From: Candidatus Blackburnbacteria bacterium
GTDB lineage: Bacteria > Patescibacteriota > Microgenomatia > UBA8517 > UBA10165
NCBI GenBank assembly: GCA_016183565.1
Contig: JACPEJ010000001.1
Coordinates: 1-48,195 of the forward strand
DNA: 48,195 nucleotides
Direction of reading: 5' to 3'
The notes under the pieces are model-generated. The model was not told the origin of the DNA. It searched no databases and worked only from the letters and a program-made list of their open reading frames with translations. How positions within the stretch are numbered: position 1 is the stretch's first letter; every line of letters begins with the position of its first letter. Shown piece by piece: positions 1 to 48,195 of this stretch. Made by a program: the position numbers and the translations under genes.

Positions 1-3000
1 TATGAGGATATCCCTGTAGAGGATGTTAAACCAGATGATGAAGTATTGTCCTTAAATGATGTTACAGGTGAGTTTGAGTGGCACACTGTTGAGAAAACTA
101 TGGATATGGGAATACAGGAAGTGTTTAGGTTGGAGACAGAGAGTGGAAAATGGATTGAAACTACCTCAGAACATCCATATTTGGTCAAAGTACACAGTTC
201 CCACCAAAAAACCGCTTATACAGCGGCTTTGGTAAATCTAACAGGAATGCTAAGTGACCAGACTGATAACCTTGATAGCAATATATCACAACATGAAGCT
301 TTTGTCAAGTCAGAAAATATGAGCGTGGACCTGCCGGGAGTTGAACCCGGTAGACCTGGATTATCAGTCTGGTCTAGCAAACCTGCCAAGCCCACGCCAC
401 TGTCATTATCTCAAATAAAAGTAGACTGGGTCAAGGTATCACAGCTTAAAGTAGGGATGGAGATAGCTACAGTTAATGGGTGGGAGAAAATAGTAAGCAT
501 TACCAAAGTAGGCCGCAAACAAACCTATGACCTCCAAATTGCAGGCACTCACAACTTTGTGGGTCACGAAATTGTGGCACACAATACATATATCAATAGT
601 GCAACCGATACAGGTGTTGCCTTGGACTTGGATGCAAATAGTTTAACTACCGGAACAGGTATTGATGTTTCGTCAACTGCAGCTGCCCTTTCATCAGGAA
701 AAATGTTTTCTATTTCTAAGACTGGTGCATCTGGTTCTACTGCATTCACAGGAGATATTGCCAGTGTTACCTACTCCCAGACATTTAATGGAGGTGTTGG
801 GTTGAATTCAACTGGAAATGTTTTGGATGTGTCCCGAGCAATTACAATTGATAACACAGGCAACACTCATACAGTCTCAGGAGCTTTAGTAACAATTGCT
901 GATTCCGGGGTTGAAACTAATGGGGATATCAATAACACCTCAAATATCCTTTCTTTGGCTCAAAATTGCGGAACAGGAGTAACTTGCTCCGGGGCAGTCT
1001 TAAAGATCACAAACTCTGGGACTGGTGCTGATATTTCGCTTAAAAACTCGGAAACGATTTCAAACGGGACTGATGGAACAATAACTTTTGGTGCTGACAA
1101 GTTAACTTTGACAGGAACCACAGCAACCTCAGGCACACTCTTTACAGCAAGCTATACAGCGGCTGCCATTCAAGATGCAGCCTTAACCGGACTTTCGTTT
1201 GATATTTCAACAAACGTTACTGTTCCCAACACCGCATCAGGCAATCAAACGGGCATAAGTCTAACTGTCAAGGACGGAGGTTCCTTGGCAACTGCCATAG
1301 GCATCTCAATTGCCGGAACAGCTGACCGCGGTATTGATTTTTCCGGCTTAACTACTTCCTCGGGTGGGTCAATTGTTTATAATGACATATCTTCAACCAT
1401 TGATTTATCCTCGGTCGCGGATAATGTTTTGGAGATCACAAACTCTTCCGGGACAGCTGCAAATGATAACACAATTACACTTGAAGTAGATTCCGAAACA
1501 GATGCATCGGATAAAGTTCTTTTCCGTATTGTTTCTGATGTTGGGGGGGATGAGCAGTCTAAAGTTACGATAGATTCTGACGGTGATATTGTTGCCAATA
1601 ATATAACTCTAAATCAGGGCTTCACCTGCGCAGACTGTCTTGATTTTGATGATTTTGAAGACACACTTGATCTTGACAATAACCTCACTCTAAACCAGAC
1701 AACTTACACCTGGGGTCAAACTTTTACTGGTGATACGACGACCGGTTTTACCTATACTGCAAATTCTTTGACCACAGGCACTGCCCTAAGAATCACCTCG
1801 TCAGGAACTATCACTTCCGGTGGCGAGCTTTTAGATTTGGTCGGAAATGGTATTACCACAGGGAACGTGGTTACTGCTTCGGCAACAGCTCTCACTTCAG
1901 GATCCCTTCTTTCCTTCACAGGTCCTTCAGGAGCAACAGTTGGAGCAACAGGCGACGTGGTAACTTTAACCTCGGACATTGGCAACGCAGGAGCAATGTT
2001 TAAGTCAACCGCAACTTTTGACTCAACCGCAGCCTCGGCATCTTCATACAACGCGTACTTATCAACAACAAATTCAAACGGGACAAACGCCAACACAGCT
2101 TACGGTTTTTACTCCACCTTATCAGATGCTATTGCATTACCCAACACTGACTACGGAATTTACTCAAATATGTCAAATAGCGGTGCTAATACACTCGGAA
2201 CAAAAACAGTCTATGGCCTCTACTCTACTTCCACAAACACTTCAACAGGAGTTGGCGGGACAGCTAATACCTATGGCGGATATTTTTCGGCAACAGGAGA
2301 TACCGGCGGAGCTTCAACGACTTTTGGAATTTATGCAACAGCCTCTGGCGCTGACACAAACTACGCTCTCTATGTTGTCGGCCAGTGTGTAGCCAGGGGA
2401 ACCAGGATTAAAACCAGACGCAGAAGAAAATCCAAGACCGATACTGATTCTGGACCAGATCCTTTAGAGAATTTGAAATTTGAAATTTCTAATTTGAAAT
2501 CAATATTAAATGATGAAATGTCTAAAAATTTAAAATTAAGAGATTTAGATTTGATTAAAAATTTAAAATTAAAAATTAAAAATTATGAAAATCAAGTTAA
2601 ACAACTTGAGTCTGGGAATAATTATTCTGACTGGATTTATGAGGATATCCCTGTAGAGGATATTAAACCAGATGATGAAGTGCTATCTCTCAACGACCAA
2701 ACAGGAGAATTTGAGTGGCACACTGTTGAGAAAACCATGGATAAAGGGGTACAGAAAGTTTTTGAACTACTCACAGAATCCGGTAAATCCATTGAAACCA
2801 CTGCCGAACATCCTTACCTTGTCTGGAATGACCAAATAACAGACTTCAACTGGCTCCAAAAAGACAGTTTTGAGTACACCGAAAAACTGGCCAGAAAATT
2901 CTATTATGAGCGCTTTGCCGGTAAATCTATTTTCGTACCTGCTGTTGGTGGACGGATTCGCTTTACTCAGGAAGGATGGAACCATTTCGTCCAAAAGAGC

Positions 3001-4896
3001 CGCTCAATAAATGAACTTATTACCCGTTTCTTTGCCTTACCAAGAGTGCCAACGGTATTTAGGACTAGCCAGAATATCACCGGGTATAGAAAGCTTGAAA
3101 AAGGAACCATTACTATTGAATACTGGGAACTACAAGCAATCGTTGAATATGTACACGTCCGAGTCATTGTTTCGGCCGTGAACGGCGGTTCAAAGTTCTT
3201 CTTATCCTGTAATTGGTTGGGAACAAAACAAGAAGGGGGTATTGAAACCAACAAAAAAGAGCTGTCTCTCTCGCCTAGGGGAAAATCCCATTCGGGTCGA
3301 CGTCGACGACTGGTTACGTCTCAGCTCTTTAATAAGCTTAATATACCAGAAGATAAACAAAATGTCAAGTGGACAAAAGTAAATAAACTAAAATTAGGTA
3401 TGAAGATTGCCACCTTAAACGGTTGGGAAAGGGTTATATCAATTAAAGAAAAAAGTAGAAAGAAAACCTATGATCTGCAAATAGAGGGTACACACAACTT
3501 TGTGGGTAACGAGATTGTGGCACACAATACTTATCTTAGTGGCAATGTTGGCATTGGGACGACGAGCCCTGCCCAAAAACTCCATGTTGAAGGACAATGT
3601 GTGATCGGCAATACACTTCTGTCAATCAAAAAGAAGAAGAAGCGCCGCGGAGATGAAGAAGACGATGAAGCTGTTGAAGGAATACCAATTAAGGATATCA
3701 AACCAGGAATGGAGGTCTATTCTCTCAATGAAGAAACAGGCAGATTTGAAGCGCACAAAATCAAGGCTCTGTTAGATATGGGGGTTAAACCAGTCTTTAA
3801 ACTGATTACACAATCCGGCAGAGAGATCACAACCACAGGTAATCATCCTTATTTGGTACAATTAACTTATGATGAACTCCAAAGAAGAATTCAGCTTCGA
3901 GAAACTGGAAGTCTGGAAAGAGACTATGGCCTTAGTCAAGGCAGTCTATCAACTGATTACGAGTTTTCCGAAACAAGAACAGTATGGACTGACAGATTAA
4001 ACACCAAAAAATCCGCCGAAGCGGATTTTGGAGATCCCACCAAAGCGGGGTCGAACCTGGCTTATCACCTAGAGAGCAGGATACTACAAAATAACTCTTT
4101 TGTCAAGTCTGAAAAGGGCGTGGAGGTAGCGGGATTTGCACCCGCGGAACCCTGGATGATAAGCCAGGTTCCCCACTCAGGTACCCCCACACCAGGTTTA
4201 TCATCTCAAAAAGATTTAGTTAATTCAAGATGGACGAAAGTAATCTATCTTTCCCCCGGAGATCTTATTGCCGTTTCTTCTCTGAACTCTGATCTACTGA
4301 ACTCTGAACATGCATTATGGGACAAAATCCAATCCATCGAATATGTAGGAGAAGAACAGGTCTATGATATTGAGGTTGAAGGAACACACAATTTCGTCGC
4401 CGGGCACTATCTTAATAAAAAAACAGGGAAAGCGCTAACGCAGGAGCAGGAAAAAGCTTATATTGAATATCTTAGCCAACAAAAAACCCGCCTTTCAGCG
4501 GATTCTTTGACAGATAGCACAGTTGATACTGTTGCTTCCGACTTCTCAAGAAGAAGTCTAGCACAAGAAACCGGGTTTGTCAAGAGTGGAGCTGAGGGGA
4601 ATCGGACCCCCGCTACCCGAGTTGAGAAGTCGGAAGCCGTACCAACGGCAGCCCCACCAAAATCATTGTCTCAAATTTTAGGCGAAGATGTCAACGAAGA
4701 TGACGTTGTTTACGGCGGAATCGTTGCCCATAATACTTACGTAAGTGGCAACGTCGGGATTGGGACGACGGGACCTGCATCCACGCTCGATGTAAACGGT
4801 ACATGGAGGGTTTGCAAGTTTAGCAAACAGTTTTGTTATTGGTTCTCAAGTAGGGCCTTTAATTTTTGCTACAACAGATGCGGGTTCATTTCCTAG
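1..4896 (+). CDS. Giant NVGIGTT-repeat surface/adhesin protein, N-terminal part (5' incomplete, frameshifted 3' end)
   Basis: The frame is open from base 1, so the gene begins outside the window. It encodes a Ser/Thr/Gly-rich, beta-structured cell-surface or tail-fibre-like protein. The extein after base 586 is made of low-complexity repeats (many TTGT, SSGT, NTYGxY-type units) and the recurring NVGIGTTxPA motif typical of such proteins. Three Hint/mini-intein segments interrupt it: 1-585, 2386-3528 and 3598-4734. After NVGIGTTGPASTLDVNGT the frame degenerates into a Cys/Phe-rich stretch and stops at 4894-4896, while the adjacent frame carries a sensible continuation (ASLANSFVIGSQVGPLIF) into the next ORF. 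This implies one extra base near 4806-4813. Bound metabolite or partner is unknown; cell-surface attachment is inferred from family character only. Confidence 0.8.
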   Translation, partial: YEDIPVEDVKPDDEVLSLNDVTGEFEWHTVEKTMDMGIQEVFRLETESGKWIETTSEHPYLVKVHSSHQKTAYTAALVNLTGMLSDQTDNLDSNISQHEAFVKSENMSVDLPGVEPGRPGLSVWSSKPAKPTPLSLSQIKVDWVKVSQLKVGMEIATVNGWEKIVSITKVGRKQTYDLQIAGTHNFVGHEIVAHNTYINSATDTGVALDLDANSLTTGTGIDVSSTAAALSSGKMFSISKTGASGSTAFTGDIASVTYSQTFNGGVGLNSTGNVLDVSRAITIDNTGNTHTVSGALVTIADSGVETNGDINNTSNILSLAQNCGTGVTCSGAVLKITNSGTGADISLKNSETISNGTDGTITFGADKLTLTGTTATSGTLFTASYTAAAIQDAALTGLSFDISTNVTVPNTASGNQTGISLTVKDGGSLATAIGISIAGTADRGIDFSGLTTSSGGSIVYNDISSTIDLSSVADNVLEITNSSGTAANDNTITLEVDSETDASDKVLFRIVSDVGGDEQSKVTIDSDGDIVANNITLNQGFTCADCLDFDDFEDTLDLDNNLTLNQTTYTWGQTFTGDTTTGFTYTANSLTTGTALRITSSGTITSGGELLDLVGNGITTGNVVTASATALTSGSLLSFTGPSGATVGATGDVVTLTSDIGNAGAMFKSTATFDSTAASASSYNAYLSTTNSNGTNANTAYGFYSTLSDAIALPNTDYGIYSNMSNSGANTLGTKTVYGLYSTSTNTSTGVGGTANTYGGYFSATGDTGGASTTFGIYATASGADTNYALYVVGQCVARGTRIKTRRRRKSKTDTDSGPDPLENLKFEISNLKSILNDEMSKNLKLRDLDLIKNLKLKIKNYENQVKQLESGNNYSDWIYEDIPVEDIKPDDEVLSLNDQTGEFEWHTVEKTMDKGVQKVFELLTESGKSIETTAEHPYLVWNDQITDFNWLQKDSFEYTEKLARKFYYERFAGKSIFVPAVGGRIRFTQEGWNHFVQKSRSINELITRFFALPRVPTVFRTSQNITGYRKLEKGTITIEYWELQAIVEYVHVRVIVSAVNGGSKFFLSCNWLGTKQEGGIETNKKELSLSPRGKSHSGRRRRLVTSQLFNKLNIPEDKQNVKWTKVNKLKLGMKIATLNGWERVISIKEKSRKKTYDLQIEGTHNFVGNEIVAHNTYLSGNVGIGTTSPAQKLHVEGQCVIGNTLLSIKKKKKRRGDEEDDEAVEGIPIKDIKPGMEVYSLNEETGRFEAHKIKALLDMGVKPVFKLITQSGREITTTGNHPYLVQLTYDELQRRIQLRETGSLERDYGLSQGSLSTDYEFSETRTVWTDRLNTKKSAEADFGDPTKAGSNLAYHLESRILQNNSFVKSEKGVEVAGFAPAEPWMISQVPHSGTPTPGLSSQKDLVNSRWTKVIYLSPGDLIAVSSLNSDLLNSEHALWDKIQSIEYVGEEQVYDIEVEGTHNFVAGHYLNKKTGKALTQEQEKAYIEYLSQQKTRLSADSLTDSTVDTVASDFSRRSLAQETGFVKSGAEGNRTPATRVEKSEAVPTAAPPKSLSQILGEDVNEDDVVYGGIVAHNTYVSGNVGIGTTGPASTLDVNGTWRVCKFSKQFCYWFSSRAFNFCYNRCGFIS
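206..226 (-). terminator. Intrinsic terminator of RNA cassette 1
   Basis: On the minus strand a CCGCT/AGCGG stem with a 5-nt loop is followed by six T. It ends RNA B1, and also any A1 read-through. The same design, with the context TTTTTTG(G/TTGG), occurs in all four cassettes. Confidence 0.8.
206..273 (-). ncRNA. RNA B1, small RNA with 5' complementarity to RNA A1
   Basis: About 68 nt, from the expected +1 (7 nt past the -10 box at 280-285) to the terminator T-run. From nt 5 it carries TTATCAGTCTGGTC (minus strand, bases 269-256), the exact reverse complement of 14 nt in the anticodon arm of A1 (361-374). A short hairpin and a CAAAG motif follow before the terminator. The 5' location of the complementary segment and the ~67-nt length recur in B2-B4. 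Function is unknown; base pairing with A1 in cis or trans is inferred from sequence. Confidence 0.7.
280..308 (-). promoter_or_regulatory. Promoter of RNA B1
   Basis: Minus strand -35 TTGACA (303-308), 17-bp spacer, -10 TATATT (280-285). The consensus -35 and ideal spacer are repeated at the equivalent place in the other three cassettes. Confidence 0.75.
322..398 (-). ncRNA. RNA A1, tRNA-like RNA antisense to the intein coding sequence
   Basis: A 77-nt tRNA-like fold. The T-arm is CCGGG-TTCAACT-CCCGG. The acceptor is GGGCTTG/CAGGTCC with G3.U70 and A73, and is extended by flanking bases to 12 consecutive pairs, so there is no free NCCA end. The D-arm is reduced to GCA-GGTT-TGC, keeping the GG expected to dock with the T-loop. 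The anticodon loop CTGATAA reads as Ile(GAU), but the stem below it pairs poorly in canonical register (AGACC/GGTCT pairs around an internal loop). The expected +1 falls on the first base of the closed stem. Read on the plus strand it encodes VDLPGVEPGRPG, the usual signature of a tRNA misread as protein. A decaying tRNA gene is the alternative, but conserved design in four copies argues against that. Confidence 0.75.
405..434 (-). promoter_or_regulatory. Promoter of RNA A1
   Basis: Minus strand -35 TTGACC (429-434), 18-bp spacer, -10 GATAAT (405-410). The distance from the -10 box to the first base of A is 7 nt, identical in cassettes 1-4. Confidence 0.7.
3253..3333 (-). ncRNA. Small structured RNA antisense to intein 2 passenger
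   Basis: About 81 nt. It lies behind a promoter identical in style to those of the B RNAs and is closed by a long-range helix, AAAGAGCTG with CAGCTCTTT. The 3' strand of that helix runs directly into six T, so the closing stem doubles as the terminator. Inside are a GGGATTTTCCC hairpin and a GTCGACGTCGAC self-complementary segment. No tRNA-like partner is found upstream. It could be an RNA antitoxin or regulator for the adjacent nuclease-like passenger, but nothing in the sequence proves this. Confidence 0.6.
3340..3368 (-). promoter_or_regulatory. Promoter of the intein-2 small RNA
   Basis: Minus strand -35 TTGACA (363-368 of the 3300s), 17-bp spacer, -10 TATATT (3340-3345). Same spacing and -35 as the four B promoters. 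Confidence 0.7.
4006..4026 (-). terminator. Intrinsic terminator of RNA cassette 2
   Basis: Minus strand ATCCGC/GCGGAT stem with a 4-nt TTCG-type loop, then six T. It ends RNA B2. Confidence 0.85.
4006..4071 (-). ncRNA. RNA B2, small RNA with 5' complementarity to RNA A2
   Basis: About 66 nt. From nt 5 it contains TGATAAGCCAGGTTC (minus strand, 4067-4053), the exact reverse complement of 15 nt in A2 (4157-4171). A CCC/GGG hairpin and a CCAAAAT motif precede the terminator. It has the same architecture as B1, B3 and B4 but an unrelated complementary segment. Confidence 0.7.
4078..4106 (-). promoter_or_regulatory. Promoter of RNA B2
   Basis: Minus strand -35 TTGACA (4101-4106), 17-bp spacer, -10 TATCCT (4078-4083). 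Confidence 0.7.
4117..4193 (-). ncRNA. RNA A2, tRNA-like RNA
   Basis: 77 nt. Acceptor GGGGGTA/TACCTCC with G3.U70 and A73, extended to 12 uninterrupted pairs with the flanks. T-arm GCGGG-TGCAAAT-CCCGC; the T-loop has G where U55 is usual. The D-region CCTGAGTGGGG is short. The anticodon-equivalent arm is long: GGAACC/GGTTCC plus TGG/CCA around an 8-nt loop, CTTATCAT, so it has no clean anticodon. nt 23-37 pair with B2. The noncanonical loop suggests it is not a translating tRNA. Confidence 0.7.
4200..4228 (-). promoter_or_regulatory. Promoter of RNA A2
   Basis: Minus strand -35 TTGAAT (4223-4228), 17-bp spacer, -10 GATGAT (4200-4205). The first base of A2 is 7 nt downstream. Confidence 0.6.
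4481..4501 (-). terminator. Intrinsic terminator of RNA cassette 3
   Basis: Minus strand CCGC/GCGG stem followed by TTTTTTGTTGG. It ends RNA B3; the plus-strand translation of this segment (QQKTRLSADSLTD) resembles that of cassette 4. Confidence 0.75.
4481..4548 (-). ncRNA. RNA B3, small RNA with 5' complementarity to RNA A3
   Basis: About 68 nt. TTGAGAAGTCGGAAGC (minus strand, 4549-4534) sits at the predicted 5' end, within 1 nt, and is the exact reverse complement of 16 nt in A3 (4622-4637). An ACAGT/ACTGT hairpin and the motif ATCTGTCAAAG follow, then the terminator. This is the longest perfect match of the four pairs. Confidence 0.7.
4555..4583 (-). promoter_or_regulatory. Promoter of RNA B3
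   Basis: Minus strand -35 TTGACA (4578-4583), 17-bp spacer, -10 TAGACT (4555-4560). Confidence 0.7.
4585..4658 (-). ncRNA. RNA A3, tRNA-like RNA
   Basis: 74 nt. Acceptor GGGGCTG/CAGCTCC with G3.U70 and A73, extended by three further pairs. D-arm CCGT-TGGT-ACGG with a 4-nt loop. Anticodon-equivalent arm CCGA/TCGG around the 9-nt loop CTTCTCAAC, which in a 7-nt reading would show CTC (Glu). T-arm GGGGG-TCCGATT-CCCCT; C replaces U55. nt 22-37 pair with B3. It lies between blocks F and G of intein 3. Confidence 0.7.
4665..4694 (-). promoter_or_regulatory. Promoter of RNA A3
   Basis: Minus strand -35 TTGACA (4689-4694), 18-bp spacer, -10 GACAAT (4665-4670). The first base of A3 is 7 nt downstream. 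Confidence 0.65.
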
Positions 4897-4903
4897 CGGC
4901 AGG

Positions 4904-7900
4904 ATGATAATTGATGCAAACGGCAACGTCGGCATCGGGACGACGGGACCGGGGTATAAATTGGATGTGGCAGGAGGAGCTAATCTTTCCTCGGGCAATG
5001 CCTACTACATCAACGGGGCTTCAGTTCTTAATGCCACGACTTTAGGATCAGGGGTTGTTAGCTCTTCCCTAACCAGTGTGGGAATCATCACCACCGGTAC
5101 CTGGAACGCCACCGTAGTTGGAGCAACCTACGGCGGCACCGGCCAGAATGCGGTTACCGCCGGTGATATTCTTTATGGTTCCGCCGCCAATACCTGGTCA
5201 AGATTAGCTGATGTGGCCACCGGCAATGCTTTAATCTCCGGCGGAGTAGGTGTGGCTCCCAGTTGGGGTAAGGTAGTTTTAGGGACACATACCAGCGGTA
5301 ATTATGTCTCCTCAATTACCGGTACCGCCAACCAAATTACTGCCTCTGCCGCCACCGGTGATGTTACCCTTTCCATCCCCTCGGATTTCCGGGCTCCAGG
5401 CACGGTTAACGCCGTTTCTGGTCTTTACACCGGAGCTACGGCCGGTACCCTGCGCTTGGATTCCAGCGGCGCTCTTTCCAACATCACCAGTTTAACTCTT
5501 TCCGGAGCCATCAGCGGCGGCACCACCTACTCCGGCTCTGGCAATATCACTTCCACGGCCGGGGTGTTAACCATCAGTGGCACGGGGAATAGTTCAATAG
5601 CCGGCAACGTTGGCATCGGGACGACGGGGCCGGGGAAGAAATTAGATGTAGTCGGGGAAATTAGATCTTCCTCAACACTCACTGTTAGCGGTGGGGGTGC
5701 GACGATCACGGCGGGGAACTTGGGTATAGGTACTAGCCCCGTTGGGACAGCAGGACTATATATGAATGGTGCTATCACATCAGGGAGCACCACTCAATAC
5801 GGAATGTTCATTGATTCCTCTGCGAGCACTGGTGCAACAACTGCCATCTATGGCATGTACATGCGAGCAGGTGGAGCTGCGGGAACGTATACTACTGGCA
5901 ATGTCTACGGGATCTACGTCGCTACGCCTGCAAAAGGCGCGGGACAAACTGTCACTACAGCCTACGGCTCGTACATTCAAGCTCAGAGCGCTGGTAGCAC
6001 TAGTAACTACGGTATCTATGTCGCGGCTCCCTCGGGTGGCTCTGGCACTAATTCCGGTATCACCGTTGCTGGCGGTGGTATCGCCGTCACCGGTAACAGC
6101 ACGATTACGGGGACGCTAGGTGGGCTGACCGGGCTAACGGTGGCGAGTGGTGGGGCGGTGATGACGAACACGGCCGGAGGTGTCCCCACTGTTCTACAGT
6201 TAGAGAATGTAGGCAATATCGTCGACGACGGCGTCTCGTTAGACTTCCGACTCCGGGATAGTGGTAACAATATCGCTGACTATGTCAAGATTAGAGCAAT
6301 GATTGAAGATAGCACGGACGGCTCTGAGGACGGCTCTCTGAGGTTCCTGACCACCGTCGCAGGTACTAACGCCACCCGTATGACCATTGGGGCAGGCGGC
6401 AACGTCGGCATCGGGACGACAAGCCCTGGAGATAAGCTCGACGTCTGGGGAACAACAGACCAAGCCAGCAGAATCCGTGTCAAAGGGACAGGAACTGACT
6501 CCAACGTCGGCCTGGACCTCGCGAACGACGCCAGGTCCTGGCTGTTCCAGGTTAACGGCTGGGACTCCGACAAACTAGTTATCCATGATGCCACCGCGTC
6601 GCTGACGCGCATGACCTTTGATTCCAGCGGTAACGTCGGCATAGGAGCATCTCCGGGTACATCCGGAACCGACTTCGTAGAGATTAATACAACTTCTAAC
6701 ACAAATGCTCTATGGATTGAAGTAGATAACGGAGAAACTCAGACAGCTGCAAACATTGTAGCCCGCAGTCAAAGAGCCGCCAGCACCGCCTATAACTTCT
6801 TTAGCGCAGTTTCGGATTCAGATGGCACCCCTGATGTGGAATTCTATCTTAGGGGGGATGGCACAGGCCTGGCTGATGGGTCGTGGACAGGAGGCGGTGC
6901 AGACGTTGCCGAATGGACACCAACAAGATATGCTTCGGAACTTGAACCGGGAGATGTGCTTGTCACAGATGGTTCCTTTCACTCTCTGACAAAGAAATCT
7001 GAGGGAACCCCCTACGCAGCAGGTTTGATGGGTGTTGTTTCAACAAATCCAGGTCTTGTGGCAGGAGGAGGAGATGCAGAGAGTGAACACGGTAAGGAGG
7101 ATGTGTTGGTAGCGTTAGCCGGACGAGTACCTGTTAAGGTATCTACTGAGAATGGGCCGATTCTTCCGGGGGATGCTTTGACTTCATCTTCTATTCCTGG
7201 AGTTGCTATGAAGGCAACCCGGGCGGGACAAGTTGTGGGGAAGGCGCTGGAGAGCTTCGACTCCGCTCAGGGTGAGTCTTGCCCAGTTTCAGACCAACAA
7301 AAAACCGCCCTTTCGAGCGGCTCTTTGACGGATGTGCACTCCAATGAAGTGGCACCTGATCTGTCTGGTAAGACTATAACACAAACAGATACCAATGTCA
7401 ATAGTCCCTTTGGGGGTGTGGACCTGGGGGGAGTTGAACCCCCGCCACCCGATTTGACAGATCAGATGCCTCACCGGAGCAGGCCCACACCAAACCCAGT
7501 ATGTGGGAAAGTCATGACTTTTGTCAACGTAAGCTGGTACGACCCGGATGTGTACCTTACTTCAACTGGAGACATCCAGTTGAAGAATTCTCAATTTTCA
7601 ATTTTCAATTTTCAATCAAATTCCAATGCTTCAATGACCCAAACCCCCAACTCCCCCTACATTCCTCTATATTCCCTTAAAGATGCTGCTGGGAATTTGA
7701 TAAGCAGAATCGGAGTCTTTAGTGAAGCTGTTATTGGGAACCTCCAAGCTGGAATAATTAAGAGCTCGGAACTAATAAGCGACAACATCGTAACTCGTCA
7801 ACTCGAAACTCGAAACCTCGTTGTAAAAGAGGATCTCGTCTCACCGATTGTAAAGGCAGATACAGTCAAAGCCAGGAAGCTATTAAGCGATGAAGCTATG

Positions 7901-9367
7901 ATGCAAGAGGCGACGGTTTCGGCTTTGGCAGCGGAGACGATTACCTCTTCTTCCCCATCGGGGGATTTGACTGTGGATTTGTCTAATGAGTCCAATTGGT
8001 CTAATGGGTCTAATTTGGCCGAAACCAGTGGTTTCGGCAGGCTACTTTTGAAGGGCAATCTTGAGGTTAGTGGCCACACCCAAACGGAGACATTGGACGT
8101 GGCAAGTGATGCCTCGGTTTCCGGCACACTTTACGCAGACCGGATTAAGGCCAACCAGATTGACCTGCCCGCATCTGCGCTACGCGAAGCGTTGCAGGCG
8201 GGGGGCATTCAGGGTGTGTTTGAGGAGATGGTGGCTTCCCGATCAGCTTCCCAGAGTTTGGCGTTTGAGAGTGCAAGTTACGAGAACCAGACGGTTGTTG
8301 ATCGCTTGCGCAAAAGGCTTGAGGGACTAGATAATGCCATGAAGCAATGGAGCGATAAGGCTATGGAGCTATCGGGCCATGAAGCTATAGAGCAAACAGA
8401 AGCGGAAAAAATAGCATACAGCAATATCGAAAAGTTACTCGCTGATACAGCCTCGGGGTCTGCTACGCTGAGTTTTGCTGCGGAGACGGATTGGACCACC
8501 CTAGCTTCGCAAGGTGAGACCTTGCAAGGCTACGGTCTCAATTTGACCGGAGGTCTAAATGTCCTCGGGGACACTAATTTCTACGGGAATACGACTGTGC
8601 AGCGGCTTGTAGTAGCAAATTCGTCTAATTCGACCAATGGGACAAATTGGACTAATTTGGTTCTCGCTTCGGATTCTTTGTCAGTTGTCGGAGGGAAACT
8701 AAACTTACTTGGCTCAGAAGGAGTTGACATTATGGCCGGAACTCTTATTGTCGACGCACAAGGGAACGTTTCTGTAAACGGGAATCTTAATATTATCGGA
8801 CGTTTGACGGCTTCAACGATCGGAGCACAGGAAGGCGGAGATTTGACGCTCGATCTCGGAAGAACAAATTCGTCTAATTTGTCCAATGAGTCTAATTCGA
8901 CTAATTTGACCTCCGAATCCTCCGGATTCGGAGAGTTACTCGTCCGAGGAGTAAACGGAGAAACGGTTGCTTCAATTGATGCTTCGGGATCAGCCACGTT
9001 TAGGAAACTTGTTATTGCGGCAGGAACGAATGGGTCTAATGGGACTAATTTGACTAATGAGACTAATTTGGTCGCGTCGGACGCGACAAGTAACGCAACC
9101 GCGGGGAAGGGAGTTCTCCTTGCGGGAGAGACAATACTCACTCTCTACAACAAGAACGTAAGCGACAATACTTTGATCTACGTTACGCCAACAACCTCAA
9201 CCGGAAACCAGGTTTTGTATGTTAAGAGCAAGCTTGCCCATTCGGCATCCTTCGACTCCGCTCAGGGCACAAGCTCAGGGCAGGTCGGCCAATTTATAGT
9301 GGCGGTTGATAAACCCATCTCTCACGACGTCGAATTCAATTGGTGGATAATTGAGCTAAAGAATTAG
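4904..9367 (+). CDS. Giant surface protein, C-terminal part (continuation after frameshift)
   Basis: The coding frame is open from about 4811, upstream of the Met at 4904, and continues the previous frame's protein, so 4904 is probably not a real start. It contains many NVGIGTTxPGxKLDVxG repeats (residues ~10-600). A conserved head follows: GGADVAEWTPTRYASELEPG, then PGDALTSSSIPGVAMKATRAGQVVGKALE. Cassette 4 is inserted next, then VNVSWYDPDVYLTSTGD. A Thr/Asn/Ser-rich C-terminal half holds runs such as TNGSNGTNLTNETN and predicted beta units. In-frame insertions include SFDSAQGE/SFDSAQGT repeats and an AT-rich repeat (NSQFSIFNFQ). No membrane anchor is visible at the end (FNWWIIELKN). Surface location is inferred. 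Confidence 0.75.
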   Translation: MIIDANGNVGIGTTGPGYKLDVAGGANLSSGNAYYINGASVLNATTLGSGVVSSSLTSVGIITTGTWNATVVGATYGGTGQNAVTAGDILYGSAANTWSRLADVATGNALISGGVGVAPSWGKVVLGTHTSGNYVSSITGTANQITASAATGDVTLSIPSDFRAPGTVNAVSGLYTGATAGTLRLDSSGALSNITSLTLSGAISGGTTYSGSGNITSTAGVLTISGTGNSSIAGNVGIGTTGPGKKLDVVGEIRSSSTLTVSGGGATITAGNLGIGTSPVGTAGLYMNGAITSGSTTQYGMFIDSSASTGATTAIYGMYMRAGGAAGTYTTGNVYGIYVATPAKGAGQTVTTAYGSYIQAQSAGSTSNYGIYVAAPSGGSGTNSGITVAGGGIAVTGNSTITGTLGGLTGLTVASGGAVMTNTAGGVPTVLQLENVGNIVDDGVSLDFRLRDSGNNIADYVKIRAMIEDSTDGSEDGSLRFLTTVAGTNATRMTIGAGGNVGIGTTSPGDKLDVWGTTDQASRIRVKGTGTDSNVGLDLANDARSWLFQVNGWDSDKLVIHDATASLTRMTFDSSGNVGIGASPGTSGTDFVEINTTSNTNALWIEVDNGETQTAANIVARSQRAASTAYNFFSAVSDSDGTPDVEFYLRGDGTGLADGSWTGGGADVAEWTPTRYASELEPGDVLVTDGSFHSLTKKSEGTPYAAGLMGVVSTNPGLVAGGGDAESEHGKEDVLVALAGRVPVKVSTENGPILPGDALTSSSIPGVAMKATRAGQVVGKALESFDSAQGESCPVSDQQKTALSSGSLTDVHSNEVAPDLSGKTITQTDTNVNSPFGGVDLGGVEPPPPDLTDQMPHRSRPTPNPVCGKVMTFVNVSWYDPDVYLTSTGDIQLKNSQFSIFNFQSNSNASMTQTPNSPYIPLYSLKDAAGNLISRIGVFSEAVIGNLQAGIIKSSELISDNIVTRQLETRNLVVKEDLVSPIVKADTVKARKLLSDEAMMQEATVSALAAETITSSSPSGDLTVDLSNESNWSNGSNLAETSGFGRLLLKGNLEVSGHTQTETLDVASDASVSGTLYADRIKANQIDLPASALREALQAGGIQGVFEEMVASRSASQSLAFESASYENQTVVDRLRKRLEGLDNAMKQWSDKAMELSGHEAIEQTEAEKIAYSNIEKLLADTASGSATLSFAAETDWTTLASQGETLQGYGLNLTGGLNVLGDTNFYGNTTVQRLVVANSSNSTNGTNWTNLVLASDSLSVVGGKLNLLGSEGVDIMAGTLIVDAQGNVSVNGNLNIIGRLTASTIGAQEGGDLTLDLGRTNSSNLSNESNSTNLTSESSGFGELLVRGVNGETVASIDASGSATFRKLVIAAGTNGSNGTNLTNETNLVASDATSNATAGKGVLLAGETILTLYNKNVSDNTLIYVTPTTSTGNQVLYVKSKLAHSASFDSAQGTSSGQVGQFIVAVDKPISHDVEFNWWIIELKN
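7299..7320 (-). terminator. Intrinsic terminator of RNA cassette 4
   Basis: Minus strand CCGC/GCGG stem followed by TTTTTTGTTGG. It ends RNA B4. Confidence 0.75.
7299..7366 (-). ncRNA. RNA B4, small RNA with 5' complementarity to RNA A4
   Basis: About 68 nt. From nt 2 it contains GACAGATCAGGTGCC (minus strand, 7365-7351), complementary to 15 nt of A4 (7456-7470) with a single G.U wobble and no other mismatch. A CACT/AGTG hairpin and CATCCGTCAAAGA precede the terminator. The wobble preserves pairing, as expected if pairing is selected. Confidence 0.7.
7373..7401 (-). promoter_or_regulatory. Promoter of RNA B4
   Basis: Minus strand -35 TTGACA (7396-7401), 17-bp spacer, -10 TATAGT (7373-7378). 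Confidence 0.75.
7415..7491 (-). ncRNA. RNA A4, tRNA-like RNA in the surface-protein tail region
   Basis: 77 nt. Acceptor GGGCCTG/CAGGTCC with G3.U70 and A73, extended to 12 perfect pairs (GGTGT/ACACC outside). D-arm CTC-CGGT-GAG. Anticodon arm CTGAT-CTGTCAA-ATCGG, a clean 7-nt loop with GUC (Asp). T-arm GGGGG-TTCAACT-CCCCC. nt 22-36 pair with B4. This is the most tRNA-like of the four, yet the Asp anticodon is combined with the alanine-type G3.U70 acceptor. It is not inside an intein: it separates KALES from the conserved VNVSWYDPDVY segment of the surface protein. Confidence 0.75.
7498..7527 (-). promoter_or_regulatory. Promoter of RNA A4
   Basis: Minus strand -35 TTGACA (7522-7527), 18-bp spacer, -10 CATACT (7498-7503). 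The first base of A4 is 7 nt downstream. Confidence 0.65.
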
Positions 9368-9400
9368 ACTAATTAGACAAATTAGCCTGATTAGACCAAT

Positions 9401-9952
9401 ATGACTTATCCTACGAAACCCGGAGGTTACAAAAACTTGCTTGTCTACCAACAAGCCGTAGTTATCTTCGACCTTAATCATCTTTTTTGTGAGCGCTACG
9501 TAGACAAACGCTCAAGAACTTTCGACCAAATGATTCAGGCAGACAGATCCGGTAAGCAAAATATAGTCGAAGGCTCCTTAGAAAAAAGCTTGAAGATGAA
9601 TATTAAGCTAACCGGAGTTTCCCGAGCCTCATACGGAGAGCTTTTAGAAGATTACGAGGATTTCTTGCGAATAAGGAACCTAAAGCTTTGGGACAAAAAC
9701 GACCCCCGAGTCCTTGCGATACGCGCCACTCGCGTATCGCCAGATTCGTCAAATTGGACAAATTGGTCTAATTGGACTAATTCCCCGGAAAGCTTTGCTA
9801 ATTTGATGCTTACGCTTCTTTCGCGCGAGAACTATCTACTTGACCAAATGCTCCGCGCGCTTGAAGAAAAGTTCATTCGCGAAGGCGGATATTCGGAAAA
9901 CCTCTTTCGGAAACGCCTTGAACATCGCTCAAGGAACAAATTAGGCCAATGA
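9401..9952 (+). CDS. Four-helix-bundle (S23/suffix-domain type) protein
   Basis: 183 residues, mostly helical, with the family pattern KNLLVYQQAVVIFDL, SRTFDQMIQADRSGKQNIVEGS and a C-terminal helix RENYLLDQMLRALEEKF. Family members are small helical-bundle proteins related to 23S rRNA intervening-sequence proteins; their biochemical role is not established. A Trp/Asn/Ser insert, SSNWTNWSNWTNS, between helices 3 and 4 is encoded by a degenerate AATTGG repeat that also fills the flanking intergenic DNA and the end of the preceding surface gene. It follows that gene by 33 bp and may be cotranscribed. Confidence 0.8.
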   Translation: MTYPTKPGGYKNLLVYQQAVVIFDLNHLFCERYVDKRSRTFDQMIQADRSGKQNIVEGSLEKSLKMNIKLTGVSRASYGELLEDYEDFLRIRNLKLWDKNDPRVLAIRATRVSPDSSNWTNWSNWTNSPESFANLMLTLLSRENYLLDQMLRALEEKFIREGGYSENLFRKRLEHRSRNKLGQ

Positions 9953-9979
9953 GACTAATTGGGCTAATTAGTCAAATTT

Positions 9980-10060
9980 GGTGGACCTGGCGAGAATAAC
10001 AGTCAGCAGACTGGTATGGCTTACCTCGCCCTAAGGTTAATTTTATTATATCTGGCGAGG
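9980..10060. repeat. Structured spacer with GGCGAG/CTCGCC inverted repeat
   Basis: Between the four-helix-bundle gene and tRNA-Ala(CGC) there is a hairpin-forming stretch: GGCGAG...CTCGCC enclosing CAGTC/GACTG. It begins with GGTGGACCTGGC, which looks like a tRNA 3' acceptor remnant (compare the 3' end of RNA A1). No gene is seen here; it may be a tRNA-derived repeat. Confidence 0.4.
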
Positions 10061-10082
10061 AGCGCCATCGAACTCGTTGCGG

Positions 10083-10153
10083 TGGACTTGCCGGGAATTG
10101 AACCCGAAACTGTACAATGCGAATGTACCGGTATGCCGTTTACCTACAAGCCC
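10083..10153 (-). tRNA. tRNA-Ala(CGC)
   Basis: 71-nt cloverleaf. Acceptor GGGCTTG/CAAGTCC with G3.U70 and A73; U8-A9; D-arm GGTA-AACGGCA-TACC; anticodon arm GTACA-TTCGCAT-TGTAC (CGC); T-arm TCGGG-TTCAATT-CCCGG. CCA is not encoded. Unlike the cassette A RNAs it has a full D-loop and the acceptor pairing stops at 7 bp. Confidence 0.8.
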
Positions 10154-10206
10154 GCGCTATGGCAGGCGGGTGCGAATGCGGTGCATTACCACTGTGCTAC
10201 AGGCCC
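10154..10206 (-). pseudogene. 5' half of a tRNA abutting tRNA-Ala(CGC)
   Basis: Immediately upstream of the intact tRNA lies another 5' half: acceptor 5' strand GGGCCTG, TA, D-arm GCA...TGC, then CCGCATTCGCA, which repeats the CATTCGCA of the intact tRNA's anticodon loop. No matching 3' half follows; instead there is a CCCGC/GCGGG hairpin. This is probably a truncated duplicate, though an unusual leader is possible. Confidence 0.5.
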
Positions 10207-10210
10207 AGGA

Positions 10211-10310
10211 ACAGTTAAAAGTTCAAAATGCAAAATTAAAAGTTGAGGAGCGAGTAACTTCAAACTGAAAACTACAACTTTGCACTTTTAACTTTGAACT
10301 TTGAATTAAT
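10211..10310. repeat. AT-rich imperfect inverted repeat between two tRNA genes
   Basis: Arms of the form AAAAGTTCAAAATGCAAA and TTTGCACTTTTAACTTTGAA lie ~40 bp apart. The same AAAGTT/AACTTT-type sequence recurs at 15319-15430 and, as AATTTTC/GAAAATT, at 13808-13872. No coding potential is seen. Confidence 0.5.
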
Positions 10311-10315
10311 TTGGG

Positions 10316-10388
10316 TGGACCCGAGGGGAATTGAACCCCTTACCTCTTCTATGCCATAGAAGCGCTCTGCCAAGTGAGCTACGGGCCC
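10316..10388 (-). tRNA. tRNA-Ala(GGC)
   Basis: 73-nt canonical cloverleaf. Acceptor GGGCCCG/CGGGTCC with G3.U70 and A73; D-arm GCTC-ACTTGGCA-GAGC; anticodon arm CTTCT-ATGGCAT-AGAAG (GGC); T-arm AGGGG-TTCAATT-CCCCT. CCA is not encoded. Confidence 0.9.
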
Positions 10389-10445
10389 GTTAGTATCCTC
10401 TAAAATCCTCTATTATCCTTTAAGGGTGGATTGATTATATCAAAT

Positions 10446-12542
10446 CTACTTTGTTGGGGTGGGAGTTATTGTAGCCGGGGGCTCGGAATCTTGAGGCAGT
10501 TCAATTGGAGGCTCAACTATCGGGGATGGAGCCGGCTGAGGAGCCTGAAGTTGTGCTTCGGCAGGCTCAGCACTACCCTGCCCTTGTTGAGTTTTCTGTT
10601 GTTGGGCTTGTTGTGCTGCCGCTTCTTCTTGCAATTTCCTTTCTAATGGTTCAAGTTCTTTTCGGACAGTTTCGTAGTCTTGTGAGCCCGGAGAAACCAG
10701 ACCCAGGACAGCTCTTAGTTCTTGCGCCGCGCGTGCGGTCTTCCCTTGGTCGCGCAGTGTAACAGCCAGATTATAGTGAGCGTTTGCAAAATCATTCTTG
10801 GCAGCAACCGCAAGCTCAAAACTTTTTACAGCCTCTTCATAATCCTTCGCGCCATAGAAAATCCCTCCAAGATTAAGTCGGAGAGCGGGATTGGTTGGCT
10901 CAAGGGCAATTGCCTGCCGAAAGGCCGCAATTGCGAATTGATCAGCGCCTTGAGCAATACCCATTACGCTTCTGTAGATTTGAGCCAAGTTTGCCCATGA
11001 AGTTGAGATCCCCGGATCAAGAGCAACTGCTGCTTTTGCTTCGCCAATTGCCTGCTGGATAAGTTGAGATATATTGTTTCGATCTTGTTCCGCGATTTCT
11101 TTCTTCTCCTCTTGAGCTTTTTTAGAAACATTTGCTGCTATTGAGTTTGCTAAGGCTAAGTTTATTTGAGAATTTGTAACTCTGTAGTGGCTGGCGCGCG
11201 GGTTAAGTCTTACTACATCACGAAGGTTGTTGTAAGTTGCCAGCCCGTCATTTTTGGCAACATTCTCTAAGGCTTTTTTATAGTGTACTTCTGCAGCATA
11301 AACCGGTCGGCCAAAGTAAATAGTTGCGATAAGACCAACTATCGCAAGGAGAGCAAATAGTCCGGAGAGAATGTTTACACCTTCAGCTGGGGTCTTGTCA
11401 AATCCTTGGGAGGTAAACTGGAAGCGCAATTCTTTACCAGTCGAACGGGCAAGAAGACCCAGTAAAACGTAAAACGCAAAAAGTAAAACAAGGCTCGCGG
11501 GAACTAGGGCGAAGAGGATCAGTATAGAGTATAGAGAATATAGGATATTTTTATTCCCTGACTCCCCCAATTTCCCCGATCTCCCCAACCTCACGGCAGT
11601 TACTACCAACCAAAGGAATGCTACAAATCCTAATACACCGGCTACTGTAAAGATATCAAGATACCAGTTTGAGGAAACTCCAAACCTAAGGTTCCATACA
11701 TCAGAGGAGTTAAACTCCACCGGGCGGAACCTATTGAAAGCTTCAGCAAAGTTTCCAATACCAACTCCGAGCAATGGTTCGCGTTTTAAGGTCTCTAGGG
11801 CAATGCTCCAGCCGGTTGAGATGGGAAGGATTTTGGGCGAGGTGGGTTTCCCCGGCAATATGTGATAAGTCGTGGCAGCTATACCCAGGATAAGAAGAAT
11901 TAAGAATAATGAATTAAGAATTATGGAAAGAGGATTTTTTCTTGATTCATGCTTCTTGCTTCCTGATTCTAATACTTTCCCGATTGCCACTGGCAGAAGG
12001 GCTATAAAAAACGTTACGGCAGGCAGCAAACCACCAAGAGTATTAAAATTACCCTGAATCAGCCAAGCGGGAAGATTTAAGAATTTCAAAAGCCCAAAGA
12101 CACCCATACTACCCAAGAAAGCGATAAATGCCGCAACCGAAGCACCTGCAATTAAACTTCCTAACACTCCCCAATCTCCCTCACCTTCCTTACTTTCCCC
12201 TGTCTGCACTACTAAGAGATAAAGTAGGGTTGCACCTCCTATAAGCATTGCTGTTCCGGGGAAAACAAAAGCGTTCATCTTATTTGGTGTTGCGAAAAAT
12301 GCCGACGCTAATACTGCTGCCAGGAAAGCAAGAACAGGAAGATCAAAAGGAGTAATATGAAGTTTAAAATCTTCTTTTATAGATGCGAGTGCCCAAAGAA
12401 GAAAAGCAATTAGACTGCCGACAACAATTAGGGTCAGTTTGTTGAACTCAAAGAAGTCGGAAGTAGCAGGAATAAAGAAGAGAGGTAGTAAGAATACTAC
12501 TATTTTCAAGAACCACTTTTGAGCAGTTTGTAAAGAATTCAT
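10446..12542 (-). CDS. O-antigen-ligase-like (Wzy_C) membrane protein with C-terminal TPR repeats
   Basis: About 698 residues. The start is placed at MNSLQTAQ (12542), preceded by GGGGGAG, rather than the upstream in-frame codon. The first ~430 residues hold roughly ten hydrophobic segments, with the family-typical periplasmic-loop pattern PLLGVGIGNFAEAFNRFRP. The C-terminal part has TPR-like helices (YNLAVTLRDQGKTARAAQEL; LRLNLGGIFYGAKDYEEAVK) and a Gln/Pro-rich tail. Family members polymerise or ligate surface glycans at the membrane; the substrate here is unknown. Near-identical 26-bp sequences flank the gene (397-423 of the 10300s and 12632-12658). A TTCGGCAGGCTCAG repeat lies in the tail. 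Confidence 0.8.
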   Translation of the reverse strand: MNSLQTAQKWFLKIVVFLLPLFFIPATSDFFEFNKLTLIVVGSLIAFLLWALASIKEDFKLHITPFDLPVLAFLAAVLASAFFATPNKMNAFVFPGTAMLIGGATLLYLLVVQTGESKEGEGDWGVLGSLIAGASVAAFIAFLGSMGVFGLLKFLNLPAWLIQGNFNTLGGLLPAVTFFIALLPVAIGKVLESGSKKHESRKNPLSIILNSLFLILLILGIAATTYHILPGKPTSPKILPISTGWSIALETLKREPLLGVGIGNFAEAFNRFRPVEFNSSDVWNLRFGVSSNWYLDIFTVAGVLGFVAFLWLVVTAVRLGRSGKLGESGNKNILYSLYSILILFALVPASLVLLFAFYVLLGLLARSTGKELRFQFTSQGFDKTPAEGVNILSGLFALLAIVGLIATIYFGRPVYAAEVHYKKALENVAKNDGLATYNNLRDVVRLNPRASHYRVTNSQINLALANSIAANVSKKAQEEKKEIAEQDRNNISQLIQQAIGEAKAAVALDPGISTSWANLAQIYRSVMGIAQGADQFAIAAFRQAIALEPTNPALRLNLGGIFYGAKDYEEAVKSFELAVAAKNDFANAHYNLAVTLRDQGKTARAAQELRAVLGLVSPGSQDYETVRKELEPLERKLQEEAAAQQAQQQKTQQGQGSAEPAEAQLQAPQPAPSPIVEPPIELPQDSEPPATITPTPTK

Positions 12543-12733
12543 CGTCTCCCCCAAGACTATGATATAGATCCTTACACAGTGTGAAAAGATTGTCAAGAGC
12601 CACTTTGTAATTTTCAGTTTACAGGTACAATCTTCTAAAATCCTCTGTTATCATTTAAAGGAAACTAAAGGAGTCTAAGGGGTGTTATTTGAAAATTTCC
12701 TAATTTTGTGGTACAAAAAAGAACCAACCTACC

Positions 12734-13807
12734 GTGGCTTCTTTTATAAAACAGCTTCTAGAGTTTATTTTCCTTTGGTCCCAGTTTTTGTCAAAACAGG
12801 TCAAACATGCCTTTTTTTGGTTCGAAAATTACAAGCATAAACTAGCAGAACTTCTTTATAGACAACGAGGCAAGTTTGCAAGACCTTTTGTGCACTCCGG
12901 AATGGGAGCCTTAGCTGCTGTTGGAGTAATGCTTGCACCTATTATTTCCGAGGAGTTTCCCCGAGACCAGCGATTCTTACAAGCTCCCCCACCTTCTGCA
13001 GTTCTGGCCGCGGCTACTGAAAATCCAGAACTTGCAACACTACAGTCAGAAAAAGTCCGAGACAAAATTTACACTTATTCAATCCAAGAAGGAGACACTA
13101 TCTCAGGAGTTGCTGAAAAATTTGGAGTTTCTCAGGAGACTGTTCTTTGGCAAAACAATCTTTCAAAAAACTCAAAACTTAAAGCAGGGCAAACTTTAGA
13201 AATTCTTCCTGTAACCGGTGTTTCTCACAAAGTACAAAAAGGAGATACAATTTATTCTATTGCCAAAAAGTTTAGCGCTGAGCCTCAGGCAATCGTCGAC
13301 TTTCCGTTTAATACATTTGTAAATGACGAGACTTTTGCCTTAGCTGTAGGACAACAGTTGATTATTCCGGATGGCGCTCCTCCAAAACAAGCACCAAGCG
13401 GGCGCGCATTTGCCAAAATTACTCCTGATGCCGGAGCAGTTACCGCCTCAGGCGAGTTTGCTTGGCCTGCTTCAGGCTATATTTCCCAGGGCTTTGCTTT
13501 CTATCACAAAGCTATTGATATCGCTAACCCGGGAAGTCCTGATGTTCTGGCTGCTGATTCCGGAACTATTACCTATGCAGGTTGTACTGCTGGAGGGTAC
13601 GGCTGCCATGTCCGGATTGATCATGGAAATGGTTATAGAACTTTGTATGCTCACTTCTCGCGTATCTACGTTGAGGTAGGACAAACAGTTAAACGAGGTT
13701 CGGCCATTGGGAAGATGGGCTCAACCGGTCGCTCAACAGGAATTCACACACACTTTGAAGTATCCCAAAATGGAGCGATGCTGAATCCACTACAGGTACT
13801 GAGATAA
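12734..13807 (+). CDS. LysM-M23 peptidoglycan hydrolase
   Basis: 357 residues with a GTG start. An N-terminal basic/hydrophobic segment, with a likely membrane helix around 55-75, is followed by two LysM modules (YSIQEGDTISGVAEKFGVS; HKVQKGDTIYSIAKKFSAE). The C-terminal M23 metallopeptidase domain carries the zinc motifs HKAID (HxxxD) and HTHFE (HxH), with YAHFS between them, so the catalytic set appears complete. It probably cleaves peptidoglycan cross-links outside the membrane. It is monocistronic, divergent from the gene upstream and convergent with rho. Confidence 0.9.
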   Translation: MASFIKQLLEFIFLWSQFLSKQVKHAFFWFENYKHKLAELLYRQRGKFARPFVHSGMGALAAVGVMLAPIISEEFPRDQRFLQAPPPSAVLAAATENPELATLQSEKVRDKIYTYSIQEGDTISGVAEKFGVSQETVLWQNNLSKNSKLKAGQTLEILPVTGVSHKVQKGDTIYSIAKKFSAEPQAIVDFPFNTFVNDETFALAVGQQLIIPDGAPPKQAPSGRAFAKITPDAGAVTASGEFAWPASGYISQGFAFYHKAIDIANPGSPDVLAADSGTITYAGCTAGGYGCHVRIDHGNGYRTLYAHFSRIYVEVGQTVKRGSAIGKMGSTGRSTGIHTHFEVSQNGAMLNPLQVLR

Positions 13808-13872
13808 TTTTCAATTTTCAATTTTCTAAGAAAGATTTTGTCCGTGAGATTTGATTGAAAATTGAAAATTAT
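13808..13872. terminator. Inverted repeat between convergent M23 peptidase and rho genes
   Basis: AATTTTCAATTTTC and GAAAATTGAAAATT face each other across ~30 bp between two convergent genes. This is compatible with a bidirectional terminator, although the stem is AT-only and belongs to a dispersed repeat type. Confidence 0.5.
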
Positions 13873-13878
13873 TTTTAG

Positions 13879-15153
13879 CTATCCCTGTCCCAGGGTTCCG
13901 AGGAAGTCTTCGTTACTCTCGCTTTTTCGGAGGCGCTCCAAAAAGGTTTCGGTTCTTTCTTGTTCGGGTATTAAGTCGAGCATCCTGCGCATGGTTGTAG
14001 CTTTTACTAAAAGTTCGGGGCCATACAACAATTCTTCTTGGCGGGTTCCTGAACGAGTAACATCAATTGCCGGATATACTCGGCGGTCAGCAAGCCTTCT
14101 ATCCAGGTGAAGCTCCATGTTGCCGGTCCCTTTGAATTCTTCGTAAATAAGGTCGTCCATTCTGGAGCCTGTTTCAACAAGAGCTGTGCCGACAATTGTT
14201 AACGAAGGATTTGTCTTTCGTTTCTCGTCTTTCGTTTCTCGTTTCTCGTTTCCCGTTTCCCCTTCTGCCTCAAAGTTTCTTGCAGCACCAAAGAATTTCT
14301 TTGCAGGAAACAAGGCAACAGGATCGAATCCTCCGGTAAGTGTACGGCCGGATGTAGGTAGAGCAAGGTTGTAGGCACGAGCCAGGCGGGTAATAGAGTC
14401 AAGAAGGATAACAACTCGGCGGCCTTCTTCAACTAGCCTTTTTGCTCGTTCCAGGGCTAACTCGGCAAGTCTTGTTTGATCTTCTGGGGCTTCGTCAAAG
14501 TTAGAGGCTGCCACTTCGCCGGTTTCGTTAGTTACTTGACTTATGTGTTTTTTAATATCAGTTACTTCCTCAGGTCGCTCTCCTATTAAGACTGCCATGA
14601 GGTGAACGCCCGGATAGTTGGCAGCTATGCCTTCTGCGATGTCTTTAAGCATAGTGGTCTTCCCTGCTTTAGGAGGAGATACAATAAGACCTCTTTGACC
14701 AAAACCAATAGGTGCCACAAGATCAATTATTCGTGTTGTTAGTTTGTCTTTGGTTGTTTCAAGTTTAATTTTTTCGTCAGGATGAATAGGGGTCATATCT
14801 TCGAAGTTGGTTCGTTGCCCGGAAATATTTGCATCCTCACCGTTTACTTTTTCTACTTTAAGAAGACCCCAGTAGCGCTCGTTTTCTTTTGGAGTACGTG
14901 CTTGGCCACCGATGATGTCCCCTGCTCGCAGATTGAACCTTCTGATTTGGGAGGATGATATATAGACGTTTCGCTCGTCTTTTGAGTTGAAGGCGGGGCG
15001 CAGGAGTCCAGATCCTTCTTGGGCAATATCCAAGATACCTTCTACGTATTCAGTGGGAAGTCCGGCATCAGGAAAGTAAAAACGGTCGTACTCGCCTCGC
15101 TGGAAGCTCGTCGAAGTGGGTCCGCCTTCGTCGGGTTGTTTAGGAGTAAACAT
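13879..15153 (-). CDS. rho: Transcription termination factor Rho
   Basis: 424 residues. The N-terminal RNA-binding region includes NVYISSSQIRRFNLRAGDII. The hexameric ATPase core has Walker A SPPKAGKTTML, Walker B VVILLDSITRLARAYN, and the R-loop/Q-loop region LTGGFDP. C-terminal RRVYPAIDVTRSGTRQEELL is diagnostic. An odd Lys/Arg/Glu-rich insert, GNEKRETKDEKRKTN (codons at about 14209-14260), is encoded by a GAAACGAGAAAC-type simple repeat next to the conserved SLTIVGTALVETGSRMDD. The usual long N-terminal cold-shock domain is short, as in many CPR Rho proteins. Confidence 0.95.
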   Translation of the reverse strand: MFTPKQPDEGGPTSTSFQRGEYDRFYFPDAGLPTEYVEGILDIAQEGSGLLRPAFNSKDERNVYISSSQIRRFNLRAGDIIGGQARTPKENERYWGLLKVEKVNGEDANISGQRTNFEDMTPIHPDEKIKLETTKDKLTTRIIDLVAPIGFGQRGLIVSPPKAGKTTMLKDIAEGIAANYPGVHLMAVLIGERPEEVTDIKKHISQVTNETGEVAASNFDEAPEDQTRLAELALERAKRLVEEGRRVVILLDSITRLARAYNLALPTSGRTLTGGFDPVALFPAKKFFGAARNFEAEGETGNEKRETKDEKRKTNPSLTIVGTALVETGSRMDDLIYEEFKGTGNMELHLDRRLADRRVYPAIDVTRSGTRQEELLYGPELLVKATTMRRMLDLIPEQERTETFLERLRKSESNEDFLGTLGQG

Positions 15154-15911
15154 ATTGGGAGTTAATTTTTAATTTGAAATTTTCCCGCCTGCTATCGCCT
15201 AGCAGCGAAGCAATTGGCGGGCAGGCAATTTTCAATAAATTTTTATTGTTTTAATTTTCAAAGATTTGGTTTAAGGACACAGGTAGTACAAGTAGTACAT
15301 GACAGATGCTGAAAGATAATTCAAAAGTTAAAAGTTAAAATTGCAATTCAAAATTTAAAAGTAGAAAGTTCTTCTGAACTTTTGACTTTTTACTTTAACT
15401 TTTGATTTTTGAATTTTGACTTTTGAATTGAGAAATGGAACTTAGGTTTTGAGGTGAAAACCTAAACAAACTATACCAACAGGTCAGTGTGTGTGTCAAG
15501 CCCTTGTCTTACTTCCGCATCAGCAGGGCGCAGTCTTCCCTTTCTAAAAGGGAAATGGATCGCCTGCCCTACAATCCATTCCCCATCTAGAGGGGGAAGT
15601 TCCCTTAATCAAGCTGCATTTTTTTTAGTTACCGTACAGTAACTTGCGACTCGTTAACTCGTAACTCGAAAACAACAAGTTGCGAGCCGACAAGTTGCGA
15701 GTTATGTTTACTAATATATCACCCTTGTCAATAGTTGTCAATCCTATAACAAATAGCGTGCTATTTATCCACATAGATATAGTAATTACTCTTTTAAAGA
15801 TGAGGCTAAGGTTCGCTATACTTTCGGGTATTGCAATTCTTTGTGGAAAACTTTGGGAAAAGTCGTTTTAGTGGTTGACAACGCTTCTTCTGCATGTGTT
15901 AAACTGGATGC
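15154..15911. repeat. 758-bp intergenic region with inverted repeats, no gene
   Basis: It contains a GCCTGC...GCAGGC-type inverted repeat around 15185-15232. A long imperfect palindrome built of AAAAGTTAAAAG / CTTTTAACTTTT-like arms spans 15319-15430. A GGGAA...TTCCC-rich segment lies at 15530-15610, and ACAAGTTGCGAG/CTCGTAACTCG repeats at 15645-15705. Start regions of the divergent genes lie at its edges. I see no convincing coding sequence or known RNA. Confidence 0.6.
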
Positions 15912-16205
15912 ATGTTAACCAAACAAGATTTGGCAAAAATTGGGCAAATGTTTAAGGTCTTCGAGCAGAATATAAATAAAAAGTTTGCAGGTATGGATCA
16001 GAAGTTGGTAATTCTCAGAAAACAGATTCACGAAGATATTGCCGCTGTAATTGAAGAACAGAATGAATACTGGGAAGAAAGGCTTTTCGAAACTGACCAA
16101 AGATTTGAAAAGAGAGATGACCGTTTAGATAATCATCACATCAGGATCAACAAACTTGAAAAAATTCATCCTGGAGGTAAGCATTCCCCTGCCGTAAGAC
16201 ACTAG
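15912..16205 (+). CDS. Small coiled-coil protein of unknown function
   Basis: 97 residues, highly charged and almost wholly helical, with heptad character from ~5 to 85 (FEQNINKKFAGMDQKLVILRK; RFEKRDDRLDNHHIRINKLE). No signal or membrane segment. Similar short coiled-coil proteins are common in CPR genomes but have no assigned role. It is convergent with radA, overlapping its end by 4 bp. Confidence 0.65.
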   Translation: MLTKQDLAKIGQMFKVFEQNINKKFAGMDQKLVILRKQIHEDIAAVIEEQNEYWEERLFETDQRFEKRDDRLDNHHIRINKLEKIHPGGKHSPAVRH

Positions 16206-17545
16206 GAGTTAGAAGAAGTAATATATTTCCTAATTGCTTCAGAGACCGTCTTTGCCTCCTTATTAGTTATACTATTAGTAAACCCAACTCTTTTTGCTTC
16301 CTTTGTTCTTCTCTCTAAACCTACTACTTCGCGCACTTCCCCGAGAAGACCGACTTCACCAATGGCGAAGAAAGTCGGGGTCGTTGGGGTAGTCAGGGGG
16401 CCGATGACTTTATCGTAGAATGCCGAGGCAATTGCCGTTGCTATAGCAAGATCCGCTCCCGGGTCATTGATTCTAATTCCTCCTGCAATGTTTACGAATA
16501 CGTCATGCTCCCAAAGGGGCAAGCCTACTCTTCTTGACAGGACTGCTATGATAAGCTCAACTCGTCGGGGGTCAACACCTGAAGCAGATCTTTTTGGAAA
16601 AGCAAGCTTGGTTGGTACAACTAATGCCTGTGCTTCAACCAACATTGGCCTGGTGCCTTCCATCACGACAGTTACTACAGACCCTGGAACTTTCCCAGCT
16701 TGACCTAAGAATAGATTAGACGGGTTTGTAACTTCCGCAAGACCCTTTTCTTCCATTGAGAAAATTCCTACCTCATCTGTTGGGCCAAAGCGGTTTTTTA
16801 TTGTTCGAATTATTCGCAAAGATTCTCTTCGGTCTCCCTCAAACCACAATACAGTATCAACCATGTGTTCTAAGACTCGGGGGCCTGCGATTGTCCCCTC
16901 TTTTGTTACATGTCCAACTATAAACAAAGGAGTACCGGTTTTTTTTGCCCAGGAAGTAAGTCGAGCAGTGCATTCCCGTACCTGGCCGACAGAACCGGCA
17001 GAACCAGTAAGGTCTTGGGTGGTAAGGGTTTGGATGGAATCGATGATAATTAGACCAGTTGGACCAATTTGACTAATTACATCGTCCACATCCGTCTCTT
17101 CTATTAGACTAATATTTTCACCAGTGACACCAAGCCGGGAGGCTCTATTTGCAATCTGTGTTGCTGATTCTTCGCCAGCAATATAGATTACAGGGGCCCT
17201 ATCTACTCTGTCTGCTATCTGCAACAGCAATGTGCTTTTGCCAATCCCCGGCTCTCCGGCTATTAAGACAACCATGCCCGTCACTATCCCCCCACCAAGC
17301 ACCCGATCCAATTCTCCTATCCCTGTAGCAATCCTTTTAGTGTAATCTTCCTTCTTTACATCCGAAAGCCTCACAGGCTCCGCAAAACCCACTCCCCTAG
17401 TCTTAGACTTAGACTTGAACTTAGACTGATTTATTACCGTTTCAACAAGACTGTTCCATTGTCCACAGTTCGGGCACTGCCCCATCCACTTGGGAGAGGC
17501 ATAACCACACTGCTGACAAACATACTGGGTAGAAGCTTTGACCAT
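16202..17545 (-). CDS. radA: DNA repair/branch-migration ATPase RadA
   Basis: 447 residues, full length. N-terminal C4 zinc finger CQQCGYASPKWMGQCPNCGQW; RecA-like core with Walker A GEPGIGKSTLLLQ, Walker B LIIIDSIQTL and the RadA-specific KNRFGPTDE; C-terminal Lon-protease-like domain (ELIIAVLSRRVGLPLWEHDVFVN...AIGEVGLLGEVR). It promotes branch migration during recombination in known bacteria. The gene is followed on the same strand by nothing close, and is preceded by the S1 gene 54 bp upstream, so cotranscription with it is plausible. Confidence 0.95.
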   Translation of the reverse strand: MVKASTQYVCQQCGYASPKWMGQCPNCGQWNSLVETVINQSKFKSKSKTRGVGFAEPVRLSDVKKEDYTKRIATGIGELDRVLGGGIVTGMVVLIAGEPGIGKSTLLLQIADRVDRAPVIYIAGEESATQIANRASRLGVTGENISLIEETDVDDVISQIGPTGLIIIDSIQTLTTQDLTGSAGSVGQVRECTARLTSWAKKTGTPLFIVGHVTKEGTIAGPRVLEHMVDTVLWFEGDRRESLRIIRTIKNRFGPTDEVGIFSMEEKGLAEVTNPSNLFLGQAGKVPGSVVTVVMEGTRPMLVEAQALVVPTKLAFPKRSASGVDPRRVELIIAVLSRRVGLPLWEHDVFVNIAGGIRINDPGADLAIATAIASAFYDKVIGPLTTPTTPTFFAIGEVGLLGEVREVVGLERRTKEAKRVGFTNSITNKEAKTVSEAIRKYITSSNS

Positions 17546-17598
17546 TGAAGATATTATACAGGAGGGGATAATTTTTAATTTTTAATTTTTAATGTCGA

Positions 17599-18714
17599 CT
17601 ATTTGTATCCTACTGGGGCTGTTTTCAGCGCCAATCCCAGAGAGAGCCGATGATTCTTGGGGTCAATTTCCTCAACAAATATCTCAACTTCCTCTCCCTC
17701 CTTCAAGGACAACTCTCCTCCTGAAAATTTCCCTGCGTGAATTAATCCTTCGATTCCTGGCTCAACTTCCACAAAAGCACCGAAATCACCGACTTTAGTA
17801 ACAGTGCCCTGAACTTTACTGTCAACCGGATATTTCTCTAGTGCTTTGTCCCAAGGATCTTCTGTAGTTCTTTTTATAGAAAGAGCGAGCTTATCCGATC
17901 CTGTGTTTTCTTTCCCGATCACTGCAACTTCTACTTCGTCGTCTTCTTTCAACACAGATTGCGGGTTTGGCACTTTTTGCCAGGAAATTTCTGATAAATG
18001 AACTAAACCTTCAATATTGATTTGATCTTTTTCAATTTTGACAAAGGCTCCAAAATTTGTAACCTTGGTTACCCGCCCCTTAAATCTCTCCCCTTCTTTG
18101 ATTTTTTCTATAGTCTCTCTTTGTTGATCTAAAAGCTCTGATTCTGAAACTGCTTTTTCAGAAAGTACTAGTCTTCCTTTTTCTCGGTCAACTTCAATAA
18201 CTTTGACTTTGAGAGTTTTTCCTTGAGCAGCCGCGGGATTTATAAGAAGGGCGCTTCCCAGGTGGGAGGATGGGATGAATCCAGGAATACCGTAAGATAA
18301 GACTGCCAAACCCCCTTTGTTTGCCATTTCAACATAGGCATCAACTTCCTCTTTTGTTTTTAGTTTCTCTTCAAGTTCTGCCCACGCGTAGTCATCGGCA
18401 GCATCTTTCACTGAGAGAAGTACTTGTCCGCTTTCTGTTTCGGGAACAACGACAGTTGCAGGAACAATATCTCCAGGAGCAAGTTTTCGGATAAAAGGCT
18501 TCGCAGCTTCAAACTCGTGATCGACAACTAAGCCTTCGGATTTTAAGCCAATATCAAGAACTAAGCTTTTGGTGGCAATTTCTATAACTTTTCCTTCGAC
18601 TCTTTGTCCTCGGGAGAGTCCTCCTGGGGTGTACCCGCTTTTTGCCAGCAGTTCTTCCATAGTGGAAGCGGGCCTTTTACTTTGTTTTACTTTTTCTACT
18701 TTCAGTTTTGCCAC
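17599..18714 (-). CDS. rpsA: S1-domain RNA-binding protein (ribosomal protein S1-like)
   Basis: 371 residues with a GTG start (18714); an internal ATG at 18660 (MEELLAKSG) is an alternative. Four S1 OB-fold repeats are seen at about 35-105, 120-190, 205-280 and 290-365, for example GERFKGRVTKVTNFGAFVKI and DSKVQGTVTKVGDFGAFVEV. The two C-terminal repeats fit the S1 consensus best. It is shorter than the six-domain S1 of E. coli but typical for reduced genomes. It likely binds mRNA at the ribosome. Confidence 0.9.
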   Translation of the reverse strand: MAKLKVEKVKQSKRPASTMEELLAKSGYTPGGLSRGQRVEGKVIEIATKSLVLDIGLKSEGLVVDHEFEAAKPFIRKLAPGDIVPATVVVPETESGQVLLSVKDAADDYAWAELEEKLKTKEEVDAYVEMANKGGLAVLSYGIPGFIPSSHLGSALLINPAAAQGKTLKVKVIEVDREKGRLVLSEKAVSESELLDQQRETIEKIKEGERFKGRVTKVTNFGAFVKIEKDQINIEGLVHLSEISWQKVPNPQSVLKEDDEVEVAVIGKENTGSDKLALSIKRTTEDPWDKALEKYPVDSKVQGTVTKVGDFGAFVEVEPGIEGLIHAGKFSGGELSLKEGEEVEIFVEEIDPKNHRLSLGLALKTAPVGYK

Positions 18715-18816
18715 TCATTAATCCACCCTTCTTGTAACATAGTGAGGCTATTGTAGCAGATTTTGACAATAAAACAAATCAGAATTTGTCTTCAACTGAC
18801 GTAGCAGATCATTCCT

Positions 18817-19254
18817 TTAACCCTGCTGTTCGAGTGCTTTAAGAAAGTCATTTGGGGTAACAAGTTTTACTCCTTGATAAGAACTACCGACTTTGCGAAG
18901 CAGTGGACCATCTCCTGTAACTAGGTAATTAACCTTGGCAGAAACTGCCGCTGCCAAAATTAAGTCATCTTCTGGATGGGTTGCTACCCCATGAACTCCA
19001 ATAGTAATAGGGGTCACTGTGGTTTCTTCACTCAAAAGTGTTATGACTTCGCTAATTTCTTCTGAACTAAGGCGGATTTTGAAATAAGGATCTTGTAGTG
19101 TTTCTTGAAATTCTTCCAAGATATCTTCTGAGATAACTAGTTCAAACAGACCATCTCTGAATGCGTGAAGAATTTTAGATGGTGGTCTTTCAGGATGCTT
19201 AAAGGAAGCAAAACCTGAAACAAGAATGTTGGTATCAAGAAGTGCTTTGATCAC
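18817..19254 (-). CDS. PIN-domain toxin (VapC-like, COG1569 type)
   Basis: 145 residues with a GTG start, 2 nt after the antitoxin stop. Acidic PIN residues are seen at LLDTNILVSG (first Asp), EDILEEFQE (Glu) and HPEDDLILAAAV (two Asp), followed by YLVTGDGPLL. Such proteins are Mg-dependent ribonucleases that cleave RNA, often tRNA or rRNA. It forms a two-gene operon with the upstream Phd/YefM-like gene. Confidence 0.9.
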   Translation of the reverse strand: MIKALLDTNILVSGFASFKHPERPPSKILHAFRDGLFELVISEDILEEFQETLQDPYFKIRLSSEEISEVITLLSEETTVTPITIGVHGVATHPEDDLILAAAVSAKVNYLVTGDGPLLRKVGSSYQGVKLVTPNDFLKALEQQG

Positions 19255-19256
19255 TT

Positions 19257-19562
19257 TTAGCTGCGTTTTCCAAGTTTAGCTCGCCTCTTAATGCGAACTT
19301 CAGAAACCGCTCTTACTACTTCGTGATCAATTTCTTCCTCTGGAACATCTTTAAAGGCTTCTCCAATTCGGTTAAGTACCTTAAAGTGTTGAGCACGCTG
19401 CTCTTCTAGCCTTTTCAATCGTTCTAAATCCTCAGCAGATATCACAGCTGCTACTGGAATACCACTTTTTTCTACAATCACTCTGGTTTGATCACGAAAA
19501 ACCTTATTTAAGAGCTGCGACCACTGTTGTCTAGCTTCAGATGCTTTCATTACTTGTGTCAT
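19257..19562 (-). CDS. Phd/YefM-family antitoxin
   Basis: 101 residues. The N-terminal fold MKASEARQQWSQLLNKVF...VIVEKSGIPVAAVISAEDLERL is typical of Phd/YefM DNA-binding antitoxins, with a charged C-terminal tail that would wrap the PIN toxin. It is first in the operon. Upstream, at 19563-19698, no further gene is seen. Confidence 0.85.
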   Translation of the reverse strand: MTQVMKASEARQQWSQLLNKVFRDQTRVIVEKSGIPVAAVISAEDLERLKRLEEQRAQHFKVLNRIGEAFKDVPEEEIDHEVVRAVSEVRIKRRAKLGKRS

Positions 19563-19698
19563 ATTAAGTACACCTTAGCACAAAATTGTACAAAAGTCAA
19601 GGATATACCTGTTTAACTCGAGTTTGCAACTCTTCGTTAAATAGTTAGAACCCAAAATACTATTTGGAAGTTGCAAATTAAAGTATTGGGTATAAAAT

Positions 19699-20535
19699 CT
19701 AGGGTCTTAGGGCAAGAAACGCAATAAGCGCGAGAATTGCTAAGAGGAAAAGCACCGAGACCGGTATGGCAATAAACACAAAAAACTTTCGTGCTTTCTC
19801 TGAAGGCGCGAAAGAAAATTCTCCTTTGGTTTCTCTAAGGTGGTAGTAAACTAGATAGTAGTAAACGGCGCCCACGATTCCTAATAAAACAGAAATTACA
19901 AAATTTAGAACACTGGTAACCCATGCAACTTTTGCTAGAGTAAGCAGAACTGTTGGTATCAAAAATACTGGGAGGTAAATTAATGTAAAGGCGACAAGCC
20001 TCCAAACAACGCCCCACCATCTTCCTCTAACATACTCTCTACTCTTAAGAAGTGCATTCAATCCTTTTTCGTTTTCGGCAATAACAATATAAATTGCAAA
20101 CACAAACCAAACTACGAAGATGATACCTGGTATAGCAAGAAGCAAGAATCCACCTAATATTGTTGCACTAAGCAAGGCGCTCACCCATAAAACCGAACGC
20201 ACCTTGTCCCAACCGCGCCTGAATGACTCCACTACACCGATTCTCTCCTTGCTATCCTTGATTGCGAAGATAAGAGCAGTATAACTCCACGTTTGCAAAA
20301 CTAATAAGGCAGCCACTACTAAAATGACAAGCGGAATCCCTAATCCTATGCTTGCAAGAAAGGACTTTGAAGAAAGAGCTGCTATGCCAAATACCCCACC
20401 TACTACTATACCACCAACAAGAATTCCTAGAAGCGAAGGGATTAGAATAATTCCAACAAGTGTCCAAAATCGATCCCTGGTAATACCTATAGCTTCTTTT
20501 AGTAACTCAATGGGACCAGGAAGCTTTGTTTCCAT
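19699..20535 (-). CDS. Polytopic membrane protein of unknown function
   Basis: 278 residues with about six hydrophobic segments (residues ~25-55, 60-85, 115-150, 175-205, 210-235, 250-275). The pattern resembles the YciC/GlpQ-associated membrane domain group: EAIGITRDRFWTLVGI near the start, ALLKSREYVRGRWWGVVWRL in the middle. Substrate unknown. It is a single gene. Confidence 0.7.
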   Translation of the reverse strand: METKLPGPIELLKEAIGITRDRFWTLVGIILIPSLLGILVGGIVVGGVFGIAALSSKSFLASIGLGIPLVILVVAALLVLQTWSYTALIFAIKDSKERIGVVESFRRGWDKVRSVLWVSALLSATILGGFLLLAIPGIIFVVWFVFAIYIVIAENEKGLNALLKSREYVRGRWWGVVWRLVAFTLIYLPVFLIPTVLLTLAKVAWVTSVLNFVISVLLGIVGAVYYYLVYYHLRETKGEFSFAPSEKARKFFVFIAIPVSVLFLLAILALIAFLALRP

Positions 20536-20682
20536 ATTTCCAGTCTAGAGCGATTGTAGCGCTTTTGCAAATCCATCCGCCAAATCCGCCAGCTGGCGGG
20601 GGTGGATTGGGCGGAGCATTTTCCCCAGCACCATTTTGGTGCGGGGCAGGCAACTGCCAGTTTCCTGCCAGTTTCCAATATA

Positions 20683-20811
20683 TTAATTACTTGACACACT
20701 TTTACGCGATGACGTAATTCTGTGCCATTTGGCTGAAGCAGGCTTCTCTTCTCCCTTTTTCTTCTTCTCAAGAAGTTTTGTTCGCTTTTCTTCTAGTAGC
20801 AACGTTTCCAT
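20683..20811 (-). CDS. Possible 42-residue basic peptide
   Basis: ATG at 20811. The peptide begins METLLLEEKRTKLLEKKKKG and ends KSVSSN; it is very Lys/Glu-rich. Its 3' half overlaps a dispersed TGACACA-type hairpin repeat (20692-20727), and no clear ribosome-binding site is visible. It may therefore be a chance ORF. Confidence 0.3.
   Translation of the reverse strand: METLLLEEKRTKLLEKKKKGEEKPASAKWHRITSSRKSVSSN
20692..20727. repeat. Imperfect hairpin repeat, copy 1
   Basis: TGACACACTTTTACG - 6-nt loop - CGTAATTCTGTGCCA. A perfect version lies at 37214-37249, with the loop in inverse orientation. Found next to small or regulatory genes in both places; role unknown. Confidence 0.6.
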
Positions 20812-20819
20812 ACAGTACA

Positions 20820-20843
20820 CTACACTCCTATGTAGGAGTGTAG
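20820..20843. repeat. Perfect 10-bp inverted repeat
   Basis: CTACACTCCT-ATGT-AGGAGTGTAG, 6 bp before the -35 box of the promoter at 20849-20878 and 9 bp upstream of the small ORF on the other strand. It could be an operator. Confidence 0.55.
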
Positions 20844-20848
20844 TAAAT

Positions 20849-20878
20849 TTGACAGGAAATCTTTTAACTGATTATTCT
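20849..20878 (+). promoter_or_regulatory. Candidate promoter for the long non-coding RNA
   Basis: TTGACA (20849-20854), 18-bp spacer, TATTCT (20873-20878). No coding sequence follows on the plus strand for about 700 bp. Confidence 0.55.
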
Positions 20879-20884
20879 ACATCT

Positions 20885-21400
20885 AGAGCTCATTTTACAA
20901 TCTGCATTCTTCTGCAAGTCAGCAGAATTTGGCTGTAAACTGTTTATCGCTCCTTGAAGTATACTCTGATACTACTTCGTCGCAATATCCAGTTTCCATC
21001 TCAAATCTGCTGCCTTTTGTGGCGAAAGGAGGTTGTGAAATGAGCTCTCCAGGGCGATTGGTTCAATGGCGAACCAGTAGCACCTTAACTTAGGCAGTTT
21101 GACCACTGTGACGGTCCACGACCCAGGACCTACCCCTGCGGGTATGGCACCAGGTGACGTGATGGACCACAGTGGTATTTAGTTACTCCGGCCAAGATGG
21201 ATGTGTAGTGTTTCACTCCTTCCTGCGGTTGCGGGGTAACCGGGCTGCAGCTTACGAGAGCAGAGAAGACGGTCTCAACCGGTAGCGCTCGTGGGCTTTT
21301 TGACCCGTGTTGGCGTGGCCAACCAACATGTGTTTCTTCTCGACGGAGAGGTCTGGCTCTTGAGATGGTGGGGGATTCAACCTTCCATCTCGTCCTTTTT
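20885..21400 (+). ncRNA. Candidate long structured RNA (~515 nt), family not recognised
   Basis: The region lacks ORFs but is rich in stems. ACCACTGTG/CACAGTGGT (9 bp) encloses GGTCCA/TGGACC and TACCC/GGGTA. Others are TGGTTC/GAACCA and AGCAGA-type hairpins. The 5' end (CATCT, GAGC) can pair with the 3' segment (GCTC, AGATG), closing the molecule. It is GC-richer than the surrounding spacers, has a plausible promoter upstream, and ends at a GAGATGG/CCATCTC stem followed by T5. I looked for RNase P RNA (GAGGAAAGTCC), tmRNA and SRP RNA signatures and did not find them. Confidence 0.5.
21362..21400 (+). terminator. Candidate terminator of the long RNA
   Basis: GAGATGG ... CCATCTC, 7-bp stem with a 16-nt loop, then GTCC and five T. 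Confidence 0.55.
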
Positions 21401-21405
21401 CCAAC

Positions 21406-21428
21406 AAAAAAAACGCTCCAAAGAGCGC
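21406..21428 (-). terminator. Intrinsic terminator of tRNA-Ile(UAU)
   Basis: Minus strand CGCTC/GAGCG stem followed by eight T, 23 nt after the tRNA. The TTTTTTTTGTTGG context matches the terminators of the RNA cassettes. Confidence 0.85.
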
Positions 21429-21450
21429 TAGTTTACTCCAAGTTCGCCAG

Positions 21451-21522
21451 TGGGCCCGGAAGGGGTCGAACCTTCAACCTTTCGGATATAAGCCGAACGC
21501 TCCGCCATTGAGCTACAGGCCC
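21451..21522 (-). tRNA. tRNA-Ile(UAU)
   Basis: 72-nt cloverleaf. Acceptor GGGCCTG/CGGGCCC (G3-C70, unlike the Ala tRNAs and the A RNAs), A73; D-arm GCTC-AATGGCG-GAGC; anticodon arm TTCGG-CTTATAT-CCGAA (UAU); T-arm GAAGG-TTCGACC-CCTTC. CCA is not encoded. A UAU anticodon for AUA codons replaces the usual lysidine-modified CAU tRNA. Confidence 0.85.
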
Positions 21523-21532
21523 CGGCAAACAT

Positions 21533-21561
21533 ATTGTAACAAACTGGCCTCCAGTTGACAA
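21533..21561 (-). promoter_or_regulatory. Promoter of tRNA-Ile(UAU)
   Basis: Minus strand -35 TTGTCA (21556-21561), 17-bp spacer, -10 TACAAT (21533-21538). The -35 box overlaps that of the divergent brnT promoter. Confidence 0.65.
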
Positions 21562-21582
21562 TTCCGCATATTAATGTATAAT
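21555..21582 (+). promoter_or_regulatory. Promoter of brnT-brnA
   Basis: TTGACA (21555-21560), 16-bp spacer, TATAAT (21577-21582), both consensus. The expected +1 near 21589 leaves a ~5-nt leader before ATG 21594, so translation starts almost leaderless. Confidence 0.75.
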
Positions 21583-21593
21583 GCAGTATATAC

Positions 21594-21887
21594 ATGCGAG
21601 TTGATAGTACTCCCTTAGAATTTGAGTGGGATAAAGGAAACATAGGTAAAAACAAGAAACACAAAGTCGAAGATCAAGAAGCAGAAGAAATTTTTTTAGA
21701 TCAGGGAAAAGTTATATTTAAAGATAAGCTACATTCGCAAGTTGAGGAAAGATTTATAGTGATAGGTAAAACAAAAAAAGAAAGATTATTATATATTTGT
21801 TTTACTAGGAGAAAAGAGAAAATTAGAATAATTTCGGCTCGAGATATTAATAAAAAGGAGGTGTCGATATATGAAGAAACCGCTTAA
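21594..21887 (+). CDS. brnT: BrnT-family toxin
   Basis: 97 residues. The family pattern is FEWDKGNIGKNKKHKV near the N-terminus, EEIFLDQGKVIFKD, ERFIVIGKTKKERLLYICFTRR and the C-terminal RIISARDINKKE. BrnT is a RelE-fold ribonuclease that blocks translation. It overlaps brnA by 17 bp, giving toxin-first order as in characterised BrnTA modules. Confidence 0.9.
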   Translation: MRVDSTPLEFEWDKGNIGKNKKHKVEDQEAEEIFLDQGKVIFKDKLHSQVEERFIVIGKTKKERLLYICFTRRKEKIRIISARDINKKEVSIYEETA

Positions 21888-22134
21888 AATTCCAAAGTTT
21901 AAAAATGAGGATGAAGAGAGGAGGTTTTGGTGGAATCTTGACCTCTCTGAGTACTTTGAGCCATCTGATTTCGAGCGAGTGAGTTTCCCAAATCTCAAAC
22001 CAACCACTCGTCCCATCTCCATCCGCATTCCAGAGTATCTCTTAAACCGAGTAAAAGAGAGGGCAAACGAAATTAACGTCCCATATCAATCCCTAATCAA
22101 GGAGTATATAAAGAATGGGGTTTTTCCAAGTTAG
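21871..22134 (+). CDS. brnA: BrnA-like CopG/RHH antitoxin
   Basis: 87 residues. N-terminal FKNEDEERRFWWNLDLSEYFE is the toxin-binding region; C-terminal RPISIRIPEYLLNRVKERANEINVPYQSLIKEYI is a ribbon-helix-helix-like DNA-binding part. It probably neutralises BrnT and represses the operon. A GGAGGTGTC ribosome-binding site precedes the ATG. Confidence 0.88.
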   Translation: MKKPLKIPKFKNEDEERRFWWNLDLSEYFEPSDFERVSFPNLKPTTRPISIRIPEYLLNRVKERANEINVPYQSLIKEYIKNGVFPS

Positions 22135-22136
22135 GG

Positions 22137-24461
22137 TTAAAGCTTGGCCCTGCGGGTAATCTCTGCCTCTACAACTTGTCTATCGCGTCCATATTTGATT
22201 CTGGACATTTCGCGGATGATTTCTGAGATTTTGGGATTGGATTGAGCTTTGACTTCGTCCATGTCTCGAGTTAGATCAACTGAGAAAGGAGGAACTGGTT
22301 CATTGTTAACAATGGTTTTTGTGTAAATATTGAATCTTTCGATATTCAAAAGATCGTCTTCATCGAAAACCGGCTGGAACTCTCGGGTTAAGTAACTAGC
22401 ATCAGTAACCCCTACTCTAAAGCACATCAATGTCCCAACATTTCCAAATACTGCATTTTTAATTTCTTCATCAACCTGACCTATGAACTGGTTTGCAACA
22501 CACAAGTTTAATCTATACTTTCTTGCCTCGGAAAGGATTTGAGCAAAATCAGGTGTTGCGAAGTTTTGGAACTCGTCAACATAAAGATAAAAATCTCGTC
22601 TTTGTTCTTCCGGCACATCGGTTCTGCTCATAGCAGCCATTAAAATTCTCGGAACTAACACAAGACCTAAGAAGCTTGAATTTTCCTCGCCTATCTCGCC
22701 TTTGGATAAATTGACAAGAAGAATTTTGCCTTGATCCATTACGTCGCGGAAAGAAAATGCGGACTGGCTTTGGCCTATGATATTTCGGATCATGACGTTT
22801 GTGACAAACCTGCCGAATTTAGAAACGACGTAATCTAAGACTTCTGATTTGTGGAACTCTGCTGTTTGGGCAATCTGGTCTGTCCAATACCTTCGGACAA
22901 TGGGGTCCTCTACTTTTGGCAAAAGTTCTTGGACAAATGAGGGATCGGTCATTATTCGCACAACTTCAACAAATGTTGTTCCATTTTCCGCAAACGCAGT
23001 TAGTATTGCATTTCTTACCATATGTTCAAACCTGGGTCCGACAATGCCGGTTTTATATGGATCAAATAGTTTGTACATCATGTTGATAACTGAGGTTGCA
23101 ACAAAATGTTGTTGATCAATGGTTTTTGCCTCAAGTAAATTCAAGCCCATTGGCCGTTCTGTGTCTGAGGGATTAAAGTAGATAACATCCTCTGCTCGCT
23201 CTGGAGGAATCATAGAAAGAACGTCTTGAACAGCATCTCCGTGAGGATCCATAAAACAAACTCCACATCCTGCTTTAATATCCTGCATGATTAAGTCTTT
23301 TAATAGCTCTGATTTTCCTGTTCCTGTTTTTCCGATAATATACATGTGGCGCCGGCGATCGGATTCTTGTATATAAACCGGGCGTTTGATTCCTCTATAG
23401 GTACTTAAACCTATGTAAAGGCCACTTGTGGGAATTTGAGCTGGTGCGGGGGCTCTTTTTGCATTAAGCCAAAAGATGTGGGGGGTTGTAATTTGTTTGT
23501 TTGGAAAATGGAAAATAGTTGCTAACTCTTCGGAGTTAAAAACACTTTTGTTATTTCCAAAAACATTAAAAAGCGAATGGTATCTATACCAAAAATCATC
23601 AACAAAACTACCTTTATTGCGGATTTTTCTACTCTTTAAACCATTGTGCTCTCCTGAGAATTGTTCAAATGAAGCTTTGATATTATCAAGATGAGCTTTT
23701 GCTAACTCTTGTGAGTGCGAGGATACAACAATTCTTATACTTGTCTCAAATCCAGGTTTTGATAACTTGTTGTCAACAGCCTCCAGAGTTTTTGCATCAA
23801 CTTTGTAGGAAGCCTGTTGCGGATCGGCCTCAGCTTTCTTGGTTCTTGACAAGTAGGCTTGTCCCAAATCTTTCCATTCGCTATCTGCAGGGGAAATAAG
23901 AATCTGGATGACTGCACCTTCACTGGCGGACATTTTTGCAAGGGCTGAGGTAAGAGATGACAAAGGGTCAGTTGGCAAATCTTTAAATGTTTTTATTGGG
24001 TAAAAAGAAGCGCTACGCAGCTCTAGCGCAGCATAAGCAACTTTTCCCTCCCGAGAAAAGATATTATGCTCCGGGACTTCAATAATTTCAGCATCAGAAT
24101 ATGCACCATGAATTTGTTTTTCAACCAAATCTTTTAAACGCTTTGAACACCAAACATAAAATCTAATGTCCTCGGCTCGGCCAACAATTTCGAATGAGAT
24201 AACTTCTTGTGTGTCAAACTTTGTTTTCCAACCTCCCTTTTTGATTGCAAAAAGCGAGGCAAACATTTGTTCGGCAGCGTCGATTTTTACTTCGTTATCC
24301 CGAGGGACGGCAATTTCTAAAAGAACGGAATCCAAAGACCGTTTTTCTCTGTTTCTTCCCTTAAAGATAACAAATCCTATCCAACCAAAGATCGCTCCAA
24401 ATAGAGCAATACTTAAGAAACCTAAGGCAAAAAACAGAAAATTATTAAGAAAGATATTCAT
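22137..24461 (-). CDS. TraD/VirB4-like DNA-translocation ATPase (type IV secretion DNA-binding domain)
   Basis: 774 residues from MNIFLNNFLF; this start forms an ATGA overlap with the upstream gene's stop and replaces an upstream in-frame codon at 24551. An N-terminal transmembrane helix pair (~5-35) is followed by a ~300-residue region and an FtsK/HerA-like ATPase: Walker A GKTGTGKSELLKD, CFMDPHGDAVQDVL, Walker B YLYVDEFQNFATPDF and a sensor region CVANQFIGQV. Such proteins are common in CPR genomes, often next to type IV pilus or competence-type genes. Whether it moves DNA here is an inference. Confidence 0.85.
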   Translation of the reverse strand: MNIFLNNFLFFALGFLSIALFGAIFGWIGFVIFKGRNREKRSLDSVLLEIAVPRDNEVKIDAAEQMFASLFAIKKGGWKTKFDTQEVISFEIVGRAEDIRFYVWCSKRLKDLVEKQIHGAYSDAEIIEVPEHNIFSREGKVAYAALELRSASFYPIKTFKDLPTDPLSSLTSALAKMSASEGAVIQILISPADSEWKDLGQAYLSRTKKAEADPQQASYKVDAKTLEAVDNKLSKPGFETSIRIVVSSHSQELAKAHLDNIKASFEQFSGEHNGLKSRKIRNKGSFVDDFWYRYHSLFNVFGNNKSVFNSEELATIFHFPNKQITTPHIFWLNAKRAPAPAQIPTSGLYIGLSTYRGIKRPVYIQESDRRRHMYIIGKTGTGKSELLKDLIMQDIKAGCGVCFMDPHGDAVQDVLSMIPPERAEDVIYFNPSDTERPMGLNLLEAKTIDQQHFVATSVINMMYKLFDPYKTGIVGPRFEHMVRNAILTAFAENGTTFVEVVRIMTDPSFVQELLPKVEDPIVRRYWTDQIAQTAEFHKSEVLDYVVSKFGRFVTNVMIRNIIGQSQSAFSFRDVMDQGKILLVNLSKGEIGEENSSFLGLVLVPRILMAAMSRTDVPEEQRRDFYLYVDEFQNFATPDFAQILSEARKYRLNLCVANQFIGQVDEEIKNAVFGNVGTLMCFRVGVTDASYLTREFQPVFDEDDLLNIERFNIYTKTIVNNEPVPPFSVDLTRDMDEVKAQSNPKISEIIREMSRIKYGRDRQVVEAEITRRAKL

Positions 24462-24829
24462 GCTGTCCCCCAACCGTGAGTGGGATACAAGACTCTGGTT
24501 CCTGTAAAGAGAGCTTTTGCTACCAATCTTTTCCAACCTGCAATAAACCAATGTTCACTATCCTCTACTGGTGACGTTTGTTTACCTGTTATTTTTTCCT
24601 CTGGAACGGGAACTTGAAGAACAGAAGATGAGTCTTGGCTTGTTGTGAAAACAACTTGGCCGTTATTATTGGTGACAGGTTGAGACGTGGGGTGCTCTAC
24701 CCTTTTTATGTATCCTTCTAGTTCGGAAGGAAATTCTTGTCTCTCGGCTCCTGTATCGATAAGCTCTTCTGGGGTTTCTACACCCTGTGGTGGAAGTGTT
24801 GGTTTTTCAAATTCAGGAGTGGAGGACAT
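24458..24829 (-). CDS. Hypothetical Pro/Glu/Thr-rich protein coupled to the TraD-like ATPase
   Basis: 123 residues. The first ~95 are a disordered, acidic, Pro/Ser/Thr/Gln-rich segment; the C-terminal HWFIAGWKRLVAKALFTGTR looks like an amphipathic or membrane-associated helix. Its TGA overlaps the ATG of the ATPase (ATGA), so translation is coupled and it may be a small partner of that protein. No family recognised. Confidence 0.65.
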   Translation of the reverse strand: MSSTPEFEKPTLPPQGVETPEELIDTGAERQEFPSELEGYIKRVEHPTSQPVTNNNGQVVFTTSQDSSSVLQVPVPEEKITGKQTSPVEDSEHWFIAGWKRLVAKALFTGTRVLYPTHGWGTA

Positions 24830-24841
24830 ATAGGGAAATTA

Positions 24842-24903
24842 TACCAGAAGAGACACAGACACAGATATAGATAGAGATAGAGATCATTCCCTTCGGGAAT
24901 GGA
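24842..24903. repeat. Degenerate AGACAC/AGATAG repeat plus CATTCCC-TTC-GGGAATG hairpin
   Basis: The intergenic gap consists of hexamer-like repeats followed by the motif GATCATTCCCTTCGGGAATGG, also present at 31352-31375 with one difference. No gene here. Confidence 0.6.
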
Positions 24904-24945
24904 AAGAAATACGGATTGGAGGATATGTAGTACACTTGGGTTAAG

Positions 24946-25506
24946 ATGAGTATATATACAAAGCGCGGCGACCATGGAAAAACGGGTTTTTATAAAAGCA
25001 AGAGACGAGTTTATAAAGACAACCAAAGAATTACTGTTCTGGGTAGTATTGACGAACTTAATGCCCAGCTTGGTCTGGCCAAGAGCCTGATTAGAGATAC
25101 AGACACAGATACAGACCAAGTTGTAAAGATATTAAATACTGTCCAGCAGGATCTTTTCGAAATAGCAGCAGAAATTGCTTCCGAAAACCCCAAACACTCA
25201 CCGTTTCACTGTAAGCCAGAGAAAGTAAAAAGGCTCGAGACTCTAATTGATAAACTAGAAAAAGAACTACCACAACTTTCAAATTTTATCTTTCCAGGTG
25301 GTTGCCCGAGAGGCGCAGGACTCCATGTGGCAAGAAGTGTTTGCAGAAGAACAGAGAGAGAAGCAGTACGTTTTGCAAGAAGCCAAAAAGTGAATCCTGA
25401 AATTTTTAAATATCTTAATCGGTTATCAGACGCGCTTTTTGTGCTTGCACGATGGGTTAATAAAATTGATGGAATACCCGAGGAGGAATGGAACAAATCT
25501 AAGTAG
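24946..25506 (+). CDS. pduO: ATP:cob(I)alamin adenosyltransferase, PduO type
   Basis: 186 residues. The N-terminal ATP-binding motif is YTKRGDHGKTGFY, then VLGSIDELNAQLGLAKS; the C-terminal signature is RSVCRRTEREAVRFA...YLNRLSDALFVLARW. It makes adenosylcobalamin, the cofactor of the class II ribonucleotide reductase encoded convergently 38 bp away, which gives a clear physiological link. The insert RDTDTDTDQ at ~50-58 is encoded by the AGATAC-type simple repeat found between genes here. No cobalamin synthesis genes are in the window, so uptake or salvage is implied. Confidence 0.92.
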   Translation: MSIYTKRGDHGKTGFYKSKRRVYKDNQRITVLGSIDELNAQLGLAKSLIRDTDTDTDQVVKILNTVQQDLFEIAAEIASENPKHSPFHCKPEKVKRLETLIDKLEKELPQLSNFIFPGGCPRGAGLHVARSVCRRTEREAVRFARSQKVNPEIFKYLNRLSDALFVLARWVNKIDGIPEEEWNKSK

Positions 25507-25544
25507 TAGGTCTCTGTATCTGTCTCTGTATCTGTCTCTCTTCC

Positions 25545-28500
25545 TCAGCACTCCGAGTGTCCGCAGGAGTAACACTTGTTGCAACCTTCTTCGAAAACAA
25601 AGGCAGCAACTCCGCATTGAGGACAAATATCCGCAGCCCTTTCGAAATTAAGATCGCTTTCTAATATTTCTTGTTCAGCCGAGCTCAGCTCGGTTTCAGC
25701 TGGGGACACGTCAAACGTGCCTGTCCCAGCTGCCGCATCGCTGGTAGAGTCTAAGTCAGCTGGGGACACGTCAAACGTGCCTGTCCCAGCTGCCGCATCG
25801 CTGGTAGAGTCTAAGTCAGCTGGGGACACGTCAAACGTGCCTGTCCCAGCTGCCGCATCGCTGGTAGAGTCTAAGTCAGCTGGGGCCAGCAGGGCTTGCG
25901 CAACAGCATCCGGAAGAGAGTAAATTCTGTTTGAACCAAACCCAACAGACCTTCTCCCACCTATACCGGACAACTGGTCAACTATCTTTTCAGCGCGCTT
26001 CTTTGGACTAACACTTGGATTTAGTCTTAATATCGTAGAAATCATTCTACCGAAGGCAGTAGCCATAGCAGTAAGATCAGAGCCTGCTTTGCCGATATTT
26101 ACAAAGACTTCAATGGGGTCTCCTGTTATATCGTTGTTGATTGTTATAAATGCCGAGCCGACCGGAGTTACCATGCGATATGTGGCACCTGCGACACGGT
26201 CCGGTCTTTCAATTAGAATATGGTTTGAAAGATCGTCTAGGGCAACTGGCATTACTGCTGGTTCTTCTTGCTGCATCAAACTTGCCTTAAGTTTTTTCTC
26301 TTCTTTTTGGGTCTCTTCTCGGGATAGTACTCCTGGACGCGAGCCATCACGCATATATGCAATACCTTTAAGTCCGAGGTCATACGCTAATGCATAAAGT
26401 TTTTTAACATCATCAACTGTGTGGGTTGTTGGGGCGTTAACGGTTTTTGAGATAGAAGCATCAACATACTTTTGGACAGCCGCTTGGACTTTAATATGCT
26501 CTTCTGGAGTAAGGTCGTTTGCTGAGATAAAGTAAGAGGGTAATTTTTCTCCTCCTGTTTTTTTATCTAACCATTCTTTATACAAAGAGTGGTAAATCTT
26601 GTGTTCTCCTAACCTGTCGCGGCGGGTAAAAGAAAACTCATAAACCGGTTCAATTCCAGATGTTACTCCTGCCATTAAAGACGTAGAACCAGTAGGAGCT
26701 TGCATTAAAATAACTGAATTTCTTACCCCTTGTCTTTTTATTTTTTCTTGAACAGCTTGAGGCAGCATTTTTATAAACGGGGCCCCAGGATAAAGTTCGG
26801 CATCAAACTTCGGAAAGGGACCTTTCTCCGCTGCAAGGTCAGCTGAGGTGTCAAAGGCGGCGTCGCGCACAGTTTGGTAAATCTTTTCAATCACTGGCAA
26901 AGACTCTTCTGATCCATATTTAATCTTCATTTTAATTAAAGCATCGCCCAATCCCATAGTGCCCAGTCCCACCCTTCTCTCGCCATTCAGTTGTGTTTCG
27001 CGGGTTCCGTCGAAAAGATATATGTCTCCATCTATAATGTTATCCAAAAAACGGGTTGCAACACGCGCGTGGGCCGCGAGTGCGTCATAATCCATTTCCC
27101 CATCACCATTTACAAACGCAGACAAATTCAAGGACCCCAAGTTACATACCCCATAGCTCGGCAATCCTTCCTCGCCGCAATCAAGACTAAGGTAACCATT
27201 AGTTATCCAAGTTAAGGTCTTTGGCTCCAGAACATCATATACCTCCTCTTGTGTACCAGTGTCTTCAGTGCTAACTACGGATGCTAATCCTGTTTTGCTC
27301 ATAAAGTAGTAGCCCGCGGCCTGTTCGAGACGCCTGGCTTTTTCTGGGTGAGATAATCCTATCTCTTTATAAAAACGACTTATCCCTTCATTCATTACTA
27401 GCAACTCGTACTTCACCCCTGTGCCTCGCATATCACGTCCATTATATATTGTTGGTTTTCGTCTCGTGCTATAAATCTTTGCATGAATACCAAAATTAAG
27501 AAGTAAAAGTCTCACTTGCTTTAAAAGCTCATAGGAGGAGGATGTTAGTCGAAGTGATGGGTCATGTGTTTTGAGGTTGACAGATCCGTCTGTTGAGAAC
27601 AGGCCATCAATTACGCCTTTTTGAAAATCCTTGCTCATGTTTAACAGTTGAGGAGGAATCCTTTTGTTTTCTCCAATTCTGGTTTCAAGTCCTGCTAAAC
27701 CTAGCACGTTTGCAAATTTATAAGAATTAAGCATCGCTGCACCATGAACACTTGTGGTTCCGTCTGGATAGACTGCCTGATATTCGGTTACACTTTCTGT
27801 TGGCGCAACCCCAAACTCGGAAAACTCTTGAAGAAGTATTTTTTTCCATTTTAATTCCTTCCGAGACATAACAATCTTCATTCTGTAGCCAAGTTTTTGC
27901 CCTATTTTCCCAAAATATCCGTCTCCTATTGTTACTCCCATCATAAATCCAATATCTCGGTTGTAATCTTTCGGAACTTTTATTCCACACCTATCCGCAT
28001 ATTCTATAGCTTCAGAAGGCATCTCTTTCTCCTTGCCAAACACCCCATTGTCAACAACCACAACTTTGTCGCCTTTTTTAAGTTTTCCTATTTCTACCCA
28101 CTCATACTTTTTATTTCTCACAACACGTAGTTTATGATCCACTGTAGCTTTTAGTTCTCCTCCATCCGAAAATTTAACCCTAAAGATTTGTTGTTTACCG
28201 TTGTTATAAACCTTCTTAATTGGTCTTAAACCGCTGGGGGTCAATATTTTCATCCCGACCTTTAAGTCTTCAGCTTGAATCCATCCATCTTCAGTTATAA
28301 CTAAAGTATCTCCGGTAACGCATGGATTTACACAGTTTATAGTATTAAAATATGAGTTTGAATGGAGTTTATTGTAGCGCTCCATGAAGACCAGCCCGGG
28401 TTCAGCGGATGCCCAAGCTGCTTCGCAGATCATATCCCATAAATCTCGGGCTTTAATTGTTTTATAAATGCTTACTTTTTTGCCGGCGCTTAACCAGTGG

Positions 28501-29300
28501 TCCATTACACCATCCCACACTTGGTCATATTCTGGATCGTCAAGGTCTGGGAAGACAAGATCCCAGTCTCCGTTGTTTTTAACAGCTTCCATAAACTTGT
28601 CGGAAACACAAACAGATAGGTTGGCGCCAACTAAGCGTGATAAGTTTTTTTTGACAGTCACAAATTCTTCTATGTCCGGATGCCAATCCCACATCATAAT
28701 CATTAAGGCGCCTCTCCGGCTCCCGCCTTGTTGGATTATGTCATGGGTTGCAACTGAGTAAAGCTCTGCCCAGTTCATTGGTCCTGAGGAAAAACCATTT
28801 ACCTTTTTTACTCTTGCACCTCTTGGGCGAAGGCTTGAGAGGTTTACCCCTACTCCACCACCTCGGGACATAATCTCAACCATTTCTTTTAGGTTGTCTA
28901 AGATTCCGTCACGGGAATCTTTGGGGGACGGTAATACGTAGCAGTTGTAGAAAGTTACAGCAAAACCAGTGCCAGCACCGGAAAGAATTCGTCCTCCGGG
29001 GATAAATTTTAATCCTTCCATGGCTTGATAGAATTTCTCTTCCCACTCTCGTCGTTTCGCGGGTACTTCGATTTGAGAAACGGCTTTCGCTACCCTTCTC
29101 CACATTTGTTCTGGGTATTCCTCAAGAGGCTTACCTGTTTCGTCCTTTAGAGAATATCGATCGAGGAAAACTTTAAGAGCAACTCCTTCCAGCTTGGTAC
29201 CATGCTCAACAAAGGAGGGAAAAACTCTCATGAGGGTAGAATTGGAATGGCCAATACTGTTCGGGTGCATTCCATTTGGCAAAACGAATTTGTTTTCCAT
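25545..29300 (-). CDS. nrdJ: Adenosylcobalamin-dependent (class II) ribonucleoside-diphosphate reductase with intein
   Basis: 1251 residues including a 381-residue intein; ~870 after splicing. Reduces ribonucleotides to deoxyribonucleotides. Seen: FIPGGRILSGAGT, FYNCYVLPSP, MSRGGGVGVNLSSLRPRG, QQGGSRRGALMIMM, INCVNP/CGEEGLPSYGVCNLGSLNL (split by the intein), MQAPTGSTSLMAG and GIEPVYEFSFTRR. C-terminally there are three identical 20-residue repeats (PADLDSTSDAAAGTGTFDVS), then a Cys cluster CPQCGVAAFVFEEGCNKCYSCGHSEC. Near relatives use a C-terminal Cys pair to re-reduce the active site. nrdR follows 12 bp upstream in the same direction. Confidence 0.95.
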   Translation of the reverse strand: MENKFVLPNGMHPNSIGHSNSTLMRVFPSFVEHGTKLEGVALKVFLDRYSLKDETGKPLEEYPEQMWRRVAKAVSQIEVPAKRREWEEKFYQAMEGLKFIPGGRILSGAGTGFAVTFYNCYVLPSPKDSRDGILDNLKEMVEIMSRGGGVGVNLSSLRPRGARVKKVNGFSSGPMNWAELYSVATHDIIQQGGSRRGALMIMMWDWHPDIEEFVTVKKNLSRLVGANLSVCVSDKFMEAVKNNGDWDLVFPDLDDPEYDQVWDGVMDHWLSAGKKVSIYKTIKARDLWDMICEAAWASAEPGLVFMERYNKLHSNSYFNTINCVNPCVTGDTLVITEDGWIQAEDLKVGMKILTPSGLRPIKKVYNNGKQQIFRVKFSDGGELKATVDHKLRVVRNKKYEWVEIGKLKKGDKVVVVDNGVFGKEKEMPSEAIEYADRCGIKVPKDYNRDIGFMMGVTIGDGYFGKIGQKLGYRMKIVMSRKELKWKKILLQEFSEFGVAPTESVTEYQAVYPDGTTSVHGAAMLNSYKFANVLGLAGLETRIGENKRIPPQLLNMSKDFQKGVIDGLFSTDGSVNLKTHDPSLRLTSSSYELLKQVRLLLLNFGIHAKIYSTRRKPTIYNGRDMRGTGVKYELLVMNEGISRFYKEIGLSHPEKARRLEQAAGYYFMSKTGLASVVSTEDTGTQEEVYDVLEPKTLTWITNGYLSLDCGEEGLPSYGVCNLGSLNLSAFVNGDGEMDYDALAAHARVATRFLDNIIDGDIYLFDGTRETQLNGERRVGLGTMGLGDALIKMKIKYGSEESLPVIEKIYQTVRDAAFDTSADLAAEKGPFPKFDAELYPGAPFIKMLPQAVQEKIKRQGVRNSVILMQAPTGSTSLMAGVTSGIEPVYEFSFTRRDRLGEHKIYHSLYKEWLDKKTGGEKLPSYFISANDLTPEEHIKVQAAVQKYVDASISKTVNAPTTHTVDDVKKLYALAYDLGLKGIAYMRDGSRPGVLSREETQKEEKKLKASLMQQEEPAVMPVALDDLSNHILIERPDRVAGATYRMVTPVGSAFITINNDITGDPIEVFVNIGKAGSDLTAMATAFGRMISTILRLNPSVSPKKRAEKIVDQLSGIGGRRSVGFGSNRIYSLPDAVAQALLAPADLDSTSDAAAGTGTFDVSPADLDSTSDAAAGTGTFDVSPADLDSTSDAAAGTGTFDVSPAETELSSAEQEILESDLNFERAADICPQCGVAAFVFEEGCNKCYSCGHSEC
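25696..25875 (-). repeat. Three identical 60-bp tandem repeats in the nrdJ 3' region
   Basis: Period exactly 60 bp, with no difference between copies, plus the start of a fourth from 25876. Each unit contains a CAGCTGGGGACA/TGTCCCAGCTG near-palindrome. It encodes PADLDSTSDAAAGTGTFDVS three times. Perfect identity implies recent expansion, or an assembly feature. Confidence 0.9.
27180..28322 (-). other. nrdJ intein with LAGLIDADG homing endonuclease
   Basis: 381 residues, from Cys1 (CVNP|CVTGDTLV) to NGYLSLD before extein CGEEGLP. It is inserted at the catalytic-cysteine loop, the usual RNR intein site. Blocks: CVTGDTLVITEDG (A), ATVDHKLRVV (B), two LAGLIDADG motifs IGFMMGVTIGDGY and KGVIDGLFSTDGS, YDVLEPKTLTWITNGYLSLD (F-G). 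The last intein residue is Asp and the penultimate is Leu, instead of the usual His-Asn; the C-extein nucleophile Cys is present. Splicing through a terminal Asp would be atypical. Confidence 0.88.
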
Positions 29301-29312
29301 GTTTTTTGTTAC

Positions 29313-29771
29313 TTAATTCTCAGATTTAATCTGGGCATGTTTTAATGCTTTCTCAAAATCCGACAAATCCTCAAACTCAAGATACACACTGGCAAATCTA
29401 AGCCAGGCAACGTTATCGATTTTTCTAAGTCTTTTTAAAACAGCATTTCCTATAACTTTGGATGATACTTCTTCCTTTTGCTTTCTTAATAGTTCTCTTT
29501 CTACTTCATCTACAGCCTCATCTACAGCCTCTATCGTTACTGATCTTTTTTCAACTGCTTTAAGTATTCCCAAGCGAACTTTCTCTCGATTAAACGGCTC
29601 TCGTTTCCCATCTTTTTTTACAACCCAAAGCGTAGGTCCACTCACTCGTTCATGTGTTGTAAATCGCTTTCCACACTTATTGCAGAACCTGCGTCGTCTT
29701 ATCGAGTCCCCTTCTTCGCTGCTTCTGGATTCCACAACACCAGTTGGCGCTTGACAAAACGGACATTTCAT
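29313..29771 (-). CDS. nrdR: Transcriptional repressor NrdR
   Basis: 152 residues from MKCPFCQ (29771); an upstream in-frame ATG at 29795 would add MWGKIWKP, which is not typical. The N-terminal zinc ribbon has CPFC and CNKCGKRFTTHER. An ATP-cone domain follows (LWVVKKDGKREPFNREKVRLGILKAVEKR). NrdR senses (d)ATP and represses RNR genes. It is first in a likely nrdR-nrdJ operon, with only 12 bp to the nrdJ ATG. Confidence 0.93.
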   Translation of the reverse strand: MKCPFCQAPTGVVESRSSEEGDSIRRRRFCNKCGKRFTTHERVSGPTLWVVKKDGKREPFNREKVRLGILKAVEKRSVTIEAVDEAVDEVERELLRKQKEEVSSKVIGNAVLKRLRKIDNVAWLRFASVYLEFEDLSDFEKALKHAQIKSEN

Positions 29772-29818
29772 TGGTTTCCAGATCTTTCCCCACATTTTGT
29801 GGGCAGCGCTATATTTTC

Positions 29819-29839
29819 ACACTACATATGGCGTGTCAA
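29819..29839 (-). promoter_or_regulatory. Possible NrdR operator over the nrdR-nrdJ promoter
   Basis: ACACTACATATGGCGTGT (29819-29836) has ACAC/GTGT dyad ends and an AT core, reminiscent of the 16-bp NrdR box but 2 bp longer. It overlaps a minus-strand TTGACA (29834-29839), with AT-rich -10 candidates (AAATAT, TATAGC) downstream. The spacing mismatch keeps this tentative. Confidence 0.4.
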
Positions 29840-29973
29840 CTGCTAACATCTGTATCAAAATAAGTCTGTTCATGCGTAAAAGAGTCTAAAATGGAGCAAA
29901 TATGGAAAGAGTTAGTAGCTAAAGTTGAACACAACTTGAATTCAATGGAGAAGTTTGTGAAAAACTTTTGTGA

Positions 29974-30591
29974 TCAGAAATCTATTCCCGGTACCTTCTT
30001 TTGTCGTTTATTAAGTTCGTGTGCTGCTTTAGCGTAAGTTAATTTTGGTTTATCTAAGAGTTGGTTTAAAACTGGTTTTGCGTCTTCGGGAGAAATAAGC
30101 ATGATACTTTCTAGGACTTCCCTGTGTGTTAAAGAAGCTTTGGCAAGTGTTTCAAAAAAACCATCTGAGTTTTTGCCTTTAACATCTGCATACATTCCCC
30201 TTTTTAGTGCATCTTCTAGGTATTGCTCTGCTTTAACTGCGGTAACTATTCCTAGGTCAAACTTTCCTTCGTCAGACAATTTTTTTGCCATCACAAGACG
30301 CTTGTCAGCAATAAACAAGGTTCTGTTGGCTCTCACAAGATCGTCTCTGGTCAAAAATAGCCAAACTCTATCTCTTGTTGCCTTAAGGAACCAAAAGGGA
30401 TGATCGGGCGAGATGCCAGGATAAGGAAGAGAATATTCTAGTTCTGATGTAAAAACCATACCGACGGCACTATCATTGGGGAGAGAAAAGTCATATTTAA
30501 TAAGGGTGGTTCTGTAAATTGAAACAAAAAGAACAACAATAGCAAGAGAAACCATACTGAGACCTAGAATTGCGGGCTTTACCAAATGCAC
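29974..30591 (-). CDS. DUF5667-domain membrane-anchored protein
   Basis: 205 residues with a GTG start. An N-terminal transmembrane helix (~5-27) is followed by the DUF5667 signature YPGISPDHPFWFLKATRDRVWLFLTRDDL and a helical C-terminal region (AKKLSDEGKFDLGIVTAVKAEQYLEDALKR). It is predicted to face outside the membrane. Function unknown in the family. Confidence 0.8.
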   Translation of the reverse strand: MHLVKPAILGLSMVSLAIVVLFVSIYRTTLIKYDFSLPNDSAVGMVFTSELEYSLPYPGISPDHPFWFLKATRDRVWLFLTRDDLVRANRTLFIADKRLVMAKKLSDEGKFDLGIVTAVKAEQYLEDALKRGMYADVKGKNSDGFFETLAKASLTHREVLESIMLISPEDAKPVLNQLLDKPKLTYAKAAHELNKRQKKVPGIDF

Positions 30592-30681
30592 GGTGTTATT
30601 ATTCTAGCACTTGGAGTCTATTTCAAAATTATATCTCATTGCGACCTAGTTGTGTCAAAAGCTTTTTGACGGACACAAAAA

Positions 30682-31056
30682 CTAATCCAGGTTGGCAAGC
30701 CCTAATACTAGCTTTAGTGCTTGCTCTACTTCTTCTAGTTTATCTGTGGACAAAATGCCGACCTTTTTAATAAGTCTTTCTTTGTCAATAGATCGTATTT
30801 GGTTCACCACAGCGATCGACTCCTCTTTTATCTCCATCCCCTTATGTGGAGAAATCCGAACAATATCTGGCCCGTTCAATTGCGGAACTATCGAACTAAA
30901 GGGAATGATTGTAACGACTGGAAAGGTTTGATTAATGATATTATTGGAAATAACCAACACTGGCCGTTTTTTGTGTATCTCACGACCAAATGATGGGTCT
31001 AGGTTTGCGATGAAGACTTCCCCACGTTTAGGGTAGCTTTGCGATTGTTTCGGCAT
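30682..31056 (-). CDS. mazF: MazF/PemK-family mRNA interferase
   Basis: 124 residues. Motifs: YPKRGEVFIANLDPSFGREIHKKRPVLVISNN, VVTIIPFSS and VVNQIRSIDKERLIKKVG. MazF toxins are sequence-specific endoribonucleases. Its start overlaps the end of the upstream antitoxin by 29 bp, the usual antitoxin-first arrangement. Confidence 0.92.
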   Translation of the reverse strand: MPKQSQSYPKRGEVFIANLDPSFGREIHKKRPVLVISNNIINQTFPVVTIIPFSSIVPQLNGPDIVRISPHKGMEIKEESIAVVNQIRSIDKERLIKKVGILSTDKLEEVEQALKLVLGLANLD

Positions 31057-31264
31057 CGGCGTACTTAAAATCTTCTTGTATTTCTTTAATTATCTTTTTT
31101 TGAGCCTCCAGGCTTCTACGAAGTTCCTCTTTAATGTCTCTTTTTGCTAGTTTTTCTTGGACCGCGCCAGCAATAAATTTGCTACGGGAACGGGTAGGGA
31201 TACTTCTTCGAAGATCTCGTGCAAGTTCGTTAGGGAGGGTAATATTTATTCTTTGTGTTTGCAT
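31028..31264 (-). CDS. Ribbon-helix-helix antitoxin partner of MazF
   Basis: 78 residues. N-terminal RHH fold RINITLPNELARDLRRSIPTRSRSKFIAGAVQEKL, then a charged helical toxin-binding tail (ELRRSLEAQKKIIKEIQEDFKYAD). First gene of the module. Confidence 0.85.
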   Translation of the reverse strand: MQTQRINITLPNELARDLRRSIPTRSRSKFIAGAVQEKLAKRDIKEELRRSLEAQKKIIKEIQEDFKYADAETIAKLP

Positions 31265-31385
31265 AGTTCGACAAGCTCACTACAAGTATACACACTTATT
31301 ATACACACAATATTAAGCATGTCAAGAGTACTGGAATGTAAAAGGTAAGGGTTAGCAGATCATTCCCTTCGGGGATGGAATCGTT

Positions 31386-31415
31386 TTGAGAAAAACGCTT
31401 CAACTAACGTATAAT
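31386..31415 (+). promoter_or_regulatory. Promoter of PBP1A-1, implying a leaderless GTG start
   Basis: TTGAGA (31386-31391), 18-bp spacer, TATAAT (31410-31415). Seven nt downstream is GTG 31422, in frame with the PBP ORF. The TTG codon at 31386 is part of the -35 box and cannot be the start. Confidence 0.7.
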
Positions 31416-31421
31416 ATATGT

Positions 31422-33635
31422 GTGCTCAGACTTCCTGTTTCAGTTAAATCAATACCGAAAAACTTTAAATGGCCTATTCCCCCCAAGATTCTCGGGGTCA
31501 AAAAGTGTAAGGTGCCTGTTGTTTTGTTCTTTGTGTTTTGCGCCACACTCCTTACCTATCTTTACTGGGGTTTACCTTTGCCTACTCAGTTAACTTCTGA
31601 GGCGAAGAATCCTGTTTCAACACAAATATTGGACCGAAATGGCAAGCTTATTTACGAAATTTTTGAAGAAAAACGAAGAACTCCGGTAAAACTTGAAGAG
31701 CTTCCCAAATATGTTTCTCAGGCAACTATTGCGATTGAGGATAAAGATTTTTATAAACACCATGGTTTTTCTCCGTGGGGTATGAGTAGAGCGTTATATA
31801 ATATAATAACCAAGCGAGATCTTCAGGGTGGTTCAACTATTACTCAACAGTTAGTTAAGACTACGCTTCTCTCCCCTGAGAGAACGATAAGGAGAAAAAT
31901 CCGTGAGTTTACTCTTTCTTTAATAGTAGAAACTATTTATGGCAAAGACAAAATTCTTGAGATGTACCTTAATAATGTTCCGTATGGGGGAACTGCTTGG
32001 GGAATAGAGGCAGCAGCCCAGGCATATTTTGGTAAACCTGCAAAAGAGTTGACGCTAGCACAAGCCGCTCTTCTTGCTGGTCTTCCGCAGGCTCCTACGC
32101 GTTTCTCGCCTTTTGGAACAAATCCACAGCTTTCCCTGGAGCGCCAGAGAGCGGTTTTACGAAGAATGGCTGAGGATTCCTATATAACAGAGGAGCAAAG
32201 ACAACAAGCCGAGAAAGAAGAATTTGTTTTTGCAAAACAACAGGGTATTAAGGCTCCGCATTTTTCTTTGTATGTCAAAGAACAACTGGTTGAAAAATTG
32301 GGGCAGCACATTGTTGAGAGAGGAGGTTTGCGAGTAAAAACAACATTGGATTTAGATTTACAGGAAGAGGCTGAAGGTATAGTAAAAGAAGAGATAGAGA
32401 AACTTAAAAAAGCAAATGTTGGAAACGGAGCGGTTGTAGTAACAAATCCTAAGACTGGTGAGATATATGCAATGGTGGGATCAAAAGACTACTTTGCTCT
32501 AGACGAGGATGGAAAGGTAAATGTAACGATTAGACCTCGCCAGCCCGGATCTTCTATAAAACCTCTTAACTACGCTCTAGCGATAGAAACAGGAAAAATT
32601 ACTGCTAGCACTCCCCTTGCTGATGTTCCTACATGCTTTGCTGTAGCGGGCCAGCCTCTTTATTGTCCGGTAAACTATGACGGCAGTTTCCATGGTGCAG
32701 TGCAAGCAAGATTTAGCCTTGGGAATTCTTACAACATACCGGCAGTACGCACGCTTTCTTTAAATGGTCTTGACGAATTTGTAGAGTTTGCCCGAAAAAT
32801 GGGATTGACAACTATAGAGGATAGCTCTCGCTACGGGCTTTCTTTGACTCTTGGGGGTGGTGAGGTTCGGATGATAGATATGGCAGAAGCTTTCGGAGTT
32901 TTTGCAACAGGCGGAATTAGACAAGATTTAGTTTCAATACTTGAGGTAAAAGATTGGAAAGGAAATGTTATAGAAACAACGGAAATTCAAGAAGGAGATA
33001 GAGCTTTGTCGGCTGGAACTTCGTATATTATTTCTCATATTCTTCTTGATAATAACGCACGTTCCCAAGCATTTGGCGAGTCTTCATACCTTAATGTTTC
33101 GGGGCATCCGGAAGTTGCGGTAAAAACCGGAACTACTAATGATAAGAGGGATAATTGGACTATTGGATATACACCAGAAGTGGTAGCAGCAGTGTGGGTT
33201 GGCAACAATGATAATACACCAATGTCTGCTGTGGCATCTGGCGTTACTGGTGCATCACCTATTTGGAACAGGATTGTCAAAACTGCTTTGAATAAGATTG
33301 AAGCTGGCGAGCAAGGTAGTCATACTTGGCCAACTAAACCATCTGAGGTAGTAGGTACTAACGTGTGTGCAACAACCGGTACGCTACCTTCAGGGTCAGA
33401 GGAGGATCCTGGTTGCCCCATACGTTTTGAATTCTTTTTAGAAGACTTTCCTCCGCCACCACCTGTGGCTTTGACGCAATCAATGTCAACTTTCAAAGAT
33501 ACTGGAATAATAGCTCCGGAGGATGTGATGCCTGATCAAGTAGACACTCGCGACCATCCCGTAATCTATGACCCATTAGGAACTCGGGTGTGTTTGGATT
33601 GCCCTCTGCCGGATTGGGCAGTGACGATAAAATAG
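31422..33635 (+). CDS. Penicillin-binding protein 1A (bifunctional GT51/transpeptidase), copy 1
   Basis: About 737 residues from GTG 31422. A transmembrane helix lies at ~25-50. Glycosyltransferase 51: ATIAIEDKDFYKHHGFSP, GGSTITQQLVK, ILEMYLNNVPYGG. Transpeptidase: SxxK in RQPGSSIKPLNYA, SLGNSYNIPAV (SxN), KTGTTND (KTG). It polymerises and cross-links peptidoglycan. The C-terminal tail is Pro/Asp-rich. A second paralogue lies 0.9 kb downstream, separated by a PIN/RHH module. Confidence 0.92.
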   Translation: MLRLPVSVKSIPKNFKWPIPPKILGVKKCKVPVVLFFVFCATLLTYLYWGLPLPTQLTSEAKNPVSTQILDRNGKLIYEIFEEKRRTPVKLEELPKYVSQATIAIEDKDFYKHHGFSPWGMSRALYNIITKRDLQGGSTITQQLVKTTLLSPERTIRRKIREFTLSLIVETIYGKDKILEMYLNNVPYGGTAWGIEAAAQAYFGKPAKELTLAQAALLAGLPQAPTRFSPFGTNPQLSLERQRAVLRRMAEDSYITEEQRQQAEKEEFVFAKQQGIKAPHFSLYVKEQLVEKLGQHIVERGGLRVKTTLDLDLQEEAEGIVKEEIEKLKKANVGNGAVVVTNPKTGEIYAMVGSKDYFALDEDGKVNVTIRPRQPGSSIKPLNYALAIETGKITASTPLADVPTCFAVAGQPLYCPVNYDGSFHGAVQARFSLGNSYNIPAVRTLSLNGLDEFVEFARKMGLTTIEDSSRYGLSLTLGGGEVRMIDMAEAFGVFATGGIRQDLVSILEVKDWKGNVIETTEIQEGDRALSAGTSYIISHILLDNNARSQAFGESSYLNVSGHPEVAVKTGTTNDKRDNWTIGYTPEVVAAVWVGNNDNTPMSAVASGVTGASPIWNRIVKTALNKIEAGEQGSHTWPTKPSEVVGTNVCATTGTLPSGSEEDPGCPIRFEFFLEDFPPPPPVALTQSMSTFKDTGIIAPEDVMPDQVDTRDHPVIYDPLGTRVCLDCPLPDWAVTIK

Positions 33636-33684
33636 GTTGTAGGTTGTAGGTTGTAGGTTGTGGGTTGTAGGTTGTGGGTTGTAG
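33634..33684. repeat. TTGTAGG heptamer simple repeat
   Basis: Seven near-perfect copies of GGTTGTA/GGTTGTG directly after the PBP1A-1 stop. No function visible. Confidence 0.8.
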
Positions 33685-33722
33685 TCGGTAACTATAAACA
33701 CCATGCGGGCAATGGATAGAGA

Positions 33723-34139
33723 TTAGCCGAGAGCAGCAAGAAGCTGTGTTGGTGTAACTATTTTACTTCTCCCAAACTTTTTAAGTGGTAAAATGTGTTT
33801 TTTGTCTCCTGAAATAATATAGTCAGCATCTGCCTCAACCGCTGCTTCCAGAATACGATTATCAACTTCATCTCCCTTTATAGCTTTTACTTGTTTTGAG
33901 GGAATAACAGATGTTGTCGATTTTTCAAGTCTTTCCTGAAGCTCTGCCAACCGCTCCCTACTATAATGAAATTTGTTTACAAGAACCCTACTGAGTTCTT
34001 CCATAATAGCAGGGGATATAAACACTTTTATTTTCTTTTGTGCTTGGAGTTGAATTATCTTTCGTGGAATCCCGCCAAACACAACGGCAGAAATAATGAT
34101 GTTTGTATCAAGGACAACTCTAGGCCTTCTTTTTGACAC
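33723..34139 (-). CDS. PIN-domain toxin
   Basis: 138 residues with a GTG start overlapping the antitoxin end by 20 bp. Motifs RVVLDTNIIISAVVFGGIPRKI, PAIMEELSRVL, DEVDNRILEAAVEADADYIISGD give the acidic PIN residues. A predicted ribonuclease of the same COG1569-like group as 18817-19254, but paired with an RHH rather than a Phd antitoxin. Confidence 0.9.
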   Translation of the reverse strand: MSKRRPRVVLDTNIIISAVVFGGIPRKIIQLQAQKKIKVFISPAIMEELSRVLVNKFHYSRERLAELQERLEKSTTSVIPSKQVKAIKGDEVDNRILEAAVEADADYIISGDKKHILPLKKFGRSKIVTPTQLLAALG

Positions 34140-34386
34140 GTGCGCGTTCCTCTTCTCGAAACCCTTCCACTATTCTGTACACATCTTCTTCGTTCTTAAC
34201 TCCCAACTGCTTAGCCTTTTTTTCTCCATAGGCAAAAATCTGATCCCACTGACTCAGCTCAGCAAGATATGCCCGAAGCGACCCTCGCAGAAGCTCGCTT
34301 CTGGAGCGCGATTCCCTCCTTGCCATCTCATCGACTCTTTCAAGAAGCTCTTTGGGAAGTGATAGGTTTATGGTTACCGTGTTCAT
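34120..34386 (-). CDS. Ribbon-helix-helix antitoxin partner of the PIN toxin
   Basis: 88 residues from MNTVTINLSLP (34386). RHH fold TVTINLSLPKELLERVDEMARRESRSRSELLRGSLRAYL, then a charged tail. The operator-promoter at 396-423 of the 34300-34400s is directly upstream, and the +1 lies only 2-3 nt before the ATG. Confidence 0.88.
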   Translation of the reverse strand: MNTVTINLSLPKELLERVDEMARRESRSRSELLRGSLRAYLAELSQWDQIFAYGEKKAKQLGVKNEEDVYRIVEGFREEERARVKKKA

Positions 34387-34395
34387 CAATTCAAT

Positions 34396-34423
34396 TCTAT
34401 ACAAACTTTGTATAGAAAGTCAA
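34396..34423 (-). promoter_or_regulatory. Promoter and palindromic operator of the PIN/RHH module
   Basis: Minus strand -35 TTGACT (34418-34423), 16-bp spacer, -10 TATAGA (34396-34401). A perfect 19-bp palindrome, CTATACAAACTTTGTATAG (34397-34415), covers the -10 box and spacer. This fits autorepression by the RHH antitoxin. Confidence 0.75.
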
Positions 34424-34518
34424 GAACACTCAACACCTCCTTTTCAACTTAGACTGTATTCTTAGACTGATTTACCTCTTGTACTACTTCCCATACTTGT
34501 GCTACCTTCGGCCTTAGT

Positions 34519-36852
34519 ATGCCGGATGTCAGGGTTCCGGCTAAAGCCGGACAGAAGCCGTATGATTCACTAGTAAAAAAACAGGCAAAAGGTATCCTTT
34601 TTCAAGGTAGTAGGTTTCTTGTTCTTCTCGGTAAACCTCTTTTTATCATCCTCTCCTTGTTAATTCTTGTGTGTGGTTTTGTTGTTAAGGGTTTGGGTCT
34701 TCTCTTCTTTTTAACAGGTAAGAGTGTTTTAGAGGGGGTGGGGCTATTATGCAAGCTTCGCTTGCACCAGCCCCATTCATTGACTAGACCACATCACAAG
34801 CCTGCGCGCACTTATTTGTTTAATCTGCGCGAACTAGCTTTAGTAATAATAATAATTATCTTTTCATGGGGGATTTTGTCCTGGTCAAAGTTTATTGTTG
34901 ATCTTCCTCAACCTGGTCAACTTATTACAAGACGGCAGCCGTTGTCTACAAAGATTTACGACCGAAAAGGAAATCTTCTTTTTAAAGTTTATCGAAACGA
35001 AAATCGAACTCTTTTACCACTTTCGGAAATGCCTGTTTTTTTAAGATTGGCAACGGTCGCCATTGAAGATGCGGAGTTTTATTCTCACCATGGATTCTCT
35101 TTGAAGGGAATTTTGCGGGCTATGCGACAAAATTTAACAAAAAGAGAATTGGTGGGAGGGTCAACAATCACCCAACAGTTAGTTAAAAATGCCTTTCTTT
35201 CTCCTGAAAAAACACTCAGCAGGAAAGTTAAAGAGGTAGTATTGGCCATACGAGTAGAGCTTGAGTTTAACAAAGATCAGATACTTGAGATGTATTTAAA
35301 TGAGGTTTCGTATGGGCATTCGGCTTATGGAGTAGAAGAGGCTTCGGAACTTTATTTTGGTAAATCGGCTCGTTCTCTAACTTTAGCTGAGTCGGCTCTT
35401 CTTGCAGGTTTGCCAAAGGCTCCTACGGCTTACTCCCCTTTTGGAGCAAACCCGGAATTGGCAAAAGCAAGACAGGCTGAGGTCTTATCAAGAATGGTTC
35501 AGGAAAAGTTTATAACCCCCCAACAAAAAGAGGAAGCTGTGAACGAAAAACTTGTTTTTGCTCCACAAAAGACAGATATACAAGCACCTCATTTTGTGAT
35601 GTATGTTAAACAGCTTTTAGCAGAAACTTTTGGAGAACGCATGGTAGAAGAAGGAGGGCTTGAAGTTATCACAAGTCTGGATTTAGATATCCAAAAAATA
35701 GCAGAGAAGGTTTTATCTACCGAGATCCAAAAGGTTTCTAAGTTGCGTATTTCTAACGGAGCAGTGCTTATCACAAGTCCTAAAACCGGAGAGATTTTGG
35801 CAATGGTTGGTTCTCGGGATTACTTTGATCAGAAAATTGATGGGAATTTTAATGTGACAACAGCGTTGAGGCAGCCCGGGTCTTCGATAAAACCGGTAAA
35901 TTATGCATATGCTTTAGAATCCAGGCGCTATACGCCGGCTTCTATTATTTCGGATACTCCGATTACTTATTCTGTTCCTGGCAATCCTCCTTATTCTCCG
36001 AAGAATTACAATAATACTTTTCATGGCCCTGTTTCTATAAGAACTGCTTTGGCTTCTTCTTTGAATGTTCCGGCTGTGAAGGTTCTTGCGTCGTACGGGG
36101 TTCCTAAGATGGTTGAATTGGGTAAAAAGATGGGGATTTCTTCTTGGGGAAATAGGTCCTATTTTGGGTTGACAACAACACTGGGGAGTGCTGAAGTGAA
36201 AATGACAGAGATGGCGGTTGTTTACGGGGTATTGGCAAATAACGGAGAAAGGGTAGATCTTAGACCAATACTTAAGGTAAGGGATCATGTGGCCCCACTT
36301 CGCTCTTCGAGCTTCGCGGGGTGTGGGAGGGATATAGATACAGATACAGATACAGAAAACAATGGGGCATCAGAGAGGATAGTTGGTTGCTCGCGACAGG
36401 TTCTTGATCGGGGGGTTGCTTTTTTATTAACAGACATATTGCGGGACAACCAAGCTCGAACTTTGGCTTTTGGCCCAAACTCTCTTCTTGTTATACCAAA
36501 CCATAGTGAGGTTGCCGTGAAAACCGGCACAACTCAGAATCTTCGCGATAACTGGGCGATAGGATATACAAAAGATTTTGTGGTGGTAACCTGGGTTGGT
36601 AATAATAACAATGTTCCAATGAGCTATGTTGCTTCAGGAGTAACTGGGGCAACACCGATTTGGCACAATGTAATGACTACGCTTTTAAAAGATAGCGCTT
36701 CGACTCCGTGGGAACTGCCGCAGGATGTGACACTTGCAAAAACTTGCCTAACCGGTGGGAGAATAGAATATTTCTTAGTAGGAACTGAACCACACTTTGT
36801 TTGTACACCTAGTGAGAAAGCAGAAGAAAAAGATAGGCCAGCTGAGGGATAG
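34519..36852 (+). CDS. Penicillin-binding protein 1A (bifunctional GT51/transpeptidase), copy 2
   Basis: 777 residues. Two hydrophobic stretches lie near 35-75 and 110-125; the second is the likely anchor before the GT51 domain (VAIEDAEFYSHHGFSLKG, GGSTITQQLVKNAFLSPEKT, ILEMYLNEVSYGHS). Transpeptidase motifs: RQPGSSIKPVNYA (SxxK), ASSLNVPAVK (SxN), KTGTTQN. A simple-repeat insertion (GRDIDTDTDTENN, from AGATAC repeats) sits between the SxN and KTG motifs, probably in a surface loop. It is paralogous to copy 1, with different N- and C-terminal extensions. Confidence 0.92.
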   Translation: MPDVRVPAKAGQKPYDSLVKKQAKGILFQGSRFLVLLGKPLFIILSLLILVCGFVVKGLGLLFFLTGKSVLEGVGLLCKLRLHQPHSLTRPHHKPARTYLFNLRELALVIIIIIFSWGILSWSKFIVDLPQPGQLITRRQPLSTKIYDRKGNLLFKVYRNENRTLLPLSEMPVFLRLATVAIEDAEFYSHHGFSLKGILRAMRQNLTKRELVGGSTITQQLVKNAFLSPEKTLSRKVKEVVLAIRVELEFNKDQILEMYLNEVSYGHSAYGVEEASELYFGKSARSLTLAESALLAGLPKAPTAYSPFGANPELAKARQAEVLSRMVQEKFITPQQKEEAVNEKLVFAPQKTDIQAPHFVMYVKQLLAETFGERMVEEGGLEVITSLDLDIQKIAEKVLSTEIQKVSKLRISNGAVLITSPKTGEILAMVGSRDYFDQKIDGNFNVTTALRQPGSSIKPVNYAYALESRRYTPASIISDTPITYSVPGNPPYSPKNYNNTFHGPVSIRTALASSLNVPAVKVLASYGVPKMVELGKKMGISSWGNRSYFGLTTTLGSAEVKMTEMAVVYGVLANNGERVDLRPILKVRDHVAPLRSSSFAGCGRDIDTDTDTENNGASERIVGCSRQVLDRGVAFLLTDILRDNQARTLAFGPNSLLVIPNHSEVAVKTGTTQNLRDNWAIGYTKDFVVVTWVGNNNNVPMSYVASGVTGATPIWHNVMTTLLKDSASTPWELPQDVTLAKTCLTGGRIEYFLVGTEPHFVCTPSEKAEEKDRPAEG

Positions 36853-36864
36853 ATTCTTTGAGAA

Positions 36865-37152
36865 TTAGTCCAAGTCGATTGTTCTTTGGAAACTGAATCC
36901 TCCGAAATCCAGGTACCATTCGGAACCTGGCTTCGCAAAGTCGAAAGATGGTAGGGTTCTTTGTCCTTTGTACCAAAAATAAGCGCCTAAGATTAAAGTA
37001 CCCAGAAGAACGCCAAGGACAAATAGGCGGTCTTTATATGTCCAAGGTTTGGGTGTAACTTTTTTCCTAGATTTCTCTTTTTGTTCAAGAACATTCTTTG
37101 CTTGCCCGGCAATACCAAAGATTTTTGGTTTTTCAAAAGTAACTTTGAGCAT
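36865..37152 (-). CDS. Small single-pass membrane protein, hypothetical
   Basis: 95 residues. A basic N-terminus (EQKEKSRKKVTPKPW) precedes one transmembrane helix (LFVLGVLLGTLILGAYFWY, ~47-66) and a short outside tail (FAKPGSEWYLDFGGFSFQ). The Lys-rich side stays inside. Convergent with the PBP1A gene; no family recognised. Confidence 0.6.
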   Translation of the reverse strand: MLKVTFEKPKIFGIAGQAKNVLEQKEKSRKKVTPKPWTYKDRLFVLGVLLGTLILGAYFWYKGQRTLPSFDFAKPGSEWYLDFGGFSFQRTIDLD

Positions 37153-37213
37153 ATACTATTCTATTCTTTCTACCAAGAATTTAACAAGACGTGTTGTGCA
37201 AAGCGTGCAAAAG

Positions 37214-37249
37214 TGACACAGTTTTACGTCATCGCGTAAAACTGTGTCA
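37214..37249. repeat. Perfect 15-bp inverted repeat, copy 2 of the TGACACA hairpin
   Basis: TGACACAGTTTTACG-TCATCG-CGTAAAACTGTGTCA, between two divergent genes; the degenerate copy is at 20692-20727. Could be an operator or a mobile palindromic repeat. Confidence 0.7.
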
Positions 37250-37268
37250 AGTGTCAAGTTGTAAATCT

Positions 37269-37295
37269 TGACATGGTTTTTAGTGATGCTAGACT
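37269..37295 (+). promoter_or_regulatory. Promoter immediately before the 37296 gene
   Basis: TTGACA (37269-37274), ~15-16-bp spacer, TAGACT (37290-37295). The ATG begins at 37296, so the expected +1 falls on or near GTG 37302 two codons later, suggesting a leaderless start. Confidence 0.5.
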
Positions 37296-37805
37296 ATGAC
37301 TGTGACAACATACAAGGAACGCGAACAGGAACAATACGTGCTTCCAGTTGAAGTTGAGCCCATACTGCTCCTCAAACCCATAGATCGTCTTCGCCAGCTT
37401 CTTAGAGACGCGCAAACTGATCACCTGGAATTTACTACACCTCATGGTAAAAGACTCCTGGTGTGTACAGACCGATTTTTTGAGACTCGACCTCCCGCAT
37501 TTCCACCTCTACAAGACCTTGAAGTAGTAGTCGCACTTGGCAGTCCCGGGAACAAACTCATCCACCCGGACTACAAATTTGAAGAGTGCTTTTGGTTTCA
37601 GCGGGAATGGGTCCAAATTCAAGCAAGTCAAGTAAGAGTTGTTCTGGACTCCCAATTTTTAGGCCACATAGAAACGAATTGTGGTGAAGATCTCTTTGTA
37701 GACAATGAAACAAGGAATTGGTGCGGTGAGAAATACGATGGATTAGCTAATGGAGTTATTAATCTTATTCAGCAATCTACTCCGATCCCACAACCAGCCC
37801 AGTAG
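37296..37805 (+). CDS. Hypothetical protein whose 3' end overlaps a duplicated dehydrogenase fragment
   Basis: 169 residues (167 if GTG 37302 is used), soluble, no signal. It contains EFTTPHGKRLLVCTDRFFETRPP and KFEECFWFQREWVQIQASQVRVVLDS; no family recognised. The last nine codons (STPIPQPAQ) and the stop lie inside an 84-bp copy of the 3' end of the dehydrogenase gene at 38726, read in antisense. The original two genes probably overlapped convergently before the Fic module separated them. Confidence 0.6.
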   Translation: MTVTTYKEREQEQYVLPVEVEPILLLKPIDRLRQLLRDAQTDHLEFTTPHGKRLLVCTDRFFETRPPAFPPLQDLEVVVALGSPGNKLIHPDYKFEECFWFQREWVQIQASQVRVVLDSQFLGHIETNCGEDLFVDNETRNWCGEKYDGLANGVINLIQQSTPIPQPAQ

Positions 37806-37860
37806 TTCCTATAGATTGAGACTGCGCTTTGACAGAAGGCCACACTTCTTCATTTACAAT
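37777..37860. repeat. 84-bp direct repeat, left copy
   Basis: Identical over 84 bp to 38726-38809. It reproduces the last 27 codons plus stop of the dehydrogenase gene and flanks the Fic module on the left. Confidence 0.92.
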
Positions 37861-37873
37861 CAAGAATTTATTT

Positions 37874-38506
37874 TTAAATCTGTTCCAATGATTCAAATAA
37901 AGCATTGTTAACAAGTGTTTCTAAAGGTGTAAAATTTCCTTCATCAGCTTCTTGCATCGCCTTAAGATAGCGTTTCCGATCTGCTCCTGTTTCTGCTTTA
38001 AGTTCAATAGGTGGCAAGTTTAGCTGTAAAAGAATAAAACTTGTTAATATTCTAGCAACTCTACCATTGTAATCTTGAAATGGGTGGATAAAAACGAACT
38101 TATGTTGGAACCAGGCTAAAAGTTTTACAACTTCGAGAATGAAACGTTCGCTAGTTGGTTTTGGTAGGTGTTTTAATCTCTCCTCAAGATCTTTACAAAG
38201 ATTTACGATAAGCTCTGGTACTTTAAAATATGGCGCTGCTTCTTTCCCAGAGAACATTACTTGGATTGTTCTATATTTCCCTGCCCACTTGGGAAATATC
38301 CAACTAAAGCAAACTTCATGAAGTTTGCAAATTATATCTGGATTGACTTTGGGAATAGTTCCTTTTGCAGCAAGTTCATAGATATAATCCAGCCCTTTTT
38401 TTGTGCTTTCCAATTCCAGCTTAATTAGTTTTGATCTGGGAATGATACCGAAAGCGGTTTCTTTGTATGAAGTAGCACCTTTGGGTTTGGTAGTAGCTTT
38501 TACCAT
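37874..38506 (-). CDS. Fic/DOC-family protein (putative AMP transferase)
   Basis: 210 residues. Catalytic motif HPFQDYNGRVAR, the HxFx(D/E)xNGRxxR form with Tyr where Gly is usual. Upstream are LHEVCFSWIFPKWAGKYRTIQV and the flap region. Family members transfer AMP or other nucleotide parts to target proteins and often act as toxins. No inhibitory (S/T)xxxE(G/N) helix is evident in the protein itself; one occurs in the small gene just upstream. Confidence 0.88.
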   Translation of the reverse strand: MVKATTKPKGATSYKETAFGIIPRSKLIKLELESTKKGLDYIYELAAKGTIPKVNPDIICKLHEVCFSWIFPKWAGKYRTIQVMFSGKEAAPYFKVPELIVNLCKDLEERLKHLPKPTSERFILEVVKLLAWFQHKFVFIHPFQDYNGRVARILTSFILLQLNLPPIELKAETGADRKRYLKAMQEADEGNFTPLETLVNNALFESLEQI

Positions 38507-38509
38507 GTA

Positions 38510-38686
38510 CTACTTAAATAGTGAAGAAATGCTCCTGCGAGTTACTTTTTCTCCCTCAAGTCTAGTGGTTCGAAAAATCATTTCAGGCATAAATGAGCGC
38601 AGAAATGAAAGTACTTTTTTTTTGCTTGTCTTCCCTGCCCGGTACTTTTTATAAGCTTTTGTTAATCTTCTTTGCTGTGTTGTCAT
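38510..38686 (-). CDS. Small basic protein, candidate Fic antitoxin
   Basis: 58 residues from MTTQQRRLT (38686), ending 3 bp before the Fic ATG. It contains TTRLEG, which fits the (S/T)xxxE(G/N) inhibitory motif of class I Fic antitoxins such as VbhA; the surrounding segment is helical and basic. A TATACT -10-like box ends 9 bp before the ATG, so the transcript would be nearly leaderless. Assignment rests on motif and position. Confidence 0.6.
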   Translation of the reverse strand: MTTQQRRLTKAYKKYRAGKTSKKKVLSFLRSFMPEMIFRTTRLEGEKVTRRSISSLFK

Positions 38687-38725
38687 ACTTGTATAGTATA
38701 CCAAATTTTAGCTAGGTCCCTAGAC

Positions 38726-38809
38726 CTACTCCGATCCCACAACCAGCCCAGTAGTTCCTATAGATTGAGACTGCGCTTTGACAGAAGGCCACACTTCTTC
38801 ATTTACAAT
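38726..38809. repeat. 84-bp direct repeat, right copy (native 3' end of the dehydrogenase gene)
   Basis: Identical to 37777-37860. Starts exactly at the dehydrogenase stop codon. With the left copy it brackets 865 bp containing only the Fic gene and its small partner. Confidence 0.92.
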
Positions 38810-39748
38810 ATTTTCTGGTTTTTGGCCGGAAAGGACGGCAAGCACGGAATCCACCGCTTGTTGGCACATCTTCTCCCGAACTTCTACTGTTCCTGAGGCA
38901 ATGTGTGGAGTTAGTATAACATTCTCCATTTGCATTAATTCTGGGTTCATTTGAGGCTCGTTTTCGTGAACATCTAGAGCAGCTCCTAAGATTTTTCCTT
39001 CTCTTAAAGCCTCAGCAAGAGCATGTTCGTCAACAACGGCTCCTCTTGCAGTATTGATAAGATAAGCTGTGGGTTTCATCAAAGCCAACTTCTCGGCGTT
39101 TATTAGGTGTGTTGTCTCTTTGGTTAGTGGAACATGTAAAGTAACATAGTCAGATAGTCTAAGTAGGGGGTCTAAGTCTAAGTATTTGACACCCAACTCT
39201 GTTTCTGTCTTTTCATCTCTTGAACGATTGTGGTAGACAACGCTCATATTAAATCCCTTCGCGCGCCGGGCAACCATGCTGCCAATTCTACCCAGCCCAA
39301 CGATGCCAAGAGTCTTGCCATAAACATCCCGACCCAAGAAGATATCGGGTTCCCATCCGTGATACGCTCCCTTTCTCGCATACTCATCAGCCTCAACCAC
39401 TCGTCTTGAAAGAGCAAGAATTAATGCCCATGTAAACTCTGCAACTCCTTCATTAACTTGAGTTGACGGAGTATTTGTAACCACTATCCCCCGCTCAGTT
39501 GCGGCTTTAAGATCAATATTGTCAAAACCTACTGCGTAGTTTGAGATTATTTTTAGGTTAGGGAATTTGTCCATTAATTCACCTGTCCATCTGTCGGTAA
39601 GAAGAGTAATAACAGCATCAGCCCCTTTCCCCATCTCGATAATCTCTTGGGGGGCTAGTGGGCGATTAAACGGAGAAATTGCCACTTCGTGTCCCTCCAA
39701 TCTTTTGAGGTGATCACCCGGTATTTTTCTGGTAACAAGGACTTTCAT
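38726..39748 (-). CDS. D-isomer-specific 2-hydroxyacid dehydrogenase (glyoxylate/hydroxypyruvate reductase-like)
   Basis: 340 residues. NAD(P)-binding motif GIVGLGRIGSMVARRAKGF. Catalytic Arg in NTARGAVVDEHAL, Glu in DVHENEPQMNP, His in LTPHIASGT. It resembles archaeal and bacterial glyoxylate reductases; the exact substrate is uncertain. First of a minus-strand metabolic block; ~60 bp of GCTATTA-type repeats separate it from the PfkB gene upstream. Confidence 0.88.
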   Translation of the reverse strand: MKVLVTRKIPGDHLKRLEGHEVAISPFNRPLAPQEIIEMGKGADAVITLLTDRWTGELMDKFPNLKIISNYAVGFDNIDLKAATERGIVVTNTPSTQVNEGVAEFTWALILALSRRVVEADEYARKGAYHGWEPDIFLGRDVYGKTLGIVGLGRIGSMVARRAKGFNMSVVYHNRSRDEKTETELGVKYLDLDPLLRLSDYVTLHVPLTKETTHLINAEKLALMKPTAYLINTARGAVVDEHALAEALREGKILGAALDVHENEPQMNPELMQMENVILTPHIASGTVEVREKMCQQAVDSVLAVLSGQKPENIVNEEVWPSVKAQSQSIGTTGLVVGSE

Positions 39749-39808
39749 AGCTATTAAGCTATTACGCTATTAGGCTATGAAGCTTAATTGCTCCATAGCT
39801 CAATTGCT
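39749..39808. repeat. GCTATTA/GCTTCAT degenerate simple repeat
   Basis: The gap between two genes is almost entirely AGCTATTA/AGCTCAATTG-type repeats. Related repeats fill 40791-40832 and 41214-41262. Confidence 0.65.
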
Positions 39809-40792
39809 TCATAGCATTTTCGGTTTTACTTGATCTCTGTATTTCTCTAAAAACTCCTCCATGCCTACTGGTGTTAATAGCCCCTCATGAGCTCCTGCGT
39901 ATTGAACCACAGACGCTGCATTCATAGTACCCCAAATCATTGCTTCTGGTAAATCGCGTTCTTTAACAAGCGCAGCCAGGAAAGCTGCTGCATAACTATC
40001 ACCTGCTCCGGTCTTTTCGACCACTTCGATATGAGGTATACCAACATGCCAGACTTCTCTACCGTCAAAGGAGGCATACGAGCCGTTATTCCCGTCAGTG
40101 ACAACTACTATCTCTGGTCCAGTGTTTTTGAGTTTTCCTAATAAGCTTTTGATATCTTCGCCATTTTCTTTGACTAGGGTTTGGGCTTCTTCTCTGTTTA
40201 CAAACAGGATAGTTGTTGTTTCCAGTATTAGTTTTAGTGTTTCCAGGCTTTCTCTCAACTGATAGGAGCCGGGGCTGAATGCAAGTTTAACACCGGTTTT
40301 ATTGACCAAATTTGGTAATTGCTTGTGCAAGGTCTCGTGTCCTTTTGCAACAGAGGTAAAATAGATCCATTGGTTTTTTGGTAAATCGGGGAGGCTGTAA
40401 TTTCTTGGTTCATGGTAAGTGAGGATGGTTCTTTCCCCTCCACAATTAAGAATTGTGGACATGTTTGAACGGCTGGCTTTTTCCATTACCACAAATTGTG
40501 TGTCAACACCTTCATCTTCTAATGTATTCTTGATATCTTGAGAATCTCTATCGCTACCTATTACTGTATAAATTCCTGTTTTTAGGCTTAGACGCGATGT
40601 GCCAATACTGAAGTTTGCGGCATTTCCTGAAGCAGGTACTCTCAAGAGGTTATTTACCGGAATTTTGCTTCCATAGCTGAAACAGATTTCGCTCTTTTCG
40701 TTGTCCAAGTTGCACATTATTTGGGCATTACTTGGATCAATCCCAAGAAGAATGTCTATTGTCGAGTCACCAATTGAAATTATGTCTAACAT
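39809..40792 (-). CDS. PfkB-family carbohydrate kinase
   Basis: 327 residues. N-terminal IISIGDSTIDILLG, sugar-binding VPASGNAANFSIGTSRL, and the C-terminal PfkB signature EKTGAGDSYAAAFLAAL with the catalytic Asp. Phosphorylates a sugar or nucleoside. Proximity to the class I aldolase suggests a role in hexose or pentose phosphate input, but the substrate cannot be read from sequence. Confidence 0.88.
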   Translation of the reverse strand: MLDIISIGDSTIDILLGIDPSNAQIMCNLDNEKSEICFSYGSKIPVNNLLRVPASGNAANFSIGTSRLSLKTGIYTVIGSDRDSQDIKNTLEDEGVDTQFVVMEKASRSNMSTILNCGGERTILTYHEPRNYSLPDLPKNQWIYFTSVAKGHETLHKQLPNLVNKTGVKLAFSPGSYQLRESLETLKLILETTTILFVNREEAQTLVKENGEDIKSLLGKLKNTGPEIVVVTDGNNGSYASFDGREVWHVGIPHIEVVEKTGAGDSYAAAFLAALVKERDLPEAMIWGTMNAASVVQYAGAHEGLLTPVGMEEFLEKYRDQVKPKML

Positions 40793-40832
40793 AATTGCTA
40801 TAAAGCTATTAAGCTATAACGCTATAAGGCTC
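40791..40832. repeat. GCTATAA degenerate simple repeat
   Basis: TGCTATAAAGCTATTAAGCT-type repeats upstream of the PfkB start; same family as 39749-39808. Confidence 0.6.
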
Positions 40833-40917
40833 ACTTATCCCCCCGTTTGTTCTGGCCACGTAATTTATAGATTAGCGATGCGGCCATTGCCCGCCACTTC
40901 TTAAACTTTTCTTCATA

Positions 40918-41217
40918 CTAAGAATATCTTTTATCTGTAATTAGGTTTTGTTTCAACGCTTTATATAGCCAGCTATCAGTCTCAGCCATTGGCCCTCGGG
41001 CAATGCGTGCAAACTGTTCAAATTCCCGGGGTCCTCCTCTCCCGTAACCCTCAGCTAAGTTACTACCCATTGAACCTGCAGAATCTAAGATCTGATAAGA
41101 AATAGAGCGTGCTATTGGTATTTTGGGCCAATTTCTAACATCTTCGCAAACCATTTCAAAGATCTCTTCTGATAATTGCCACAACCTTAGATCTTTGAAA
41201 CTTCTTTCTGTCTCCAT
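40918..41217 (-). CDS. Four-helix-bundle protein (S23-like), short
   Basis: 99 residues: FKDLRLWQLSEEIFEMVCEDV, then PIARSISYQILDSAGSMGSNLAEGYGR and ARGPMAETDSWLYKAL. The conserved NLAEGYGR region is intact, but the last helix is shorter than the usual ~115-125 residues. Lies between the PfkB kinase and aldolase genes; role unknown. Confidence 0.85.
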   Translation of the reverse strand: METERSFKDLRLWQLSEEIFEMVCEDVRNWPKIPIARSISYQILDSAGSMGSNLAEGYGRGGPREFEQFARIARGPMAETDSWLYKALKQNLITDKRYS

Positions 41218-41237
41218 AGCACCATAGCTTCATAGCA

Positions 41238-42056
41238 TCATAGCTTTATAGCTTCATTGCCGTAAACTATCCCTGCCAGCCTTCTTGCTACTTCCAGTGG
41301 GTTTTTTGCTTGCCAGACATTTCGGCCTATTGCAAGGCCAACTGCTCCTGCTTCAAGGGTGTCGTAGGCGGTTCTGTATAAATCATTTGGAATATCTACC
41401 TTTGGCCCGCCGACAACGAAGACTTTTGTATTTCCAGCTGCACGCACGACTCCCCTGAAACTATCGATGTCGCCTGTGTATTTAATCTTTATAGCATCGC
41501 TATTAAGTTCGAGTCCTAATCGTGCACAGTAGGAGAGGATGTCGGGGCTTGTGTCTGAGGATATATGTCCTCCTCTTGGGTACATCCAGGCTATTACAAT
41601 TAAGCCTTTTTCGTGCGCTTCTCTCTCAACTTTGGCAAACTCTTTAATCATTTGATTTTCAAACTCTGAGCCCACATAAATAGTAAAACCTACTCCTGTT
41701 GCTCCTAGTTCTAAAGCCTCATCAACTGTGCAGTTTTGAACAGAAACCGGTTCTTCGCTTGCTTCTTGGTGGAATGGAGTCTTGCCATTTAACTTAACTA
41801 TTAGGGGAACTTTATGTTTGTTCTTGTCGTAGTAGCGAGCTGCAATACCCTTTTGGCAAACAACACCGGTAAAATAACCAGAGTCGGCTATATTCATAAT
41901 CCAGGCAGGATCAACCGACCGCTCGTCAAAATCAGCAGGTCCGTGTTCGTACCCATGGTCGTAGGCAAGAAGCATGCCGTGTCCATTTTTTAAGATTGGA
42001 GTCAAAGAAACAATGTTCACTGCTTTCAATTTAACACTTGAGCCCTTTTGAAGCAA
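41238..42056 (-). CDS. fbaB: Class I fructose-bisphosphate aldolase, archaeal (DhnA/FbaB) type
   Basis: 272 residues from TTG 42056; GTG 42020 (VNIVSLTPIL) is an alternative start, and no ATG is in frame. Motifs: GHGMLLAYDHGYEHGPADF, the Schiff-base lysine region DAIKIKYTGD, and VVGGPKVD near the phosphate-binding end. It cleaves or forms fructose 1,6-bisphosphate. Seven bp downstream of three tiny membrane-protein genes; all four are likely cotranscribed. Confidence 0.9.
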   Translation of the reverse strand: MLQKGSSVKLKAVNIVSLTPILKNGHGMLLAYDHGYEHGPADFDERSVDPAWIMNIADSGYFTGVVCQKGIAARYYDKNKHKVPLIVKLNGKTPFHQEASEEPVSVQNCTVDEALELGATGVGFTIYVGSEFENQMIKEFAKVEREAHEKGLIVIAWMYPRGGHISSDTSPDILSYCARLGLELNSDAIKIKYTGDIDSFRGVVRAAGNTKVFVVGGPKVDIPNDLYRTAYDTLEAGAVGLAIGRNVWQAKNPLEVARRLAGIVYGNEAIKL

Positions 42057-42062
42057 TGCATT

Positions 42063-42161
42063 CTATTTTTGACGAGGCAAATAAAAGAAGACAAATATGG
42101 CTAAAGCAATTAAGGTCAGAATTGCCAGAGGCTGTAAAATTCGAAGTTGATCTTCTATCAT
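42063..42161 (-). CDS. 32-residue single-pass membrane peptide
   Basis: MIEDQLRILQPLAILTLIAL... a short acidic N-terminus, a hydrophobic helix (~11-27) and a PRQK end. The ATG overlaps the TGA of the preceding gene (ATGA), strong support for translation despite the size. Third of three coupled tiny membrane genes. Confidence 0.65.
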   Translation of the reverse strand: MIEDQLRILQPLAILTLIALAIFVFFYLPRQK

Positions 42162-42277
42162 TTTTTCTTATTCTTTCCTTTTTTCTTGCGCAAAAGCGTA
42201 AAGTACACAAGAAAGACAAGTATTCCCGACATGATTGTGGCAACATAAAAACCTAGCCAAATCTGGTCATTGCTCAT
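42158..42277 (-). CDS. 39-residue single-pass membrane peptide
   Basis: From MSNDQIWLGFYVATIMSGIL (42277), with GGGAGG 5-10 bp upstream. One hydrophobic helix (~7-28), then a very basic tail RKKKGKNKKK. The ATG overlaps the upstream TGA (ATGA). A longer in-frame reading from 42340 is unlikely because it lacks these signals. Confidence 0.7.
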   Translation of the reverse strand: MSNDQIWLGFYVATIMSGILVFLVYFTLLRKKKGKNKKK

Positions 42278-42471
42278 TTTTCCTCCCTGGTAAAAAATAC
42301 CGCAATTTTCAAGAACATGTACGAAAGCATACCACCCCAAATAATTCTACCATAATCCCCGCTTGCAGGACTCAAGAAAAATGATACTATCCCAGCCACA
42401 AACCACGCTACACCAATGTTGACAAAATATTCGGCAATTACACGTCTTTCTTCTATTGACCTTTCCCTCAT
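42274..42471 (-). CDS. 65-residue two-helix membrane protein
   Basis: Charged start MRERSIEERRVIAEYF, hydrophobic helix VNIGVAWFVAGIVSFFLSP, a loop SGDYG, and a second helix IIWGGMLSYMFLKIAVFF, then TREEK. First of three ATGA-coupled membrane genes before the aldolase. No family assigned with confidence. Confidence 0.7.
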   Translation of the reverse strand: MRERSIEERRVIAEYFVNIGVAWFVAGIVSFFLSPASGDYGRIIWGGMLSYMFLKIAVFFTREEK

Positions 42472-42493
42472 ACGTTGTTTTGTAAAGCCAAAC

Positions 42494-42658
42494 TTATTCC
42501 TTTATTTTCATAGAAACTTCAACTTTCCCAGCTGCCAACTTTTTTAAAAAATATCGTATTAAGGCCTGTGGAGAAGAAAAGCCATACTCCTTAGCCCTTT
42601 TTTTTATTATATCACGCAAGTTTCTATCAACTGGAATTTGTAGAACTATTCTATTCAT
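42494..42658 (-). CDS. 54-residue RHH/Arc-like DNA-binding protein
   Basis: MNRIVLQIPVDRNLRDIIKK... a beta-strand followed by two helices (AKEYGFSSPQALIRYFLKKL), then KVEVSMKIKE; this is a typical ribbon-helix-helix/RelB-like antitoxin or regulator size. A promoter (700-705/676-681 of the 42600-42700s) lies directly upstream. No toxin gene is adjacent, so it is an orphan or a regulator of the membrane-peptide/aldolase cluster 23 bp downstream. Confidence 0.7.
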   Translation of the reverse strand: MNRIVLQIPVDRNLRDIIKKRAKEYGFSSPQALIRYFLKKLAAGKVEVSMKIKE

Positions 42659-42675
42659 ATCATATTATTATTATA

Positions 42676-42705
42676 ATTGTAATACTTTTGTAATGTATTT
42701 GTCAA
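42676..42705 (-). promoter_or_regulatory. Promoter of the small RHH gene
   Basis: Minus strand TTGACA (42700-42705), 18-bp spacer, TACAAT (42676-42681), followed by an AT-rich ~11-nt leader to ATG 42658. Confidence 0.7.
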
Positions 42706-42754
42706 GCCTAGGAGAGTCTAAGTCTAAGCATGGAGGAAGAGTATTTTCTTAGAC

Positions 42755-43420
42755 TTAGACTGTTATCTTAGACTGTTCTACTATTTCAACAGCATGGGAA
42801 GTTCCGATTCTGTCTGCTCCGGCATTGATAAATTCCAAAGCTTGTTTGTAGTTGGTAATTCCACCTGCCACCTTTATCTTTATCTTCCCTCCAACAGCAC
42901 TTTTTACAAGCTCAACATCTTTTAAGGTTGCTCCCCGTGGTCCCATTCCTGAGCAGGTTTTTACAAAATCTGCGCCAGATTCCAATACCAGTTCTGAGGC
43001 TTTTTTTATTTCGTCGTCAGTTAAGAATCCTGTTTCGATAATAAATTTCACAATGGTAGGTTTTTTGGTTTCTTTTGAGACAGTAACAATTGCTTTCATT
43101 TCTTCTAAAACGCTTTCATGCTCCCCTGTTTTAAATAAGCCAACATTTATTGAGACATCCAGTTCGTCAGCGCCAAGTTTTATGTAACTTATTGCTGATA
43201 CGATTTTAATGTCTTTTGTTTCTTGGCCGAGAGGAAAAGCTATCACAGTACCAACAGCTCCGCTTGATCCTAAGACATCTCTTGCAAGAGTAATGTAACT
43301 GGGGTTTACAAAAGCAGAGTTGAAACCATATTTTTTTACTTTTTGGCAGAGTTCACGGATATCCTGTGGGGTTGCGTCCGCATGATGATTAGCTAGGTCT
43401 AGATACTTTGAAAGGTTCAT
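42755..43420 (-). CDS. deoC: Deoxyribose-phosphate aldolase
   Basis: 221 residues. Schiff-base lysine in TIVKFIIETGFLTDDE, second lysine in KIKVAGGITNYKQA, phosphate site GADRIGTSHAVEIV; DELDVSINVG supplies the acidic residue. Interconverts deoxyribose 5-phosphate with acetaldehyde and glyceraldehyde 3-phosphate, feeding the GAPDH encoded nearby. Its start overlaps the stop of the LOG gene (ATGA). Confidence 0.93.
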   Translation of the reverse strand: MNLSKYLDLANHHADATPQDIRELCQKVKKYGFNSAFVNPSYITLARDVLGSSGAVGTVIAFPLGQETKDIKIVSAISYIKLGADELDVSINVGLFKTGEHESVLEEMKAIVTVSKETKKPTIVKFIIETGFLTDDEIKKASELVLESGADFVKTCSGMGPRGATLKDVELVKSAVGGKIKIKVAGGITNYKQALEFINAGADRIGTSHAVEIVEQSKITV

Positions 43421-44016
43421 GTGGTAAATGGGTTTTCTTCTTGATGGTTGTGTTGTGTTTCAGACAATTTATCCTCAAACTCTTTTATTGCCGGAACAAT
43501 GTGATCCACTTCGGTTATTATTTTATACACCTCTAGTTCCTCTTGTCTTAATTTCATATGCTGTGCAATTTCTTCGATAATGGGATACCAGAAGCCGCCG
43601 AAAAGTATAAGTGGTTTATGGTGACCGAAATACAAACGAGCTAAACCCCAAGCCATACCAAATTCGGAAATAGTTCCAGTGCCACCATTAAAAACCACAA
43701 AGATGTCACCATAATCTAGAAGTTTTAGTGTTCTCTCAAGATAGCTATTTGTCTCGATGAGCTCGTCCACGTTGTTGCCTGGATCGTGTCCTTCGAAAAA
43801 GGTCATGTCCTTAGGGTAAAAGGTAATTCCTATTGCTTGCCCCCCAACAGACTTTGCTCCCTCGGTTGAGGCGCGCATTACTCCGGGACCGCCTCCGTTT
43901 ACAACAACGTAGCCTTCTTTTGCAACACAAGCTGCTGCATCAAACGCATTTTGGTAAAGTTCTTCGCCGGGATGGCAGCCCGAATAACCTAGGAATGTAA
44001 CATTCTTTATTTCCAT
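43417..44016 (-). CDS. LOG-family protein (Rossmann-fold, TIGR00730-like)
   Basis: 199 residues. FLGYSGCHPGEELYQNAFDAA; signature VVNGGGPGVMRASTEGAKSVGG; and VVFNGGTGTISEFGMAWGLARL, the PGGxGTxxE motif with Phe-Asn at its start. Family members are nucleotide-5'-monophosphate phosphoribohydrolases; the specific substrate is unknown. Translationally coupled to deoC, consistent with nucleoside salvage. Confidence 0.85.
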   Translation of the reverse strand: MEIKNVTFLGYSGCHPGEELYQNAFDAAACVAKEGYVVVNGGGPGVMRASTEGAKSVGGQAIGITFYPKDMTFFEGHDPGNNVDELIETNSYLERTLKLLDYGDIFVVFNGGTGTISEFGMAWGLARLYFGHHKPLILFGGFWYPIIEEIAQHMKLRQEELEVYKIITEVDHIVPAIKEFEDKLSETQHNHQEENPFTT

Positions 44017-44019
44017 ACG

Positions 44020-44092
44020 AAACAGTCTAAGTCTAAGTCTAAGTCTAACAAAATACCTTCTAATCTTAGACTTAGACTGTATTCTTAGACTC
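44020..44092. repeat. AGTCTAAG hexamer-type simple repeat
   Basis: AGTCTAAGTCTAAGTCTAAG fills the gap between the LOG and GAPDH genes; the same unit occurs at 42713-42780 after deoC. Confidence 0.8.
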
Positions 44093-45136
44093 TAGCGTTT
44101 TTCCAATATTTATTGTTTGCTCAATAAGCCTTGTTGCATACCCCCACTCATTATCATACCATGCCATAACTTTTACTAAATCACCGTCTACGACTCGGGT
44201 AAAATTAAGGTCCACTATTGCTGATTCAGTACGACCGATAATGTCTGTTGAAACCAATGGTTCGTTAGTTGTTGCCACAATTCCACGCCATCTTGGCTCT
44301 TGTGTTGCGTTTTGAAAGATTTGGTTCACTTCTTCAACAGATGTTGGTCGAGAGGTCACAAAAGTAAAATCCGTAAGCGAACCACAAAGAATAGGGACTC
44401 TTATTGCTATGCCATCAAAAAGCCCCTTGAGTTCGGGAATTGCTTGAGTTGTAGCTTTTGCAGCCCCTGTTGTGGTGGGAATAATATTTTGGAAAGCACG
44501 GGCACGGCGTAGGTCGTTGGAGTGTTCGCCGGGCGGAGAACCATCAACCATATTTTGCTCAGCTGTGACAGCGTGAATAGTCGAAAGCGTAGCCTTCTTA
44601 ACACCAATTTTGGAGTGCATTATCGCAGCAATTGGGGCAACACAGTTGGTTGTACAAGAAGCATTAGAAACAATATTGTGCTCGCCTTCGTAACTATTGG
44701 CACCAATAACATACGTCCCTACTCCATCTCCTTTTCCGGGAGCTGAAATCACAACCTTTTTTGCACCGGCTGTTAGATGTTGTTTTGCACCCTCTACACT
44801 TGTAAAAATTCCAGTGGATTCAATAACAACATCCGCTCCGTACTTTTTCCAGGGGATTTTAGAAGGATCACGTTGGGCAAGTATTGGATATTTCTTTCTA
44901 TCAATTAGCAATGCGCCAATTTCTGGATCTTCACCTGAGCTTTCTGTTTCGGTCTTTTTTTCAAACTTTCCATATACTGAATCATAGCGAAGAAGGTGTG
45001 CCCAACCTGTGCTATCCAGCGAACCAGAGGTGTTGACAGCAACAATTTCTATTTGATCGGCAAAATTGGCAAGTGCCACTCGAAAAGCAATTCTCCCAAT
45101 TCTTCCAAAACCATTGATGGCAGCACGAACAGGCAT
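44072..45136 (-). CDS. gapA: Glyceraldehyde-3-phosphate dehydrogenase
   Basis: 354 residues from MPVRAAINGFGRIGR (45136); the longer in-frame reading upstream is hydrophobic noise across an AGATAC repeat. NAD motif INGFGRIGRIAFR, catalytic SNASCTTNCVAP, phosphate-site THAVTAEQN region (unusual AEQN for the common TxxQ) and PTTTGAAKA. Converts glyceraldehyde 3-phosphate to 1,3-bisphosphoglycerate. Part of a TIM-PGK-GAPDH run on this strand. Confidence 0.93.
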   Translation of the reverse strand: MPVRAAINGFGRIGRIAFRVALANFADQIEIVAVNTSGSLDSTGWAHLLRYDSVYGKFEKKTETESSGEDPEIGALLIDRKKYPILAQRDPSKIPWKKYGADVVIESTGIFTSVEGAKQHLTAGAKKVVISAPGKGDGVGTYVIGANSYEGEHNIVSNASCTTNCVAPIAAIMHSKIGVKKATLSTIHAVTAEQNMVDGSPPGEHSNDLRRARAFQNIIPTTTGAAKATTQAIPELKGLFDGIAIRVPILCGSLTDFTFVTSRPTSVEEVNQIFQNATQEPRWRGIVATTNEPLVSTDIIGRTESAIVDLNFTRVVDGDLVKVMAWYDNEWGYATRLIEQTINIGKTLESKNTV

Positions 45137-45210
45137 TAAGATAAAGATACAGAAACAGAGACAGATAAGCAAATAAGAATTTGCTTGACAATCTGTCGAT
45201 TGCAAACAAC

Positions 45211-45564
45211 CTATTTTTTTATTAAACCTGTTAACATCTTACAGACTTCCTCCGCAAGCTCATATATTTTCTGCCTCCTGCTTTTGTCAATCTTTAATAA
45301 GCGGCGTTTACTTAAGATTACTAAAATATTCATTGCTTCATACACAGAACCTCGTGAGATGGTATAAAAATTGCCAGAGTCGCGAGCTGTCTTTCTGCCG
45401 CTTCCTTCAGCAATATTACTGGGAACAGATAGTGCACATCTTCTAAGTTGTTCGCCAAAGGAAAATTGATACGTTTGAGGTAAGTTATCGGCAATACTTA
45501 TTAGCAAATCGGCCAACTCCACCGCCTTCTCCCAAACCTTAAGTCTCTGAAACTGAAAGCTCAT
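45211..45564 (-). CDS. Four-helix-bundle protein (S23-like)
   Basis: 117 residues with the complete family pattern: FQRLKVWEKAVELADLLI, PSNIAEGSGRKTARD, FYTISRGSVYEAMNILVI, and IYELAEEVCKMLTGLI. Inserted between PGK and GAPDH genes and bordered on both sides by AGATAC/TCTGTG simple repeats, which suggests a later arrival. Function unknown. Confidence 0.88.
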   Translation of the reverse strand: MSFQFQRLKVWEKAVELADLLISIADNLPQTYQFSFGEQLRRCALSVPSNIAEGSGRKTARDSGNFYTISRGSVYEAMNILVILSKRRLLKIDKSRRQKIYELAEEVCKMLTGLIKK

Positions 45565-45602
45565 TTTATCTGTGTCTATATCTTTATCTGTGTCTGTGTC
45601 TC
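45565..45602. repeat. TCTGTGTCTATATC simple repeat
   Basis: Degenerate TCTGTG/TCTTTA hexamers between the four-helix-bundle gene and PGK, running into the last PGK codons (ALRHRHR). The reverse-complement type lies at 45137-45170. Confidence 0.65.
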
Positions 45603-46615
45603 AAGGCCGCGAGGCCCGGTAAATCTCCGTATGCCAAAAACTCAAGCATTGCCCCTCCGCCGGGTGAGACATGGTTCATTCTTCCAAGAATCCTTAATTT
45701 TTGAGCAATGTGAATTGTGTCACCTCCACCAATTACTTTGAATGCTTTACTTTTAAGAAGGCCTTGCACAACTATTTTTGTTCCATCCAGAAAACCGTTA
45801 TCAACATCACCCATTGGTCCGTTCCAAACTACTGTTCCAGCACCTTTTATAATTTCTGCAAAGTTTTTTGCAGAATCAGGAGTTATATCGTCGCCGTTTG
45901 AAGTTAGGTGTGCTGCCGCGACACAAACTCCATTTTTCCCCTCATGGCAATGTGATTTAACCTTCTTTGGCAAAACTCCTCCAATCAACACCCAATCTGC
46001 ATGATCCATAATTGGGTTCACAAGAAGAGCTTTGTCAATTTTTCCACCGCCAAGTACAAACACAACGGGCTTTTTGGGTTTTTCCAAAACTTTATCTAAA
46101 ATTTCTACCTCTTTAATTAATCCAAACCCAGCTGCAATGTTTTTGGATTTAAATTGTTTTGGCAGGGCAACGAGCGAGGCATGCGCTCTGTGAGATGCTC
46201 CGAAAGCATCGTTTATATAACAATCTCCTTGAGAGGCTAGCCATTTTGTAAAGGTAATATCATTTGCTTCTTCCCCGGAATTGAAACGTAAGTTTTCCAT
46301 CATAAATATATCTAGTTTTTCAGTTTCTTCTCGCCCAATCTTTTTTTGAAGTAACTGTTCTAGATATTCTCCAACTGGATCCAGACTTAAGTTTTCTACT
46401 ATTTTTCCACCCGGACGACCTCGATGACCAAGTAAAATAACCTGTTTGACTCCGTGTTCGGCAAGATATTTAAATGTAGGCACTGAAGCCTTTAATCGAT
46501 AATCTTCAGCTACACTCAGCTTGCCCTGAGCTTGCCGAAGGGGGACATCTAAATCAAGTCTAAGAAGAACTCTTTTGCCTTTTACGTTAAGTTTGTTTAG
46601 GGTGGGCAGTTGCAT
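45584..46615 (-). CDS. pgk: Phosphoglycerate kinase
   Basis: 343 residues, shorter than the ~390-400 of most bacteria. VLLRLDLDVPL (substrate site), LLGHRGRPGG, YINDAFGASHRAHAS, VFVLGGGKIDKALLV, VWNGPMGDVDN and VIGGGDTIHIAQ. A dispersed-repeat insertion (RQAQGKLS) follows the N-terminal substrate motif, and its C-terminus runs into a simple repeat. Produces ATP from 1,3-bisphosphoglycerate. 2 bp after tpiA. Confidence 0.93.
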   Translation of the reverse strand: MQLPTLNKLNVKGKRVLLRLDLDVPLRQAQGKLSVAEDYRLKASVPTFKYLAEHGVKQVILLGHRGRPGGKIVENLSLDPVGEYLEQLLQKKIGREETEKLDIFMMENLRFNSGEEANDITFTKWLASQGDCYINDAFGASHRAHASLVALPKQFKSKNIAAGFGLIKEVEILDKVLEKPKKPVVFVLGGGKIDKALLVNPIMDHADWVLIGGVLPKKVKSHCHEGKNGVCVAAAHLTSNGDDITPDSAKNFAEIIKGAGTVVWNGPMGDVDNGFLDGTKIVVQGLLKSKAFKVIGGGDTIHIAQKLRILGRMNHVSPGGGAMLEFLAYGDLPGLAALRHRHR

Positions 46616-46617
46616 AC

Positions 46618-47274
46618 CTAGAATCCCTTCGCTAGTTCCATTAGTACCTCATCAGGGTTTTTGGCGAGAACTACGGCTGAGGAGACTGCCACGCCAGCTG
46701 CGCCTAATTTCAAGCTTGTTTTGACGTCAGTAGAGTCTTTCACTCCCGCTCCCACGATAAGGGGGACTCCGCTTTTTTTTGCTATCTTACTTGCTTTTTC
46801 AATAATGTCAGGTTTTGCTTTTGCAACTGAGGTGTTTTGTGAGGCAATGAGTTCTGGTGGTTCAAGAGCAACAAAGTTGGGCTTAAGAGCAACTATTTCT
46901 TCGAGTTCTTTTAAATCTTTAGCAAATACCATTATATAAAGCCCTACAGATTTACATCTTTCAATAGCTTTTTTAAGATCAGAAAAATTAGAATACTTGT
47001 GTTCAGAGTGGTTAAGGAAGGTACCTACTACTCCCTGGGCGGCAACTGCCTCTGGTAAAATCCAGCCGGTATTTTGGCCAGGTTCTATACTATCCACATG
47101 CTGTACCCAAATATCATAAAGGGAAGTATTAACACAAAGCCTTGCGTCTGCAATTTGAACTGCGGGAACAACAGGCAATCGCGCCTTGGCTTGGCATTTA
47201 TTAATTTTTTGGATAAGTTCAACTGCTTTTGGACCAGTTGCTTCTTTGTGGGTTTTGAAGTTAACGAAAATCAC
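46618..47274 (-). CDS. tpiA: Triosephosphate isomerase, archaeal type
   Basis: 218 residues from GTG 47274, which overlaps the cupredoxin TGA (GTGA); an upstream in-frame start would run through the cupredoxin gene. VNFKTHKEATG (catalytic Lys), FLNHSEHKYS (catalytic His), VALEPPELI (catalytic Glu), and the phosphate loop VGAGVKD and GVAVSSAVV. Length and motif order match archaeal TIM rather than the ~250-residue bacterial form. Confidence 0.92.
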   Translation of the reverse strand: MIFVNFKTHKEATGPKAVELIQKINKCQAKARLPVVPAVQIADARLCVNTSLYDIWVQHVDSIEPGQNTGWILPEAVAAQGVVGTFLNHSEHKYSNFSDLKKAIERCKSVGLYIMVFAKDLKELEEIVALKPNFVALEPPELIASQNTSVAKAKPDIIEKASKIAKKSGVPLIVGAGVKDSTDVKTSLKLGAAGVAVSSAVVLAKNPDEVLMELAKGF

Positions 47275-47720
47275 TTTACTATTACTTTTCCTTCCATTCC
47301 GAGGGCTTGGTGGCCGCCAACATTGCATACAAATGGATATTCGCCGGCTTTATCCGGAGTAACTTCTACGGATATTGATTGCCCTTGGGGAATAACTTCG
47401 GTTTGTATACCTAACTCATAAACGACAAAGTTATGGGGGGATGTGCCCTCGTTTTTAAAAGTAATTCTGGTTTTTTCTCCTTTATTAAGGGTAATAGTAT
47501 TGGGAGAAAAACTATATTCTTTTCCAGAAACTTCTACTGTTCGCATTGTTTCTGGGAGTGACTCGGCAGATTCACCTCCAGTATTCCCTATATCAACAGA
47601 ACTTTCTCTAGTTTGAAGCTGAGGGGTTTTGGTTAATATGAGATTTTTTGTAATAAAAAAACCGGCGATAGCAACTACTCCTAAAATTCCGATACCAATT
47701 AAGAAAAGCTTGTTTTGCAT
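47271..47720 (-). CDS. Membrane-anchored cupredoxin
   Basis: 149 residues from MQNKLFLIG (47720). An N-terminal signal/anchor helix is followed by a disordered linker and a plastocyanin-like domain. Type 1 copper ligands are seen as His in GTSPHNFVV and Cys, His, Met in YPFVCNVGGHQALGM. It probably carries electrons or copper outside the membrane. Translationally coupled to tpiA; no respiratory gene is visible in this window. Confidence 0.88.
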   Translation of the reverse strand: MQNKLFLIGIGILGVVAIAGFFITKNLILTKTPQLQTRESSVDIGNTGGESAESLPETMRTVEVSGKEYSFSPNTITLNKGEKTRITFKNEGTSPHNFVVYELGIQTEVIPQGQSISVEVTPDKAGEYPFVCNVGGHQALGMEGKVIVK

Positions 47721-47817
47721 CTTACTGTTGATTGATTGCCCCTTCCCGCCGCATTTTCGCATTCGGCTTTTTAGTATTGTTCATACACGCCTCATGCCAA
47801 AATTGCTGGCGGGTGTG

Positions 47818-47842
47818 CCCCAATTGTATTAACCAATTGGGG
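47818..47842. repeat. CCCCAATTG inverted repeat
   Basis: Perfect 9-bp arms CCCCAATTG/CAATTGGGG around a 7-nt loop, in the divergent region between the cupredoxin and the 47888 gene. A TTGACA (47844-47849) follows immediately, so an operator is plausible. Confidence 0.55.
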
Positions 47843-47887
47843 CTTGACAAGAAGGGCAAAATCCTATTGATTAAATATATAACCTTT

Positions 47888-48195
47888 ATGTCTATAAGCG
47901 CAAGAACCACTATTAAGGTTCTTTTGTTAGCGCTACCTTTGATAGCTCTGTTTATTTTTGCTCCTCGAGCTTTTGCTCTTGAAAATCCACAATCATATTT
48001 TGACTGGAATACATACAATCCCCCACAAGTACTAGGAATTAAGGCTTTTGCTCAAGAAGAAACCACTTCTGTTGCAACAGATATTCCACAGCCAACTGCG
48101 ACGACGCAGGTAATTGAGCCTCAAGAAACAGCTGATGTTGACTATAGGGCATATGAGCAACATGACTATTTTCTAGGTTTTGTTTCTGCTTGGAC
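47888..48195 (+). CDS. Secreted protein, N-terminal part (runs off window)
   Basis: At least 102 residues. MSISARTTIKVLLLALPLIA with FIFAPRAFA gives a typical Sec signal peptide (cleavage likely after RAFA). The mature start ENPQSYFDWNTYNPPQVLG is followed by a Thr/Gln/Glu-rich linker and YRAYEQHDYFLGF. The 3' end is outside the window, so no family can be named. Confidence 0.7.
   Translation, partial: MSISARTTIKVLLLALPLIALFIFAPRAFALENPQSYFDWNTYNPPQVLGIKAFAQEETTSVATDIPQPTATTQVIEPQETADVDYRAYEQHDYFLGFVSAW

Follow-up and report, generated by a model that had tools for sequence, protein, structure and literature searches.

Cassettes of a tRNA-like and an antisense RNA as a candidate RNA-only toxin–antitoxin-like module in a small-genome bacterial phylum

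Results

The window, by which we mean the whole 48,195-nucleotide stretch that was analyzed, contains four cassettes, all on the minus strand, in which a tRNA-like RNA (A) is accompanied by an antisense RNA (B). In the first, A1 (323–397) has alanine identity (G3·U70 and A73) and the anticodon GAU, and was recognized by matches to the models R1 and R2, its fold and its identity pairs. It lies behind the promoter TTGACC-N18-GATAAT (405–434), and its partner B1 (about 205–273), behind TTGACA-N17-TATATT (280–308), is complementary at its 5′ end to A1 nt 24–39 and closes with a terminator hairpin followed by TTTTTTG. A2 (4118–4192; promoter TTGAAT-N17-GATGAT, 4200–4228) has alanine identity, an apparent 8-nt loop and the anticodon AUC (or UAU); B2 (about 4005–4071; promoter TTGACA-N17-TATCCT, 4078–4106) is complementary to A2 nt 22–38 as well as to the A2 D arm and has a terminator. 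A3 (4584–4659; promoter TTGACA-N18-GACAAT, 4665–4694), again of alanine identity, has the anticodon CUC, and B3 (about 4480–4549; promoter TTGACA-N17-TAGACT, 4555–4583) is complementary to A3 nt 23–38 and likewise ends in a terminator. The fourth tRNA-like RNA, A4 (7416–7490; promoter TTGACA-N18-CATACT, 7498–7527), combines alanine identity with the anticodon GUC and is called tRNA-Asp by ARAGORN; B4 (about 7298–7369; promoter TTGACA-N17-TATAGT, 7373–7401) is complementary to A4 nt 21–35 and to the A4 D arm, with a terminator. All four B RNAs of the window share the promoter form TTGACA-N17-TANNNT and close with a terminator whose last letters are TTTTTTG. Compared with the preliminary description of this DNA, the length of B is corrected from 66–68 to about 66–70 nt, and the 7-nt distance from the −10 element to the start of A, described as constant, holds for three of the four A RNAs (7, 7, 5 and 7 nt, measured to the paired 5′ end), A3 having 5 nt.

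The cassettes encode no protein of their own and lie antisense within long plus-strand ORFs. A 1616-aa frame with intein/Hint splicing domains (46–4896) remains open through cassettes 1–3, and an adhesin-like frame of 1487 aa without a Pfam match (4904–9367) through cassette 4. Long open frames also surrounded about 20 of the 37 loci of a first set and 6 of 14 later loci (see below), with the cassette always antisense. Many cassettes lay within adhesin or surface-protein genes. At the loci that were inspected individually, we noticed no common neighbor gene, an observation that bears on the idea of an RNA-guided nuclease with an associated effector protein.

Related genomes were scanned with a model of A, yielding 51 A RNAs in total (the first set of 37 and 14 found later); pair statistics were calculated on those 34 loci of the first set at which B follows A in tandem. 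The distribution was patchy, with A–B cassettes in 26 of the 374 genomes of the class. A strict promoter pattern had given 0 cassettes outside the class and suggested a class-limited spread, which was overturned when the model search recovered 14 A RNAs outside it. A second promoter pattern scanned over the class gave no useful additions, and the candidates L042–L045 were rejected as cassettes. For viral carriage, a pattern scan of IMG/VR produced 84 stretches; 80 of these were checked with model R2, and none contained an A.

A–B helices were scored with 1 for a Watson–Crick pair, 0.5 for GU and −2 for a mismatch. The four window pairs scored 15.5, 16.5, 16 and 14.5 vs 5–8.5 for the 12 wrong pairings, bearing out the four-way covariation between A anticodon arms and B 5′ ends noted initially. 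In the 34 tandem cassettes, the own-pair score was 14.9, compared with 7.0 for non-partners and 6.3 (sd 1.2; 6,800 shuffles) for base-shuffled B against A. The covariation excludes chance, as had been claimed. In these cassettes the complement began at the B 5′ end, and anticodon positions 34–36 were Watson–Crick paired with B at all 34 loci, with 4, 3 and 3 pair types, respectively. A larger sample lacking complementarity had been named as grounds for abandoning the pattern; the opposite was found, 50 of the 51 A RNAs having a private B whose complementarity spans 12–20 nt and is centered on the A anticodon. In the sole exception, L072, an insertion disrupts the T arm of A. The complementarity of the anticodon-arm segment stood, and it proved longer than first noted, since a second stretch of B, set off from the first by a bulge of some 3 nt in B, pairs with the A D arm. 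In the f11 family (L065, L067, L069, L070 and L174) this second pairing was weak or missing, and it is therefore not a general feature.

Wrong pairs within the same genome (n = 36) scored at most 9.5 vs 14.9 for own pairs, and no cross-pairing was seen even in the three genomes (G041, G296 and G319) whose cassettes have an anticodon in common. Because each A–B pair is private, the B RNAs of other cassettes would be unable to silence a given A. L067, L070 and L174 represent one common locus, with flanks 68–71% identical; most of the differences between L067 and L070 fall in the two arms that pair, the anticodon changing from GCG to GUG. The A and B arms of orthologues change together, with compensation, and the recognition can be called "programmable", as initially proposed, only in that the paired arms are free to drift and compensate. 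Long vertical retention was observed at one site in the genus g115.

The B promoter was closer to consensus than the A promoter at 32 of 37 loci and worse at none, and sequence features of separate A and B promoters and of a terminator after B were present at most loci. B was located downstream in tandem, upstream (L066, L176 and L230) or convergently on the opposite strand (L239 and L240), and the upstream and convergent B RNAs also had promoter-like and terminator sequences of their own. A reading of L066 and L176 as orphan A RNAs was rejected because their B lies upstream, and one of L239 and L240 as A without B because theirs is convergent. Since B may follow, precede or oppose A, pairing must act in trans between separately promoted RNAs. 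The three arrangements, with no fixed order, also argue against palindromic selfish DNA of the MITE or Rickettsia-palindromic-element type, in which the complementarity would be an inverted repeat and the promoters and tRNA likeness incidental: a convergent B would give no inverted repeat, and the consensus promoters, terminators, G3·U70, A73 and loop conservation would be left unexplained. We consider this explanation very improbable, although the distribution is patchy and many cassettes occupy, in frame and invariably antisense, host ORFs that are unrelated to one another, like the Rickettsia elements, which are small, in-frame insertions in many unrelated ORFs (PMC10969869).

The preliminary description had suggested that B might target genuine tRNAs, and we compared B with the resident tRNAs. 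The best score of a window B on a resident tRNA of this assembly, which lacks some tRNAs (e.g. tRNA-Asp), was 11, for B1 against tRNA-Ile (GAU), which has the loop CTGATAA in common with A1; the other three B RNAs reached at most 9, against 14.5–16.5 on their own A. For G129, whose genome is one contig with the tRNA set complete, the B of L069 reached 16 with its own A, and no tRNA gave it more than 11.5. With no strong match in either genome, targeting of genuine tRNAs was not borne out and was rejected as the main role of B; the comparison points to private A–B pairing, and this private complementarity supports the other suggestion, that B sequesters the A anticodon arm. It is likewise unlikely that B is an effector sRNA with mRNAs or resident tRNAs as its targets and A as its decoy or sponge. 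The exposed, guide-like 5′ end of B and its residual match to the resident tRNA of the same anticodon (11–11.5) would suit such a role, but the match of B 5′ ends to A far exceeds that to any resident tRNA, B 5′ ends co-vary with A, and a sponge would need no AlaRS identity, U33/A37 or tRNA fold.

The pairs G1:C72, G2:C71 and G3·U70 and the base A73 were present in all 51 A RNAs, an invariance that, for the later hits, is partly ascertainment because the training sequences of the A model contained G3·U70 and TCCAC. G3·U70 and A73 sit in a 7-bp acceptor, whose remaining pairs, 4:69 to 7:66, differ among A RNAs through compensatory changes. In resident tRNA sets of 39 and of 48, G3·U70 occurred only in the three tRNA-Ala. 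For AlaRS, G3:U70 is sufficient, and the anticodon is not read (PMC11415595). Conversely, an alanine anticodon (NGC) was found in none of the 37 tabulated A RNAs, position 35 never being G; the tabulated anticodons were those of Asp (11), Glu (8), Arg (6), Leu (5), Ile (2), Val (1) and His (1), and none was for Ser, Thr, Pro or Gly or a stop codon. The anticodon loop kept Y32 (37/37), U33 (33/37), A37 (36/37) and A38 (34/37) around variable positions 34–36, and is of the decoding type. The resemblance of A1 to tRNA-Ile(GAU) and of A4 to tRNA-Asp, pointed out initially, holds only for the anticodon loop, whereas the acceptor stems have the alanine pair G3·U70.

Other parts of the fold were less regular. 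The T stem was 97–100% paired, the D arm had only about 3 bp and a short loop, and several A RNAs had an imperfect anticodon stem (pair 31:39 formed in 68%); with its minimal D arm and imperfect anticodon stem, A may be a poor decoder. Among the four window A RNAs, only A4 appeared in a search with Rfam RF00005, at 27.5 bits against a cut-off of 29. A conserved 4-bp extension of the A stem pairs A73 with U-1; were it retained, RNase P not removing it, A might never be charged.

The ARAGORN call on A4, in an incomplete assembly that yielded no further tRNA-Asp, could suggest ordinary gap-filling tRNAs accompanied by chance or incidental antisense transcripts. The sequences already refute this for the cassettes in general, and its probability is close to negligible: the acceptor identity is alanine and not the anticodon's amino acid, the covariation excludes chance, and G129 carries an A with GCG despite a full set that includes its own tRNA-Arg(GCG). 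The latter also led us to reject A as the supplier of a missing isoacceptor. Alanine identity with a non-alanine anticodon, together with the unusual minimal D arm, would also fit a non-ribosomal alanine donor (e.g. for cell-wall or lipid aminoacylation) whose anticodon is sealed by B; we regard this as highly unlikely, as it explains neither the conserved loop features that suit decoding nor the free change of the anticodon, and accounts for neither the antisense RNA nor the orthogonality within genomes.

Discussion

What the sequences show is a pair of RNA units equipped with promoters and terminators, a private covarying pairing maintained in three gene orders, alanine identity, a loop of the decoding type and a non-alanine anticodon. 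We propose, with a probability of roughly 0.55, that they constitute an autonomous, RNA-only toxin–antitoxin-like module in which A is a miscoding alanyl-tRNA and B its private antisense antidote. We also think it somewhat more probable than the opposite that such modules are spread over several classes of a single bacterial phylum with small genomes and that diversification of the anticodon arm keeps coexisting cassettes orthogonal. From these features we infer expression and processing, the charging, miscoding and toxicity of A, and its silencing by B. A would be a minimal tRNA charged with alanine by AlaRS through G3·U70 and A73 and, when free, would insert alanine where the codon calls for Asp, Glu, Arg, Leu or Ile. 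B, a trans-acting antisense RNA made from a stronger promoter than that of A, would pair with the loop and the 5′ strand of the A anticodon arm and, in the majority of cassettes, with the D arm as well, blocking folding and decoding. The module could serve in addiction or abortive infection: a short-lived B would need continual synthesis, and its loss would free A and cause mistranslation. The residual complementarity of B to the resident tRNA of the same anticodon, the poor D arm and the low Rfam score count against the toxin reading, and the vertical retention at one g115 site would equally fit a regulatory role.

One such role is regulated mistranslation, in which A, held off by B, is not a toxin but is used on purpose, being released under stress or serving to diversify surface proteins. 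It draws on the same evidence for a miscoding alanyl-tRNA, on the retention in g115 and on the many cassettes in adhesin or surface-protein genes. We nevertheless judge it rather unlikely, because anticodons vary freely among cassettes and orthologues, so that no fixed substitution is conserved, and the patchiness (26/374) suggests a selfish or defence trait.

If the toxin–antitoxin-like reading is true, the cassettes would represent a new, protein-free way of attacking and guarding translation, with a naturally evolved miscoding alanyl-tRNA as toxin and the genetic code itself as weapon. Selection would then act on deliberate miscoding, orthogonal anti-tRNA RNA pairs would become available for engineering, and tRNA genes mislabeled by annotation pipelines, such as A4 as tRNA-Asp, would be accounted for. 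Our literature search found no paper describing such tRNA and antisense RNA cassettes.

In type I toxin–antitoxin systems (hok/sok and their kin), an antisense RNA from a stronger promoter silences its partner RNA, and the pairs are private within each genome. Unlike these, the cassettes have no toxin peptide or mRNA, and the silenced RNA would be tRNA-like and is encoded apart from B, without overlap. The A3 termini (GGGGCTG...CAGCTCCA) resemble the alanine-type acceptor of the tmRNA tRNA-like domain. A reduced D arm is also common to both, but A is only 75 nt long, lacks a tag-coding domain and has an anticodon arm with U33/A37. Like type VIII systems (SdsR/RyeA and CreTA), the cassettes comprise two RNA partners encoded side by side, one of which putatively neutralizes the other; CreT acts on translation by sequestering a rare tRNA (PMC12737573). 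The cassettes differ in that the putative toxin is a tRNA with mismatched identity, covered over its anticodon by the antisense partner, and in having neither a Cas protein nor an mRNA-like toxin. Unlike Rickettsia palindromic elements, they have two promoters, a terminator, a structured tRNA-like RNA and a variable gene order. Finally, mistranslating tRNA-Ala anticodon variants from human, yeast and engineered sources likewise combine G3:U70 with a non-alanine anticodon (PMC11415595); those are mutant or engineered single genes, whereas the A RNAs are a family that evolved with an antisense partner of its own.

Pairing of A and B in the window and in a larger sample

The window, which is the start of contig C3 of an 885-kb genome, carries four minus-strand cassettes (cassette 1, about 205–434; cassette 2, 4005–4228; cassette 3, 4480–4694; cassette 4, 7298–7527). 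In each, a promoter precedes A, a tRNA-like RNA of 75–77 nt, followed by a second promoter (TTGACA-N17-TANNNT) and B, an antisense partner RNA of 66–70 nt that closes with a terminator hairpin plus TTTTTTG. The preliminary description had proposed that A and B are complementary beyond chance. We confirmed that the B 5′ end pairs with the anticodon loop and 5′ anticodon strand of A; the proposed extent was too short, as the duplex predicted by duplexfold spans A nt 1–40, and about 3 bulged nt of B separate the anticodon-arm helix from the D-arm helix. Using a pairing score (Watson–Crick, 1; GU, 0.5; mismatch, −2), own pairs (A with B of the same cassette) in the window scored 14.5–16.5 and wrong pairs 5–8.5, in agreement with a nonrandom origin. 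The mean for own pairs in 34 cassettes was 14.8, versus 7.0 (SD 1.7) for 1,122 non-partner pairs and 6.3 (SD 1.2) for shuffles; these cassettes are akin to one another and the counts are non-independent, and chance is argued against more strongly by the covariation. All three anticodon bases formed Watson–Crick pairs with B in 34/34 tandem cassettes. The complement started at the B 5′ end in these cassettes, and in nearly all of them this was 5–8 nt past the −10 box. The B promoter was closer to consensus than the A promoter in 32 of 37 cases.

Searches with covariance models of A (R1 and R2; four A RNAs in this genome, four in relatives) gave matches for 26 of 374 genomes within the class, and 14 further A RNAs outside that class but within the phylum. 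In this larger sample, where noncomplementary segments would have spoken against pairing, 50 of 51 A RNAs had a complementary B. The commonest order was A then B, with B upstream at loci L066, L176, and L230 and convergent on the opposite strand at L239 and L240, indicating that pairing acts between separate molecules. The sole exception, L072 (genome G148), is a decayed cassette: its A has a 30-odd-nt hairpin insertion in the T arm and its B has another, cassette 2–like specificity. This mismatch fits an intact A needing its own B, a single case that proves little.

The suggestion that B targets resident tRNAs was not borne out, since B matched them poorly. Wrong pairs within a genome scored at most 9.5, even with identical anticodons. 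The stems of same-genome cassettes have diverged, as selection for orthogonal pairs would be expected to produce. At a locus common to three species of one genus (g115), the A acceptor and T arms were largely conserved, while the anticodon arm and the B 5′ end had changed jointly (anticodon GCG versus GUG).

Identity and decoding features of A

Pairs 1:72 and 2:71, the G3·U70 wobble, and A73 were invariant in 51/51 A RNAs, a figure to be weighed against a search model built on sequences already holding these bases; pairs 4:69 to 7:66 varied with compensation. G3·U70 is an AlaRS identity element sufficient for charging (PMC11415595). Among resident tRNAs of the two genomes checked, it occurred only in tRNA-Ala. 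Y32, U33, A37, and A38 were kept in the anticodon loop and positions 34–36 varied, giving anticodons for Asp, Glu, Arg, Leu, Ile, His, and Val. G never occurred at position 35, which rules out reading of Ala, Ser(UCN), Thr, and Pro codons. Were A only a pairing partner of B, nothing would account for the retention of such decoding features. The minimal D arm and a 4-bp leader–trailer extension, putatively removed by processing, are unusual.

ARAGORN labels A4 (7415–7488) tRNA-Asp(GUC), its acceptor nevertheless having alanine identity, and similar cassettes elsewhere are likely misannotated. A partial tRNA-Ala–like stretch without an ARAGORN call (10150–10206, minus strand) adjoins two tRNA-Ala genes. 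Apparent 8-nt anticodon loops (e.g., CTTATCAT and CTTGTCAT), a feature of +1 frameshift-suppressor tRNAs, were seen at window 4118–4192, L039, and L055, and, in other classes, at several loci (e.g., L237, L238, and L243).

Genomic context

In about twenty of the 37 loci found first, the cassette lay inside a long ORF that stays open throughout, always antisense to it; others were intergenic. A sense-oriented terminator would cut the host mRNA, which may explain this bias. Host ORFs include Hint/intein-domain adhesins and, named by eye, LamG-type and membrane proteins. Rickettsia palindromic elements insert in frame similarly (PMC10969869), but their fixed palindrome does not apply to the cassettes.

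A Hint copy at window 2830–3370 contains an inserted domain (weak Pfam LPD3 match, under the cut-off). After this domain, the minus strand has a promoter (TTGACA-N17-TATATT at 3368) and a terminator-like RNA. At L048 (G041), LeuRS carries a comparable domain inserted in frame, and these may represent a second kind of in-frame cassette. In family f11 (L065, L067, L069, L070, L073, and L174–L176), a motif like CACTTCTTG or GGTTNTTGTAA occupies the expected −35 position upstream of many A genes, possibly a regulator site.

Proposed mechanism and comparison with known systems

The RNA units, identity elements, and A–B pairing are evident at the sequence level. The best-supported reading of them is that A would be an alanine-charged tRNA misreading non-alanine codons, and B an antisense RNA hiding its anticodon. 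A toxin–antitoxin–like role, in which A would be toxic and B turned over, appears most likely given this mechanism, the private pairing, the stronger promoters of B, the patchy distribution, and the orthogonality within genomes; its main rival is regulated mistranslation.

No Rfam family matched above threshold at the window cassettes, and literature searches found no description of them. We know of no system in which an identity-mismatched tRNA has an antisense RNA devoted to its anticodon arm, and we therefore regard the cassettes as new. Nearest in kind are RNA–RNA (type VIII) toxin–antitoxins (PMC12737573), of which the cassettes are candidate members. Our literature search found no described type VIII system with a tRNA as toxin; if A is indeed toxic, placing the cassettes among the RNA–RNA toxin–antitoxins would also be fair.
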